DNA from: Marine Group II euryarchaeote MED-G35
GTDB taxonomy: Archaea; Thermoplasmatota; Poseidoniia; Poseidoniales; Thalassarchaeaceae
NCBI GenBank assembly: GCA_002457155.1
Contig: NTJS01000008.1
Span: 1-57,760 of the forward strand
Length of the DNA stretch: 57,760 nt
Reading direction: 5' to 3'
Position 1 is the first letter of the stretch, and every line of letters begins with the position of its first letter. The notes beneath the pieces are model-generated. The model made no database searches, was not told the origin of the DNA, and was given only the letters and a program-made list of their open reading frames with translations. A program made the translations under genes and the position numbers. Shown here in pieces: positions 1 through 57,760 of this stretch.

Positions 1-313
1 CGTTGGAACCGGACTTGTATCTTGCACCTCTGGCCATCTGAACTGCGACCTTGTGGGAAACTGCGCCTGAGCCATCGTTGTCGAAAGCGGACTTTTCGAC
101 GCCCAATTCCCTCATTTTTGATTCGTTTGAGTATACTATCCAGCCTTGTTTGAACCATGAGCTGGCCCCTGAAATATCAGTTAGCAGTGATGAGATTAGC
201 CCACCGGTACAAGATTCGGCTGTGGAAATTGTCCAATCCTTCTTCGTAAGGCGATGCTTCAGTCTCGAAGCCAAGGCCGCAGCCTCTTCTACCACGGAAT
301 TCTGTCTCAGCAC
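1..313 (-). CDS. pncC: Nicotinamide-nucleotide amidohydrolase (PncC / CinA C-terminal family), partial
   Basis: Reading the minus strand from a GTG at 313 gives an open frame that runs off the left edge, about 104 residues. It contains the CinA C-terminal signature TAESCTGG (about residues 31-38), followed by LLTDISGASSWF and YSNESK, closely matching the bacterial PncC pattern in which the Ser of ESCTGG and the Lys of SNESK belong to the active site. The family deamidates nicotinamide mononucleotide to recycle NAD. The short N-terminus before the motif indicates the stand-alone PncC form without the CinA N-terminal domain. A stop codon lies two codons upstream of the GTG, so 313 is the longest start; a second GTG lies six codons in. 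The C-terminal third is outside the window. It lies on the same strand as the tRNA-Val gene behind it. Confidence 0.85.
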   Translation of the reverse strand, partial: MLRQNSVVEEAAALASRLKHRLTKKDWTISTAESCTGGLISSLLTDISGASSWFKQGWIVYSNESKMRELGVEKSAFDNDGSGAVSHKVAVQMARGARYKSGSN

Positions 314-377
314 ACACTATTGACCTTTTCAGTGAAGAAAGGGCGATTAATTGGAACGATTCTATGATAGAATTTCT

Positions 378-453
378 TGGTGGGTCCGGCAGGAATTGAA
401 CCTGCGATCTTCGCTTTGTAAGAGCGACGTCATAACCCCTAGACCACGGACCC
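378..453 (-). tRNA. tRNA-Val (anticodon UAC), CCA encoded
   Basis: The minus strand folds as a full cloverleaf. A 7-bp acceptor stem GGGTCCG/CGGACCC, a D-arm with GG, an anticodon stem TCGCT/AGCGA around the loop CTTACAA (anticodon TAC), and a T-arm GCAGG-TTCAATT-CCTGC can all be read directly. The discriminator base A at 381 is followed by an encoded CCA at 380-378. No intron is apparent. Anticodon UAC decodes valine GUA and related codons. Confidence 0.95.
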
Positions 454-523
454 TGTGAGGTCCGAGAGGCAATGCATTCAAATCCTCTATGGTGGTTATC
501 ACTGACTAGAGGGAGTTACATTC

Positions 524-1510
524 ATGCCAATGTCTGAATTAATCCAGAGGCTTGAGGCAGCAGGAGTGCCTCTGGGTGATTTGACGAAAATTGCAATGGA
601 AAACGTCAATCCGGCGGACTTCACTGATTTCGATCTGGATCCCTTCTGGGATGATAGGCCGGTACCGTTCCTGTTCACTGGCTTTGGGGCGACGAGAACG
701 ATTTCCGCGCCACATATGATAGCAACCCTTCTTCATAACCTTGAGATTATTGAGGGCCAAGACATCATGCTGATTGGTTCAAAAGGCGGTTATCTGGCAG
801 CAATAATAGACAATATGGTAGGCAAAGATGGTTCAGTGACTATAATAGAACCGCACGAAGAGGTCAGGGAATACACCGAAGAGAGGCTTAGCATGCACCA
901 ATCTTCTGGACTAATTAGGGTGCTTAGGCCACATGACATGGAGAGCAGCGATGAGAATTCAAGGAGTTTCGGAAGAGTTCTGATTACTGGTTCAGTGAGG
1001 GAAATACCCGAAACAATAGAGCACATGGTAGTTGATGGTGGTTTTGTTCTGGGGCCATTTGGTGGCCCTGTCCACCAAAGGCTGTTGAAAAAAGAAAGGC
1101 AAGGAGACGTGTGGTTTGATACCGATCTGGGAGGAGTCGTTTTTGGACCGATGGATGTGGGGGAGTCGGAATCCGGACCCCTAGATCCAAATTCACTTGC
1201 AAATCACATCGAGGATGCCTTTGACCTCGTTGGGGGTCTTGTCGAAATAGAGGAAGTCACATCCGAAAGAGTCCGAGCCCTAATTAGAGCCCTTAGAGAA
1301 ATGCCTACTGATCTGCCGTTCATCGATGAGGAATCCACAGAGGAGGAAATAATGGAGCACCCCGTGGTAGACCTTCTAATGTCCGAGATTGACTGGTTGG
1401 GACCACTATGGCCAATTTTCAGCGAGTTTCTGTCTATAGACATAGCGAGCCCCGGATCAGAGGAAGAAATGCCCGATTTCCTAGGTGGTCATGAAGACTT
1501 AGTTCCTTGA
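524..1510 (+). CDS. Protein-L-isoaspartate O-methyltransferase-like protein
   Basis: A 328-residue protein with a Rossmann-type methyltransferase N-terminal half. The segment TRTISAPHMIATLLHNLEI (about 57-75) matches the family pattern T-I-S-A-P-H-M of PCMT enzymes, which methylate isoaspartyl residues in damaged proteins using SAM. The glycine-rich SAM loop, usually GTGSGY, is here GSKGGY (85-90), and an acidic residue follows at the second strand (IIEPHEEV). The C-terminal part (about 220-328) is acidic, unrecognised, and longer than in ordinary PCMTs of about 210-230 residues. The ATG at 524 is preceded by a purine-rich AGAGGGAG sequence. It could be a true PCMT with divergent SAM binding or a paralogue with another substrate. 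Fold assignment is good; exact activity is uncertain. Confidence 0.7.
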   Translation: MPMSELIQRLEAAGVPLGDLTKIAMENVNPADFTDFDLDPFWDDRPVPFLFTGFGATRTISAPHMIATLLHNLEIIEGQDIMLIGSKGGYLAAIIDNMVGKDGSVTIIEPHEEVREYTEERLSMHQSSGLIRVLRPHDMESSDENSRSFGRVLITGSVREIPETIEHMVVDGGFVLGPFGGPVHQRLLKKERQGDVWFDTDLGGVVFGPMDVGESESGPLDPNSLANHIEDAFDLVGGLVEIEEVTSERVRALIRALREMPTDLPFIDEESTEEEIMEHPVVDLLMSEIDWLGPLWPIFSEFLSIDIASPGSEEEMPDFLGGHEDLVP

Positions 1511-1531
1511 ACAGTTGATTGTGCGTTCAAG
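1506..1531. repeat. Inverted repeat between convergent genes, possible terminator
   Basis: The arms CTTGAAC (1506-1512) and GTTCAAG (1525-1531) are perfect 7-bp complements with a 12-nt spacer. They straddle the stop of the methyltransferase-like gene and abut the end of the convergent ParB-like gene. No long T-run follows, so a terminator role is only suggested by position. Confidence 0.25.
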
Positions 1532-1939
1532 TCAGACTGCAGGCTGCATTAGTCTGGAAAGTGGCACAGAGATAGGAGGAAGGTGGTCCGAGAGCCTGTG
1601 ACGACTGGTCTTGGGGTGGAATAGATCGCCCTGTAATCCGGCTTGGACAACTTCTTCCTTTGTTATGGAATCCCTTCCACAGTTCGGCCAAACATCGAGT
1701 TCTACAGTTTCATCCCCCAGATAATCAACTTGGACGCAAGGGAGGCACTGGAGGCCCAACCTCAGTGCGACTTGGTGTCGGTGGTGTCCATCCAAAATCA
1801 CCCCAGTATTCTTGTCGACAACTAGGGGGAGGACATATGCGTTCCATCGATTTGTCATCTTCTCTAATTCATCGACCTTCTTTGGACGGGTTAGCTCGTG
1901 GGGTCGCAGAATCTCCATTGGCACTAAATCTACCTGCAC
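1532..1939 (-). CDS. ParB/sulfiredoxin-fold protein, possibly SerK-like
   Basis: A 135-residue single-domain protein of the ParB/Srx fold. The motif VILDGHHRHQVALRLG (about 47-62) is the hallmark of this fold, and the preceding EILRPHE and VVDKNTG segments fit the first strands. Archaeal free-serine kinases (SerK) and related ParB-like proteins share the DGHHR core, and the later HPKTSRH segment with VPLSRL near the C-terminus recalls that family from memory. It lacks the helix-turn-helix of chromosome-partitioning ParB, so a plasmid or partition role is unlikely. It is convergent with the methyltransferase-like gene and divergent from the CCA-adding enzyme, about 100 bp apart. Fold confident; the serine kinase assignment is inference. 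Confidence 0.65.
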   Translation of the reverse strand: MQVDLVPMEILRPHELTRPKKVDELEKMTNRWNAYVLPLVVDKNTGVILDGHHRHQVALRLGLQCLPCVQVDYLGDETVELDVWPNCGRDSITKEEVVQAGLQGDLFHPKTSRHRLSDHLPPISVPLSRLMQPAV

Positions 1940-2042
1940 AGGCCTCGGAAGGGCCGTGGTTCAATATATCTGCTCCTCTGGAAGCGGGATTATGGAGGGC
2001 ACGCGAAGGCAAATTAACCTCAGCCTCCTTAGGGAGGAGGAC

Positions 2043-3290
2043 ATGATTGTGCTCGATAGACTGAGGGGCATTGGCGATGCGTGGATTGTTGGGGGCTGGG
2101 TTAGAGACGTACTTTCAGGCTTCTCTCTAGATCAAATTACCGATATTGACATTGCAACTAATCTAAGGCCTGATGAGGTGAAGTCAATTTTCCCCCGATC
2201 AATCATGGTAGGTGAGAAGTTCGGGACTGTCATAGTTAGAATTGACGAGTCTGAAAATGCTGAGTACGAGTGCGAAGTAACGACCCTCAGAGAAGATGGG
2301 GGTTATTCAGATGGTAGAAGACCAGAAAACGTTGTCTTTGGTGAAGATATAGAGAGTGACCTGGACAGGAGGGATTTCACAATCAATGCAATGGCAATAG
2401 AGATCAGTGGGAAAATGGCCGGTAATAGCGAACCTGTGGGTGAATTGTTGGATTTCCATGGGGGCGCGGTAGACTTGGAGGCTGGATTACTGAGGGCGGT
2501 TGGGGACGCCGAGAAGAGGCTTGGAGAAGACGGTCTGCGAGTTATTCGGGCATTCAGATTCCTAGAAAGAGGCGAGGGGGGGCTCAGGAAGCTAGATCTT
2601 GATCTGAGCAATGCGATTTCGTCAAATCTGAAAATGCTAGAAAGGGTCTCGAAAGAGAGGGTATGGGATGAGCTGCGAAGGATTCTGACCGGGCATCACT
2701 CTAAGGAGATAGTCGAAATGATGCATACTCATGGGGTTCTGGATAAGATTCTCCCCCGAATCTCAGTGAACCTTGGGGTTCGTCATTCTCGGGACCATTT
2801 GGTGAATCTGGCACTAATGTGCAGTTCTGAAACGTCGGACGGATCAGAATTATCGGTGAAGCTTACTGAAGATTTGAGACTCTCTAGGAAGGAAGCCTCG
2901 ACCCTATTTCTCCTACATGAGCTCAGAGACTTGGAGCTAGACACCTCTATCAAAAGCGTCAGGAGGTTCATGGCTACCCTTCCGAACTTGAGCAGGAAGA
3001 GGATCCTGGACTATCTTTCGGGTGCTGGAGTAGAAACGGAGGAATTCGAGGCTTGCTACCAAAGTGCTGTGGAGTTGCGTGCCGGAAACGCCCCATTGAT
3101 AGATGGAAACCTTCTTTCTAGGATTACTGGACTAGGTCCTGGGAGGAAGCTTGGTAGGTTGAAAGACTGGTTACACAGAATACAAGTGGAAGAAGATATA
3201 GAAAACAGAGAGTCACTAATCGCGATGGTGGACGAAATCGGATGGGAAGAGTCGGAATTCGAGGATTGGCCTGTTCTTTGTTGGCCTTGA
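2043..3290 (+). CDS. cca: Class II (bacterial-type) CCA tRNA nucleotidyltransferase / poly(A) polymerase family
   Basis: From the ATG at 2043 the protein is 415 residues, close to E. coli Cca (412). The order of motifs is class II: IVGGWVRDVL near the N-terminus (nucleotide-binding GG and RD), DIDIATNLRP (metal-binding DxD), RRDFTINAMA, and EDGLRVIRAFRF, the EDxxR nucleotide-selecting motif of CCA and poly(A) polymerases. The helical C-terminal body is divergent. A strong Shine-Dalgarno sequence (GGGAGGAGG) lies immediately before 2043; an in-frame ATG at 1992 would add 17 residues but has poor spacing. Archaea normally carry the unrelated class I CCA enzyme, so this gene suggests bacterial ancestry. 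Whether it adds CCA or A tails cannot be told from sequence alone. Both tRNAs in the window already encode CCA, so repair or tailing is a possible role. Confidence 0.85.
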   Translation: MIVLDRLRGIGDAWIVGGWVRDVLSGFSLDQITDIDIATNLRPDEVKSIFPRSIMVGEKFGTVIVRIDESENAEYECEVTTLREDGGYSDGRRPENVVFGEDIESDLDRRDFTINAMAIEISGKMAGNSEPVGELLDFHGGAVDLEAGLLRAVGDAEKRLGEDGLRVIRAFRFLERGEGGLRKLDLDLSNAISSNLKMLERVSKERVWDELRRILTGHHSKEIVEMMHTHGVLDKILPRISVNLGVRHSRDHLVNLALMCSSETSDGSELSVKLTEDLRLSRKEASTLFLLHELRDLELDTSIKSVRRFMATLPNLSRKRILDYLSGAGVETEEFEACYQSAVELRAGNAPLIDGNLLSRITGLGPGRKLGRLKDWLHRIQVEEDIENRESLIAMVDEIGWEESEFEDWPVLCWP

Positions 3291-3291
3291 G

Positions 3292-3795
3292 TCAGATTTC
3301 GTTTAGGTAATCGATGTATTCTGATTGATCCAGATACAGGTCCTCGTCCCAATCATGAGGTTGCACTATCATACACCATCCGTCTTGGTAAGCCTCTTCG
3401 TTTACCAGGTCCGGATTATCCTCGACATCACCATTGAGTTCAACGATCTTGCATGGGAATGGTGCATTGATCAGAACCCTATCTTCACTGGTCCTGATAG
3501 TAATCATCAAATCGTCCACGTCCAATTCGTCCCCCCTTGAGAGAAGGGTCGGGGGTGCATCGTCGTCGTTTTGTGATTCGTCGTCGCCGGCATCAATCTG
3601 GAATTCACTATCGTCCTCTGGTTTGGAAAGTACTACTCGAATAATATCACCATATTCGGCTCTAATGAATTCACTGATTCCAATCTTTACAGTCATGTCT
3701 TCATCGTCGTCGTCAAGCGTCTGGATCCATAAGTGATCCAGCGTATATTTTCTGTCATGGGCTATGCTAAATTCGAAATAATCGCCGCTATTCAT
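3292..3795 (-). CDS. Glycine cleavage H-like protein lacking the lipoyl lysine
   Basis: From the ATG at 3795 the protein has 167 residues. YTLDHLWIQ (17-25), VKIGISEFIRAEYGDII (36-52), INAPFPCKIVELN (109-121) and EDNPDLVNEEAYQDGW (125-140) follow the GcvH lipoyl-domain pattern closely, including the C-terminal helix ending in EYIDYL. The lipoylated Lys of the ESVKA motif, eight residues before the conserved Ala-Pro, is replaced by Glu104 in TSEDR. An acidic insertion (about 60-95) enlarges the domain from the usual 125-130 residues. Without the lysine it cannot shuttle aminomethyl groups like a canonical H protein. A TTG at 3828 would give 11 more residues. No other gcv gene lies in the window. 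Homology is clear; function is unknown. Confidence 0.8.
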   Translation of the reverse strand: MNSGDYFEFSIAHDRKYTLDHLWIQTLDDDDEDMTVKIGISEFIRAEYGDIIRVVLSKPEDDSEFQIDAGDDESQNDDDAPPTLLSRGDELDVDDLMITIRTSEDRVLINAPFPCKIVELNGDVEDNPDLVNEEAYQDGWCMIVQPHDWDEDLYLDQSEYIDYLNEI

Positions 3796-3906
3796 CTGAG
3801 TATCGTCCGCCCGCGGGACAGTTTCCAATTTGAACTATTCGATTGAAGAGAAAATTATTGTTTCAGAGAGATTAACAATATCTTCTTCATCGGGGATGTC
3901 GGGAAC

Positions 3907-5085
3907 ATGGATTTTGAAGAGACTGATGAGCAGAGCATGATTCGGGAGATGGTTAGGGCTTTCGCAGAAGAGAAGCTGGCCCCGACGTGCCTCGAAAGGG
4001 ATAAGGAACAGCGTGCACCACTCGAAGAATGGTTGGAATTCTGCGAAAATACTGGCCTCCAAGGAGTCACCATTCCTGATGAATATGGAGGTAGCGAGGT
4101 AGATGCTGTTTCTGAAGCTATTATTGTTGAAGAGTTGGCAAGAGTTGATCCCTCTTTCTCAGTGATGTACTGTGTCCATGTCGGACTATGCTCAATGACC
4201 ATTGCTTTGCATGGCAGTGAAGAACAGAAGAGGAAGTACCTGCCTAGATTGGTCGGAAAAGAAATCGGTGCCTACTCACTTTCTGAGGCTGGTGCAGGGA
4301 CAGACGCAGCGGCACTTGGTTGTAAAGCGAAAATCAGCGAAGATGGTATGCACTACTTATTGAATGGAGAGAAGATGTGGGTTACGAACGGATCTAGTGC
4401 GGATATCTACGTACTCTTCGCTAAGGACATTGACCATCCCGACTATGGGGAGAAGAAACATGGCGGAACAACTGCATTCATTGTTGAGAAATCGTTCGAA
4501 GGATTTTCGGTTGGTAAGAAAGAGGACAAACTGGGAATCCGTTCCAGTGATACTTGCTCTTTGGTCCTTGAAGACTGCAGAGTTCCGATTGAAAATGTAC
4601 TCAAGGGACCTGGAGAAGGTTTTCCGATCGCGATGAATGCATTGGATAACTCAAGGATTGGAATCGCGGCTCAAGCTCTTGGAATCGCACAAGGTTCCTT
4701 CGAGGCAGCCCTGAACTATGCGCATGAGAGAGTTGCATTCGGCAAACCAATCGCGCATCACCAGAGTGTTGGAAATTATCTAGCAGAAATGGCCACAAAA
4801 ACCACTGCTGCGAGACTGATGGTTTACAAAGCAGCATTGGCCAAAGAAAGGCATTATGGCGAGGGAGCCCCCCGCCATACAAAGGATGCAAGCATGGCAA
4901 AGCTGTTCGCTGGGGACACAGCGATGTGGGTTTCTGAGAGAGCAGTCCAAGTCCTAGGCGGCTATGGTTACACAACTGACTTCCCAGTTGAGAGGTTCTT
5001 CAGAGATGCCAAGATTACCCAAATATACGAGGGGACACAAGAAGTCCAGAGGATTGTGATCAATAGATCAATTTCCCCGGAGTAG
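3907..5085 (+). CDS. Acyl-CoA dehydrogenase
   Basis: A 392-residue flavoenzyme with the usual three-domain plan: N-terminal helical domain starting with a DEQSMIREMVRAFAEEK helix, a middle FAD-binding beta domain containing YSLSEAGAGTDAA (about 120-132) and EKMWVTNG (154-161), and a C-terminal helical domain with AFGKPIAHHQSV and QVLGGYGYTTDFPVERFFRD. The catalytic base is expected at the Glu in QIYEGTQE near the C-terminus, the position used by short-chain and butyryl-type dehydrogenases. It oxidises an acyl-CoA and passes electrons to the EtfAB pair encoded at 12.2-13.9 kb. The stop overlaps by one base the GTG start of the next gene (TAGTG), so the two are probably co-translated. The chain-length specificity cannot be assigned. 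Confidence 0.93.
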   Translation: MDFEETDEQSMIREMVRAFAEEKLAPTCLERDKEQRAPLEEWLEFCENTGLQGVTIPDEYGGSEVDAVSEAIIVEELARVDPSFSVMYCVHVGLCSMTIALHGSEEQKRKYLPRLVGKEIGAYSLSEAGAGTDAAALGCKAKISEDGMHYLLNGEKMWVTNGSSADIYVLFAKDIDHPDYGEKKHGGTTAFIVEKSFEGFSVGKKEDKLGIRSSDTCSLVLEDCRVPIENVLKGPGEGFPIAMNALDNSRIGIAAQALGIAQGSFEAALNYAHERVAFGKPIAHHQSVGNYLAEMATKTTAARLMVYKAALAKERHYGEGAPRHTKDASMAKLFAGDTAMWVSERAVQVLGGYGYTTDFPVERFFRDAKITQIYEGTQEVQRIVINRSISPE

Positions 5086-6341
5086 TGGTTGATCAAGTGT
5101 ACCCAATCGAGAATATCAGAAGTTGCTTCCCATCGCTAGGAAGGATTGCTGGAGGAAGAGAGGCCGTTTTCTTTGATGGTCCCGGGGGCAGTCAGGTCCC
5201 CTCTTCGGTTACTGATGCAATGAGCGATTACCTATTGAGTAACAATGCCAATACTGGGATGAGTTTTGCGACATCATTGGAGACCGATGAGTTGATTTCG
5301 GACGTATTACAGGCATGTGCCGATTTCATAGGTTGTGATGACCCTGCAGAGATTGTCTTCGGGCAAAATATGACGAGTCTGAACTTCCAACTAGCTGGTG
5401 CTCTTAGCAGAACTTGGGGCCCTGGGGACGAGGTGGTAGTAACCAGGCTAGACCATGACGGAAACGTTGGCCCCTGGTCTCTAGCAGCAGAGTGGTCGGG
5501 AGCCACACTAAGAAAAGTAGACATTAGATCAGAAGACTGCACTTTGGACATGGAATCAGCGTATGAAGCAATTACGGAACGAACAGTTTTGGTCGCAGTA
5601 GGAGCTGCTTCCAATCTTTCGGGAACGATTAACGATGTTAAGAAGATCATAGAAATTGCACATGGTGTTGGTGCTGAGGTAGTCGTTGATGCTGTCCATT
5701 TCGCGCCACACGCACTGATTGACGTCTCTGAGTTGGGGTGCGATTTCCTTCTCTGTTCTCCATACAAATTCTTCGGACCTCACCAAGGCCTACTGTGGGG
5801 CAAGAAGGAACGTTTGGAGGGCCTTCCTGTAGCAAAGTTGAGAGTTGCGACTGAGGAGTTGCCATTCAGGTGGATGACTGGGACTCAGAGCCACGAGGGG
5901 ATGGCGGGGACCAAAGCCGCTATCGAACACATCGCATGGGTCGGGAGAGAGGTCAGTGGCAATCCCGATCTAAGTAGGAGAGACGCCCTAATCGAAGCAT
6001 ACAGTGCTATTGAGGAGTACGAGCAGGACCTTTGCCTACGAATGCTAGAAGGCCTAGGCAGTATTGAGGGGATTGAGGTTTGGGGGATTACCGAACCAAG
6101 CAGGATCTCAGAGAGGGCGCCAACCGTTTCATTTACACATCCGTCAATGAGTGCAAAGGAAATCGGAGAAAGGTTGGCGGAAAGAGGCATTTTCGTATGG
6201 GCTGGTAATTTCTACGCCCTGGAGCTTACGGAAGCCCTGGGGCTAGAGCCAGAAGGGGTCCTCAGGGCAGGGGTTCTACACTACAATTCAATGGAGGAAG
6301 TGGATTTCTTCGTTGAATCTGTTGCAGAAATATTAGAGTGA
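5085..6341 (+). CDS. Cysteine desulfurase-like PLP enzyme (class V aminotransferase fold)
   Basis: 418 residues, fold type I PLP enzyme of the aminotransferase class V group. FFDGPGGSQVP near the N-terminus, DEVVVTRLDHDGNVGPW, VVVDAVHFAPHA (the Asp that contacts the pyridine nitrogen and the following His) and SPYKFFGPHQG (Schiff-base Lys) can be seen. These features match the cysteine-desulfurase-like family typified by TIGR01976 rather than SufS or IscS proper. The GTG start shares one base with the upstream acyl-CoA dehydrogenase stop, which points to a catabolic setting rather than the Fe-S genes 29 kb away. The stop sits within a short palindrome shared with the convergent HMG-CoA synthase stop. 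The substrate is unknown. Confidence 0.85.
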   Translation: MVDQVYPIENIRSCFPSLGRIAGGREAVFFDGPGGSQVPSSVTDAMSDYLLSNNANTGMSFATSLETDELISDVLQACADFIGCDDPAEIVFGQNMTSLNFQLAGALSRTWGPGDEVVVTRLDHDGNVGPWSLAAEWSGATLRKVDIRSEDCTLDMESAYEAITERTVLVAVGAASNLSGTINDVKKIIEIAHGVGAEVVVDAVHFAPHALIDVSELGCDFLLCSPYKFFGPHQGLLWGKKERLEGLPVAKLRVATEELPFRWMTGTQSHEGMAGTKAAIEHIAWVGREVSGNPDLSRRDALIEAYSAIEEYEQDLCLRMLEGLGSIEGIEVWGITEPSRISERAPTVSFTHPSMSAKEIGERLAERGIFVWAGNFYALELTEALGLEPEGVLRAGVLHYNSMEEVDFFVESVAEILE

Positions 6342-6342
6342 G

Positions 6343-7893
6343 TCACTCGATCCACTGGTATCTTCTCTGGCCTTCTAAATCCCCTTCCAAGCCTACGCTG
6401 ACCAAAGCGAATTCGGTGCTTGGTTTAACCACGGAACGCTTCCTCTTGCCCTTATGCAATGCCTCGTAGACCGTCTTATTGATGGCATGTCGTGTGGATA
6501 AGCGTTCAAAAAGATGGAAGCGAGATGCGATCTCCCTCCATCCAGGCTGAACAATTCCCTCGAACACCTTGGCCTTTGCACCTGACCCATACCCGCACAG
6601 TCCGATCCTATTAGATTCAATTTCTACATCCTCCAGATAATCTGATTCCATGGCTGACATCAACGCAAGGAAGATAGAGCCAGTGTACTGGTTTCCGATT
6701 AGGCTTGAAGCTCTTTGAGTCTTCTCAATACGCTCGTGAACGAAGACTTGGAACTCGTCAGTCTTTGAAATCAGTCTCCTATAGGAGTCGTTTGCTTTCT
6801 CGAATTCCTCAATCCCATCGGGAGTATCTGGATAGTCCGATGGCAACGGCTCCGAGCCTATCTCTTCTACAATCTTAGACCACATCGGGAGATTCCGCCG
6901 GTCATGACGGAATACGTCAGGAAACATCCTCTTCCCCTGGAATGCGTATGGGAGGTGGACAATGATGCGACTCCATTGATTGGTCAGAATTTCATCGGAA
7001 TCGGGTTCGTACCTCCCCTCATCTATTGCCTTCCGACGGAAATCGATGAAAGCCTGCTTTACCGATTCGGAGTAGCATCGATTGGAAAACTGGCCATCGA
7101 AAACTGGAGTGTCCTTGTGTATCATAATCTTCTCATTCTCAAAAATCACATCGTTCTTCTTCTTGGAACGAGGTAGCAGTTTGAGAATCTTCTCAGCCAG
7201 GTTTGAAGTGATGCGGGCTCCAGATTCCTCTGCAAGTTCTAGAACATTCTCCACTACTGTTCTTGTTTCTACCTCCCTCCGGGGCTTGAAGAAATCATGG
7301 ACTGGCATTGTGGAAACCCCCCAAATATCTGGAATTGCCAATAATCTGGGGTTGTGGCGAATTAGTATTGCCCCCCCTCCTGCTCCCTGGGTGTATTCTC
7401 CAGAAGACCCAAGGTCGTACTTTGCGTTATCAGCGAAAACGACAATCCCTATTCGATTTCTATCCTCACCCCCCCTAGCCACCCAATCAAGGGTATTATG
7501 CATTGCATCCACTGCTCCAATGCAAGCGAATGTCATATCAACAACATCGCAGTTTCTGAAGCATTTTGCACCGAACTTTGGCGAATATCGCTGTTCCAGC
7601 ATATCCATGATGTAGGTCGCGGTAGGTTTTGCTCCGTCAAGGGCGGATTCGGTTCCAAGATATATTCGGCCAATTGAAGATGGATCGAGAGAATTTCTGT
7701 CAATCAATCTGGAAACAGCATTTGCCCCCATGGTTGCAGTATCCTCATGGACATCTGGAATTGCCATTGCCTCCAGACCCAATCCCTTGCTAAGTTTCCC
7801 ATAGTCGGCTCCCCTGAATTCGGCGAAGTCCTGCATGGCAAAGTAGAGCCTTGGGAAGTGCAAGGCGATGTCATCGATTCCTACTTCTGACAC
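6343..7893 (-). CDS. Hydroxymethylglutaryl-CoA synthase
   Basis: 516 residues, thiolase fold. The catalytic Cys124 is in DMTFACIGAVDAM and the general-base Glu82 in YLGTESALDGAKP, both in the arrangement of HMG-CoA synthases. GVSTMPVHDFFKPR in the middle matches the conserved PVxDFxRP-type segment. It condenses acetyl-CoA with acetoacetyl-CoA to give HMG-CoA, the first committed step of the mevalonate route to archaeal isoprenoid lipids. At 516 residues it is longer than the short archaeal type of about 350 and closer to the eukaryote/bacterial length, suggesting the long form. It is the distal gene of a minus-strand group behind tyrS, with 81 bp between them. The start ATG at 7893 is the natural family start. 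Confidence 0.92.
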   Translation of the reverse strand: MSEVGIDDIALHFPRLYFAMQDFAEFRGADYGKLSKGLGLEAMAIPDVHEDTATMGANAVSRLIDRNSLDPSSIGRIYLGTESALDGAKPTATYIMDMLEQRYSPKFGAKCFRNCDVVDMTFACIGAVDAMHNTLDWVARGGEDRNRIGIVVFADNAKYDLGSSGEYTQGAGGGAILIRHNPRLLAIPDIWGVSTMPVHDFFKPRREVETRTVVENVLELAEESGARITSNLAEKILKLLPRSKKKNDVIFENEKIMIHKDTPVFDGQFSNRCYSESVKQAFIDFRRKAIDEGRYEPDSDEILTNQWSRIIVHLPYAFQGKRMFPDVFRHDRRNLPMWSKIVEEIGSEPLPSDYPDTPDGIEEFEKANDSYRRLISKTDEFQVFVHERIEKTQRASSLIGNQYTGSIFLALMSAMESDYLEDVEIESNRIGLCGYGSGAKAKVFEGIVQPGWREIASRFHLFERLSTRHAINKTVYEALHKGKRKRSVVKPSTEFALVSVGLEGDLEGQRRYQWIE

Positions 7894-7974
7894 CTTTATT
7901 CCCCCCTTTCCGTATTGGCCTACATTATCATACCTGTGGAATAACGCCCCTCTAGTGGTACATTAGGCTTGGGA

Positions 7975-9090
7975 CTAGTTTCCACCGGTGATGTTGTTGA
8001 CCGATTCCAGAAGTTCTTTTTGCCCGGAAAAATGGTCAGAAATTGGAGATAATACTTCTGAGAGGCCATCGGCAATCGCCATCTTAGCATCCAATGGGTG
8101 AATTGTTCCATCTGAGACTGCGTCGATGAAGGACTGAGCATCTTCCCACTCCGAAGCCTCTCCGTACTTGGGATCTGGGGAAACGGTAATCTTTCCTATT
8201 TTTGGAATAATTACATATCTGGAAATTTCGAAAACTGGAGAGTTTTGGTTCCCGACCTCTAGGAAGGCCTTGCGCATCTTGGACCTAAGTGATTCAATAT
8301 CATCATCCAGCAATATTGCATTCCCGGGGTCGGACTTGGACATTTTGTGATCGAAAGAGTCCATTCTCCCCCCGGGCCCCTTTAGCCCGGATAACATCGG
8401 AGTGTGGATGCAAGTTGGCTTAATCCAGTGGTTTTTCTCTGCTACCTCACGCATGTACATGTGCGCCTTTCTCTGATCCATTCCACCGAATGCGATATCA
8501 ACTCCCAACTCGAAGATATCTGCAGCCTGTAGAGCAGGATAGTAGAATGCTGCAAGATCATGGTCCGATGAATCCTCGTCGCGGCCCATTATGCTGAATG
8601 TTCTGCGAACCCTTGAGAGGCTCATGTTCTTTGAGCACCTTAGAACCCTCTCCCAGTATTTTCCCGAATCCATTACCTCAGAGGCCCGGACGAATTGTAT
8701 CTCCCCTGGGCCCTTGCCTTCCGTGGGATTTCCGAGAATTGCCCTAAACATCTCAGACATGTACTCGGAAGCTATGGAAATCTTCCCCATGTCTCTTCCA
8801 AACTTGTCATTTACCCATGCATGCCAGTCAGCGAGCAAGATGATTACATTAACGCCCTCGTCAATTAAGTTTCTAATTGTATCAGCAAGTATAATCCAAC
8901 CAAGATGAGCCTTGCCACTTGGCTCCAGGCCCACATAAGCTACCAAATCACGGTCGCCAGAGTGACTTGATCCTCCGGAAAGTACGGATTCTACATGATT
9001 TATCCCAACGATCTCTTGACACCCGGAGAACATCCTCTCAATTCGTTCTCGGGATTCTGAGTCTAATTCTAGAGGCTTTTCCTCGGACAT
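7975..9090 (-). CDS. tyrS: Tyrosyl-tRNA synthetase
   Basis: 371 residues, class I aminoacyl-tRNA synthetase of the compact archaeal/eukaryotic type without the bacterial C-terminal S4-like domain. GLEPSGKAHLGW (about 54-65) carries the HIGH-equivalent motif, the tyrosine pocket segment YYPALQAADIFELGVDIAFGGMDQRK follows, and KMSKS is near residue 255. TrpRS shares the fold, but the ADWHA and GGMDQRKAHM segments favour TyrRS. It is eight bases downstream of the DUF5611-like gene, so they are probably one transcript. Confidence 0.9.
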   Translation of the reverse strand: MSEEKPLELDSESRERIERMFSGCQEIVGINHVESVLSGGSSHSGDRDLVAYVGLEPSGKAHLGWIILADTIRNLIDEGVNVIILLADWHAWVNDKFGRDMGKISIASEYMSEMFRAILGNPTEGKGPGEIQFVRASEVMDSGKYWERVLRCSKNMSLSRVRRTFSIMGRDEDSSDHDLAAFYYPALQAADIFELGVDIAFGGMDQRKAHMYMREVAEKNHWIKPTCIHTPMLSGLKGPGGRMDSFDHKMSKSDPGNAILLDDDIESLRSKMRKAFLEVGNQNSPVFEISRYVIIPKIGKITVSPDPKYGEASEWEDAQSFIDAVSDGTIHPLDAKMAIADGLSEVLSPISDHFSGQKELLESVNNITGGN

Positions 9091-9098
9091 TTGGTCAC

Positions 9099-9611
9099 CT
9101 AGTTGAACAGCTTGTTGAGCTTCTGAGCCCTGCCCGCAGCCTTAGTATTGTCATTGGCATCTAGAAGTGTTTCAATCTCCCCTATGAGGGATTCTGCCTG
9201 TTCTTTCTTCTCCTCTGGGATACTTTCTGACAACTCCATGAAGTGTTTTGCAGCAGAGACTGCGGACTTTGCCTTTGAGGCCTTCTTCGCCCACTCCTTC
9301 GCCTTATCCCCACGTTGCTTAGAATTGTAACCAGTCGCCTTGTCTAGGAAGGCCGTCCACCTCTTCCTATCCTCCATAGCGGACTTCATCGCTTCTGGAT
9401 CTTCGAAGTTGGGGGCAACATTGGTGATATCAACAATCATTGCTCCATTTTCATATCTGGCTTCGATGGATGTCATCACTCCATGTGAAGCCCCGAAAGC
9501 GTTGTCCGCGGGGCTTTCGACTTCGTCGAAGAACTCCTTTGCAAGAGCAGCCAGTCCGCCGCTTCCACCTACTTCCTTGATTAATCCCCTGCGAACGTCG
9601 AATCGCTCCAT
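9099..9611 (-). CDS. Conserved archaeal protein, DUF5611-like
   Basis: 170 residues. The first ~110 residues have an alternating beta/alpha pattern ending in KRWTAFLDKATGYNSKQR, which resembles the archaeal family DUF5611 as I remember it. The C-terminal half is rich in Lys, Ala and Glu and should be helical or coiled coil (AKEWAKKASKAKSAVSAAKHFM onward). No catalytic motif is visible. It is separated from tyrS by eight bases and starts in the divergent promoter region shared with the exported propeller protein. The pairing with tyrS suggests an information-processing role, but that is inference. Confidence 0.6.
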   Translation of the reverse strand: MERFDVRRGLIKEVGGSGGLAALAKEFFDEVESPADNAFGASHGVMTSIEARYENGAMIVDITNVAPNFEDPEAMKSAMEDRKRWTAFLDKATGYNSKQRGDKAKEWAKKASKAKSAVSAAKHFMELSESIPEEKKEQAESLIGEIETLLDANDNTKAAGRAQKLNKLFN

Positions 9612-9708
9612 GCTCCTCCGAATGAACAGGGTCTCTTCAATACTGCCGACCCAGAATAATATCTCGAACTAGTACAAGGGCTAAACGGGCACAGCGTCTC
9701 CGACGCAC

Positions 9709-10944
9709 ATGGGCAAGGGATATTTGCCGGTAATAATGGGAATTGTTGTCCTACTTTTGTCACCACTGGTAGGCGCACAGTCGGTGGTCGCTATGGAAAG
9801 TGTCGTAATTCTTGACGACCGGGATCTTGGAATAGAGGGAGTGGCAGTTTCTCCGGATGGAAAGTCCATTCTAGCCCATGGAGCCGAATCTGCGATATTC
9901 GTAATGGAGTCTGAGGCTCCAAGAAACAATTCGAAAGTTGATTTTATTGGGGGTGAAACTCTAATGGATGCTTCATTCCACCCTAGTGGCAATACTGCGC
10001 TTCTGGTTGGCGAAGAAGGCCTGGTATTGAGGTTTATTTCCACCAATAACACCATCGAGAACGCAGGTGGTGCTTCGACCTTCGGGAGCACTGAACTCAA
10101 GGCTATATCGTGGAATGGGGATGGCAGTTGGGCCTACATTGGTGGCGAAGGTGGTTGGATTTGGAGATTCAGGAGCCTGGATGGAGGGGGGGTGGAGGCG
10201 ATACCTCTCGAAAATAGGGGTGAAAGCGACGTGAATGCAATTTCTTGCCTTCGGGGTTACAACATCTGTATCGTTTCATCAAGCGTCGATGGAATTGGAG
10301 TGATAAACCAAGAGCATGAATTATTCTGGATCGGAGGATATGGCAATCCTTGGGTTGACGTCGCGTGCCCGTCAAGTATCACAATGGAATGTATTGTCAT
10401 CTCCTCCGACTTGACCATTGCCAGGATTAGGATGAACATTGAAGATCCATCAGAAACTACGATTTATGACAATGATATCGTACAATTACAAGGATTCGAG
10501 GGAGTTATGACTGGGATCAACATCCAAACAGATGGCAATTCCCTGATTTCACTGGCCCCCTTTGGATTAATCGAACATGACCTAGATGAAGGAAAGTCAT
10601 TCCACTGGTTGGATAATACTGACGCGGTGGATTTCGACACTTCAATCTCGGGACAGAGGGTTGTTTCAACATGGGGGACGGGGGCCTTTGATGGATGGAT
10701 AATCACCGATAGTGGGACCATCGTATCATTCACAACTGCTACCCAAAGCGAGGGAGGGGCAATGCTTGAAATCTGGATTGGAATTATCATTCTTGGAGGG
10801 ACAACTTTGATGATTGTCTCTCTGCTGACCAGTTCTTCTCCAAGACTTAGCAGATGGATTACAAAAAAGATCGGCAGTGAAGAAGAGCGGAAAAGTGTGA
10901 TTAGGGAAGAAAGGATGCTTTCGAGGAAAAAAGGACGAGCATAA
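9709..10944 (+). CDS. Exported beta-propeller protein with C-terminal membrane anchor
   Basis: 411 residues. Residues 1-23 form a signal peptide (hydrophobic VIMGIVVLLLSPLVG) with a plausible cleavage after VGA, which would leave Gln at the mature N-terminus. The exported part contains WD40/PQQ-like blades: VAVSPDGKSILAHG, ASFHPSGNTALLVGEEG and ISWNGDGSWAYIGGEG all show the hydrophobic-strand, SPDG-turn pattern. A transmembrane helix (about 355-378, IWIGIIILGGTTLMIVSLL) is followed by a basic cytoplasmic tail. The ligand or partner is unknown. It could be an assembly factor or surface sensor. It is followed after 36 bp by a glutaryl-CoA-type dehydrogenase with its own likely promoter. Confidence 0.75.
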   Translation: MGKGYLPVIMGIVVLLLSPLVGAQSVVAMESVVILDDRDLGIEGVAVSPDGKSILAHGAESAIFVMESEAPRNNSKVDFIGGETLMDASFHPSGNTALLVGEEGLVLRFISTNNTIENAGGASTFGSTELKAISWNGDGSWAYIGGEGGWIWRFRSLDGGGVEAIPLENRGESDVNAISCLRGYNICIVSSSVDGIGVINQEHELFWIGGYGNPWVDVACPSSITMECIVISSDLTIARIRMNIEDPSETTIYDNDIVQLQGFEGVMTGINIQTDGNSLISLAPFGLIEHDLDEGKSFHWLDNTDAVDFDTSISGQRVVSTWGTGAFDGWIITDSGTIVSFTTATQSEGGAMLEIWIGIIILGGTTLMIVSLLTSSSPRLSRWITKKIGSEEERKSVIREERMLSRKKGRA

Positions 10945-10980
10945 ATTCATGTGTAAACTTGCTCGCGAAGGGCTGAGAAC
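10939..10980 (+). promoter_or_regulatory. Candidate promoter before the acyl-CoA dehydrogenase/etf group
   Basis: An A/T-rich CATAAATTC element lies at about 10942-10950, roughly 30-35 bases before the ATG at 10981, the spacing expected for an archaeal TATA box driving a nearly leaderless transcript. No BRE was scored, so this rests on composition and position only. Confidence 0.3.
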
Positions 10981-12153
10981 ATGGCATACGAGGCGTTAGA
11001 CTTCTACGACATCGATTCCTTACTGACCGAGGAAGAGCGAATGGTCAGAGACATGGTACGAGACTGGGTGGAAGATAGGGTTCTACCGAATATTGAGGAT
11101 GCATGCAGAGATGGGGTTTTCCCAGACGAGTGGAGGGTTGAGATCGGAGAGATGGGCATCCTTGGAGCTCCTTTGAAGGGATATGGTTGTCCTGGCCTCT
11201 CTTACATTGCATACGGGCTAATTTGTCAAGAGTTGGAGCGTGGGGATAGTGGTGTTCGCTCATTTGCAAGCGTCCAAGGCTCTCTAGCGATGTACCCCAT
11301 ATGGGACTTCGGAAGCGAAGAACAGAAGGAGAAATATTTGCCTGGGATGGCAAAAGGAGATTTGGTCGGGTGCTTTGGCCTTACTGAGCCAGACTACGGG
11401 TCCAATCCCGGAGACATGATCACTCGTGCGGAAGACAAGGGGGGCCACTTCCTTCTGAATGGGGCAAAGATGTGGATCACTAATGGAACAATTGCAGACT
11501 TGGCGGTTGTCTGGGCCAAGCTCGAAGGGGAAATCCGTGGTTTTATTGTTGAGAAGGGAGATGAAGGTTTCAGTGCCCCGGAAATGAAGGGGAAGCACTC
11601 ACTCAAAGCTAGTGTTACCAGCGAGTTGGTTTTCCAGGACTGCAAAATCCCGAAGGATAGGATTTTACCAGATGTAAAGGGCCTAAGAGGTCCATTCAGC
11701 TGCCTCAATAATGCCAGGTTTGGAATCTCTTGGGGGGCTGTTGGGGCTGCACAATCATGCTTCAACTCTGCGAGAGAATATGCCCTAAGTAGAATTCAAT
11801 TTGGACATCCTATTGCTTCTTTCCAACTCGTTCAAAATAAACTCTCGTGGATGCTTCGCGAGATTACCAAGGGTCAATTACTGGCATATCACATTGGGAA
11901 GAAGAAAGACGATGGTAGTTGGATCCCAGAGCAGATTTCCCTAGCCAAGATGAATAACGTCGACATGGCTCTTGAAATCGCTCGCATGTCAAGGGACATC
12001 CATGGTGCCAATGGAATTCTCGATGAGTATCCAGTGATGAGGCATATGGCCAATCTAGAGTCGGTCAAGACATATGAGGGCACACATGACATCCACAATC
12101 TGATACTGGGAAGACATATCACGGGCATTCAGTCGTTCACAAGGGAGCCTTGA
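10981..12153 (+). CDS. Glutaryl-CoA dehydrogenase-like acyl-CoA dehydrogenase
   Basis: 390 residues with the acyl-CoA dehydrogenase three-domain fold: CFGLTEPDYGSNPGDM (FAD domain), AKMWITNGTIADL, RIQFGHPIASFQLVQ and a C-terminal NLESVKTYEGTHDIHNLILG. The Glu in KTYEGTHDIH is the catalytic base, and this segment with the N-terminal EEERMVRDMVRDWV helix resembles glutaryl-CoA dehydrogenase, which oxidises and decarboxylates glutaryl-CoA in lysine and tryptophan breakdown. It precedes etfB by 65 bp and etfA on the same strand, giving dehydrogenase and electron acceptor together. The subfamily assignment is by motif memory, while the family is certain. Confidence 0.87.
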   Translation: MAYEALDFYDIDSLLTEEERMVRDMVRDWVEDRVLPNIEDACRDGVFPDEWRVEIGEMGILGAPLKGYGCPGLSYIAYGLICQELERGDSGVRSFASVQGSLAMYPIWDFGSEEQKEKYLPGMAKGDLVGCFGLTEPDYGSNPGDMITRAEDKGGHFLLNGAKMWITNGTIADLAVVWAKLEGEIRGFIVEKGDEGFSAPEMKGKHSLKASVTSELVFQDCKIPKDRILPDVKGLRGPFSCLNNARFGISWGAVGAAQSCFNSAREYALSRIQFGHPIASFQLVQNKLSWMLREITKGQLLAYHIGKKKDDGSWIPEQISLAKMNNVDMALEIARMSRDIHGANGILDEYPVMRHMANLESVKTYEGTHDIHNLILGRHITGIQSFTREP

Positions 12154-12218
12154 ACCGCAAGATCCCGCCGTCCCAATATTGAAAGAGCCGCCTCCGACCC
12201 CGAGTACTGGGTAGCATA

Positions 12219-12974
12219 ATGGGAGTGGCAGTTCTGCTGAAACAGGTCCCGGATACTACTGCCAAGATTGGCATAAGCGGAGGCAGGGTAGATGAGTCCT
12301 CGATCACAAAGTGGTCAATTAGCCCGTATGACGAGTATGCCCTGGAGAACGCGATCAAGTTGAAGGAGTCAGGCCACGGTGATGTTGTGGCGATTACATG
12401 CGGCCCTGCACGAGCCGCCAAATGTCTCACAGAGGCTGCAGCAGTGGGAGCGGATCGTTTAATCCATATCCTGACTGAGTCCTCATTGGACAGCATCCAA
12501 GTCCAATCTCTCCTATCTGCAGCCGTAAAGGAGTCTGGTTGCGATGTGGTGATGTGTGGCAAGCAGGCAGCAGATACCAATAGCGGTTCCACTGGACCTG
12601 GTTTAGCTAGCTCTTTGGGATTCTCCTGTGTAGGCGGAGTCACGGGCGTGTCAATGGAAGGAGATGTGGCCTCTGCTACTCGTCTAGGCCCTTCAGGTTT
12701 GGAAGAGGTGGAAGTTGGGGTGCCCTGTGTTTTCACATTTGACAAAGGAGACACGGAGCTCAGGAGGCCAAATGTCAGAGGAATAATGATGGCCAAAAAG
12801 AAGCCAATAGATTCCCTAACACCCGATGATTTGGGAGTCGATGCAAGCAATTCAAAGGTCAGCATCAAGTCTCATTCTTCTCCACCAAAGAAGCAACCGG
12901 GGCAGAAATTCGTTGGTTCAGAATCGGTTCCCGAGGTGGTTAACAAGCTGAGGGAAGAAGCTAACGTTATCTAG
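12219..12974 (+). CDS. etfB: Electron transfer flavoprotein beta subunit
   Basis: 251 residues with the EtfB pattern: VLLKQVPDTTAKI at the N-terminus, SPYDEYALENAIKLKE, and the nucleotide-binding region CGKQAADTNSGSTGPGLA (about 107-124). With EtfA it accepts electrons from acyl-CoA dehydrogenases and delivers them to the membrane quinone pool through an ETF dehydrogenase. etfA follows after 10 bases with a GAGGTGG Shine-Dalgarno sequence. The order dehydrogenase-etfB-etfA is the usual operon layout. Confidence 0.95.
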   Translation: MGVAVLLKQVPDTTAKIGISGGRVDESSITKWSISPYDEYALENAIKLKESGHGDVVAITCGPARAAKCLTEAAAVGADRLIHILTESSLDSIQVQSLLSAAVKESGCDVVMCGKQAADTNSGSTGPGLASSLGFSCVGGVTGVSMEGDVASATRLGPSGLEEVEVGVPCVFTFDKGDTELRRPNVRGIMMAKKKPIDSLTPDDLGVDASNSKVSIKSHSSPPKKQPGQKFVGSESVPEVVNKLREEANVI

Positions 12975-12984
12975 AGGTGGAAAA

Positions 12985-13914
12985 ATGAAAACGACAGTTA
13001 TTTCAGAATCTAGCAATGGTGCCTTGCACCCGGTAACAGCACAACTAGTCGGAGCTGCATCACCACTAGGAGGCCAAATCACAGTCATCTGCCCTGGGGG
13101 CGTGGGGTCCTCCGATGCGGCACATATTTCTGGCGTTTCAAAGGTCATCTCAGTAGAAGGCGACTGCTTCGAGACCTACGATTGCTTGGCTTGGTCAAAG
13201 TCCCTGTCTCCATTGGTCGAGGGGGATCTTATCCTCTCTTCGTCATCCGCAATTGGTAGAGAGTTGATCTCGTCAATAGCTGCTTCAAAGGGAATCCCGG
13301 TCGTGCAAGATGTGATTAGCCTAACAGATGGTTTTTCGGCGACTAGGACGATATACTCGGGTAAAGCGATCGAGGAAGTTAGTATTTCACCACCCTGCGC
13401 AATCAGCCTAAGGGCTAATTCATTCGAATCTGCAGGAGAGGGTGGTAGTGCAGAAACCACTACGGTTGATGTCAGCCAGGAGGTTTCCGTTGCAGTCAAA
13501 AGAGCACTGGCAAGGGCGAGTGAAAGGCTCGATGTTTCCGAGGCAGATATTATCATATCAGGAGGGAGGGGGATGGGTGACCCAGCAAACTTCTCCCACC
13601 TAAACGAAGTCGCAGACGTACTTGGGGCTGCAGTTGGAGCGAGCAGGGCTGCAGTGGATACTTGGGATGAGATTCCGCATAGCATGCAAGTCGGCCAAAC
13701 CGGGAAAACAGTCACTCCAAACCTATACATCGCAGTTGGGATAAGTGGGGCGATCCAGCATCTCGCTGGGATGCGTTCGAGCAAATTTATCCTAGCAATA
13801 AACAAGGACCCGGAAGCCCCAATCTTTGGTGTCGCGGATTACGGAATCGTGTCCACGTGGGAAGATGCACTGCCAGTGCTCAAAGACCATCTTGCAGAGC
13901 TAATGTCAAACTGA
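12985..13914 (+). CDS. etfA: Electron transfer flavoprotein alpha subunit
   Basis: 309 residues. The C-terminal FAD-binding domain is clear: ISGGRGMGDPANF (about 193-205), GASRAAVDTWDEIPHSMQVGQTG and YIAVGISGAIQHLAGM are the EtfA signature, followed by NKDPEAPIFGVADYGIV. The N-terminal domain is shorter and divergent, as is common. It forms the FAD-carrying half of the ETF dimer. The stop lies inside the convergent purF gene, and the two coding ends overlap by nine bases. Confidence 0.95.
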   Translation: MKTTVISESSNGALHPVTAQLVGAASPLGGQITVICPGGVGSSDAAHISGVSKVISVEGDCFETYDCLAWSKSLSPLVEGDLILSSSSAIGRELISSIAASKGIPVVQDVISLTDGFSATRTIYSGKAIEEVSISPPCAISLRANSFESAGEGGSAETTTVDVSQEVSVAVKRALARASERLDVSEADIIISGGRGMGDPANFSHLNEVADVLGAAVGASRAAVDTWDEIPHSMQVGQTGKTVTPNLYIAVGISGAIQHLAGMRSSKFILAINKDPEAPIFGVADYGIVSTWEDALPVLKDHLAELMSN

Positions 13915-15408
13915 TGCCTGCTCCTTCTCGGAGTCGGCCCTAATTTGTCCGATCCTGCTGAGGTACTCCTCGGTAACCCCTCCGGTAACATATATTCCAT
14001 TGAAGCAAGAGCAATCGAAATCCGCTGGAGAGTCTGCACCTGCACCCGTACAGGACTCTACCAGGTCCCCTAGTTCCTGGTAGATCAGCCAATCGGCCCC
14101 TATAGAGTTGCAAATCTCCTCATTTGTCTTACCATAAGCGACATATTCCTCCCTAGCCGGCATATCGATACCATACACATTCGGATGAATGATAGGGGGC
14201 GATGATGAAGCGAACAGCACTCTTGATGCTCCGGCACCTCTCGCCATCTGGACGATTCTCCTAGAAGTGTTCCCTCTGACTATGCTATCATCTACAATCA
14301 GAACTGTCTTTCCTTCAAACTCCTCATCGATTGTATTCAGTTTCTTCCTAACCGAGTCCTTTCTTATCTTCTGCCCCGGCATTATGAAAGTCCTCCCTAT
14401 GTAACGATTCTTCACAAAACCCTCTCGATAGGGGATACCCAATGCGTTAGAAAGCCCTAGAGCAGCGATTCTTCCGCTATCTGGAACTGGGATCACTGCT
14501 TCGATTTCATTTTCCTGGAATGAGTTTGCGACCCTCTTTGCAAGGGATTCCCCCATTCTCAATCTTGCCTTGTGGACTGAGATGCCATCAATTACAGAGT
14601 CTGGTCTGGCAAAGTAAACATGCTCGAAAACGCATGGTGTGTGAGTAACTTTGGGATGGCAGACCTTTGAAATTATCCGACCGTCCATCCTGACGATTAC
14701 TGCTTCACCTGGATCTACGTCCCTGTCCATCTCGAAGCCGATTGACTGGCAAACTACGCTTTCTGAAGATACTAGCCTCTCCGTGAAGTTGCCGACTTCT
14801 CTCTTCCCCATAAATAGTGGACGTATGCCATGAGGATCCCTGAATGCAACCATTCCCCAGCCGGTAATTAGGCATACTACACTGTAGCTTCCTTCTACTC
14901 TCAAGTGAGTCCTCTCGACTGCTCGGAAAATGTCATCCTCGCCCAGAGCGTCCATTCCTCCTGGCTGGCCATCTACTGATCTCTGGATTTCTGCGGCGAA
15001 AAGGTTGAGCAGGGCCTCCGAATCAGAACTAGTGTTAATTCTACGATGATCGTATTCTAGAAGGCCAGAAATTATGTCAGGAGTATTGTTCAAATTTCCA
15101 TTGTGGGCTAGACTGACTCCAAATGGGGTATTGGTGTAGAATGGTTGTGCCTCTGCGGAAGAGTTGGATCCTGCAGTTGGGTATCTCACGTGCCCAATGC
15201 CCATTGAACCGACTAATTTCTTCATGTGGTGCTCAAGAAAGACATCTCGGACTAATCCATTTGCTCTCCGGTGAGAGATATTATCAGAATCGCTGGTAAC
15301 TATCCCAGCTGCATCTTGTCCTCTATGCTGTAAAACAATAAGGCCGTCATAGACAGAAGTAGCAACTTGAGATCCCGGAGTTCCAACTATTCCGATGATT
15401 CCGCACAT
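13906..15408 (-). CDS. purF: Amidophosphoribosyltransferase
   Basis: 500 residues, first enzyme of de novo purine synthesis, making phosphoribosylamine from PRPP and glutamine. The start MCGIIGIVG provides the N-terminal nucleophile Cys2 after Met removal, with no propeptide. The glutaminase domain continues with QHRGQDAAGIV and GIGHVRYPTAGS. The phosphoribosyltransferase half has VIPVPDSGR, the PRPP loop VLIVDDSIVRGNTSRRIV and the downstream SSPPIIHPNVYGIDMP. The family is complete in length. Its 3' end overlaps etfA on the other strand. L37e lies 51 bp upstream on the same strand. Confidence 0.96.
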   Translation of the reverse strand: MCGIIGIVGTPGSQVATSVYDGLIVLQHRGQDAAGIVTSDSDNISHRRANGLVRDVFLEHHMKKLVGSMGIGHVRYPTAGSNSSAEAQPFYTNTPFGVSLAHNGNLNNTPDIISGLLEYDHRRINTSSDSEALLNLFAAEIQRSVDGQPGGMDALGEDDIFRAVERTHLRVEGSYSVVCLITGWGMVAFRDPHGIRPLFMGKREVGNFTERLVSSESVVCQSIGFEMDRDVDPGEAVIVRMDGRIISKVCHPKVTHTPCVFEHVYFARPDSVIDGISVHKARLRMGESLAKRVANSFQENEIEAVIPVPDSGRIAALGLSNALGIPYREGFVKNRYIGRTFIMPGQKIRKDSVRKKLNTIDEEFEGKTVLIVDDSIVRGNTSRRIVQMARGAGASRVLFASSSPPIIHPNVYGIDMPAREEYVAYGKTNEEICNSIGADWLIYQELGDLVESCTGAGADSPADFDCSCFNGIYVTGGVTEEYLSRIGQIRADSEKEQASV

Positions 15409-15459
15409 CGGCTATCATTCCCGGGTGTGCAACCAAGCCTTAGGCATTTCCGGCATGCA

Positions 15460-15645
15460 TCATTTCTTCTGGGACATGGACCTATTGCGCTTATTCCACC
15501 TGAACTTCCGAAGTCTAGCTGTATCGCCATACCCGCAACTTGCGCATTGGCCCTTTTGCTTGTGATACGAGTGACGGCCACATCTCCTGCATCGAATATG
15601 GGTGGATTTCTGCCTCTTGCCCATACTCGGTGTACCCTTTGACAT
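15460..15645 (-). CDS. rpl37e: 50S ribosomal protein L37e
   Basis: About 61 residues from the second ATG (15645), or 64 from 15654. It has the L37e zinc finger [22 protein letters not shown] (C-x2-C...C-x2-C) and a basic tail with RKFRWNKR, as in archaeal and eukaryotic L37e, which binds 23S rRNA. The N-terminal [15 protein letters not shown] also matches the family's GTPSMGKRN pattern. It lies between purF and two small membrane-protein genes on the same strand; the family is often found with an Sm-like protein gene, which is not seen here. Confidence 0.95.
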
Positions 15646-15658
15646 GCGTTTCACCCTA

Positions 15659-15982
15659 CTAAGACGACGCGTCCACCGACCGATTTGTTAAGAGGCTTAT
15701 CCTGAATAATGCCAATGTAGTAACTACCAAAAAGATGGGTAATAGTTCGAGCAAACCTATTATTGCCGAGGTCATGGCTAATTCCAAGGATTCCGATTTA
15801 CTGTAATTTGTGGAATTGATGACTGAATAGGAGGAGACGATCCCGATGACAATTGTAGAAGAAAATGCAAGAGAGCGGTTGTGTTGATTATAACATGAAG
15901 CAAAATGGATTAATGCGAACGAGGAGAAAAGGAGACCCCCACCTGAAACAAGCAGCAGTGCTTCGGAGATTTCTACGCCCAT
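15659..15982 (-). CDS. Small membrane protein, unknown
   Basis: 107 residues with three predicted transmembrane segments (about 8-28, 37-57 and 66-92). The sequence between the first two contains [13 protein letters not shown]. No known family is recognised. It starts two bases after the end of the next membrane-protein gene (15984-16598), and L37e follows within 5-14 bases, so all three are probably one transcript. Real coding is supported by tight packing and hydrophobic periodicity, but not by homology. Confidence 0.5.
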
Positions 15983-15983
15983 A

Positions 15984-16598
15984 CTAATCCCTCTCTAATC
16001 GCCTTTCTAGAATCGTCCTCACAAGCACCTCTTCCTCATTCGAGAGTGGATCAGACTCATTCCTAAATCCTGATTTCCCCTCAATTAGTGACGACACAAT
16101 GATAATTGCAATTAGGCTTGCTAAAACTCCCAGAATTGACAAAGCTCCTCTAGTAATCCCTAGTATAGATAATGGGTTTCTCACATAGAAAAGGACTGTC
16201 CACGAAACGGTTACTAAGAGCCAACCAGAAACAAGTCCTGGCATACTAGGTTCACCATAAGTCGGAGAATTGCGAAGAATAATAATTGCACCAATTACAA
16301 AGGGGAAGGAGATGGAAACCGATTGTAGAATCGACTCATGAAGCTCGATTCCTCTTTCGGTTAATTCATCGGGCAGCAGGATAAGGCAAGTCAAGCCCAA
16401 GAGCATCAATGGAAAACCGAATCGACTCCTCTCAAAGGACGGGCCCATTCGATGAAAGCTATACCCTATTGCCATGATCATGAAGGACAGCCAGATTATC
16501 CCTTCGCCTCCAAACATGAATTGCGGGCAAAGACTAGATTCTTGTGTTTTTCTTGTGTGTGGCCATGGCATCTGGTCGAATCGCTCGACTAGATTCAT
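15984..16598 (-). CDS. Multi-spanning membrane protein, unknown
   Basis: From the ATG at 16598 the protein has 204 residues and about five to six transmembrane segments, then a charged C-terminal cytoplasmic tail (SNEEEVLVRTILERRLERD). The open frame extends upstream to 16646, but that would reach into the L44e promoter region; MNLVERFDQMPW is the more likely start. No family is recognised. It is divergent from L44e with 50 bp between starts, and the next membrane-protein gene begins almost immediately. Confidence 0.5.
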   Translation of the reverse strand: MNLVERFDQMPWPHTRKTQESSLCPQFMFGGEGIIWLSFMIMAIGYSFHRMGPSFERSRFGFPLMLLGLTCLILLPDELTERGIELHESILQSVSISFPFVIGAIIILRNSPTYGEPSMPGLVSGWLLVTVSWTVLFYVRNPLSILGITRGALSILGVLASLIAIIIVSSLIEGKSGFRNESDPLSNEEEVLVRTILERRLERD

Positions 16599-16648
16599 AT
16601 ACGGGTCATCGGTGGCTCGCGGCGCACAAGAAGTGAGGTGGGGCAAAA
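16592..16648 (+). promoter_or_regulatory. Candidate promoter of the L44e-S27e-aIF2a operon
   Basis: A TTCATATAC element at about 16594-16602 is the only TATA-like sequence before the ATG at 16649, and a GAGGTGGGG Shine-Dalgarno sequence lies at about 16635-16643. The element overlaps the start of the divergent membrane-protein gene, so the two genes would compete for this region. Based on composition and spacing only. Confidence 0.3.
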
Positions 16649-16930
16649 ATGGTCAAGATGCCGAGGAAAATTATGCGTTACAGCCCCTATGCCGGAAAGC
16701 ATACCGAGCACACCGTTGAGAGAGTCAAGAAGAGGAGGGCTAGTGAACTAAAGTGGGGCCAGAGGCGATTTAGGAGAGTCACTGCTGGGTACAGGGGTTT
16801 CCCTAGGCCAAAACCATCGGGAGAGAAGCCCACAAAGAGAGTAAACCTAGTTTTCAGATGTACTGAGACCGGGAAGGCCCATTCCCCAAAGGGCAAGAGA
16901 GCTAGGAAATTCGAACTTGTGGACAACTGA
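16649..16930 (+). CDS. rpl44e: 50S ribosomal protein L44e
   Basis: 93 residues, basic. MPRKIMRYSPYAGKHTEHTVERVKK at its start and the later NLVFRCTETGKAHSP match archaeal L44e (eL42). The family usually has a four-Cys zinc site, but here the N-terminal CPxC pair is replaced by SPYAGKH, and only one Cys (in FRCTE) remains, so it is a zinc-less form. It is the first gene of the conserved archaeal block L44e-S27e-aIF2a-Nop10-PAC2. The downstream S27e starts after 9 bases. Confidence 0.93.
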   Translation: MVKMPRKIMRYSPYAGKHTEHTVERVKKRRASELKWGQRRFRRVTAGYRGFPRPKPSGEKPTKRVNLVFRCTETGKAHSPKGKRARKFELVDN

Positions 16931-16939
16931 GGTGAACTA

Positions 16940-17110
16940 TTGGCCGGAAAATTCCTGAGAGTTAGTTGCAAAGACTGCGGAAACGAAGCCACTCTCTTCG
17001 ATAGGGCTTCGACTGCAGTGGTATGTCCAATTTGCGGATCGACCCTTGCAGAACCAGCTGGCGGGCTTGCCAACCTAACTGGTTGTACCGTGGTTGAGGT
17101 TCTGAACTAG
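16940..17110 (+). CDS. rps27e: 30S ribosomal protein S27e
   Basis: 56 residues from a TTG at 16940, preceded by a GAGGTGA Shine-Dalgarno sequence. It is a small zinc-ribbon protein: VSCKDCGNEATLFDRAS then VVCPICGSTLAEPAGG, with two CxxC pairs (C10/C13 and C29/C32 approximately) as in archaeal S27e. The C-terminus ANLTGCTVVEVLN also fits the family. It lies between L44e and aIF2-alpha with gaps of 9 and 12 bases, the standard archaeal order. Confidence 0.93.
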   Translation: MAGKFLRVSCKDCGNEATLFDRASTAVVCPICGSTLAEPAGGLANLTGCTVVEVLN

Positions 17111-17122
17111 AGGGGCAGCATC

Positions 17123-17911
17123 TTGGCGGATTTAGCGAACGACTGGCCTGAAGAAGGCGAGTTGGTCGTTTGCTCCGTGAAGAACGTTAAAGAGAACGGG
17201 GCATATCTAAACCTAGATTCCTATCCAGAGAGGGAGGGTTTCGTATTCATTGGAGAGATTGCTACCGGATGGGTCAGGAACATCAGATCCCATGTTAGAG
17301 AGGGCCAGAGAGTGGTGGCCAAGGTAATCGGGATAAAGAGAGAGAGGGACAGTGTCACCCTCTCAATAAAATCCGTCTCTGAGGAGCGAAGGAGGGATGC
17401 ACTTCAGTCCTGGAAGAACGAGCAGCGAGCATCCCAAATAATGAGAGTGGCCGCAGAGAGGATTGGTTGGGACGGAGTCAAGACGACTGCAGTTTCGGAG
17501 GAGATGAAGGAGTCATTTGGCTCTCTTTATGGGGCTCTAGAGGAGTGTGCCATAACTGAGAGTGCTCTAGAAGAGGCTGGTTTCGAGGGGGCCTGGATAG
17601 CAGTTGTAACAGAACTTGCCATCGAGAATATTGTTCCGCCATTCGTGGAAATTAGGGGTTTGTTTGAGATCAAGGTATGGGGTCCCGAAGGAGTAGAGGC
17701 GATTAGTGGCGCCCTACAGGCTGCAGAGGATTGCGCGGATGGAGAGGATGAAGTAACCCTTACTTGCCATTATGATGGCGCACCCAACTACAGGGTTGAC
17801 ATCAAGGCACCAGATTACCCATCAGCAGAGGCGGTGTGGGAAGCAGCCCAAGAGGCTGCGTCGAAGAAGATCGGGTCCGTAGAAGGCTCGATCGCAATTG
17901 AAAGGCTCTGA
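17123..17911 (+). CDS. Translation initiation factor 2 subunit alpha
   Basis: 262 residues from TTG 17123. The N-terminal S1 domain (about 10-88) has GELVVCSVKNVKENGAYL, GFVFIGEIATGWVRNI and VGIKRERDSVTLSIK-type strands, as in aIF2-alpha. The helical middle domain and C-terminal alpha/beta domain (about 175-262) follow in family order. It binds the gamma subunit in the archaeal heterotrimer that delivers initiator tRNA. The position of eIF2-alpha Ser51 regulation lies within the loop around RNIRSHVREGQ, but phosphorylation cannot be judged here. Confidence 0.95.
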   Translation: MADLANDWPEEGELVVCSVKNVKENGAYLNLDSYPEREGFVFIGEIATGWVRNIRSHVREGQRVVAKVIGIKRERDSVTLSIKSVSEERRRDALQSWKNEQRASQIMRVAAERIGWDGVKTTAVSEEMKESFGSLYGALEECAITESALEEAGFEGAWIAVVTELAIENIVPPFVEIRGLFEIKVWGPEGVEAISGALQAAEDCADGEDEVTLTCHYDGAPNYRVDIKAPDYPSAEAVWEAAQEAASKKIGSVEGSIAIERL

Positions 17912-17949
17912 ATGGCCCAATTTGGGAAGATACTTCATGAACCTCATCG

Positions 17950-18180
17950 ATGGGCTCGTCTTCGTCCATGGCTAGAACTAGACTTCAACGCTGCACCAAA
18001 TGCAAGTCATTTGGCCTCGGAGCGAAGTGCAAAGAGTGTGGCGGGAAGATGGAGGCAGCTACGGCTCTGAAGTTCTCCCCAGAAGACCCCCAGGGGTCTA
18101 GGCGTAGGAAACGACAGGATGCTGGCAGCGAGGAATGGGTCAAATCTCTCCCGAGCCCAAGGAAGGATGATGATTCGTGA
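17950..18180 (+). CDS. nop10: H/ACA RNP protein Nop10
   Basis: 76 residues from 17950, or 70 from the internal ATG at 17968 (MARTRLQRCTKC), which is the more typical family start. It has the zinc-binding pattern CTKCKSFGLGAKCKECGGK and the conserved LKFSPEDPQGSRRRK core that docks against Cbf5 in pseudouridylation guide particles. The C-terminal 20 residues are an acidic extension compared with the usual ~60-residue archaeal Nop10. The stop overlaps the GTG of the PAC2 gene by four bases (GTGA), indicating coupling. Confidence 0.93.
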   Translation: MGSSSSMARTRLQRCTKCKSFGLGAKCKECGGKMEAATALKFSPEDPQGSRRRKRQDAGSEEWVKSLPSPRKDDDS

Positions 18181-18941
18181 ATAGGACAAGAGTCCATTGG
18201 CTTGAGGGAGACGGCCTCCCTATGCATTCCATGGTTCTAGAAGCGGTACCTGGAGTGGGCAACGTGGGGAAGATTATGGTTGACGGACTAATCGAGAAGC
18301 ACCCCTCAAGAACCATCGGATGGATTCTACACCCTGACTTCCCCCCTCATGCAACACTATCTGGCGAGGGTTTGATTGGACCACCTAGGTTGGACATAAT
18401 TACGGTTATTCTTCCTAATGGCGAGAACATTTGCATTATCACGGGAGTCATGCAGCCTATGACTGCTCCCGGGCAGTTCGAGGTCGCGGAGGCGATTCTT
18501 GGATTGGCTAGTGATTCTGAGGCGAGTCGTGTGCTTGTCCTAGCGGGATTGGCTGCGGAACCAGAATGCCGATCGATTTACGCAGTCTGCTCCGACAAAG
18601 GTTTCCGGAAGATCCTCGAGAAGGAGGACATTATCGTAAGTAGGGATCAGCCAAAGGGCGGAATGATCGGAGTTGCTGGAATGGTACTATCGTTGTCTAC
18701 GACATTGGGGGTGCCATCACTCGGTGTCATCGCAGAGACGGTCGGAGCGAGCTCCGATGTCCTCGCAGCGGACAGGATGGCCAAGTGGATTGAGCAGGCC
18801 TTCGAAGTACCGCTGAATCTAGACCTTGACACCACTAAGGAGACTGCTGCCAGGCTGATGGAGAAGATTGGAGGGGATGGACCCCTTGAGGACTACCTTG
18901 CAATGGGGGAATCCGAGGCATCATCTGACTTCTATGTCTGA
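18177..18941 (+). CDS. PAC2 family protein (proteasome assembly chaperone-like)
   Basis: 254 residues. GVGNVGKIMVDGLIEKHP (about 26-43) with the preceding LEAVPG and the later LAGLAAEPE are the PAC2-family pattern; the fold is a purine-nucleoside-phosphorylase-like alpha/beta sheet. In archaea this gene regularly follows Nop10 and aIF2-alpha. Eukaryotic relatives chaperone proteasome alpha-ring assembly. The archaeal function is inferred. The GTG start overlaps the nop10 stop. It ends 14 bases from the convergent Csl4-RRM gene. Confidence 0.88.
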   Translation: MNRTRVHWLEGDGLPMHSMVLEAVPGVGNVGKIMVDGLIEKHPSRTIGWILHPDFPPHATLSGEGLIGPPRLDIITVILPNGENICIITGVMQPMTAPGQFEVAEAILGLASDSEASRVLVLAGLAAEPECRSIYAVCSDKGFRKILEKEDIIVSRDQPKGGMIGVAGMVLSLSTTLGVPSLGVIAETVGASSDVLAADRMAKWIEQAFEVPLNLDLDTTKETAARLMEKIGGDGPLEDYLAMGESEASSDFYV

Positions 18942-18955
18942 TTCGGTTCGAGACC

Positions 18956-20293
18956 CTACCTTCTTCGTCTTCTCTTGCTGTTCCCTCGTCCTCCGGAGGA
19001 GGATTCCTCGACGGAAATTCTCCTTCCCTTGAATTCCGACTTGTTCATTGCCTTGATTGCTGCCTTGGCTTCATTCTTGTCTTTGAATGTGATAAATGCG
19101 AAACCCCTCGGCTTCTTGGTTTCCTTATCCATTGCCATATGGACGTCATTCAGTTTACCATGTACGGAGAATGCATCCCTTAGTTCATCTTCCGTGGCAT
19201 CGTAAGACACGCCACCGATGAACAGTTTTACTCCGAACTCCTTCTGTGCCTTGCCCCTTGCTTTCTTCATGACCTCCCTCTCCTTGGCTAGGTCGTCCTT
19301 GCTTGCCTTTCCAGACTCCACCCTGTCCATGCAGTCACGGCATCTGAGGGGTTTTCCGGGAGTTGGTTTGAATGGGACCTTCGTCTGTGTTCCACAAAGG
19401 GTGCATTTTGCGGGATGCATCTCCCTCTGAGGTCTTCCACCGCCCCTTCCTCTCGAAGATGGCGATCTCTTGGCGGATTCTGGGATCTCGTGAGACCAAC
19501 CCCTCCTGTGATCTGCTACTGGGGACAAGTATGGCCTTGCTCCGTCATGCCCCAGCATTGACTCTGCTTCGCTGGACCAGCGCTCACCGGGGCGGTTTAA
19601 CTTCTGGATATCTGAACCGGAGGGGATTTCGAAACCATGTCCGAAGCCATTCGAGAGAGCTCTGAAGCCCCTGTAGTCGCAGCGAGGGCACTCGACGTTG
19701 AAGTCTGGAGTGGTCTCGCTTGGAAGCAGGTCCTCACCACAAGGCGGGCAAGCAGCATAGAGGACACCCAGTTCAGAATCTCCCTTGGTGGTGGCCTTCA
19801 GCATCGGTTCGACATTGATGATCTTGGCACGGACGATGTCGCGCTTCCTCATCGTGTCGCCCGCCGATGGAATGAATCGGTCCACAATCTCGGAGACAAA
19901 AACGTCTGCGAATAGTTTCAGAGCAGGGACGGCTCTGTGCCCGCCCTCGTTGGTCTCTATGTGAAGGACGCGGAGCTCCGCGGTTTTCTCGTTGAGGCGA
20001 TTCACCTCTCCGATAATCACATCCCCCATCTTGGGAGAATTGATTGGGGGTGCTGATGAGTCTACGGAAATAACTCCAGAGTTGCTCACGATATTGCCAG
20101 AAAGAACCGCCACAGGCCCCCGATCCGTCATATGGAGGCCATGGCCCAATTCTTCTCCTGAGCCAACTTCAACAGAAAACCCGGGGGTTACTTGGTCGCC
20201 GACCGATGCTGTCATCGGCTCGCCGAACCGAAGACCCCCTATGAACGGTACGGCTACCGAAAGGGGCCCCCTCTTGGAGGTGAAATTCTCCAT
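18956..20293 (-). CDS. csl4: Csl4-like exosome subunit fused to a second zinc ribbon and a C-terminal RRM domain
   Basis: 445 residues, more than twice a normal archaeal Csl4 (about 180-190). The N-terminal domain (20-75) and S1 domain (about 88-170, GDVIIGEVNRLNEKTAEL) are those of Csl4, followed by its zinc ribbon (C182/C185 and C202/C205). After a Ser/Arg/Gly-rich linker (about 240-290), a CTLC...CRDC zinc finger (C297, C300, C318, C321) resembles the small CxxC modules seen next to nucleic-acid proteins. Residues 355-430 are a complete RRM: KLFIGG (RNP2), then KPRGFAFITF (RNP1) and a closing GRRISVEE strand. The tail is Arg-rich. Canonical RRMs are rare in archaea, and this fusion would put an extra RNA-binding arm on the exosome cap. 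The start overlaps the METTL5-like gene by 40 bases, so the two are co-transcribed. Confidence 0.88.
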   Translation of the reverse strand: MENFTSKRGPLSVAVPFIGGLRFGEPMTASVGDQVTPGFSVEVGSGEELGHGLHMTDRGPVAVLSGNIVSNSGVISVDSSAPPINSPKMGDVIIGEVNRLNEKTAELRVLHIETNEGGHRAVPALKLFADVFVSEIVDRFIPSAGDTMRKRDIVRAKIINVEPMLKATTKGDSELGVLYAACPPCGEDLLPSETTPDFNVECPRCDYRGFRALSNGFGHGFEIPSGSDIQKLNRPGERWSSEAESMLGHDGARPYLSPVADHRRGWSHEIPESAKRSPSSRGRGGGRPQREMHPAKCTLCGTQTKVPFKPTPGKPLRCRDCMDRVESGKASKDDLAKEREVMKKARGKAQKEFGVKLFIGGVSYDATEDELRDAFSVHGKLNDVHMAMDKETKKPRGFAFITFKDKNEAKAAIKAMNKSEFKGRRISVEESSSGGRGNSKRRRRR

Positions 20294-20886
20294 AATGATG
20301 CCCGAGTTCTGCCCCTCTTACTTGCATGGTGTTCATAGGTTGCGGGCAGGGCAAAGTCACATTCTCCGTATTTCTCTGAAGACCAACCAATATTGCTGAA
20401 GAAGTTCTGAATGTGAGTTGCCTCTGCACTGTGCATAATATGTGCGATTGTTCCGATTGAGAGTATTGTTTCAAGAAAAGGCCTGTCTGCTGCTGCTCTT
20501 TGCGCCCCCCATGGTGGATTCGAGATAACTAGATCCGCTGCATAGAAATCGGACTCTTTTTCACCAATTTGGGAATTTACGATCTTTACCCTTTCACTAA
20601 GGCCTAGGGACTCCACATTCCTCCTACATACTTTGCAAGACTCATCATCGACTTCCACGAGTGTCGCTGATTCTGCCCCCATCAGGATGGCACCAATTCC
20701 TAATATCCCGTTTCCAGAACCCAGATCAACCACCCGGCATCCATCGACGATATCGTTGAATGCTCTGATGTCGAACAACCATCTTGCCGCTAGTTCTCCT
20801 TCGGTCTGATATTGCTCCAAATCCAAACTCGGCACCGATATTCGATCCAACTTGGAGAGTTCAATAGCCAATGAGCGGAGGCGCAT
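20254..20886 (-). CDS. METTL5-like RNA methyltransferase
   Basis: 210 residues, class I SAM methyltransferase. LEQYQTEGELAARWLFD (22-38) and VVDLGSGNGILGIGAILMGAE (about 53-73) match the archaeal METTL5 family, and the catalytic N6-adenine-type motif is NPPWG (about 127-131), a variant of NPPFG. METTL5 relatives modify an adenine of small-subunit rRNA. Overlap with the exosome subunit gene downstream indicates a shared transcript for RNA processing. The family is confident, and the rRNA target is inference. Confidence 0.82.
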   Translation of the reverse strand: MRLRSLAIELSKLDRISVPSLDLEQYQTEGELAARWLFDIRAFNDIVDGCRVVDLGSGNGILGIGAILMGAESATLVEVDDESCKVCRRNVESLGLSERVKIVNSQIGEKESDFYAADLVISNPPWGAQRAAADRPFLETILSIGTIAHIMHSAEATHIQNFFSNIGWSSEKYGECDFALPATYEHHASKRGRTRASLWRISPPRGGPFR

Positions 20887-20974
20887 GACTCTCCATTACG
20901 CCGGGGTGTTTGAATTAATCCAAAGATGAGATTTTAATGCATAGTTCAAATACTCTCGATTATTTACTCTTGAT

Positions 20975-22243
20975 ATGGAGGTACTGGGACTGGCCTATGT
21001 TGTTCTTGGGCTTCTTGCTGGCGCCTCTTTTGGGTGGGCATTGGCCAGGACAAAAAGCACCGCAGAGTCAATTATAGCAGAAGAGGAGTTGATTCGTGCC
21101 AGGGCACTTCTAGAGGTGGGGAGCAAGTCAGAAGAGAAGGTACGAGAGCAGATGCTTGATGGATTCAAGCTGGCCGCTGGAGAGGCATTTTCTCTAGCTG
21201 TTGAGGCGGCTGACAAACAGAAAGAGTCGTCATTCAAGAAGGCTACAGATGATCTAACAAATTCCATTGGCGAATATATTTCTGCGATTCAGGAAGCTAA
21301 AGAAAAAGACATTCAGAGGGCTGCCAAACTCGGCGAGAAGGTCGATAATGTCAGTTCCCTGGGAACGACTCTTGCCCATGAAACCAGGGAGCTAGCCTTG
21401 GCGCTTAGAGGGGACTCGCAGGCTCAAGGAGCCTGGGGCGAGGTTGTGGTGGAGAATCTGTTGCAGAGCATGGGCTTTGTGGAGGGTAGAGACTATGTCA
21501 AGCAGGAGTGGGACAGAGGCAAAGCCGGCGGAAGGGGGAAGCGAGCAGACTTCATTCTGAAACTTCCTGAAAATCGCCAAATAGTTATTGATTCGAAGGT
21601 TTCTCTAACTGCCTACACGGAATATGTTAACGCTGAAGATGAGACAGTTTCTGATTCGGCAATGAAGGCACACTGTAGATCGATTAGGGAACACTCCAAG
21701 AAGCTGGCATCGAAGAACTATGAGGAAATGGAAGGCTACAACACGCCGGATTTCGTCCTTATGGTGGTTCCGTTGGAAGGTGCTTTCATCGATGCGATGA
21801 GAGGCGATCCATTGCTATTCCAAGATCTAGTGGCCAATAGGAGAGTAAAGGTCGTCAGTGGATCGACGCTGATGCTAACATTGATGTTGATTCAGGAATT
21901 ATGGAAGCGAGAAAATCAGTCCAAAAACCAGCAAAAAATTGTTGAGAGGGCTGGGAAGCTCCATGACAAGGTGGTTCTTTTCTTGGAGTCTTTCAGCGCC
22001 GTAGGATACGAACTTGGGCAAGCTTCTGATGCTTATGAAAGGGCAATGGAACAGTTGAGCTCCGGAACTGGGAACGTGATTAGACAAACTGAGATACTGA
22101 AGGAGTTAGGTGCGAAGACAAAGAAGAACCTACGAGAAAAGAGTGGTTTGAGGAGCCTAGCAGAAAGGGCAGAGGAGGAGGAGTCATTGCCAGAGTCCGC
22201 TTCGGAAGATCATGATTCACTGGGAGAGGCACCGGTTCAGTGA
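20975..22243 (+). CDS. rmuC: RmuC family DNA recombination protein
   Basis: 422 residues. An N-terminal hydrophobic helix (about 5-22) is followed by a long coiled coil (about 30-135) and the RmuC nuclease-like core with GAWGEVVVENLLQSMGFVEGRDY (about 149-171), ADFILKLPENRQIVIDSKVSLTAY and LMVVPLEGAFIDA. The IVIDSKVS element resembles the PD-(D/E)xK nuclease core. RmuC limits recombination at inverted repeats in E. coli. It is mainly bacterial, so its presence fits transfer. The downstream M23 gene overlaps by 32 bases. Confidence 0.9.
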   Translation: MEVLGLAYVVLGLLAGASFGWALARTKSTAESIIAEEELIRARALLEVGSKSEEKVREQMLDGFKLAAGEAFSLAVEAADKQKESSFKKATDDLTNSIGEYISAIQEAKEKDIQRAAKLGEKVDNVSSLGTTLAHETRELALALRGDSQAQGAWGEVVVENLLQSMGFVEGRDYVKQEWDRGKAGGRGKRADFILKLPENRQIVIDSKVSLTAYTEYVNAEDETVSDSAMKAHCRSIREHSKKLASKNYEEMEGYNTPDFVLMVVPLEGAFIDAMRGDPLLFQDLVANRRVKVVSGSTLMLTLMLIQELWKRENQSKNQQKIVERAGKLHDKVVLFLESFSAVGYELGQASDAYERAMEQLSSGTGNVIRQTEILKELGAKTKKNLREKSGLRSLAERAEEEESLPESASEDHDSLGEAPVQ

Positions 22244-22793
22244 AGTCGTAAAACTTCCTGAAGAATACACAGTGCTGGATCTTTCTATGGGACAGTGGAA
22301 TACTCCGAAGACCGTCTTCAGCATTGGCAAGTATGACGAGCTCAGACCTGGGATGTACAATACTGAGATTTTCCATGGTGAGCGCTTTCTCCATGTGGGA
22401 ATAGACATTGGAGCACCCGTTGGAACCCCTTGCATGGCATTCATGGATGGGGAGATATCCCACTTCGGATACAATCCTGAACCAGGGGACTATGGGAATG
22501 TCCTGATTACCAAGCACGATTTAGACGGAGTCGCCCTTTGGGCATTATATGGTCATCTGAGCTCTGAATCTATAGAAAACAAGAGTGTAGGTCAGAAGAT
22601 AGTTGCTGGAGAGGTTATCTCCTGGTTTGGAGAAGAGCATGAAAATGGAGGTTGGGAACCCCATCTCCATTTTCAGCTATCTTTGGTGAAACCTGAGACG
22701 CATGACCTCCCGGGAGTGGTGGCACCCAAAGATAGGGAGGAGGCTTTGAAATGCTATCCAGATCCTAGGCTGGTTCTAGGTCCACTCTACTGA
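22212..22793 (+). CDS. M23-family (LytM-like) metallopeptidase homologue
   Basis: 193 residues with all the zinc ligands of the M23 fold: H61 and D65 in HVGIDIG, and H153 in HLHFQ, with the catalytic-type His114 in YGHLSS and His151. No signal peptide or membrane segment is apparent, unlike bacterial murein hydrolases, and archaea of this group have no murein. In bacteria a similar domain is fused to aminotransferase/kinase proteins. The coding region overlaps the RmuC end by 32 bases, and its 3' end overlaps the convergent PGI/PMI gene by 7. The substrate is unknown, and a cytosolic role is likely. Confidence 0.85.
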   Translation: MIHWERHRFSEVVKLPEEYTVLDLSMGQWNTPKTVFSIGKYDELRPGMYNTEIFHGERFLHVGIDIGAPVGTPCMAFMDGEISHFGYNPEPGDYGNVLITKHDLDGVALWALYGHLSSESIENKSVGQKIVAGEVISWFGEEHENGGWEPHLHFQLSLVKPETHDLPGVVAPKDREEALKCYPDPRLVLGPLY

Positions 22794-23830
22794 ATTGAGG
22801 CTAAGTGCGCCTTCAATGACTCTATCGCAGGCATTTCAGATGGGTCCTCACCAGTTAGTAATGCTAGCCCTATTGACACCCAATCTGTAACGTGAGCAGC
22901 ATATAGCAGCCTCTCCAGCAAGCTTTCCCCTTCGCACTCAATTACCCAAGTGGGGGAGGATTCTATCTCTTCGAGCATCCACTCAGTCCTTGCACTTGTC
23001 CTCGGATGCAAGTCTTCGCAAGAGAGTAGCAATAATGCACGGTTTGTCGCGCGCTTGCTAGTCCATGCCACAATCTCGTTGTGATTCATCTCGGGCACGT
23101 CCGTGGCACCTGCGAACATCGCCGAATTCTCATTCAGCTGGCAGGAGAAACGGTATGCTGCTGGCCCTAGGCAAGTGGGGGCGACTATCCCAATTTCTCT
23201 TCCAACCAGGGATCGTGATAGTGTGGCGGCCATTCCGGAGTTAGTGAACAAGTCTGAATCTGCGGATGCTTGAGAGAGTCTGCCAAGTATTTCAGAAATC
23301 TCTTCTTGACTTGGCCTTGGGAGGATGCCAAGTTCCCAGCATGCTGACAATTGGGTTCCGAAGATATGCCCAAATGCTGAGCGGGGCATTTGTCCGGGAG
23401 GAACGTTGAGGCAAACTGAATCTTCGGATTCCGAGAGAATATCCTCCAACTCACCACCGGAACATATTCCGACAACGGTCCCGCCTGCTGAAAGTACCTC
23501 TCTTACGCCATCCAGAGTCTCTTCCGTATTGCCGGAATAAGAGGTCGCCATAACAAGCCACTCTGGCCCCCACCAACTAGGCACGCCATAGTCTGTCCAG
23601 ACTACGAATGGCAGTCCTCCAGAGTCATCTGATAGGGCCTTCAAGAACAACCCTCCTGCTCCTGAACCCCCCATCCCCAGGCAGAGGACTCCGTTCCAGT
23701 CGGAGTCTTCGACCATGCCTGGGCTCGTGGACATCGAGGCCCGTAGATCATCTACGAACGTCCTAGTGAATCCTGCCATGTCTCGAGGGTCTAGTTCGGA
23801 AAGCAATTCTTCGAAATCGGGCTCGCTCAT
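22787..23830 (-). CDS. Bifunctional phosphoglucose/phosphomannose isomerase
   Basis: 347 residues from the ATG at 23830; the frame extends 13 codons further but that overlaps the NMD3 gene more deeply. It has two SIS sugar-isomerase domains: LCLGMGGSGAGGLFLKAL (about 50-67) and SYSGNTEETLDGV (about 97-109) bind the phosphosugar, and PGQMPRSAFGHIFG (about 141-154) matches the dual-specificity archaeal family. The C-terminal NHNEIVAW with His and Glu is typical of the catalytic region. It interconverts glucose-6-P, mannose-6-P and fructose-6-P. The start overlaps the NMD3 stop by four bases (ATGA), so translation is probably coupled. Confidence 0.88.
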   Translation of the reverse strand: MSEPDFEELLSELDPRDMAGFTRTFVDDLRASMSTSPGMVEDSDWNGVLCLGMGGSGAGGLFLKALSDDSGGLPFVVWTDYGVPSWWGPEWLVMATSYSGNTEETLDGVREVLSAGGTVVGICSGGELEDILSESEDSVCLNVPPGQMPRSAFGHIFGTQLSACWELGILPRPSQEEISEILGRLSQASADSDLFTNSGMAATLSRSLVGREIGIVAPTCLGPAAYRFSCQLNENSAMFAGATDVPEMNHNEIVAWTSKRATNRALLLLSCEDLHPRTSARTEWMLEEIESSPTWVIECEGESLLERLLYAAHVTDWVSIGLALLTGEDPSEMPAIESLKAHLASIQ

Positions 23831-24885
23831 TTTACTCCCCCTTTGCCTGAGACTGGTAGTGCCACCCATCCCCCATCTATGAAGCCGATGCGCAATTCAA
23901 CCGCCTCACCATCATCGTCGTATGGGAGACCAACTGTTGAGACCTTGTAGTCAGAAGGATCCATGAATTCAGCAGCAGAACTGTCGCGATTGAGGACCTG
24001 AACGGTGCTCTGTTCGGCAAGTGCGCACACCACACTGGAAGACTCCATGTCCCGCCACGTCGCCCCGGATCTCTCAAATCGTTCCACCTTCCTGAGAATT
24101 GGGCCATCCTTCTGCCAACTATCAACTATCCAGAGGGATTTCTTGAATCTGACCACGTCCCCGATAGAGTAAGCAGGCTTCCTGTAGCTGAGCGTCAGCC
24201 TTGTGACCTCGATCCCCTCGCTGACCCCTACAACAGTTGAGCTCTCCTTGACGGATCCGCCGAACGATCTGGTTAGTTTCCTCCCCCATGTCCTTGCAAG
24301 GCTCTTGGAGCCCAATTGGAGATCCCACCCCCCTGTGACAGGACCTTCTTTTGTTACGAAAAACATGGGATTTGGCTCCATCGACTGAATCAACTCGTCC
24401 AAGGTCGATCTGAGGCTGGAAAGTTCTTCTTCGTTCAGTTTCCTACCTGCTGACCTTAGTTGGACCGTGGCCTCGAAGTAATCCCCATCCTTCCTCGTAC
24501 AAGGGGTGCAGACCGCGTTGCTAGTCTGAAGAAGAGGAGAGTGGGAGTCATGGAATTCGTAACCATCAATGGTTCCGGAAACCTCAACATGCAACCTGTT
24601 TGTTCTCTGGTCAATCTCCTGAACTGAGAAGTCCACTGCGACCTTCTTGGCCCTCTCCTCAAGTATCAGGTTCTCCCTGATCCTAAGATCTGCTATTCCG
24701 TCTCTTTCCATCATGGACCAGCCACCCCTGATTTCGAATGAGTCGCACTTTGCACACCGCCTCTGCTGAATTGTTTCTGGCATCTTCGAGAGAATCGTCC
24801 TCTTCCTGAGGCAGGACTCGCATAGCCTGTCTGTGGATAATGGGGGATCTGCGCCGCAAGTGATGCAAAAGGCCCCTCCAGACAT
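23827..24885 (-). CDS. nmd3: NMD3-like ribosome assembly protein
   Basis: 352 residues from the ATG at 24885 (MSGGAFCITCG). The open frame extends upstream to 25104, but that part has no homology and would cover the CcmD-like ORF. Zinc-binding CITCG...CESC and later CAKC and CTPC clusters match the NMD3 N-terminal Cys-rich region. The rest contains FFVTKEGPVTGGWDLQLGSK (about 178-197), the conserved core. Eukaryotic NMD3 is a nuclear export adaptor for 60S subunits; in archaea it probably helps 50S assembly. The stop overlaps the start of the isomerase gene. It shares a strand with the ccm genes 60 bp upstream. Confidence 0.83.
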   Translation of the reverse strand: MSGGAFCITCGADPPLSTDRLCESCLRKRTILSKMPETIQQRRCAKCDSFEIRGGWSMMERDGIADLRIRENLILEERAKKVAVDFSVQEIDQRTNRLHVEVSGTIDGYEFHDSHSPLLQTSNAVCTPCTRKDGDYFEATVQLRSAGRKLNEEELSSLRSTLDELIQSMEPNPMFFVTKEGPVTGGWDLQLGSKSLARTWGRKLTRSFGGSVKESSTVVGVSEGIEVTRLTLSYRKPAYSIGDVVRFKKSLWIVDSWQKDGPILRKVERFERSGATWRDMESSSVVCALAEQSTVQVLNRDSSAAEFMDPSDYKVSTVGLPYDDDGEAVELRIGFIDGGWVALPVSGKGGVK

Positions 24886-24944
24886 ACGATTACCAGTGCT
24901 CCGCCCAGTCCGCCCCGTTAGAAGGCTTCCGAGAGCATCTGGAG

Positions 24945-25085
24945 TCATTCCCCTGCATCTTGGACTGTTTTCACTGAGATCTGACTCTTGAGGTGGAAGA
25001 GCATTGAAATCCTGCTGAAGGAATAGTACCCGAGAATGGCAGACAACAGTGCATAGGTGACTAGGGCGGCGATTTCTCCAGTCAA
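24945..25085 (-). CDS. Tiny membrane protein, CcmD-like (too short for standard ORF cutoffs)
   Basis: 46 residues from a TTG at 25085 that overlaps the ccmC stop (TTGA), a classic sign of translational coupling. The sequence has one transmembrane helix (about 6-24, ALVTYALLSAILGYYSF) and a basic C-terminal segment ending FHLKSQISVKTVQDAGE. CcmD proteins in bacteria are small single-span subunits of the CcmABCD complex and lie directly after ccmC, which matches this order. Primary sequence similarity to E. coli CcmD is weak, so the call rests on size, topology and position. Confidence 0.55.
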   Translation of the reverse strand: MTGEIAALVTYALLSAILGYYSFSRISMLFHLKSQISVKTVQDAGE

Positions 25086-25867
25086 TTCGCCCCCTCCTTG
25101 TCAATCTCCCTGTTCAATGACTCCAACTCGGCCCTTAGGTTGTAGATCGAGTAGTTTAGCAAGACTAAGCCAATGAACAGAACCATGAATGAAATTGCAC
25201 CGAAGCCCATGACCTGGAGGATCTCCGGATCGACCCCGGTCTCCTCCGACTCCCTAAGAATAACTCCCGGATGCCGATTCCTCCAGAGTGTTGTTGCAGC
25301 AGCGGTAATTGGGACTAGAATGAAACCGAACAAACCGACGGCTGCTAGTGTGTCCCTTGTTTCTTCCCCATCAGGCTGACTCCTTAGCGACATCACAAGG
25401 AACAATGCCACAGAAGACAGGAGGGCGTATGTGTTCAACCTAACATCCCCCCAATCCCATGGAACGCCCCATTCGACAGAACCCCAAATAGGACCTGAAA
25501 TCACCACCCCTAAACCAAAGAGAAGACCTAGTTCGGAGCCGATTACAACCATGCTCCAGCCCCTCTCTGAGCGCTTAACATACCATGAAACTGAACCAAG
25601 GAATAGTAGGCAGAAGGACAAGAATGAGGACCATGCGAATGGAACATGCCAGTAGAGTATCCGATATGCCCCGGGTGCATTCCAAGAGTCAGGGTCGACC
25701 AAGGGGGCTTGGAAGAAGCCAAGGAAGGCCGTGATTGTAGCGCATAACAGCCCCACTAAGGTAATGATGACTGCTGAGTCTCTGAAATCACTCACAGGCC
25801 TGCGAAAAACAACATAGTGATGAATGCTGTTGGTCAGTAATCTGGAATCAACACGGCTGAGAGCCAC
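25082..25867 (-). CDS. ccmC: CcmC heme exporter / cytochrome c maturation permease
   Basis: 261 residues and six transmembrane helices. ILYWHVPFAW (His on the first periplasmic loop) and NRHPGVI (second His) are the heme-ligand histidines of CcmC, with a WGVPWDWGDVRLN tryptophan-rich motif between them, the variant of WGTWWVWDARLT. It moves heme across the membrane or presents it to CcmE. A GTG at 25795 (VSDF) would avoid the 34-bp overlap with the upstream CcmA-CcmB gene and is a plausible alternative start. It is followed by the CcmD-like ORF with an overlapping stop/start. Confidence 0.88.
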   Translation of the reverse strand: MALSRVDSRLLTNSIHHYVVFRRPVSDFRDSAVIITLVGLLCATITAFLGFFQAPLVDPDSWNAPGAYRILYWHVPFAWSSFLSFCLLFLGSVSWYVKRSERGWSMVVIGSELGLLFGLGVVISGPIWGSVEWGVPWDWGDVRLNTYALLSSVALFLVMSLRSQPDGEETRDTLAAVGLFGFILVPITAAATTLWRNRHPGVILRESEETGVDPEILQVMGFGAISFMVLFIGLVLLNYSIYNLRAELESLNREIDKEGAN

Positions 25868-27243
25868 ACTAGGGCGGATAGAAGACTAGCAACGATACAA
25901 GTAACCAATGGATCGTGTATGGAGAGTCCCCACGTCATCCCATTATCGATAATGGAAGAAAGTGCATCTGTCAACTCCAGGAAGGGCCAGACCATTACTA
26001 CCAGCAGGAGCGGAGCAGGGGCGGCTGAAGACCTAGAAAGATCGGAAACCAACAAGTGGAGGGCAGTGGATGCAATTGCCAAGTCCATCATAGCCAAGGC
26101 AGGTATCCACAACCAAGTCAGAACCTCGGAGGAGACTTGGTCGTCAACGGAACCGGAAAGAACGAGCCAAGAAAGGTATGTTACTGGGATGGGCAGTAGA
26201 ATCGATGCTCCGGAAATTGAGAATGCAGGTCGTGCCATCGGTCCCGATACAGCATCCCACCAGCGACCGCAATCAGACTCAGAAAGTCTGGATACCAGTG
26301 CTGGTGATGAGATAGATGCGATAAAGGCCGGAGCGAGTACCAAAGCGGCGAGGAGTCGGCTATCATGCGACTGGAGGTCGTAATCCATCATCAGGGCGTA
26401 GGAGAGAAGAATGGCAACTATTGCCGGAGTTGCCCTCCCGACCGTTTCTATAGGATTCCGGAGCTCCATCCTAATCGACCAACGAATTAGAGACGAGATC
26501 GCGCGTTGCTCGCTTGATTGGACTGGTTCGGGCAATTGGGAGGGATCGCCTGATGATTCCCCCGTAGATTCACTCAGAATCCTGTCTTCTATTGTCAGTA
26601 TTCTATCTGCACATGACGAGAGATCTTTGTCATGAGTCGCCACCAATATCCCATGGTTCCGGGAAGATAGGGCCCTAATCCATCCCTTCAGTGTCTCCTT
26701 TGCGGAGTCGTCTAGACCTTCAGATGGTTCGTCTAGAAGGACTACTCTGGGAGTCTCGCTGAGTACTGCAGGGGCCAAACCGCACAAAATGGATAGGCGA
26801 CGCCTGAGCCCTCCGGAAAGGTGTGCGACGCGATCTTCGGACCTATGGCGGAGGCCCCATTGCCCCAATAGATCCGCTATTTGCTCTTCATGGGAGTGAA
26901 TTCCTGCGACAGAAAGGGATACTGCAAGCCTCTCTGAAACGGTCTCTTCTCCGGAGATTCCGCCCTTCTGAAGCGTCAGACCCATAGGAGGAGGGGGGTT
27001 TCTGCGGCCATCTGAGTCTCTAACCAATATCGATTCCCCCCTCTCGTGCCAGATTACTTCACCAGACCTCAATGGCAAGATTCCAGCGAACGCCTCGATC
27101 AGGGTCGTCTTTCCGGACCCATTGTTCCCCATCACTGAAACTACTTCTCCGGCTCCTAGGTTGACTGATACTCCCTCCAGAACCTTGGATGGCCCTCTGT
27201 GTACTTCTATCCCCTTTACCTGGGCCAATGGAGATATGGGCAT
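25834..27243 (-). CDS. CcmA-CcmB fusion: cytochrome c maturation ABC ATPase and permease
   Basis: 469 residues from ATG 27243. The N-terminal half is a CcmA-type ATPase: MGNNGSGKTTL (Walker A), HLSGGLRRRLSI (signature), VVLLDEPSEGLDD (Walker B) and THDK (H-loop). From about residue 240 the protein becomes a six-helix membrane domain with the CcmB pattern (FIASISSPALVSRL, ESDCGRWW, LLLVVMVWPFLELTDAL). CcmA and CcmB are usually separate subunits of the CcmABCD complex, so here they are joined in one chain. ccmC follows. No ccmE, ccmF or ccmH lies in the window. It is divergent from the rhomboid gene with about 80 bp between starts. The ATG at 27267 is a longer alternative. Confidence 0.85.
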   Translation of the reverse strand: MPISPLAQVKGIEVHRGPSKVLEGVSVNLGAGEVVSVMGNNGSGKTTLIEAFAGILPLRSGEVIWHERGESILVRDSDGRRNPPPPMGLTLQKGGISGEETVSERLAVSLSVAGIHSHEEQIADLLGQWGLRHRSEDRVAHLSGGLRRRLSILCGLAPAVLSETPRVVLLDEPSEGLDDSAKETLKGWIRALSSRNHGILVATHDKDLSSCADRILTIEDRILSESTGESSGDPSQLPEPVQSSEQRAISSLIRWSIRMELRNPIETVGRATPAIVAILLSYALMMDYDLQSHDSRLLAALVLAPAFIASISSPALVSRLSESDCGRWWDAVSGPMARPAFSISGASILLPIPVTYLSWLVLSGSVDDQVSSEVLTWLWIPALAMMDLAIASTALHLLVSDLSRSSAAPAPLLLVVMVWPFLELTDALSSIIDNGMTWGLSIHDPLVTCIVASLLSALVWLSAVLIPDY

Positions 27244-27323
27244 ATTGTCTCGGCAGGGGACTGTCATATTGAGTGTTCCATAACTACGAATCCCTCTTTA
27301 GAGCAATCATCTGGGGCCAATCA

Positions 27324-28367
27324 ATGGCCAGAGACATCGACTTTCTCTGGGGTCAGCTAGAGGCGATCGACTTTCTCTGGATTACGGTTCTCTTTTTGGT
27401 TGCAATCGGACCTTTGGTTTACGCCGGAAGTAAAGGAGATAGTTTGGCGCTTGCAATGGTTCTTTCACTACTCCTTGTCCATTTCGTCCAGTACTTCTTG
27501 TCGGTTCTACAGCACGAGTGGTTTGATTTCTTTCCTGTCGATATTTTCGGTTTAATCCCTGTTTTGTCCGGAGAACCTTCTCATTTCCACCGGATGTTCA
27601 CTTCTGCATGGTTGCATGCCGACTTTATCCATGTTCTTGGGAACATCCTCGTAATAGCGTTGGCTGGAGTGCCGCTCGAGCAGAGAATGGGGGCAAAAAG
27701 GTGGGTTGCTGTGTACTTCATAGGGTTCCTTGGTGGGAACATTGCATGGGTCTTGTCCCACCCAGATTCAAATTCCCCAGCAATTGGAGCTAGTGGAGCT
27801 GCATTCGGACTTCTAGGGGCTTACTTGGCCTGCTGGCCAGAGGACAAGATCGAGTTTCCCCTACTTTTCCTAATAAGGGCTTGGCCCGTGTGGCTAATTG
27901 CATTCATCCGACTAGGACTCGAGATTTTCCAGATGTACTCGATTCAAAGTGGGACGGCGGGAGAAACCAACATAGCGCATATGGCACACGTAGGTGGATT
28001 CTTCCTAGCTTACCTTGCCGCGAGGCCCATCGCAAAGGGTGCTCCGAGCCCGATTGGCGATATTGGTGCTTCAGGAAAAGCCTCTTCATTGTCAGATGAC
28101 ATCAGAAAGCAGGCCACTGCTAGGATGGGAAGCTTACAGAGCGATCCTTGGGGTTCAGCAGGAAAAAACCTGGAAGGAAGAGCTGCAAGAATTCTTACCA
28201 GATTGAGGGAAGAGGGTGACGAGTTGGAGACTAGGAGGGCTTGGCTAGAAGAGTTGGCTGAGCACACAATTTGCCCTGTTTGTGATGGGGAAATCGTCGC
28301 TATAGACGACAGGGGGGTGTGCAGATTGAATTGCTCCCTGTCCCCGAGCCACATTAGGTGGCCATAA
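27324..28367 (+). CDS. Rhomboid family intramembrane protease with C-terminal zinc-ribbon tail
   Basis: 347 residues from ATG 27324; a GTG at 27273 would add 17 residues. Six transmembrane segments surround the catalytic Ser157 in GASGAAFG and His222 in MAHVGGFFL, and HADFIHVLGN has the conserved His/Asn of the oxyanion region. Rhomboids cleave transmembrane substrates. Residues after about 245 are hydrophilic and end in a CPVCDGEI...CRLNCS zinc-ribbon-like segment, facing the cytoplasm if the topology is standard. The neighbouring giant subtilase has a similar tail. Confidence 0.88.
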   Translation: MARDIDFLWGQLEAIDFLWITVLFLVAIGPLVYAGSKGDSLALAMVLSLLLVHFVQYFLSVLQHEWFDFFPVDIFGLIPVLSGEPSHFHRMFTSAWLHADFIHVLGNILVIALAGVPLEQRMGAKRWVAVYFIGFLGGNIAWVLSHPDSNSPAIGASGAAFGLLGAYLACWPEDKIEFPLLFLIRAWPVWLIAFIRLGLEIFQMYSIQSGTAGETNIAHMAHVGGFFLAYLAARPIAKGAPSPIGDIGASGKASSLSDDIRKQATARMGSLQSDPWGSAGKNLEGRAARILTRLREEGDELETRRAWLEELAEHTICPVCDGEIVAIDDRGVCRLNCSLSPSHIRWP

Positions 28368-28399
28368 GTGGCAATCTTGCAGGCACTTACAGGTTGGAG

Positions 28400-28436
28400 T
28401 TATACAGGTCTTGACTTTGGCTCTCTTAGAGAGCCA
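28400..28436 (+). promoter_or_regulatory. TATA-like box and inverted repeat at the start of the giant subtilase gene
   Basis: A TTATAC element at 28400-28405 lies about 30 bases before the ATG, at a distance that would place transcription start near 28427-28430. The arms TGGCTCTC (28418-28425) and GAGAGCCA (28429-28436) are a perfect 8-bp inverted repeat with the spacer TTA; the second arm ends on the first base of the ATG. This is either an operator over the start site or a hairpin hiding the start codon. Confidence 0.45.
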
Positions 28437-31400
28437 TGGTCAGAGGTCCAGGAAAGTTCTTCCCGTTTGCCATTGCGATTTTGGTTTTCTTGCTTGATGT
28501 GCCCATAGGAGCAGCGCATGTCCCTGATGTAGAGAATTCTGATTCTACAGTTTTTTTTGAGGGTGAAACTCCAACCATCACATCATTGATTTGCGGGGAA
28601 GAAGAATGCCAGAAAGAACGCAATCCGACCCATACCCCTCTCGATTCTAGTCCTCCAGTAATGGAATTTGGATGGTGGAATGGTTTCTGGTCCGACTCCG
28701 ACTCCAATGGTTTTGATGACCGTCTCCAACTTATCGTGACAGGAGAAAGGGAGTCCGTCTCAGTAACTTCAATCGTTGGTGATGATGGCAGAGGAACTGT
28801 TGCTATCATTGTCCACTATGCGTGGCACCCAGGAGTTGCGGACATCGACTCGTTAAAGGGAGTAATCGAGCAACACGGCTGGGAAAACGAGGGGTCTTGG
28901 TTCATGGTAATGGACCATCTAGATGCTATCGTCCTTGATCATGTCCCAGTGAGTTCTCTTATCGGCATATGGGGCCTAGATGGAGTTGTCCTTGTCGAGG
29001 AGCAGAGCGTCATTGTTCCTTATCTGGACAAAGCCACAAAGGGCTCTAAGGTAAGAACATCGGGAGTTTATGACGAGGCTTTGAGGGGGCTTGGGTACCA
29101 TGGTTCTGGAAAGGTGATCGCCATTCTTGACACAGGGGTCGATAATGAGCACTTCTCACTTGACGATTTCTCGGACAATAACAAGGATAACACAAAGGAT
29201 CCAGATGACATAGAGGACCCCAAATGGGTTGGCGGGTGCGATGCAACGGGAGTGGGGCAATCAGGCTGCAACGAGGAGGACCCGGATGATGGCGACGGGC
29301 ATGGAACTCACGTTGCTGGAATTGCCCTAGGGACCGGAGACTCCAGAAGGGTGAACCAGGGCTACTCCCCGGGCTCTTATCTGGTCGACGTGAAGGTCAT
29401 GGAGGACTACGGCGGAGGAAACTCCCAATCTATTCTTGCCGGCATTCAGTGGGCCATTACCAATAGAGACACCGATTGGGGCAACAACGCATCAAGCAGA
29501 GGAATCGATGTCCTCTCTATGTCCTTCGGTAGAGCTAGCTCTGCAGTTGGGGACAACAACGAAGACGGGTCGTCGGCAGAAGGAAACCTTGTCAACCAAG
29601 CCTCAGAGAATGGTTTGGTCTGTGTAGCGGCAATTGGAAATGATGGGGCCAACAATGTCAACTCCGTCGGCGCGGCGGATACCTCGATCACCGTTGGATG
29701 GCTGGATGACAAGAATACGATAGCCCGCAGTGATGACTCCATTAGCTCAAACTCCAACTATGGCCCGAGGACCGATGATGATGACGGAGACTCATGGGAT
29801 GAAATGAAACCATGGGTAGTGGCCCCTGGTTCAAACATCAACTCGGCACAGCATGCCGAATCTTCTGGAATAATCCCTGGTTCTGAAGTAAACAGGGCTA
29901 GTGATGACTACACGCAGTTATCGGGATCTAGCATGTCGACACCTGCAGTAGCAGGACTCGTTGCAATAATGCTAGAAATTGGCGAAATGCGAGATATGCC
30001 ATTCATGGACGAGGGCGAGCCGGGAATAGAGAGATATGAGGCGATAAGGAGTTTCCTTGCAAGTGGTTCTGAGTTCAGAAATGAATGGTCCGAGGACGAT
30101 AGCTGGGAAGGCAATAGCTGGAACACTAGGTATGGATTCGGGATCATTGATGGGGTGGAGGTTGCCAGCCAGATGTTCGGTGGCGGGGGGGTTACCAACG
30201 ATTCGGGAGGGCCTCAATCACCTCAAGAGGGGCATTGGGTGGAAATCGAGAGCCCTGCGGCTTACTCGTGGCTTGTCGAGGGTAAGTCATACAACTTGCG
30301 TGGCCACATAAACGAGCACGGCGAGGACAATGCGACCATAGAAGAAGTTGTAGCAAAGGTAGAAATGAAGTTCAAGAAAGCAACAAATACACCCAAGGAG
30401 AAGTTGATTCTTGTAAATTGGACAAGAACGACTGGAATTACAAACTGGACCATTCCCTTCGAAGTTCCTGATCTGCCTGACGAATATTCCGATGTCTCAA
30501 TCACAGGGATGGTTGCGGCGAGAAACGACATCGGCAGATGGAGCAATACAACTGAGTTCTTTTTCCCTGTCGGAATTGTCAATTTCACCCTAGAGGGGCC
30601 AAGTGGCCTTGCCGATATCCAAGGCTCGGTGGAGGTCTTCGGGCAGTTCCAGTCTATTGGAAACGCGACAATCCAATGGAGGGTCGATAACGAAGACTGG
30701 CAGGATGCCAGCAATTACCATGATGGTCGCTGGACAGAAGAAGACAGGAAGGGGCAAAAGCACTCCTCATCCAATAGGAGGGGAGATGGGAGCAATGACC
30801 CAGATTTCCAGGGTCACGCGTACTGCACCCATATGTTCAGACAGGCAGAAAATACAAACACGCAGGGAGAGACAATAGTCGGTTGCAAGGATAACGATCG
30901 TGGATGGACCGGTTGGAGTTTCGATTGGGACACGACCCAATACAAAGATGATGAATACAGACTCTCGGTAAGGATAGTCAGTGCCATAGGGGTTTTCTCA
31001 GAGGAATTGAGGAGGTTTGTGCAAATCAACAATGTCGAGCCAATGCCAGACTTGGTTTTCGTTAGTAAATCGATTTCGGTTCAGGAATTCGGTATCCCAA
31101 TGCAGGAATCCTACGTCAACACATTCTTGGAAGTCAGGGCGACCATTAGGAATACGGGAGATCAGGCCGCTACCGGCGTAGGGGTCATTCTGGAAGAATG
31201 GGGAGAGAGACGGGATGAATACGTCATTTCGAATATAGATACTGGGCAGTTCGTTGAAGTTGTACTTTACTGGAACCCCATGGATGCAGGCGATGCTCTG
31301 TTATCCATTTCAATCGACCCTTTGAATTCGATTCAAGAGTTAGACGACAACAACAACGAACTAGATGGGACTTTCTCTGTAGTCCCAAGGCCACCAGGTG

Positions 31401-33406
31401 TTGATCTTGCAATTAGAGCTGGGTCAATTTCAGCTGCGACAGTCTCTAGCCCGATTCCCAGGCCAGACGAGTCGGCCGTTGTCCAAGCAAGGGTGGACAA
31501 TCTAGGATCGCAGGACGCTGTCGGAGTCTCGGGGACTCTGGAAATGATGACTGAGAGAGGTTGGGAATTCATTGGGAATTCAACTACTCCATTGGTTCTG
31601 GGCGGGTCTCATTCGATGATTTCTTTTCCCTTTGCTCCAAACATTTCCGGACCACTGGAAGTGAGGGTGAGTGTCATCTTGGAAAGCGGAGGGGACAATG
31701 ACTGGTCCAACAATGTACGGGTCAAGACCCTACTTGTTGACAGTACGACTTTGTCTGGTCCGAGGGATGCTGATCTGAATCCCGGAGAGAGCCCCATTGC
31801 CATTGTAAGTCTGGATAGCGAAGAGGGTGATGATCTGCTGATTGGGGAGAAGGATGGAACTCTGTTAATGTACAAACTAACTGAGAGTAAATCGTTAATT
31901 GAATGCAATAACGTGATTGAAGAACGGTGGTCTGGAGATATTTCGATTATCGGAACGGATGAAGAGTTTGCCCACATTGTGTGGACGAGGCGTTACATGG
32001 GGCCAAACTGGTTCCTAATGCAGACCCTAAGTTACTCCACTATCGACTCTAGTTGTAGAATCGCCCCCCCTCAGGACTTACTCCCGGGGATTCCACTGTC
32101 CGATGGCAAGTATTGGGGTATTGACATGGACATAAGGGACTCCGAGATTCTTGTTTCTGGCTACCACAGGGATGTTTTCAGCGGAGGAAGTCTAGAGGAC
32201 GAGACTAACATCTTCCTAATTCATTCAGAAAGCCCGCTCTCCTCGGACGACTGGACTCTGCAGACTGGAATAATCAAGGACATCGATGCTGACCCTTACC
32301 AGATTGATTCGCTATCAGTTGAATTCGGACATGATCAGGCACATATCCTCTATCAAACGATCAGGAACGACACTACTGGAAAGGACCGCCTTGGGGTCTG
32401 GTACTCGCATGGAATGATTGATCAGGAAACGTGGGCATATCGAAAGGCGGTGGGTGACGAGTCAGCCATCCCAATGCTGACCGTGATTGAAGATGATGAT
32501 GGCGATACTTTGGTTTCGCTTTGGAGAGAAGGGGACCCCCAAGACTCCGAACTGGTCGTATTCGTGACTGATTCAAATTTCATGACCAATGGCGAAATGG
32601 AAACGAGGATTCCAGCAAGAGGGTTGGCGGGAATAGGCGTGGTGGAGTCTGAGAGGGGGATTCAGGTTCTATTCGATCGGGTTGGGGCAAATGGCCCTCA
32701 AGTCGAGTACGGGCTGATTGATGTTGATAGTGGTTGGATAGGTCTCTCAGACACTTTGGTCAGAGGGCAATACAAATCGATGGATAGGTCCGAAGATTCT
32801 GGAGAAACGATGATGGTCGTCTCATCATCTGACGGTTGGCAAATAAGGACTCTGATAGACGATGGTTCTTCTAGACGCAGTGGGAGCCTATCTGACCAAC
32901 TAAGATCATCCCTCGGCTTGGACCAAGAGAGTTTCGAAATCCTAGTGATTGGTGTCGCATTGGCCGTTCTGATACTTGGAATGGTAACCTTAGTCGGTCT
33001 TTCCGCACAGGGAGTCAGGTGGGTCGGAAGGAGAGGGTCGATTGACAAGAATGCTAGCGTGGTGATGGAGGATGACGTAGTGGACCTAGTGGGGGAAACA
33101 GATCTCCCGGTTGGCTCAGATGAGGTCGAAATTGTCCAAGATGATTCTAATGATGATATTGCCGTAAGCGGACGTGATAGTAGGAGAGCAAGGAGGGACA
33201 GGAGGAATTCCGAAGAAGGTGGTTTGCTAGACACAACTGGTTCTGGCACTATTGAACCCGTATTGGAAATCCAGATGCCAGATTCCCCCATGGCACCACC
33301 GATTGCTGGACAGGTAACATGCCCTGGGTGCAAGAGCAGGTTCGCAACAGAACCAGGAGTCATGTCGATGAAGTGCCCAGTTTGTGGATCGAAAATTGAT
33401 CTCTGA
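28436..33406 (+). CDS. Giant membrane-anchored subtilisin-family (S8) protease
   Basis: 1656 residues. A signal peptide (about 8-24) is followed by a prodomain-like region (about 90-200), then the S8 catalytic domain with Asp232 in AILDTGVD, His289 in GHGTHVAG and Ser499 in GSSMSTPAVAG, and Asn in AAIGNDG. Downstream are Asp-rich loops, a long array of Ig/CARDB-like beta domains (for example NTGDQAATGVGVILEEW and NLGSQDAVGVSGTLEMM), and a beta-propeller-like region. A transmembrane helix (about 1500-1523) leads to a cytoplasmic tail ending in a C-x2-C...C-x2-C zinc ribbon. It is exported and anchored, degrading external or surface proteins. It lies behind the rhomboid gene. Coding is unbroken. 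Confidence 0.93.
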   Translation: MVRGPGKFFPFAIAILVFLLDVPIGAAHVPDVENSDSTVFFEGETPTITSLICGEEECQKERNPTHTPLDSSPPVMEFGWWNGFWSDSDSNGFDDRLQLIVTGERESVSVTSIVGDDGRGTVAIIVHYAWHPGVADIDSLKGVIEQHGWENEGSWFMVMDHLDAIVLDHVPVSSLIGIWGLDGVVLVEEQSVIVPYLDKATKGSKVRTSGVYDEALRGLGYHGSGKVIAILDTGVDNEHFSLDDFSDNNKDNTKDPDDIEDPKWVGGCDATGVGQSGCNEEDPDDGDGHGTHVAGIALGTGDSRRVNQGYSPGSYLVDVKVMEDYGGGNSQSILAGIQWAITNRDTDWGNNASSRGIDVLSMSFGRASSAVGDNNEDGSSAEGNLVNQASENGLVCVAAIGNDGANNVNSVGAADTSITVGWLDDKNTIARSDDSISSNSNYGPRTDDDDGDSWDEMKPWVVAPGSNINSAQHAESSGIIPGSEVNRASDDYTQLSGSSMSTPAVAGLVAIMLEIGEMRDMPFMDEGEPGIERYEAIRSFLASGSEFRNEWSEDDSWEGNSWNTRYGFGIIDGVEVASQMFGGGGVTNDSGGPQSPQEGHWVEIESPAAYSWLVEGKSYNLRGHINEHGEDNATIEEVVAKVEMKFKKATNTPKEKLILVNWTRTTGITNWTIPFEVPDLPDEYSDVSITGMVAARNDIGRWSNTTEFFFPVGIVNFTLEGPSGLADIQGSVEVFGQFQSIGNATIQWRVDNEDWQDASNYHDGRWTEEDRKGQKHSSSNRRGDGSNDPDFQGHAYCTHMFRQAENTNTQGETIVGCKDNDRGWTGWSFDWDTTQYKDDEYRLSVRIVSAIGVFSEELRRFVQINNVEPMPDLVFVSKSISVQEFGIPMQESYVNTFLEVRATIRNTGDQAATGVGVILEEWGERRDEYVISNIDTGQFVEVVLYWNPMDAGDALLSISIDPLNSIQELDDNNNELDGTFSVVPRPPGVDLAIRAGSISAATVSSPIPRPDESAVVQARVDNLGSQDAVGVSGTLEMMTERGWEFIGNSTTPLVLGGSHSMISFPFAPNISGPLEVRVSVILESGGDNDWSNNVRVKTLLVDSTTLSGPRDADLNPGESPIAIVSLDSEEGDDLLIGEKDGTLLMYKLTESKSLIECNNVIEERWSGDISIIGTDEEFAHIVWTRRYMGPNWFLMQTLSYSTIDSSCRIAPPQDLLPGIPLSDGKYWGIDMDIRDSEILVSGYHRDVFSGGSLEDETNIFLIHSESPLSSDDWTLQTGIIKDIDADPYQIDSLSVEFGHDQAHILYQTIRNDTTGKDRLGVWYSHGMIDQETWAYRKAVGDESAIPMLTVIEDDDGDTLVSLWREGDPQDSELVVFVTDSNFMTNGEMETRIPARGLAGIGVVESERGIQVLFDRVGANGPQVEYGLIDVDSGWIGLSDTLVRGQYKSMDRSEDSGETMMVVSSSDGWQIRTLIDDGSSRRSGSLSDQLRSSLGLDQESFEILVIGVALAVLILGMVTLVGLSAQGVRWVGRRGSIDKNASVVMEDDVVDLVGETDLPVGSDEVEIVQDDSNDDIAVSGRDSRRARRDRRNSEEGGLLDTTGSGTIEPVLEIQMPDSPMAPPIAGQVTCPGCKSRFATEPGVMSMKCPVCGSKIDL

Positions 33407-33415
33407 GGTTAGGGA

Positions 33416-34045
33416 ATGACTGCAATTCTACTCGCTTCTGCCTCCGAAAGGAGAAGAGGCATTATGGCAGAGTTCTCTGAAATAGATGGAATAGAATTGA
33501 GATTCAGCGTATTGAAAGAGCCCGAGCCCGAGCCTTCGAATAATCTTGAGGTTCATTTGCAAGTCGAAGCCTCCTGCATGCATAAGGCGAGATCTGCTGT
33601 ATCGGAGCTTGGTTGTTTTGAAAACTCAGATGTAGAAATGATAGTGGTTTCTGACACGCTGGTAGAGGATCCTGACGATAGTCGGGTCGCATTGGGCAAG
33701 CCGGAGGACAAGGTTAGCGCAGCTTCCACCCTGATCAGACTCTCTGGCCGCAGACACAAAGTTTGGTCTTCGACGGCAATCATCACTAGAAATGGGACTG
33801 GTTTGGAAGTTGGTGCAGGTTGGCGAGCGGCGGTCTGGACTGATTTCTCAATAGTGGAATTTGATGAAATAGGAGTGGACGAAATGGAGGATTTGATTGC
33901 CAGTGGATCTTGGTTTGGGAAGGCTGGCGGGTATGATCTAGCCGGGAAGGCTGGTTCTTTCTCAAGGGTAATCGAAGGGGAGGATGTGACTGTTCTAGGT
34001 TTCTCATCCCGTGCATTCGAAGAAATTGGGGGAGTACTTCTCTAG
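33416..34045 (+). CDS. maf: Maf-like nucleotide pyrophosphatase
   Basis: 209 residues. It starts with ILLASASERRRGIM, the Maf signature LASxSxRR, and the second motif VVSDTLVEDPDDSRVALGKPEDKVSAASTL covers the metal-binding DT(x) region. GSWFGKAGGYDLAGKAGSF (about 165-183) matches the C-terminal GKAGgYGIQG pattern. Maf proteins hydrolyse modified or non-canonical nucleoside triphosphates. It begins 9 bases after the subtilase stop. Its own 3' end overlaps the convergent NifU-like gene by four bases in a shared CTAG. Confidence 0.9.
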   Translation: MTAILLASASERRRGIMAEFSEIDGIELRFSVLKEPEPEPSNNLEVHLQVEASCMHKARSAVSELGCFENSDVEMIVVSDTLVEDPDDSRVALGKPEDKVSAASTLIRLSGRRHKVWSSTAIITRNGTGLEVGAGWRAAVWTDFSIVEFDEIGVDEMEDLIASGSWFGKAGGYDLAGKAGSFSRVIEGEDVTVLGFSSRAFEEIGGVLL

Positions 34046-34539
34046 ACGAAGGCGACGCCCCCGAACTTCAAGACGAAATCGCGCTGAATCTCGTCGAACC
34101 AGTCAAGCATTGACGAGGCAAAGCGGACTTTGCAGACCTCATCATCATGCAGCAAGTCGTCTTGGATGCCCTGTAGGGTTCCTGGAGCCGCTCCACAGGA
34201 AACGCATGCCCCGTCCAGATCGATGACTAGTGATAGGGCCCTATTCCCGTCACTTCTAACCTCAATTTCCCCTCTAGAAACGACCAGGGCCCCCCCATGC
34301 CCCTCCAGGGCCGCCCTAACAGGGCCAAGTCTTGCCATCAGCGCCGGGACCAATGATTTGTCTTCAGACTCAAATAATTCAAGAAGCGACAACGAAAGAA
34401 GCCTAGAAGTCTCGATTGGGTCATTTCTTTCTGATACCCGACGTTCTGCCTCGTTCTGGATGGCCTCGCTAATCTGAGACCTATACTTGTCCTCTAGTTC
34501 ATCTGGGACCCCAGTATCGTCATCTCCATTATTCATCAA
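34042..34539 (-). CDS. NifU-like Fe-S scaffold (C-terminal domain)
   Basis: 165 residues. The C-terminal 95 residues are a NifU C-terminal domain: RAALEGHGGALVV, then DGACVSCGAAPGTLQGIQ with C112 and C115, the CxxC that holds a transient cluster. Residues 1-60 are an acidic helical extension without the IscU-like domain. It faces sufC with 49 bp between starts, a context for Fe-S cluster assembly. Confidence 0.88.
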   Translation of the reverse strand: MMNNGDDDTGVPDELEDKYRSQISEAIQNEAERRVSERNDPIETSRLLSLSLLELFESEDKSLVPALMARLGPVRAALEGHGGALVVSRGEIEVRSDGNRALSLVIDLDGACVSCGAAPGTLQGIQDDLLHDDEVCKVRFASSMLDWFDEIQRDFVLKFGGVAFV

Positions 34540-34558
34540 TTAATGCGAATGAGTCAGC

Positions 34559-34588
34559 CATTATAGGGTCACCTAAGGGAGGAAGAGA
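34559..34588 (+). promoter_or_regulatory. sufC leader with strong Shine-Dalgarno sequence
   Basis: CTAAGGGAGGAAG at about 34573-34585 is followed by the TTG start at 34589, which decides this non-ATG start. An ATTATAGG element at 34558-34565 is TATA-like but so close that the ribosome site would fall at the 5' end of the transcript; its role is uncertain. Confidence 0.35.
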
Positions 34589-35377
34589 TTGAATACTCAA
34601 TTAGTTCCGCTAATTCTGAGAGATAACTTGAGACTCCCATTGCTAGAGATCAAAGACCTGCATGCAGGCATTGACGGAAATGAAATCCTAAAGGGGATTA
34701 ATCTGAAAATTGGACCCGGTGAAATTCATGCCATTATGGGTAGGAACGGAAGCGGAAAAACCACTGCTGCCAATGTCATAATGGGGCATCCGGACTTTGA
34801 GGTAGCGGAAGGGGATGTGATTCTGGAGGGGGAGAGCCTACTAGAAATGGAATCTTGGGAAAGGGCTCGGAAGGGAGTATTCCTCTCATTCCAATACCCT
34901 CAAGCAGTTCCAGGACTTCAGGTTGGAAATTTCCTCAGGAAGTCTGTTGCTAGCATCAGAGGCGAGGAGGAGGCCAAGGGCGCTGCCTTCAGGGAAAAGT
35001 TGACAATGGCGATGGAATCTCTCGATATCCCTCGTACTTTCATGTCAAGGTATGTCAATGATGGTTTCAGCGGTGGTGAGAAGAAGCGTTTTGAAATCCT
35101 ACAAATGATGCTCCTAAGTCCTCGCCTTGCAGTTCTCGATGAGACTGATAGTGGCTTGGACATAGATGGAATAAGGACTGTATCCGAAGGAGTCAATGCC
35201 GCTATCAGGGGGACTGATTCTGGGGCATTGATAATCACCCACTACTCTAGGATTCTAGAACATGTACAGCCAGATATGGTGCATGTCCTATTAGATGGAA
35301 AGATTGTATCTTCAGGAGGCCCTGAGCTGGCTACAAAACTTGAAGAGAGAGGCTACGAATGGCTGAAACAAGAATGA
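34589..35377 (+). CDS. sufC: Fe-S assembly ATPase SufC
   Basis: 262 residues from TTG 34589. IMGRNGSGKTTAANVIMG (Walker A), FSGGEKKRFEILQMM (signature), AVLDETDSGLDIDG (Walker B) and TH in ALIITHYSR match SufC. The DETDSGLDIDG variant is characteristic of SufC compared with other ABC ATPases. It forms the SufBC2D complex that assembles Fe-S clusters. sufB follows after nine bases, then sufD, the standard order. Confidence 0.95.
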   Translation: MNTQLVPLILRDNLRLPLLEIKDLHAGIDGNEILKGINLKIGPGEIHAIMGRNGSGKTTAANVIMGHPDFEVAEGDVILEGESLLEMESWERARKGVFLSFQYPQAVPGLQVGNFLRKSVASIRGEEEAKGAAFREKLTMAMESLDIPRTFMSRYVNDGFSGGEKKRFEILQMMLLSPRLAVLDETDSGLDIDGIRTVSEGVNAAIRGTDSGALIITHYSRILEHVQPDMVHVLLDGKIVSSGGPELATKLEERGYEWLKQE

Positions 35378-35386
35378 GGTTCTGAG

Positions 35387-36799
35387 ATGGAGGAAAACAG
35401 TGATGCTCGTGGGGCAGTCGGGGAATACAAGGCCGGATGGCATGATCCAGAAAACTCAACGATTAGATTCGACTTTGGCCTTTCAGAGGAGGTAGTTAGG
35501 GAAATATCCCGTCTAAAGAATGAGCCCCAGTGGATGACTGAGATTCGGGTTAAGGCATTCAAACACTTCATACAAAGGCCTATGCCGACATGGGGCAACA
35601 TGTCGATGTTGGAGGAAATTGACTTCGACAATATCTGCTACTTTCTGAGATCATCTGATTCAACCAAGAATGACTGGGATGACGTGCCGGATGACATCAG
35701 AAATACATTCGAAAGGCTTGGAATACCAGAAGCAGAGCAGAAGTGGTTGTCAGGAGTATCAGCTCAATACGAGTCAGAAACAGTATACCACAGCATCCGT
35801 GAGGACTTGGAAAGGCAAGGGGTAATTTTCCTAGACATGGACAGCGGACTGAGCGAATACCCCGAGATCGTGAAAAAGTGGTTCTGTTCGGTAGTGCCTT
35901 ACTCCGATAACAAATTCTCTGCGCTAAACACCGCAGTCTGGTCAGGTGGATCGTTCATATATGTCCCAGAAGGGGTTCATGTTGAGATGCCGGTTCAGGC
36001 ATACTTTCGGATCAACGCGAAGAATATGGGGCAGTTCGAGAGAACTCTGATTATTGCCGACAAAGGGAGCAGCATCCATTACGTCGAAGGATGTACCGCC
36101 CCTACCTACTCGACTGACTCTTTACACTCAGCAGTAGTGGAATTGATAGCACTTCCAGGCTCACACATTCGGTACTCTACTATCCAAAACTGGAGTTCAA
36201 ATGTATACAATCTAGTAACAAAGAGAGGGATAGCGCATGAAAAGGCGAAGATTGAGTGGGTTGATGGAAACATCGGAAGTAAACTAACCATGAAGTATCC
36301 CGCTGTGATTCTTAAGGGAGAAGGGAGCCATGCAGAAGTGATTTCGGTCGCATATTCTGGAGAAGGTCAGCACCAAGATGCAGGGGCCAAGATTCATCAC
36401 CTAGCATCCAACACAACCAGCAAAATCCTCTCAAAGAGCATTAGCAAAAATGGAGGCAGGGGGTCTTACAGGGGCATGGTGACAGTTTCGCCCAAAGCGA
36501 ATAACTGCAAGCTTAATGTTGTCTGTGATGCCCTAATCCTGGATGAGGGGAGCAGATCAGACACGTACCCTACAATGGAAGTAGCAAACCCAACTGCAAG
36601 ATGCGAGCACGAGGCAAGCGTTTCCAAGGTTAGCGATGAGCAATTATTCTACCTTATGAGTCGTGGACACACAGAGGAAGAGTCCCTAGCAATGATTGTC
36701 AACGGTTTCTTCGAGCCCTTCACCAGGGAACTACCCATGGAATACGCAGTGGAACTCAATCAACTGATGGCTCTTGAGATGGAAGGAAGCATAGGTTGA
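35387..36799 (+). CDS. sufB: Fe-S cluster scaffold SufB
   Basis: 470 residues, normal length. [19 protein letters not shown] (about 189-207), [13 protein letters not shown] (227-239, with the cysteine position seen in SufB), and [21 protein letters not shown] at the C-terminus are hallmarks of SufB. The right-handed beta-helix core carries the persulfide tunnel. It starts 9 bases after sufC and ends 9 bases before sufD. There is no SufS or SufE/SufU gene in the cluster. Confidence 0.96.
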
Positions 36800-36808
36800 G
36801 GCCGGATT

Positions 36809-37912
36809 ATGGATTCGGCTTCGAGGTACCTCAGTCTGGAGAAGCCAAACAAGGCAGATCATCTCTGGAGGTACACACCCTGGAAGAAGGTCCATCCCAC
36901 TGGAGACGTGTCCGAGATCCCCCTACTAGGGCAACCTGAGATTAGCTTGGGCGTCATTGATGGTTCGGACCTCCCTCCAGGAATCGAGTTGAAACTAGGC
37001 GCAGCAGGGGAGCCTGATTTCTCCAGGAGTAGTGCTTTTACAAATTCATTCCTTCATGCCTCGGCAGAGTCTTCTCAATGGACGTTGGTCGTGGACAAGG
37101 GTTTCTCTTCAGAGAAACCAATCATTCTTGAGGTTGATACAGGCGATTCCCCATCCATTGCACATATCTCATTGGAAATAGGGAAGACATCGGAATTTGA
37201 GTTGATAACCAGAGTCACTGGTAGCAGCGAATGGTTCGGACTACTTAGGACCGGTCAGATTCAAGATGGAGCAGTGGTGAATGATGTTGTAATCGGACTC
37301 CTAGAGAGGGGAACTATGCTGCGCTCCGACAGTATTGACATTTGCCGAGATGCTCAAGTAAGAGCGGGTACTGTTTCTTCCGGTTCGGAGAGGACGAAGA
37401 GCGATCTACGGTACATTATGGGGGAATCTGGTGGAAACATCAGGGTCCTGGGATCGATCCTATCTACGGATTCAATGCACTTGGATCACCACATAGAAAT
37501 CCACCATGAAGCGCCGGAAACATACAGCCGGCTATCGTGGCACTCTGCTTGTGGAGGGAAAAGCAGGACCATAGGAACTGGGATGCTAACCATCAGAAAA
37601 GGCTCCAGAGGAGCAGATGCAGCACAGATTTTTCACAACCTACTGCTTTCCAAATCGGCAGAGGCCGATTCTATCCCAGAACTGGAGGTGATGGAGAATG
37701 ACGTCGTTGGTTGTGGGCATGGCACGGCAAATGGACCCATTGACGAAGAGCAGATGTTTTACCTCAAGACCAGGGGATTCGATGAGGATGATGCAAAGAG
37801 ATCATTGATTGCGGCGTTCCTCAATTCAACTCTCTCGGAGATGGGAGGGGAGGCCCTACACGAATGGCTCGTAGGCGAGTTATCTCTCCAACTGGAAGCC
37901 CTCAACGCGTGA
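36809..37912 (+). CDS. sufD: Fe-S cluster assembly protein SufD
   Basis: 367 residues. It pairs with SufB: LDHHIEIHHEAPETYSRL, SRGADAAQIFHNLLLSKSAEADSIPELEV and CGHGTANGPIDEEQMFYLKTRG (about 306-327) show the conserved C-terminal beta-helix, including the Cys-Gly-His of SufD. The N-terminal helical domain (DHLWRYTPWKKV) is short. It is third in sufCBD, followed 24 bases later by a Cys-rich micro-ORF. Confidence 0.93.
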   Translation: MDSASRYLSLEKPNKADHLWRYTPWKKVHPTGDVSEIPLLGQPEISLGVIDGSDLPPGIELKLGAAGEPDFSRSSAFTNSFLHASAESSQWTLVVDKGFSSEKPIILEVDTGDSPSIAHISLEIGKTSEFELITRVTGSSEWFGLLRTGQIQDGAVVNDVVIGLLERGTMLRSDSIDICRDAQVRAGTVSSGSERTKSDLRYIMGESGGNIRVLGSILSTDSMHLDHHIEIHHEAPETYSRLSWHSACGGKSRTIGTGMLTIRKGSRGADAAQIFHNLLLSKSAEADSIPELEVMENDVVGCGHGTANGPIDEEQMFYLKTRGFDEDDAKRSLIAAFLNSTLSEMGGEALHEWLVGELSLQLEALNA

Positions 37913-37935
37913 GAAGGGGAAATTAATTTAGCCCG

Positions 37936-38094
37936 ATGTCAGACGATTTAGGCATGGATAGTGATCATTGCAAGGATTTTCTCTGCCTATGTGGTTTCAG
38001 GGGGGATGCCATTCCAATGCGGCAGCACATGGAGTGCCCTCGTTGCTTCAGAGTGGTTGAGGCGTGTTGCGAAGGGGTTCCCGAATATTGCTAA
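37936..38094 (+). CDS. 52-residue cysteine-rich micro-protein downstream of sufD
   Basis: An ATG at 37936 opens a 52-residue frame with eight cysteines: C12, C17, C19, C34, C37, C44, C45 and C52, plus two histidines (H11, H31). CLC and CPRC followed by CC and a C-terminal Cys suggest one or two zinc or Fe-S sites. No family is recognised. It begins 24 bases after the sufD stop on the same strand and ends before DUF2085, so it could be the last gene of the suf transcript. No strong Shine-Dalgarno sequence precedes it. The unusual cysteine density argues for a real gene rather than chance. Confidence 0.6.
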   Translation: MSDDLGMDSDHCKDFLCLCGFRGDAIPMRQHMECPRCFRVVEACCEGVPEYC

Positions 38095-38136
38095 CCTAAC
38101 AAACGAGTTTGGATAGTTTTTACTGATGGTGAATTA

Positions 38137-38928
38137 GTGAAATCTATGAAGGCAGTCTTTTCAGCGCCAATTGGGGAACAAATGCTTCTGAAAAATGGAT
38201 TGCGGGACAGGGGGCACGAGGAGAGGGTCTCCAAGATTCTAGGTGGTGTCGCATTTGGATACCTTGCATTATGCTTCATAGCTCCCTATCTTCTTCCCTC
38301 GGATTCAGTGCCAGAGCTCTCAGGAAGAGCAAATGCTATCGATTATGCATTCGAAAACAGTTGGGGAAATGATGGTCATGAAGAAGGGGGTTCGGTTGGC
38401 CATGACCAGTCGCTGCACGGTGGTAAATTTGTGTGGAGTGAATTGAATCCAATTTGGGCACTGGCATATGGTTTTGGAGATTTGAATTGTCATCAAAAAC
38501 ATGAGAGATCGTGGGAAATAAATGGCAATCAGATGCCAGTATGTGCAAGGGACATCGGAATATTCCTAGGATTCTCCCTGGGTTGCCTTTTCTTCTTGTT
38601 GAGAGGTGTCAACAGATGGACTGTTAGGGATACGTTCCTTTCAGTATTCCCTGACAAATGGCTATTCGAGATTTACGAGAAAGACAAGCGGATGATTGTG
38701 ATGCTATCGATAATGGGCATGGGGTTGGTTCCAATGGGGATTGATGGTTTCACTCAATTGCTTCTCGGTTCATACGAGTCAAACAATTTGCTCAGGATCA
38801 TCACGGGATCAGGTGCAGGGTTCGTTGGCGGTTGGTGGTTTTGTTCGGCATTCTCAGCTAGACCCAAATTCTTCCAAGAAGCTGCCAACGTCACGCTTCC
38901 CGCTGGTTCCAGACTAGTAGTAAAGTGA
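38137..38928 (+). CDS. DUF2085 membrane protein
   Basis: 263 residues from GTG 38137, or 260 from the ATG at 38146. Four to five transmembrane helices surround a region with NCHQKHERSWEINGNQMPVCARDIGIFLGF, the DUF2085 core (CHQ...ERS...Q.PVCAR..GIY.G). GLVPMGIDGFTQLL and ESNNLLRIITGSGAGFVGGWW complete the family pattern. Function is unknown. The conserved Cys and His residues could bind metal. It is 42 bp after the Cys-rich micro-ORF. Its 3' end is two bases from the convergent thymidylate kinase fusion. Confidence 0.82.
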   Translation: MKSMKAVFSAPIGEQMLLKNGLRDRGHEERVSKILGGVAFGYLALCFIAPYLLPSDSVPELSGRANAIDYAFENSWGNDGHEEGGSVGHDQSLHGGKFVWSELNPIWALAYGFGDLNCHQKHERSWEINGNQMPVCARDIGIFLGFSLGCLFFLLRGVNRWTVRDTFLSVFPDKWLFEIYEKDKRMIVMLSIMGMGLVPMGIDGFTQLLLGSYESNNLLRIITGSGAGFVGGWWFCSAFSARPKFFQEAANVTLPAGSRLVVK

Positions 38929-38930
38929 TT

Positions 38931-40265
38931 TCACTTTCCTAACCACCAATCGACCAAGGATTCGATATTCTCGGGGGCTGGCCTCCCCTCTATCCCACTG
39001 CCTAATATCGACAATCGGCTGATTGTTTCCATCAATGCACGCTCATGCCTCCCCGATTTGACCATCTGCCCCAAGGAGAAGCGGATGTGCGTACCCGGGT
39101 TGAGAGACTGCCATCTACTGATTTCCTTACGAAGGGGCCAAATTGCGAGAACAAGACGTCCAAATGGGAAGATCTCCTCTCTTAACTGTGATTTTGGTGC
39201 CTCTCGCCCGACTAGATTCTTCCTCCTGTAGACCCAACCCAGTTCTTTGAGGAACCTGATTATCCTCTGCGTGTGCCTTTTAGAAACAGATCGAACCGGC
39301 CCCATTGAAGATCTGAGTTCGGAAATCTCGGCCGAATTGATTAGAGAAAGAGTACCACATACAGAGGACATTGAGTGGTTTAGGATGTTTTTTGGATAAT
39401 TATGGTGTTCTTTTTCCATTGAGGAAAGGGACTTTTTATGGCTCTCCTGGGTTGATTTGAGGACTTTCCATGGTGCGTCCCCGTCCAACCATCCCAACTT
39501 TGTCTTCGGTGGTGCAATGCCAATATCTGGAAGTGTGCTTTGGTTTTGTGATTCCCTTACAATAGCCCTAATCTGTAATTGGTCAACTTGTTCAATTTCG
39601 ACATTGATTGGAGTTGGTCTGCTGTTCATGAATGAGCGAATTGCCTCCCTCAGGGAGTTACGAAGTTGATTCTGAGTCCCTTCGTTTGAAATCGGGCCCA
39701 GTATTGCACCCATGTCGAATGGGGTTGGCATTTCCATTTCTCCTGAGAGTAGCTGCCTGTATCCATCTCTGATCCGAATCTGTAATTCTGATGTCTCAAA
39801 GTACTCTTCCTTGCTGGAGAGGTCGCGGAGAGTTCCCTTTGAGATTCTCTCCAAGGCGATTTCTGGATCGCAATCTACCCAGATACAAAGATCCGGTATT
39901 AATGCGGCAGAATTAATCTGAGCGGTCCTCTCTAGTCCGATTCCGCCAACAATTCCCTGATACACAAGAGAAGAGTGGACATTTCTCTCACTTACTACTG
40001 CCCTGCCTTCCTGAAGGCGTGGGAGGATCCATCCATGGGAGTGATCCAACCTATCTGCCGCGAAAAGTCCTGCCTCCTGCTCAGGCGATAGTGTCTGTCT
40101 CCTGACTGAATCTATTGCCAGCCTCCCTAATGCGTGATCCCTCCTAGGCTCGGCTGTTACCTCTACAGATCTGAAGCAGAACTCGGATTGGAGAACCTCG
40201 TGCACAATCTGTGTGGCTAGGCCTTTCCCACTGCCATCCCCGCCTTCAATTGAGAACAGATACAT
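38931..40265 (-). CDS. Thymidylate kinase-like protein with a ~230-residue unknown C-terminal domain
   Basis: 444 residues, twice a normal thymidylate kinase. Residues 1-205 are the kinase: FSIEGGDGSGKGL (P-loop, 4-16), a Glu-Pro-Arg-Arg LID/TMP segment (TAEPRRDH), ADRLDHSHGWILPRLQEG and SSLVYQG. The usual DRY of the DRYxxSSxAYQ motif is SERN here. The C-terminal half is unrecognised. It contains a possible winged-helix segment, SAEISELRSSMG through RHTQRIIRFLKELGWV (about 310-345), and an aromatic tail. dTMP kinase activity is likely if the ERN change is tolerated, and the second domain may bind DNA. It is the first gene on this strand before two membrane-protein genes (40282 and 41031). Confidence 0.75.
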   Translation of the reverse strand: MYLFSIEGGDGSGKGLATQIVHEVLQSEFCFRSVEVTAEPRRDHALGRLAIDSVRRQTLSPEQEAGLFAADRLDHSHGWILPRLQEGRAVVSERNVHSSLVYQGIVGGIGLERTAQINSAALIPDLCIWVDCDPEIALERISKGTLRDLSSKEEYFETSELQIRIRDGYRQLLSGEMEMPTPFDMGAILGPISNEGTQNQLRNSLREAIRSFMNSRPTPINVEIEQVDQLQIRAIVRESQNQSTLPDIGIAPPKTKLGWLDGDAPWKVLKSTQESHKKSLSSMEKEHHNYPKNILNHSMSSVCGTLSLINSAEISELRSSMGPVRSVSKRHTQRIIRFLKELGWVYRRKNLVGREAPKSQLREEIFPFGRLVLAIWPLRKEISRWQSLNPGTHIRFSLGQMVKSGRHERALMETISRLSILGSGIEGRPAPENIESLVDWWLGK

Positions 40266-40281
40266 GCGACTCTCCTGATGC

Positions 40282-41022
40282 CTAATGGCGGCTACCAGAA
40301 AACTGTTCCTTAGACAATGTCACCAGCCCCATGCCAATCAAAATTAGTAAAGGGCCGATGAAAATCATCCCCCTGCTCCAGAGACCTAGGAAGGAAAGCC
40401 ACCACGATCTTCTGTAGCTATTGCCACGATAGGCCTCGACTCCGCCATAGACTCCCATTAGTCCTAGAAGCACGGTCATCAAGGCAATAGCAGTGGCAAT
40501 TGAAACCGAATTAGACTGGTAACTCTCGCCACGTCTGTCGATTACGTTCTCGCCATTTCCCTCAGACATGGTGATGACTATCTGGGCTTCGTCTCCAGGA
40601 ACGAAAAACAACTTAGTCGTATTATTCCCGCTATGCGTAAACGATAGTAGAGCAGGTTCTCTACGGATTTCAGGGACAGTGAACCTACCGTCTGAATCTG
40701 TAAATGTCTCCTTTCCGGTAGTTGCACCCTCCACAGAAAGAAGCCTCACCCTCACTCCTTCGACTGGTTCTCCGCCCGAGGCATTTCCAGTCCTTTCTGA
40801 GATTACGATGCCGGATACGTCAGAATATTCCTCGGATGAGTCTAGAGAAGCTGAGAGAATCTCATCTGGATTTCCTGAGACGAGGAGGATCCCCAACTGC
40901 ACGCCGAGAAGGCTACCGATAATGATTAAAATCGCCCCTGCAACCCTCGTCGATGGTTCTTCGGAAATGTCTTCCATGAAATACTCGAGATCGATGCCTC
41001 CGTCGACATCTTCGTCGGCCAT
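40282..41022 (-). CDS. Membrane protein with a carboxypeptidase-regulatory-like (Ig) domain
   Basis: 246 residues. An N-terminal acidic cytoplasmic segment is followed by a transmembrane helix (about 27-48), then an exported domain with VSGIVISERTGN, VEGVRVRLLSVEG, TFTDSDGRFTVPEI and FTHSGNNTTKL, the pattern of the CarboxypepD_reg fold. Two further helices follow (about 172-196 and 214-238). It lies eight bases downstream of the glutaminyl cyclase gene on the same strand, so they are probably co-expressed. No enzymatic residue is seen. It may be a surface adaptor. Confidence 0.7.
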   Translation of the reverse strand: MADEDVDGGIDLEYFMEDISEEPSTRVAGAILIIIGSLLGVQLGILLVSGNPDEILSASLDSSEEYSDVSGIVISERTGNASGGEPVEGVRVRLLSVEGATTGKETFTDSDGRFTVPEIRREPALLSFTHSGNNTTKLFFVPGDEAQIVITMSEGNGENVIDRRGESYQSNSVSIATAIALMTVLLGLMGVYGGVEAYRGNSYRRSWWLSFLGLWSRGMIFIGPLLILIGMGLVTLSKEQFSGSRH

Positions 41023-41030
41023 GTCACGCC

Positions 41031-41981
41031 CTAACGATGGGAGTCCTTGAAGTTGGGCGTTTCCAGATCTTTCTTCTTGGGGATAATTCGGAATATGAAA
41101 GGCACCAATACTATCGTTACTACAATTATCGCCATCAATGTGAACAATTGTGAGTCATCGTCAACACTCAATTTCTCTTCTGGGATCGTGAAATTGACCA
41201 AGTACATCTGCGTCCAGTTCTTCCCCGTAATCCAGAAACTCCCAGAGTTCTGATCAAATGCGATGCCATTCAATACCTCTTCATTGCCATTTCCTTGAAT
41301 GGAAGTGACAGCCAATGGGGATGAGAAAAAGTCCACCTTACCTGAAGTGGATGAGATTCTCAGGATTGTCTCCTCCATCCAAATGTTTGCATATATTTTG
41401 TCATCTACACATTCCAATTCATTTAGATTTGGAACGGGAACTCCATCCCAAGTTACCATTGTGGTGAAATCTATTTCAAAGCTATCTGGATCTCTAAATG
41501 AAAGCTCAGAGGTCCCATTGGATGTAACGATGTGCTCTCCATTGTAGCATATTCCCCAACCCTCGCCTTCGAAACTGAAGTTTCCAATTATACTAAAATT
41601 CGAGATGTGAAACTCCAATGCCACTCCTGCCCTCCAAGTCAGCATAATGATTGACTGGTCCTTTACGGTGATTCCTTCTCCGAAGTAAGAGTCATCAATC
41701 TTAGTCTGTCTGATGATCTCTCCATTTTGTGAGTCGATCTCGCTAATTCTAGAATGACCATAAAGGCCCGAACTCTCGAAAATTGAGTTTTCCAATACTT
41801 CCAGCCCTTGTGTGAACGAAGATGAGTCGTGAGGCAGTGTTCGCAATATCTCAATATCCCTCTCTTCGGCCATATTATTGCCCTCCTCGGCCATTGACAT
41901 CTGTGAAAGGAGGATGAGGAGCATTGCGATGGGAACGATTGATGGCCCCGTCCCCCTGCCCATGTACGAACGATGCTCCAT
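41031..41981 (-). CDS. Glutaminyl-peptide cyclotransferase (plant/bacterial type), exported and membrane-anchored
   Basis: 316 residues. After a signal peptide (about 12-32) come the conserved motifs of this beta-propeller enzyme: SFTQGLEV (about 58-65), MLTWRAGVALEF, EGEGWGICYNGEH, NLNELECVDDKIYANIW and LNGIAFDQ. A transmembrane helix (about 282-303) and a basic tail end the protein. It turns N-terminal Gln of exported proteins into pyroglutamate. At least two exported proteins in this window are predicted to begin with Gln after signal cleavage. It is divergent from the PKD protein gene. Family assignment is strong; the anchored form is less common. Confidence 0.88.
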   Translation of the reverse strand: MEHRSYMGRGTGPSIVPIAMLLILLSQMSMAEEGNNMAEERDIEILRTLPHDSSSFTQGLEVLENSIFESSGLYGHSRISEIDSQNGEIIRQTKIDDSYFGEGITVKDQSIIMLTWRAGVALEFHISNFSIIGNFSFEGEGWGICYNGEHIVTSNGTSELSFRDPDSFEIDFTTMVTWDGVPVPNLNELECVDDKIYANIWMEETILRISSTSGKVDFFSSPLAVTSIQGNGNEEVLNGIAFDQNSGSFWITGKNWTQMYLVNFTIPEEKLSVDDDSQLFTLMAIIVVTIVLVPFIFRIIPKKKDLETPNFKDSHR

Positions 41982-41984
41982 CGA

Positions 41985-42036
41985 TGTTAAAATACGTCCT
42001 CGAGCAGTTTGGAGCAGATTGGTAAACGAGGTGCTA
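41985..42036 (+). promoter_or_regulatory. Candidate promoter and ribosome site of the PKD protein gene
   Basis: A TTAAAATAC element at 41988-41996 is TATA-like and lies 40-50 bases before the ATG at 42037. GAGGTG at 42028-42033 is the ribosome site that places the start at 42037 (or 42040), excluding the much longer upstream frame that overlaps the cyclase gene. Confidence 0.35.
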
Positions 42037-45000
42037 ATGATGAGTGGTGGTTCGGAAATCTACTCTACTAGGAAATCTGTGTTGGCAGTAGTTTCGTTAC
42101 TAGTAGTTTTAACTGCCCCCATTTTTTCCTCTGAGGGGCTAGCGAGCACTGGAGGACAACCAAGAAGTTGCCTGAATACATGGTCAGTGGACGATACAGA
42201 CAACATGACTACCAATGACGGGACCTTTGCTGTAACTGTGGAGAAAATCTCCACCAACGCAGCGATTTTCGTAGAAGACGGTCAAATCGTTTCTTCTACT
42301 GTTTTGAATGATATTGTGTCAAACTGGGAGTCCATCATTTTCCCTTCCACTACTAACTACTTCGGGACTCCTCCGGACATTGATGACAATTGTCAGATAG
42401 AAATTGCCATTCTATCAATAGATGGGCCTAGTGGGGAGGAGGGTTATTTTGAATCTGGAGTTTCATCGATACGTGAGGCAATATTCCTAGATATCGATGA
42501 TCTGTCGGAAAGAAATCGAGTTATGGCGCACGAGTTTGGGCAATTGATTCATCACGAGAATGACCCTTTCGAATATATTTGGATCGATGAAGGCGCAGCG
42601 GGTCTTTCTGAGTTTATTAGCTTCGGAGAGTCGGTGGATCTAGAAGAGGAGGCAAACTCATGGACTCTGAACTCGAGTACAAGTTTGAGATGGTGGGACG
42701 GAAGAAATTCTGATATCGGTTCGAGTTTCCTGTTCTTGGCATATTTGGCAGACAAATTAGGCGGACCTGCTGCAATCAGAGAGTTGGTCTCTAACCCATC
42801 CCTAGGGGGAAATGGGGTTGAAAGCCTAGCCAGAAACCCTGGTCCGGGATCTACCCCAATAGGAACCTCAATGAGTGAGATCTTTGCAAACTTCAGTGCT
42901 GCAGTTACTCTGGATAGTGCTCAGGGTGCGTTTGGTTTCTCCGATCTTGACTTGGTCGAGGATTGCTCAAATGGTGGCTTCTGTAGGGGATCCGTCAGCG
43001 CGGAGAACGATCAGTGGTCAGAGGCGTGGCAATCTCCAGGACACTCAGTAGAGGGATGGGGGCTCAAATCATTCAGATTCACACAAGGTGATGGTTACCC
43101 GTTGAGCATCATGGTTCAACCGGACAGATTCGGTTTCGAAGGAGTCGTTCTTTCCAAAGAGGAGTCTTCTGGGACTTGGACTATGGACAAACTGAGGATT
43201 GATTCGAGCGATGGTAGAGGAACTGGACTAGTTCACGGTTTTGGAAATGCCACCTCCGAGGTTCTGCTCCTAGTCTGGTACAACTCCCTTGTCGATGACT
43301 GTGATTTCGACTTTGCGAATTGTGGAGTACTTTCTGGGGGCAATTACCCAATCGGGTCATTTACCGTAAGTGCCAGTCAGGTAACGAGCCCTGCTGAGGT
43401 GTCGATAGGATCGATAGATGGTTTTGATCGGGACGGTGACTTCCTTGATGATAGCGTGGAAATTGAAATTGGCGTCAGTTCGAGTGCATTTTCAGAGGCT
43501 CTGTCTGTAGAATTCTCGGCATTCGCCAATAATTCACTATATGATTCTGCGGATTTCATGGTCTCAGTAGGAAACTCTGAACCGGAAATAATCTCAGTTT
43601 GGTTTACTCCCCCATTTACCAGTGATTGGACATTTACAGCTAAGGTCAGAGACATTACTGGGGAATTGCAGGACTTGGCCCAATCACTCCCTCAACAGAT
43701 TTTCAACATGAAACCAGTTGGATCAGGAACAATCTCATCCAATGAAACACAGACATGGACGCAAACGTACATCTTTGGAGGGGGTTACGACTCTTGGGGA
43801 TTCGGTTTCCAAAACGGTTCTTTCGGGCACAATGATACCCCGCAATCGTACATCTGGGATCTGGGCGACGGGAATTCTTCGAGTTTGAAGAATCCTGTTC
43901 ATTCGTTCACGGAGGAAGGGGACTACGTGATCACCCTTCTAGTCAGGGATCATGGGGGTTTCTTTTCTGAAACAATTTCATGGGAAATCTCGGTAAATGA
44001 TACCTCTGAGCCGATTCCTGAAATTTCTGTGGATGGTTTGGCTATCCAAGAGGAATTGACAGTTCAGACGAACCAGAGAATACAATTCTCGGCCTTCGGG
44101 ACGTCTGACAACGTTCCCGTGGACAAATTATTTTTCTCATGGAACTGGGGTGATGGATCTGGCGACTCTGGCACGGGAATCTTCGAAATTGGCCATTCGT
44201 GGGTAGATGGCAGTAGCGATGGCACTGCATACTCATTGGAGCTGTTGGTCAGTGATGGTCACCAATCGGCTCAGAAGTCCATCCTAGTCACGGTTCTAAA
44301 CCGGGCACCTTACCAGATTTTCTCTGAAGATCTGGAGGGCTTTGCGGTTACTCCCCTAGAGATGCCGGATGTTTTCGAGGACGAAGATGGGGTAATTGCC
44401 GAATTCAGATGGACTTTCGAAGGAGGCGTCAACTTGGGAGGAGTGGGGGTCTCACTTGCATCCGATTTCACCGAAACGAGTTCATTCGAAGCCAATCCTA
44501 TCGTCAGTTGGAAGGAACCAGGGGTGAAAAACGTAACACTAGAGGTGGCTGATGATGATGGAAACACATCCATCGCGTACTTGGAAGTAGAAATCCTAAA
44601 TCAACGACCAGTTGCACTTTTCGAGCGCCCTTCTGATGGAGAAATCGGTGATGCTTACATTTTCAGTAGTTCATCGTTCGATCCTGACGGAGATTCGTCT
44701 GCATTATCCCACTACTGGACTTTCTCAGACCGAGGCTCACCCATTGAGAATACCACTTCCGTAAGTAGGACTTTTTCTAACCCTGGACTTCACAGTGTTT
44801 CACTAGTAGTCGTCGACGAGAGAGGTTTAGATTCGGCTCCGAAGACTTTCCTGCTGTATATCGGAAACCCATTGCCAGTCCCAATAATGTCATTCATCTG
44901 CCCTAGTGATGAGGGGGGATTATTGTTTGAACTCCCTGATGATGTGGGAGAAGTAGTTACCTGGAAGATCCCAAGGACAGCGGAAGGAGGGGCCTTTGTT

Positions 45001-45990
45001 GCACCTGGTAATCTCATCAGATTCGATGGCAGTGGGAGTTTCGACGCTGATCCGGAATTCGAAGGAATGACATCCTCAGACGTCAACAGCCCGGATTGGA
45101 ATGGGATAGTAGATTGGATATGGGACTTCGGAGATGCTAGTCCCACTTCATCTGGACCTCAAGTTTGGCATAGCTACGAGAGATCGGGAGAATATACAGT
45201 CAGACTTACTGTAATTGACGGTTTTGGGAGTGGTGACTCCAACACTACAGAGATGAAAGTGATAGTCTCTTCAGCCCCTCGAATCGAGACTTCAAAACCC
45301 ATCAGCACCGAGTACGTTGTCGTCGGAGACTTGGTCAATCTGTCCGGAGCCGCCTCCGACTCCGACTTGGAGGCTGGATTAGTAGCATGGATGGACAATG
45401 ACGCGTTTTTCGATAGCGATGGAGATGGTGACCCTAGCAACGATAGGGACCTCAATCTTACAGAGACTCTAGAGTTTGACTGGGACATCAATGTATTCGT
45501 GGATGAAGATTGCATGACCCTATCGGGGTGTGATGGTGATCCGAGGAACGACTGGATCATGCCAAATCAAACCTGGGTCATTCCCGGTGAAGTACGAATT
45601 TCAATGACGGTCTGCGATGGCTTGAGTGTCTGTGAATCTAAAGACTTCGTAATCACAGTGCTCTCCGTTCAGGATACTGCCCCGCCGAAGACTCTGTCGG
45701 ACTTGACCATGGAAGATCTTGTCCCGGGTAGAGAAAGTGCAGGCTTACTTGCTCTTGTTGTGCTAGTTGCAATACTGGGATGGATGATACTCAGAGAAAG
45801 GGACGATGATGAGATGGATGCCTTGGACAACGTCAAGAAATACGATGTCGAAGAGGTCGAGGCAGAGGGAGGTCTGCCTGGGATGGATCAACACAGCCCC
45901 CCTCCACAACCAAAATACCTTACTGCTGACGAGCGCACCAACAAAGAGTCCGGGTACGTGCGACCGATTAGAACGAGGCGAAAGAAGTGA
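42037..45990 (+). CDS. Giant exported PKD-domain surface protein with an inactivated peptidase-like region
   Basis: 1317 residues from ATG 42037. A signal peptide (about 12-33) leads into a peptidase-like domain (about 50-350) that resembles M6/immune-inhibitor-type proteins: MAHEFGQLIHH...WIDEGAAGLSEF. The zinc motif should be HExxH, but it is HEFGQ (H165-Q169), so the second ligand is missing. Several PKD domains follow (YIWDLGDGNSSSLKNPVHSF, WNWGDGSGDSGTG, WIWDFGDASPTSS), with Asp-rich calcium-binding loops. A C-terminal transmembrane helix (about 1250-1272) and a charged cytoplasmic tail anchor it. It probably serves adhesion or substrate binding instead of proteolysis. Confidence 0.88.
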   Translation: MMSGGSEIYSTRKSVLAVVSLLVVLTAPIFSSEGLASTGGQPRSCLNTWSVDDTDNMTTNDGTFAVTVEKISTNAAIFVEDGQIVSSTVLNDIVSNWESIIFPSTTNYFGTPPDIDDNCQIEIAILSIDGPSGEEGYFESGVSSIREAIFLDIDDLSERNRVMAHEFGQLIHHENDPFEYIWIDEGAAGLSEFISFGESVDLEEEANSWTLNSSTSLRWWDGRNSDIGSSFLFLAYLADKLGGPAAIRELVSNPSLGGNGVESLARNPGPGSTPIGTSMSEIFANFSAAVTLDSAQGAFGFSDLDLVEDCSNGGFCRGSVSAENDQWSEAWQSPGHSVEGWGLKSFRFTQGDGYPLSIMVQPDRFGFEGVVLSKEESSGTWTMDKLRIDSSDGRGTGLVHGFGNATSEVLLLVWYNSLVDDCDFDFANCGVLSGGNYPIGSFTVSASQVTSPAEVSIGSIDGFDRDGDFLDDSVEIEIGVSSSAFSEALSVEFSAFANNSLYDSADFMVSVGNSEPEIISVWFTPPFTSDWTFTAKVRDITGELQDLAQSLPQQIFNMKPVGSGTISSNETQTWTQTYIFGGGYDSWGFGFQNGSFGHNDTPQSYIWDLGDGNSSSLKNPVHSFTEEGDYVITLLVRDHGGFFSETISWEISVNDTSEPIPEISVDGLAIQEELTVQTNQRIQFSAFGTSDNVPVDKLFFSWNWGDGSGDSGTGIFEIGHSWVDGSSDGTAYSLELLVSDGHQSAQKSILVTVLNRAPYQIFSEDLEGFAVTPLEMPDVFEDEDGVIAEFRWTFEGGVNLGGVGVSLASDFTETSSFEANPIVSWKEPGVKNVTLEVADDDGNTSIAYLEVEILNQRPVALFERPSDGEIGDAYIFSSSSFDPDGDSSALSHYWTFSDRGSPIENTTSVSRTFSNPGLHSVSLVVVDERGLDSAPKTFLLYIGNPLPVPIMSFICPSDEGGLLFELPDDVGEVVTWKIPRTAEGGAFVAPGNLIRFDGSGSFDADPEFEGMTSSDVNSPDWNGIVDWIWDFGDASPTSSGPQVWHSYERSGEYTVRLTVIDGFGSGDSNTTEMKVIVSSAPRIETSKPISTEYVVVGDLVNLSGAASDSDLEAGLVAWMDNDAFFDSDGDGDPSNDRDLNLTETLEFDWDINVFVDEDCMTLSGCDGDPRNDWIMPNQTWVIPGEVRISMTVCDGLSVCESKDFVITVLSVQDTAPPKTLSDLTMEDLVPGRESAGLLALVVLVAILGWMILRERDDDEMDALDNVKKYDVEEVEAEGGLPGMDQHSPPPQPKYLTADERTNKESGYVRPIRTRRKK

Positions 45991-45992
45991 GG

Positions 45993-46880
45993 ATGAAAAC
46001 GGCCGGTGGGTTTGGCGTAAATCTCCTATTGGCGGGAATTTTCTGCTCGATTATTCTGATTCCTTCACCTGCCAGTTCCCAATCAGTGGCCTGCGATGTT
46101 GCCCCTAGTAGCGATTGGAATGAGACAGAAGACCCCCGAGAATACCTATCGGTCGAGGTTCCTGGCTCAATCGAAGCATTTGGCTTTGGAAGGGACTCTG
46201 GACTGAAACCGCTAGACAAAGACATCAGTACGGAATGGTCTGATGGAGCATGGGACAGTTTTCCCGGAATACACGTTGAGAATGAGTCTGCAACGACTAT
46301 CGCACTAGTTCTGGAACCGGGCTATAGATACACATTCTGTATCGACTTCAGCTCCAAGGGAGATGTCTATCTGCTGACTGACTCGAATCTGGACATGTAC
46401 ACAGTAGACTTCTACTGCGACGAAGATGGGTGGGAGTTGATTTGTGAAACGGAGGGTTTAGATTCCGTCCCGGTTGAGTACAGAGACCTGTTCACATGGG
46501 TACCATTCAGAGATGCTCATGCTTACGAATCGATTTCCTATCAGGAGTTCTCAGTGGCAATAGACTCTTCCGGGTCTGCTTGGTCTTTTGCTGGATTTGG
46601 AAGCTCTGAAGGACAAGTTCTGCACTTGGTCCTAGATGGATGGGACAATAGCCGGGAAGGGGATCATCCAGCTTCTGGAAATATGAGCGTGGAGGTTCTA
46701 ATCGATGTAGAAGAGAGATTCACACTTCCGAAGACCGCAGCATACGTCCTAATCGGTGCACTTCCTCTTTCGTGCATAATAATCCCACTAATTATCCACT
46801 GGAAATATCACTCATCTGCATTGGGAACGAGAGATGATGAAGAGTTGGTAGAGGTCCCCTTCTTGAAGGAAGGTGCCTAG
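45993..46880 (+). CDS. Exported, membrane-anchored protein of unknown function
   Basis: 295 residues from ATG 45993; a GTG at 45987 overlapping the PKD stop (GTGA) adds two residues. A signal peptide (about 8-29) has a plausible cleavage after ASS that would leave Gln at the mature N-terminus. The exported domain is acidic with several cysteines (ACDVAP, FCIDFS, FYCDEDGWELICE) and beta-rich, with a C-terminal transmembrane helix (about 246-268) and a short cytoplasmic tail. No family is recognised. It is coupled to the PKD protein gene, suggesting a shared surface complex. The 3' end overlaps aroD by four bases (CTAG). Confidence 0.65.
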   Translation: MKTAGGFGVNLLLAGIFCSIILIPSPASSQSVACDVAPSSDWNETEDPREYLSVEVPGSIEAFGFGRDSGLKPLDKDISTEWSDGAWDSFPGIHVENESATTIALVLEPGYRYTFCIDFSSKGDVYLLTDSNLDMYTVDFYCDEDGWELICETEGLDSVPVEYRDLFTWVPFRDAHAYESISYQEFSVAIDSSGSAWSFAGFGSSEGQVLHLVLDGWDNSREGDHPASGNMSVEVLIDVEERFTLPKTAAYVLIGALPLSCIIIPLIIHWKYHSSALGTRDDEELVEVPFLKEGA

Positions 46881-47668
46881 GAGTATTCTAACACTTCCCA
46901 TGCAATTCTCAGGTCCGAGGCGTTGATCTTCCCTTGCTGAGCCAAATGCCAACCGGACTCAGTAGTTGCAAAGACTAGTTCCTGACCTAACTCCGGCGCA
47001 TGTATTCTTGACCAATCGCCACCGGGCCCTAGTCCCATCAATGAGTAGTTCGCACCGGAAGACTTCAGTTGTAAAGAGGACTCAAAAATCCGTAGCGCAT
47101 CCTTTCTATCTTTAGTGAGAAAACAAGCCTTTACCAAGTCTCCCATTTCCTGAGCATCCATCACATCCTGAGTGATCTCAGAGACTGAAGGAATATTCTC
47201 CAATGAGTGTATAGATGAAATGACCCTAGTCTCCTTTCCTGCTAATTTTACTAGTTCTTCCCTCTTAGGGGGGTCTATGTCAACTTCAAGATCAATCCAA
47301 TCCGGCTTACTTGCTATTGCTGCTTGGAGGACCGAAATCCTATCATCCTCACTTCCAGGATAGTGGCCCCCCTGCCCCTGTGGCCTGCAAGTAATCAATA
47401 GTGGAGCTTCAATTGTGGAAGAAATTGCCTTGATTGAGTCCGCCACATCAATAGCATCCAATTCTAGGTGATTCACAATAATCTCGATGCTCTCTTTTTC
47501 ACCCTCTTCGGATTTCTTGGTAGAGGTCGTCTTTTCTTCGGTGGTCCACAGAAGATCTAGCCGGGCTTCCACCATATCTGCCCCCAATTTAACTGCCTTT
47601 GGGGCATCGTTGCACATTTCTTCTACGGTCCTTCCCCTCAGTGTGACGCATACCAAGGGCTTTTGCAT
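46877..47668 (-). CDS. aroD: Type I 3-dehydroquinate dehydratase
   Basis: 263 residues. VEARLDLL (E and R of the substrate site), LLITCRP, IDLEVDID, SSIHSLENIP (His of the catalytic pair) and DLVKACFL (Schiff-base Lys) are in order for type I dehydroquinase, the third step of the shikimate pathway. A Lys/Glu-rich insertion (about 45-60) after the first strand is not typical. It lies 5.9 kb from aroA, with gyrBA between. It is convergent with the exported unknown and divergent from gyrB. Confidence 0.9.
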   Translation of the reverse strand: MQKPLVCVTLRGRTVEEMCNDAPKAVKLGADMVEARLDLLWTTEEKTTSTKKSEEGEKESIEIIVNHLELDAIDVADSIKAISSTIEAPLLITCRPQGQGGHYPGSEDDRISVLQAAIASKPDWIDLEVDIDPPKREELVKLAGKETRVISSIHSLENIPSVSEITQDVMDAQEMGDLVKACFLTKDRKDALRIFESSLQLKSSGANYSLMGLGPGGDWSRIHAPELGQELVFATTESGWHLAQQGKINASDLRIAWEVLEYS

Positions 47669-47823
47669 GTGAAAGGCCGAATTAAGTGGCCTGTTTAATC
47701 ATGCCGAGGGGGAGAGGTGAAGTGAAAGGACCACTTAGTCGAAATTATCCCCAATTTACGGGTTATTGACTCGGAAAATGGAGAGTGTTATAGGCCGTGC
47801 CTTCCTACGATTGATGATGAAGT

Positions 47824-47850
47824 TTGAGGGTTCCCTAAGGGAACCCTCAA
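47824..47850 (+). repeat. Perfect inverted repeat in the gyrB leader
   Basis: Arms TTGAGGGTTCCC (47824-47835) and GGGAACCCTCAA (47839-47850) are perfect 12-bp complements with the spacer TAA. The repeat ends 15 bases before the gyrB ATG. It is in a divergent intergenic region, so it is not a terminator for either neighbour. The rest of 47669-47823 shows only a TTATAGG element (about 47789-47795) and a possible 22-codon ORF. It may be an operator or an RNA hairpin in the gyrase leader. Confidence 0.8.
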
Positions 47851-47853
47851 TAA

Positions 47854-49818
<1,965 letters not shown>

Positions 49819-49827
49819 GGACTAAAT

Positions 49828-52512
49828 ATGGCTGAAGATCTACTTAGAAGAGACATCTCGGAGGAGATGAAAGAGAGCTACATCAACTACGCGATGAGCG
49901 TAATCATCGGAAGAGCTCTTCCCGATGCCAGAGACGGATTGAAGCCCGTCCATAGGAGAATTCTATGGGGGATGCACCAAGCAGGGCACACACATGAGAA
50001 GGGGTATAGCAAATCGGCTAGGTCAGTTGGCGAAGTCATGGGGAAGTACCACCCCCATGGCGATCAAGCACTATATGACACAATGGTCAGGATGGCACAA
50101 GACTTCTCGCTCCGTTACCCTCTAGTCGATGGCCAGGGAAACTTCGGTTCAATAGATGGTGATCCTCCTGCGGCAATGAGGTACACGGAGAGCCGCCTTG
50201 ACAAGTTGTCTCGCCACATGCTCGATGACATAAACAAGAACACAATCGATATGGAGCCAAACTTCGATGACTCTGAAATAGAACCGACAGTCCTGCCATC
50301 CCGACTACCAAACCTGCTGCTTAACGGGAGTGATGGAATCGCAGTTGGGATGGCAACAAAAATTCCCCCTCATAACATAAACGAAGTTGTGGGGGCGATA
50401 AAATTCCACATCGGCAGGGTTATTGAGCAGGATAGGAAAATTGGCCTAGACAATCCCCCAAAAATAGATGCGCTGGAATACCTGAAATTCCTGAAAGGTC
50501 CGGATTTCCCAACTGGTGCTACGATATTCGGGATTGACGGGATTGTAGACATGTACAGAACAGGAAAGGGCAGATTCCACATTAGATCGGAAGTAGAGGT
50601 CTTTGATGACTCGAAGGGGAAGAAGTTGGTCATTCATTCGATACCCTATCAGGTGAAGAAGGCAAAGATGCTGCAAGGAATTGCTGAACTGGTCCAGAAT
50701 GAGTCGGTTAAGGGGATTCGCGACATTCGAGACGAGTCGAGCAAGGATGGAATAAGGGTCGTAATCGAAATCAAACAGAATGCCGACCCTCATGCTGTTC
50801 TAAATCAGTTATACAAGTCCAGTAGACTTCAGGAGTCATACTCTGCAAATATGATGGGGATCCTCAGAGGAGAACCGGTTCAGCTTGACCTGAGGACGAT
50901 TCTGCACACATACGTGAGGCATCGCGAGTCAGTAGTCGAAAGAAGGACGAAGCACGATCTGGACAGGGCAGAGGCCCGTGCACACATTCTCGAGGGGCTG
51001 ATGAGGGCCCAGGATAGAATGGGAGAAATTATCGAAGTAGGTAGAAACTCAGAATCTAGAGACCAATTCGAGAAGTTCCTAAGAGGCGAGGAGAAATACC
51101 CGAAGATCAAGAAGTTCGACTTCTCCGAGAAGCAGTCCAAGGCAATCGCAGAGAGAAGGTTGTATCAACTCACGAAATTGAATGTCAAGGAGGTTTCCGA
51201 CGAGCTGGAAAGGCTGGGGAGGGACATCGTGGACTACGAAGACATCCTAGGAAGCAGAAAAAGAAGACTAGATATCATCTCTGGAGAGTTGGAAGATTTA
51301 GTCGAGAGGCACGGTGACGAGAGGAGGACGAATATCGACCCAACCCCTCTTTCAATGGACCGGGAAGACCTAGTTGCAGAAGAGGCGATTGTCATCTCAC
51401 TAACACGGGACAACTACATCAGACACTTGCCTGTAGAGTCGTTCCGGCTTCAGAACAGAGGGGGGAAGGGGCTCAAGGGAGTTGCGACGAAAGATGAAGA
51501 CGCGCCCTCGAAGATTGTAACATGCTTCTCAAAGGACAGACTACTTATTTTCACAGACAAAGGAAGGGTATACGGATTACGGGCATGGGAGACCCCTCCG
51601 GCTAGCAGATATGGAAGAGGGAGCCACATCCGAAACCTCTTGAGAGGGATAAGGGAAGATGAGAAAGTAATCTCAATTCTCCCAATGGACAGGTCACTAA
51701 TTGAAAGCCCAGAAGGTCATTTCCTGATGTTCGCAACTGCGAATGGCAGAATTAAGAAGAGCAAACTCTCGGAATACTCGAGAATTAATCGCAATGGCAA
51801 GTACGCTTTGAGATTCGCAGATGGGGACAACGACAACCTTGTCGCGGTTAGGCCTGCAACGGACACCGATCACGTTGTTCTAGTATCCGCATTGGGGAAT
51901 GCCTGCCGATTCATGCCTTCTGAGAAGAAGACAAGGTTGTCTCCTGAAACCGGTGAGGTGGTTACAACTTACGTCGTAAGGGTCCAGGGAAGGATTAGCC
52001 AGGGAGTATCTGGAATGAAGCTTGCAGGCGGTGACAAGGTCATTGGGATGATTGTAACTGATGACTTTGATACGAGCGTCCTTACCATCTCCAAGTACGG
52101 GATGGCAAAGCGTAGCAGACTCGGTTCTGGGGAGATGATGCCGCTATCGGAAGAAGGAACACAGATCTTTGACGAATTGGGTAATCCGGTTCTCGAGAGG
52201 GATGGGTACAGGAAGACAAACAGAGGGACCAAAGGAGTACGGACTATGTCACTGAGAGATGGCGATAATATTGTCAGTGTTAAGCAAATTCCTGACTTGG
52301 AGGATCAGTTGTTCATGCTGACGGGGTCTGGAATGATGATCAGGATGGTTTCAGGGCAAACCAAGGAGACCCTGGGCAAGGTGACCAAGGGCACGAGGAT
52401 AATGGAATTGCGGAGTCAGGATCGTACTGGTTATGTGGATGAGATCGTTTTCGTTGCTAGGCTCCCTTCCGAACTAATCAGCATCGGTGAAAGTCTGGAA
52501 GAAGAAGAGTAG
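49828..52512 (+). CDS. gyrA: DNA gyrase subunit A
   Basis: 894 residues. The winged-helix domain has the catalytic Tyr119 in [10 protein letters not shown]. The quinolone-resistance region reads [10 protein letters not shown], where E. coli has HPHGDSAVYD, so the Ser83 position is Gln80. The C-terminal beta-pinwheel contains QNRGGKG, the GyrA-box (consensus QRGGRG), which identifies gyrase rather than topoisomerase IV. Together with GyrB it introduces negative supercoils. The 3' end is 45 bases from the tRNA-Ser gene. Confidence 0.97.
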
Positions 52513-52557
52513 GGAGACCGTTCTGCTTAAGCACGAATCTCTAGTCGTCCAATTACT

Positions 52558-52644
52558 GCGGCAGTCGCATAGCCTGGCCATTGCGCTGGATTGCTAATCC
52601 AGTGGTGTTTCACCTCGGGAGTTCGAATCTCCCCTGCCGCGCCA
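52558..52644 (+). tRNA. tRNA-Ser (anticodon GCU), CCA encoded
   Basis: Acceptor arms GCGGCAG/CTGCCGC, an anticodon stem CTGGA/TCCAG around TTGCTAA (anticodon GCT), a long variable arm as in class II tRNAs, and the T-arm GGGAGTTCGAATCTCCC are visible. The discriminator base is G (52641) and CCA is encoded at 52642-52644. It decodes AGC/AGU. Confidence 0.95.
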
Positions 52645-52689
52645 CCAAAAAGAGGGAGGATTCATCCATCTTAATGCCCTCAGGGGGGC

Positions 52690-53565
52690 GTGGTCAACGC
52701 ATGGAGCATCCTTGAAGCGGGAGCAATTCTGATTCTCCTAATTGGTGCGATAGCACTATTATGGGCCTTAATTAGGCATCTAAGACTAAGACCTTCTAAC
52801 GAAAGATCATGGGTGAATGATAACCAAAGGCTGACAACTGCTGAATTCGTTGATGGTGTGGTGACCGTTCGCAATGTTAGGGATTTCGAATGGCGTAGCG
52901 GTAGGGATTTCGACGAAAGATGGGTAGATATGAAGATAAAACTGGATGAGGTATCGAAAATCTGGTTCGTTTTGGAGTACTTCGATCCATCTAGGAGGCA
53001 AATGGCACATACGATAATGAGTTTCGAGATGAGGGATGGTACGAGACTGGCCTGTTCGATAGAGGTCAGGAGGGAGAAGGGAGAGAGGTATCATCCGATA
53101 AAGGGCCTCTTCAGGCAGTACGAGTTGATTTACGTCTGGGCCACCGAGAGAGACGTGATTGGGGTCAGGACACGATGCAGGAAGAGGTCTGTGACCCATC
53201 TTTTCGAAGCTGTCGTACTCGGACCGGGCAATGAGAGGAGGATGTTGGAGTCTTATCTGAAAAGAACCAACAAACTCTGCAATAGTCCAGAGTGGTACAA
53301 TACAATCACCAACACCTGCACAACAAACATAGTCGGGCATGTCAATGAAGTATATCCCGGGAGGGTTCCTCGCGCAGTAGCGGTACTCCTTCCTGGACTG
53401 AGCCCAAAGCTACTCCAGAGGAACAATCTGGTGAAGATAGATGGGACAATTGAGGAAACGATGAGGAACAGCATAATCGATGAGAAAGCAAAGTCTTGGG
53501 ATGGCGTGGTCGATTTCGGAGATTGGATCAGAGAGCAAGGCGGAGGGGAGCATTCAACTGAGTGA
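52690..53565 (+). CDS. DUF4105 (Lnb N-terminal-like) protein with N-terminal membrane helix
   Basis: 291 residues from GTG 52690, after an AGGGGGG sequence. An N-terminal transmembrane helix (about 7-29) is followed by FDPSRRQMAHTIMSFEMRDG, the core of DUF4105/Lnb_N (H and S in AHTxxSF), and IEVRREKGERYHPIKGLFRQYELIYVWATERDVIGVRT, all typical of the family. The Cys in NKLCNSPEWYNTITNTCTTNIV may be the nucleophile of this papain-like NlpC/P60-related fold. The domain is common in bacteria with outer membranes. Its role in an archaeon is unknown. It lies between tRNA-Ser and aroA, 16 bp before aroA. Confidence 0.8.
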   Translation: MVNAWSILEAGAILILLIGAIALLWALIRHLRLRPSNERSWVNDNQRLTTAEFVDGVVTVRNVRDFEWRSGRDFDERWVDMKIKLDEVSKIWFVLEYFDPSRRQMAHTIMSFEMRDGTRLACSIEVRREKGERYHPIKGLFRQYELIYVWATERDVIGVRTRCRKRSVTHLFEAVVLGPGNERRMLESYLKRTNKLCNSPEWYNTITNTCTTNIVGHVNEVYPGRVPRAVAVLLPGLSPKLLQRNNLVKIDGTIEETMRNSIIDEKAKSWDGVVDFGDWIREQGGGEHSTE

Positions 53566-53580
53566 CTCTGATGCGATTTT

Positions 53581-54765
53581 GTGCTAAACATCCGGCCACT
53601 CGAAGACCCCGAAAGGGTGCGATGGTCCCTGCCACCCTCGAAGAGTCACATGATTCGCTGGATTGCACTTGCATCCCAATCCGAGTCGCGGACCAATCTG
53701 TTATTCCAGGGAGAACCTGGAAGTGACATCGAGGCGATGGCGCGATGCATGGAGAAAATGGGCGCCTCCATAGAAAGAGGTATTGGAAGGTGGACCATTC
53801 GTGGAAAGGAAGGAGGTCTTGATCTACCCAACTCGACGTTGGATTGTGGGAATTCCGCTACTACGGCGAATTTTGTCTCTGCGATTGCTGCGTGCATGGA
53901 TGGCCCCATAGAGATTGATGGAGATCTTTCTCTTAGGAATAGGGACCTATCCCCTATGACCTCGACATTGAGGGAACTAGGGTGCAAAGTCTCCTCCGAC
54001 CGGTTACCATATACCGTTTCTGGACCGATAACCAATGGAAAATCACACATAGACGAGTCTTATTCGAGTCAGACCCTCTCTGGGATGGTTTTGGCTTCTC
54101 CTGGATTTCCAGGAGAAGTGGAAATAACACTCAATGGTGAAGCGGTTAGTCGATGGTACAGGGATCTGACGTTCGAATCTAGTAGATTGAGTGGGTGGGG
54201 AGGAAAATATGGAGAAGTCGTCCACCTAGATCACTGGTCTGTTGGAACACCAGAAACAATCGAAATTCCGGAAGAATCTAGCCTGTTTCCAATTTCACTA
54301 CTCTTCGACAAACTCCACGGAACAGAAAGTTTGGATTATGGGAAATTCGAAGGAACCCATGTTGCAGATACAATTGAAGTGGCGATTTCGAGAAAATCCA
54401 GGCAGGTTAGCCTGAGAGATACTAGTGATATTATATCTCCATTGGCTGCAATGATGGCAATTGGCAATGGTGGGGAAATCGTAGAAGCGGCCCATGCACG
54501 GGGAAAGGAGTCGGATAGAATTTATTCAACAATCAGAATGCTATCCTCATTTGGCATTGGGGTCGAGGAAAGAACGGGGGGTTTGGCAATTCTCGGAGGC
54601 CAGCAACCGAAACCCCCGACTGAGGCTATTAATTGTGAAAACGATCACAGATTGGCAATGACGGCTGCCGTCCTGGCCACGAAAGTTGGGGCTGACTTGT
54701 CTGGGCATGAAATATGTGATGTCACCCATCCTGGTTTCTTTGAGATGATTTTTTCCTTGACGTAG
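53581..54765 (+). CDS. aroA: 3-phosphoshikimate 1-carboxyvinyltransferase (EPSP synthase)
   Basis: 394 residues from GTG 53581. LPPSKSHMIRWIALA (about 17-31) is the phosphate-binding start, STLDCGNSATTANFVSAIA matches the GNAGTAMR region, NRDLSPM the next motif, and CENDHRLAMTAAVLA the C-terminal site. The GNAGT stretch reads GNSATT, so the position of Gly96 in E. coli is Ala93, and the usual Arg100 is Asn. It makes EPSP in the shikimate pathway. The EamA gene follows after 12 bases. Confidence 0.93.
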   Translation: MLNIRPLEDPERVRWSLPPSKSHMIRWIALASQSESRTNLLFQGEPGSDIEAMARCMEKMGASIERGIGRWTIRGKEGGLDLPNSTLDCGNSATTANFVSAIAACMDGPIEIDGDLSLRNRDLSPMTSTLRELGCKVSSDRLPYTVSGPITNGKSHIDESYSSQTLSGMVLASPGFPGEVEITLNGEAVSRWYRDLTFESSRLSGWGGKYGEVVHLDHWSVGTPETIEIPEESSLFPISLLFDKLHGTESLDYGKFEGTHVADTIEVAISRKSRQVSLRDTSDIISPLAAMMAIGNGGEIVEAAHARGKESDRIYSTIRMLSSFGIGVEERTGGLAILGGQQPKPPTEAINCENDHRLAMTAAVLATKVGADLSGHEICDVTHPGFFEMIFSLT

Positions 54766-54777
54766 GAGTGTGAAATT

Positions 54778-55743
54778 ATGTTGCGCAGTTATTGGAAGAA
54801 GAACCTTGGTACTCATTTGCTTCTAGTCCTAGTCGCGGCGATATGGGGGTCTACTTGGGCAGCAGGCAGATTTCTGAGTTATGGATTGAACGAAGATAGC
54901 CCTGCCACTCTCAGTCCTGCAACTTCTGCGTGGCTGAGGTATGCATTCGCGGTTTCAGTATTCTTTTTCTGGTCGATTTCAAGCAGGGGCGAGAGGTCAT
55001 TCAGATTTCTCCCTCCAGATCGGAAATCATGGGTTTTCTCTTTTTGGCTGGGAATTCTAGGAACTATGGCATACCAACTGTTATTCATGCATGGGATGCG
55101 TTGGACTGCGGCTGGAGATGCATCTCTCATCATCCCAATGAATCCGGTTTTTACCATCCTTCTGGCTGTTCCGATGCTAGGTCAGAGGATTTCCGCAAGA
55201 ATGTCTGTTGGACTATTGATTGGCATCTCCGGAGTGGCGGTTGTTGTGGGTTGGAGTCCCAACTCTGGAATACCACTGGAACATAGGATTCTAGGGGATT
55301 TGATGATTCTCTGTGCTGCACTCTCATGGGCGGCTACTACAAATCTGACTAAGATTATGCTTTCCTGGGGAAGTGGTCACTCATCGCTCGAGATTGTGGT
55401 CTGGTATTCTGTAACTGGCTGGGCTCTGCTCTCTCCGTGGGTAATCGCTGAGAACTGGGGTTCGTCGATTCCAGAGCCAAGTGTAGTAGAGTGGCTTACA
55501 ATTGCATATCTAGGAGTAATCTCCACCGTCTTATCCTATGTATTATTTGCAAAGGGAATTGAGGTCATTGGACCCACAGCTACCTCTTCATACGTCTTTC
55601 TTGTACCAGTCTTCGGAGTTCTTGGAGGGTGGTTACTTCTTGGCGAGGAGATTGGTGCCTCCATGATACTCGGATTCGTCCTAATCGTGGTTGGAGTTAC
55701 AGAAGTGCAAAGGGAAAACGATAGATTGTCGGCCATTTCCTGA
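54778..55743 (+). CDS. EamA/DMT-family transporter
   Basis: 321 residues with ten transmembrane helices in two repeated EamA halves. LLVLVAAIWGSTWAAGRF (first helix) and the second-half LMILCAALSWAATTNLTKI fit the pattern, ending SYVFLVPVFGVLGGWLLLGEE. These drug/metabolite transporters move small metabolites such as amino acids. The substrate cannot be read from sequence. The ATG start lies 12 bases after aroA. Confidence 0.9.
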   Translation: MLRSYWKKNLGTHLLLVLVAAIWGSTWAAGRFLSYGLNEDSPATLSPATSAWLRYAFAVSVFFFWSISSRGERSFRFLPPDRKSWVFSFWLGILGTMAYQLLFMHGMRWTAAGDASLIIPMNPVFTILLAVPMLGQRISARMSVGLLIGISGVAVVVGWSPNSGIPLEHRILGDLMILCAALSWAATTNLTKIMLSWGSGHSSLEIVVWYSVTGWALLSPWVIAENWGSSIPEPSVVEWLTIAYLGVISTVLSYVLFAKGIEVIGPTATSSYVFLVPVFGVLGGWLLLGEEIGASMILGFVLIVVGVTEVQRENDRLSAIS

Positions 55744-55758
55744 AGTATACTACTGCCT

Positions 55759-55804
55759 CACCGTTAAATACGGGGGGTCGGTGGCCGGCCAACGAGGTGA
55801 TTGA
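55759..55804 (+). promoter_or_regulatory. Promoter and ribosome site of the L10e gene
   Basis: A clear TATA-like TTAAATA at 55764-55770 lies about 35-40 bases before the TTG at 55805, with GAGGTGA (55794-55800) as ribosome site. The spacing implies a very short leader. Confidence 0.45.
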
Positions 55805-56344
55805 TTGGCACGCAAACCAGCAAAGATGTACAGGCAGATCAAGGGTCAGTCATTCACTAGGAGGGAGTACACCGGCGGTGTTCCAAATAACAGGATTCTG
55901 CGTTACCACATGGGCAACAGGAAGAAGGCAGAGACAGGTGGTTTTCCAGTTGCAATTGAATTACGAGCGGATAATGCATGCCAAATCAGGGACTCGGCCC
56001 TAGAGGCTGCCAGACAGGTTGCAAACTCTACGATCAGAGAAGACGCAGGGCCAATGGGGTACGCACTCAGGATGCACACCTATCCTCACCAAATCTTGAG
56101 AGAGAACAAGCAAGCCACCGGTGCAGGTGCCGATAGGGTTTCACAGGGGATGCGCCTATCATTCGGCAAGAACGTCGGAACCGCAGCAAGAGTCCAGAGG
56201 GGGCAGACCGTTATTTCGATTAAGACTGAGGCTGAGAGTTACATTGCGGCAAAGGACGCATTGAGAAAGGCAGGTTGCAAATTCCCCACTCCTTGCACAA
56301 CCAAGGTCGTACAAGGGTCCGAGCATTTGAAGGGCCTAGTGTGA
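55805..56344 (+). CDS. rpl10e: 50S ribosomal protein L10e (uL16)
   Basis: 179 residues from TTG 55805. MARKPAKMYRQI, EYTGGVPNNRILRYHMGN, RMHTYPHQILRENKQATGAGADRVSQGMR and GQTVISIKT follow archaeal L10e throughout. The protein sits at the central protuberance near the P site. The hpt gene follows 12 bases downstream. Confidence 0.97.
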   Translation: MARKPAKMYRQIKGQSFTRREYTGGVPNNRILRYHMGNRKKAETGGFPVAIELRADNACQIRDSALEAARQVANSTIREDAGPMGYALRMHTYPHQILRENKQATGAGADRVSQGMRLSFGKNVGTAARVQRGQTVISIKTEAESYIAAKDALRKAGCKFPTPCTTKVVQGSEHLKGLV

Positions 56345-56356
56345 GGCCAAGGGAGC

Positions 56357-56935
56357 ATGTCCAAAAAGGATCCCCTCACGATATTACAAAACTCGCTCAG
56401 GGGAGCACCCATAATATGGAAGGGCGAGTACCCTTACTTCATCCACCCAATTTCAGATGGCATACCAAGAATGGAAGCAGAGGTCCTTAGAGCAACTAGG
56501 GATCTGATTGTCAGTATGGTTGATTGGTCACAAATAGACCTGATTGTCAGTGTTGAGGCCATGGGACTTCCGCTGCTAGCAGCCGTAGGAGAGATAACTG
56601 GAAAGCCGACGGTGGTTATCCGGAAAAGATCCTATGGGATGGAGGGCGAGGTCAGAGTTGATGTTTCTACAGGCTACTCCAGTTCGACGGCCTACATCAA
56701 CGATATTTCACCTGGAGAGAGGATTCTGGTAGTTGATGATGTAATTTCGACCGGAGGGACACTAGAGCCCCTTCTCGAATCACTCGAAGGGATGGGAGTA
56801 GTTCTCCAAGATGTAATTGTGGCGATAGAGAAGGGAGATGGGAGAGATAGGTTATCGAAAGAGAGACCTGAGTGGCCAATTAGAACCCTCGCCAGAATAG
56901 ACATAGTTGATGGGAAAGTAGAGATTGTCCAGTAG
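56357..56935 (+). CDS. hpt: Purine phosphoribosyltransferase (archaeal Hpt type)
   Basis: 192 residues. The PRPP loop RILVVDDVISTGGTL (about 117-131), the upstream SVEAMGLPLLAAVGEITGKP and VVIRKRSYGM match archaeal hypoxanthine/adenine phosphoribosyltransferases of the Hpt/Apt group. It salvages a purine base with PRPP. Whether it prefers hypoxanthine, guanine or adenine cannot be decided. It is co-directional with L10e and Dph2, 11 bases before dph2. Confidence 0.88.
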   Translation: MSKKDPLTILQNSLRGAPIIWKGEYPYFIHPISDGIPRMEAEVLRATRDLIVSMVDWSQIDLIVSVEAMGLPLLAAVGEITGKPTVVIRKRSYGMEGEVRVDVSTGYSSSTAYINDISPGERILVVDDVISTGGTLEPLLESLEGMGVVLQDVIVAIEKGDGRDRLSKERPEWPIRTLARIDIVDGKVEIVQ

Positions 56936-56946
56936 CAGGTGATTAA

Positions 56947-57760
56947 ATGGATCTGAATAGGCATGAGTTCGAACTCGATGACCTGATAGAGAGAATAAAG
57001 GATAATGACAATCGCCTTGTTGCACTTCAGGTTCCAGAAGGCCTCAAGATGCAGGCACTGGAAATGATGGATGCAATCGAGGAAGATACCTCTGCTAGAA
57101 TTATTCTAGCAGCTGATCCCTGTTATGGCGCTTGCGACCTTGTTCATGACAAAATGCAGCGAATGGGCGTGGAGCTTGTTGCTCACATGGGGCATTCACA
57201 AATGAATATCGATTCCGGAATGCCTACTGAATTCATCAACGTAACTTACGATGGCGATCCTGCAATTGATCCTGTCCTTCCAATTCTCTCGGCACATCGG
57301 GAAATAGCGCAGAAGCGCCTCTCCGATTCTTTGAATGAGGGTGAGATGAGTGAGGAAGAGGCCCAGGAGAGGTTCATGGATGCTGTAGGGAGGGTAGCGC
57401 CTCTGAAAGGAGCAAAGTTGGGTCTGGTTGGGAGCATACAGCATCTCCATCTCATCTTCGACTACAAGGAACGACTGGAATCTGCAGGATTCGAAGTCGA
57501 GGTTCCAGTTGGCGGGGCCCGTCTATCATTCCCGGGTCAGGTTCTAGGATGCAATTATTCGGGAGATAGCGATGATATCGGTCACTATCTTTTCCTCGGC
57601 AGCGGTGATTTCCACCCTATTGGTTTGGTCCTACACACAGGAAAACCACTGGCAATGCTGGACCCATACACTGGCGGGGCCGAGGAAATGTCATTCCAAA
57701 GGATTGAGGGTATCCTGAGGCAGAGATTTGGGCTGATTATGTCTTGTGACCAAGCAAAGA
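56947..57760 (+). CDS. dph2: Diphthamide synthase Dph2, partial
   Basis: 271 residues from ATG 56947 before the window ends. AADPCYGACDL carries the first cluster cysteine at Cys59, the same position as in Pyrococcus Dph2 (recalled), and VLGCNYSG (Cys202) is the second. An unusual feature is a long acidic helical insertion (about 112-150, SAHREIAQKRLSDSLNEGEM onward) between domains 1 and 2. The third cysteine is beyond the window. Dph2 adds aminocarboxypropyl from SAM to His of EF2 by radical chemistry. Confidence 0.9.
   Translation, partial: MDLNRHEFELDDLIERIKDNDNRLVALQVPEGLKMQALEMMDAIEEDTSARIILAADPCYGACDLVHDKMQRMGVELVAHMGHSQMNIDSGMPTEFINVTYDGDPAIDPVLPILSAHREIAQKRLSDSLNEGEMSEEEAQERFMDAVGRVAPLKGAKLGLVGSIQHLHLIFDYKERLESAGFEVEVPVGGARLSFPGQVLGCNYSGDSDDIGHYLFLGSGDFHPIGLVLHTGKPLAMLDPYTGGAEEMSFQRIEGILRQRFGLIMSCDQAK

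Follow-up and report, generated by a model that had tools for sequence, protein, structure and literature searches.

The window, a stretch of 57,760 nt, carries sufC (34589-35377, +), sufB (35387-36799, +) and sufD (36809-37912, +), spaced by 9 nt and assigned by Pfam to ABC_tran (sufC) and SUFBD_core (sufB; sufD with an E-value of 4.5e-43). An ATG separated by 23 nt from the sufD stop codon opens a forward-strand frame (37936-38094) whose translation, MSDDLGMDSDHCKDFLCLCGFRGDAIPMRQHMECPRCFRVVEACCEGVPEYC, has 52 residues, eight of them cysteines. This translation and the Pfam calls on the neighbours bear out the first-pass annotation, which had placed an eight-cysteine microprotein directly behind sufCBD. 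The downstream neighbour encodes a DUF2085 membrane protein (38137-38928, +; PF09858, E = 9.9e-24), and beyond it lies a thymidylate kinase frame of 444 aa (38931-40265, -), with a kinase domain at residues 6-174, a long C-terminal extension that has no Pfam match, and a synteny that is kept in the window's family. On the other side, sufCBD adjoins an opposite-strand gene for a NifU-like (Nfu-type) protein (34042-34539, -), which scores 22.8 bits against a Pfam cut-off of 27. A very long frame further upstream (28436-33406, +) appears subtilisin-like by eye; its C-terminus, preceded by a transmembrane-like stretch, looks like a zinc ribbon (CPGC...CPVCG).

The likeliest coding sequence of the microprotein gene is shorter than the frame, running from an inner ATG at 37954 to the stop codon at 38092-38094 (37954-38094, +; 46 aa, MDSDHCKDFLCLCGFRGDAIPMRQHMECPRCFRVVEACCEGVPEYC). 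This ATG is taken as the likely start because homology begins there, with homologues aligning from MDxDHC, and because a conserved promoter lies 24-38 nt upstream. The start codon of MDxDHC is ATG in 58 loci and GTG in 33. In the window, the predicted archaeal promoter (37916-37930, +) consists of a BRE-like GGGGAAA (37916-37922) and a TATA-like TTAATTTA (37923-37930). The alignment of 62 suf-linked loci shows GGAAA and an AT-rich box 24-38 nt ahead of the start codon; in 14 aligned non-suf loci an AT-rich box is equally far from that codon, and positions -28 to -25 fall within the box in both sets. With the TATA-like box just 5 nt ahead of it, the upstream ATG at 37936 is probably not part of the transcript, and the six residues that it adds are common to the closest kin only. 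The 52-residue frame first proposed thus exists, but the onset of homology and the position of the promoter favour the inner start. Most transcripts of H. volcanii are leaderless (PMC4983044); by analogy with these and with archaeal BRE/TATA promoters, the microprotein gene is probably transcribed alone, as a leaderless message beginning at about 37954. Rfam has no match at the locus and so gives no sign of an RNA element.

Short cysteine-rich frames do occur by chance in the window. In particular, Markov simulation of sequences matching its dinucleotide make-up yields about 0.55 frames per window with at least seven cysteines in 46 aa, versus three present; composition alone therefore cannot exclude a chance frame, and conservation decides. 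Across nonredundant coding sequences (123 pairs with unsaturated pS), the microprotein has a median dN/dS of 0.043, while the other two frames exceed 1.5. Moreover, variability at codon positions 1, 2 and 3 of the gene is 0.146, 0.115 and 0.474, so that the third position varies three to four times as much as the first and second. The microprotein gene is a genuine coding sequence under strong purifying selection, and a chance open frame without function, refuted by this dN/dS and by conservation in two orders, keeps a negligible probability.

Among 84,980 prokaryote genomes scanned, relatives at E ≤ 1e-3 occur in 71 contigs, at 60-98% identity, with titles that all name Thalassarchaeaceae, Thalassarchaeum, Poseidoniales, Marine Group II, or less specific euryarchaeal or Thermoplasmatota taxa. 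The first-pass annotation had staked its proposal on tblastn finding the frame and its cysteines conserved in close relatives, and both are. Within the window's order, about 148 genomes of the window's family and 171 of its sister family were searched (estimated from handle ranges); 96 genomes match at E < 1e-10, every one of them in the window's family. No match in the sister family is better than 0.002, and the sampled members of that family have SUF genes while the microprotein gene is absent. Diverged copies occur in 7 of 21 genomes of the class's other order, which is probably Marine Group III, and the remaining sampled phylum, which marks the reach of the profile search, gave weak partial matches only (E ≥ 5e-4). 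In seven further genomes (G011, G020, G025, G242, G249, G252 and G307), no microprotein gene follows the intact sufD and the rest of the available assembly has no convincing match, an absence that is provisional because the assemblies are incomplete. Two others (G018 and G016) carry copies broken by an in-frame stop, which lie behind an intact sufD (at about 2880-3030 of L143 and about 2355-2480 of L144). Because the gene is absent or broken in genomes with an intact sufD, it is classed as accessory and is apparently dispensable for SUF, and its repeated loss fits a conditional role.

An alignment of 37 distinct sequences shows which residues selection has retained. Cys11, Cys13, Cys28, Cys31, Cys38, Cys39 and His25 are present in all 37; Cys6 is kept in the window's family, while the sister order lacks Cys6 but has Cys44. 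Every intact member in the two orders thus has seven cysteines and one histidine, or eight potential ligands. Of the eight cysteines in the original claim, seven are kept per member; the eighth, the C-terminal Cys46, is confined to the closest relatives and is a lineage extra. The layout read from the alignment of the window's family is C-x4-C-x-C-x11-H-x2-C-x2-C-x6-CC. It includes a putative first metal knuckle, CLCG (residues 11-14; 37984-37995, +), whose consensus CxCG is invariant; a putative second knuckle, QHMECPRC (residues 24-31; 38023-38046, +), with invariant His25, Cys28 and Cys31; and a vicinal cysteine motif, CCEG (residues 38-41; 38065-38076, +), which is invariant in intact copies and has Cys39 replaced by tyrosine in both stop-broken ones. 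The non-cysteine positions QHxECP, VVEA and EG are conserved as strongly as the cysteines. The constant set of seven cysteines and one histidine suggests eight ligands, for example in two tetrahedral sites, and lends good support to the metal binding first proposed from composition; the C6/C44 alternation cannot prove eight ligands, because it is effectively one evolutionary switch.

Searches of Pfam, NCBIfam, PDB and viral families returned no significant match to the microprotein; for Pfam and NCBIfam, this covers the known families of Fe-S carriers and scaffolds. The best PHROGs match in an alignment scan was PHROG_12399 (4.8e-4), with aligned stretches, where seen, of 17-25 residues around the cysteines, and a match to DUF1363 (0.0081) was not reproduced with eight other members; both were set aside as cysteine-motif matches. 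Two scans of viral contigs found no relative of the microprotein, and phages and plasmids gave NrdD zinc ribbons and noise only. AlphaFold2 models have low confidence (pLDDT 60.7 and 69.0), with short strands only, around the two knuckles; Foldseek with these models found nothing at E < 1, the models being too uncertain. The non-significant matches are mainly to zinc proteins (the RING-like TMEM55B, rubredoxin, L40e, RING domains, NrdD and RPB9).

The closest counterparts in kind are the CPxCG-related small zinc-finger proteins, such as Brz of Halobacterium salinarum and the Haloferax volcanii proteins HVO_0758 and HVO_2753, which like the microprotein are stand-alone archaeal proteins of under 70 aa, accessory and lineage-specific, with paired cysteine knuckles that include CPxC. 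By the definition in PMC2253796, such proteins have fewer than 100 residues and a CPxCG, CPxCx or CxxCG pattern; the microprotein has 46-52 aa and an invariant CPxC at residues 28-31. The second Cys/His pattern of that definition, with 2-3 intervening residues and 7-40 residues away, is found in only 6 of the 37 members, through a non-conserved histidine. The microprotein falls outside the strict definition; its N-terminal knuckle is CxC, with one intervening residue, and it differs also by its additional HxxC and CC putative ligands. The zinc ribbon of NrdD, the class III anaerobic ribonucleotide reductase, has the same CGFxG...ECPxC core and the same CGF-to-CPxC spacing of 15; however, this ribbon is one domain within a large enzyme and its first knuckle is CxxC, and the similarity is not statistically significant. 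RING and cross-brace domains (TMEM55B, HOIL-1/HOIP RING2) likewise have eight ligands, putative in the microprotein, and an HxxCxxC centre, and they are the best, non-significant, structural matches of the first AlphaFold model. The RING consensus is C-x2-C-x(9-39)-C-x(1-3)-H-x(2-3)-C-x2-C-x(4-48)-C-x2-C; the spacings of the microprotein lie outside it, and the microprotein is shorter and archaeal. It is a distinct family, but ordinary in kind as an archaeal metal-binding microprotein.

On balance, the gene probably encodes a lineage-specific, stand-alone archaeal microprotein that is zinc-ribbon-like, has its own transcript and acts as a small adaptor or regulator of conditional benefit. The protein made from this probably leaderless transcript would be a mini-domain of two beta-hairpin knuckles, CxCG and HxxCPxC, folded around a bound metal that is most likely zinc; the CC pair and C6 (C44 in the sister order) would supply further ligands, possibly for a second site. 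The conserved QHxECP and VVEACCEG surfaces would contact a protein, RNA or DNA partner, with benefit under some conditions only. Strong purifying selection and the C6/C44 alternation with eight ligands maintained count for this reading, and its stand-alone aspect is favoured by the gene's own BRE/TATA promoter and the same spacing of the AT-rich box at non-suf loci. The partner-binding, probably regulatory role is proposed by analogy: Brz, a regulator of bop, fails when its Cys/His residues are mutated (PMC2253796), and 12 of 16 zinc-finger microprotein mutants of Haloferax volcanii have condition-dependent phenotypes (PMC6562870). The lack of a significant structural or family match and the low AlphaFold confidence count against it, as does the vicinal CC pair, which would also suit thiol redox chemistry; moreover, a CPxC-type motif does not prove zinc, because, of 14 C(P)XCG zinc fingers predicted in H. 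volcanii, only 9 bound zinc (PMC11241148). Of the functions first suggested, a zinc ribbon regulator thus fits the conserved cysteines and histidine best, with the metal, fold, partner and regulatory role all being what we infer. That the microprotein is a new compact Cys7His domain whose roughly 40 residues accommodate two metal sites, with a ligand shifted between C6 (MGIIb) and C44 (sister order), and possibly a redox-switchable CC pair, is conceivable rather than probable.

The first-pass annotation had also suggested a cluster carrier from the position of the gene. Such an Fe-S carrier or SUF accessory would take a cluster from SufBCD and hand it on, or would regulate suf. The cysteines suffice for a cluster, and in 55 of the 71 contigs sufD is the immediate upstream neighbour, at 38-74 nt; however, the gene is served by a conserved promoter of its own and lies elsewhere in 15 contigs (one is undecided), so that no constant genomic link with sufBCD is seen. 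Two of these other settings have a flotillin gene and a fatty acid desaturase-family gene nearby; in a third (L139), the gene is flanked by a VTT-domain gene and an unassigned gene, with the DUF2085-tmk neighbourhood retained. In L139, the microprotein gene is separated from DUF2085 by an opposite-strand gene (5018-5863) of about 280 codons that has no Pfam match, and many suf-linked loci have a gap resembling this one. In the sister order, the gene adjoins urocanase and the Fe-S protein gene sdhB, but its arrangement with sdhB is tail-to-tail and not an operon, and in G533, G534 and G540 the SufBD genes lie on contigs other than the microprotein's. A hint from G447 of sister-order carriers without SUF was dropped, since SufBD is present in these three genomes and partly in G452. 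With the losses beside an intact sufD and the absence from the SUF-bearing sister family, these observations weaken the suggestion: the link to SUF is positional only, and Fe-S carriage is possible but disfavoured, an unlikely function overall.

A thiol redox protein, in which a zinc-stabilised scaffold with a redox-active CC pair feeds electrons to a partner enzyme as in the NrdJ domain, is similarly improbable. The C-terminal domain of NrdJ, the class II ribonucleotide reductase, combines zinc with a redox pair in the layout C-x2-C-x9-C-x2-C-x2-C-x5-C (PMC5704485). The C-x-C-x11-H-x2-C-x2-C-x6-CC of the microprotein is comparable, with a similar order of cysteine pair, C/H-x2-C-x2-C stretch and terminal cysteines, but a histidine stands where one redox cysteine would be, and no sequence homology to the NrdJ domain was detected. 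An NrdJ-type reductase occurs in sampled MGIIb and sister-order genomes, and a shorter one in sampled MGIIa; nearly all of these NrdJ already carry their own terminal domain, part of the enzyme, whether the microprotein gene is present or not. The ribonucleotide reductase loci sampled (L211-L230) show a long enzyme of about 1200 aa with a cysteine-rich terminal domain shared by MGIIb and the sister order, and an MGIIa enzyme of about 800 aa with a DDCLSCGS-like end. The microprotein as a missing NrdJ domain in trans was rejected, as NrdJ ends in C-x2-C...C-x2-C-x2-CG...GC with or without the gene (the end in G029 was not covered).

A metallothionein-like zinc store or buffer would match the cysteine content of 15-17% and the eight potential ligands. 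Metallothioneins are usually variable between their cysteines; the strict conservation of QHxECP, VVEA and EG implies instead a specific fold and partner surface, making a store very unlikely.

Marine Group II are among the most abundant archaea of the surface ocean; they are uncultured, and what their smallest genes do has hardly been explored. The gene behind sufCBD defines one microprotein family among them that is strongly selected, with a fixed putative ligand set and its own promoter. Its position misleads about its function, and the usual CPxCG search pattern would miss proteins like it. The lineages that lost the gene are natural knock-outs.
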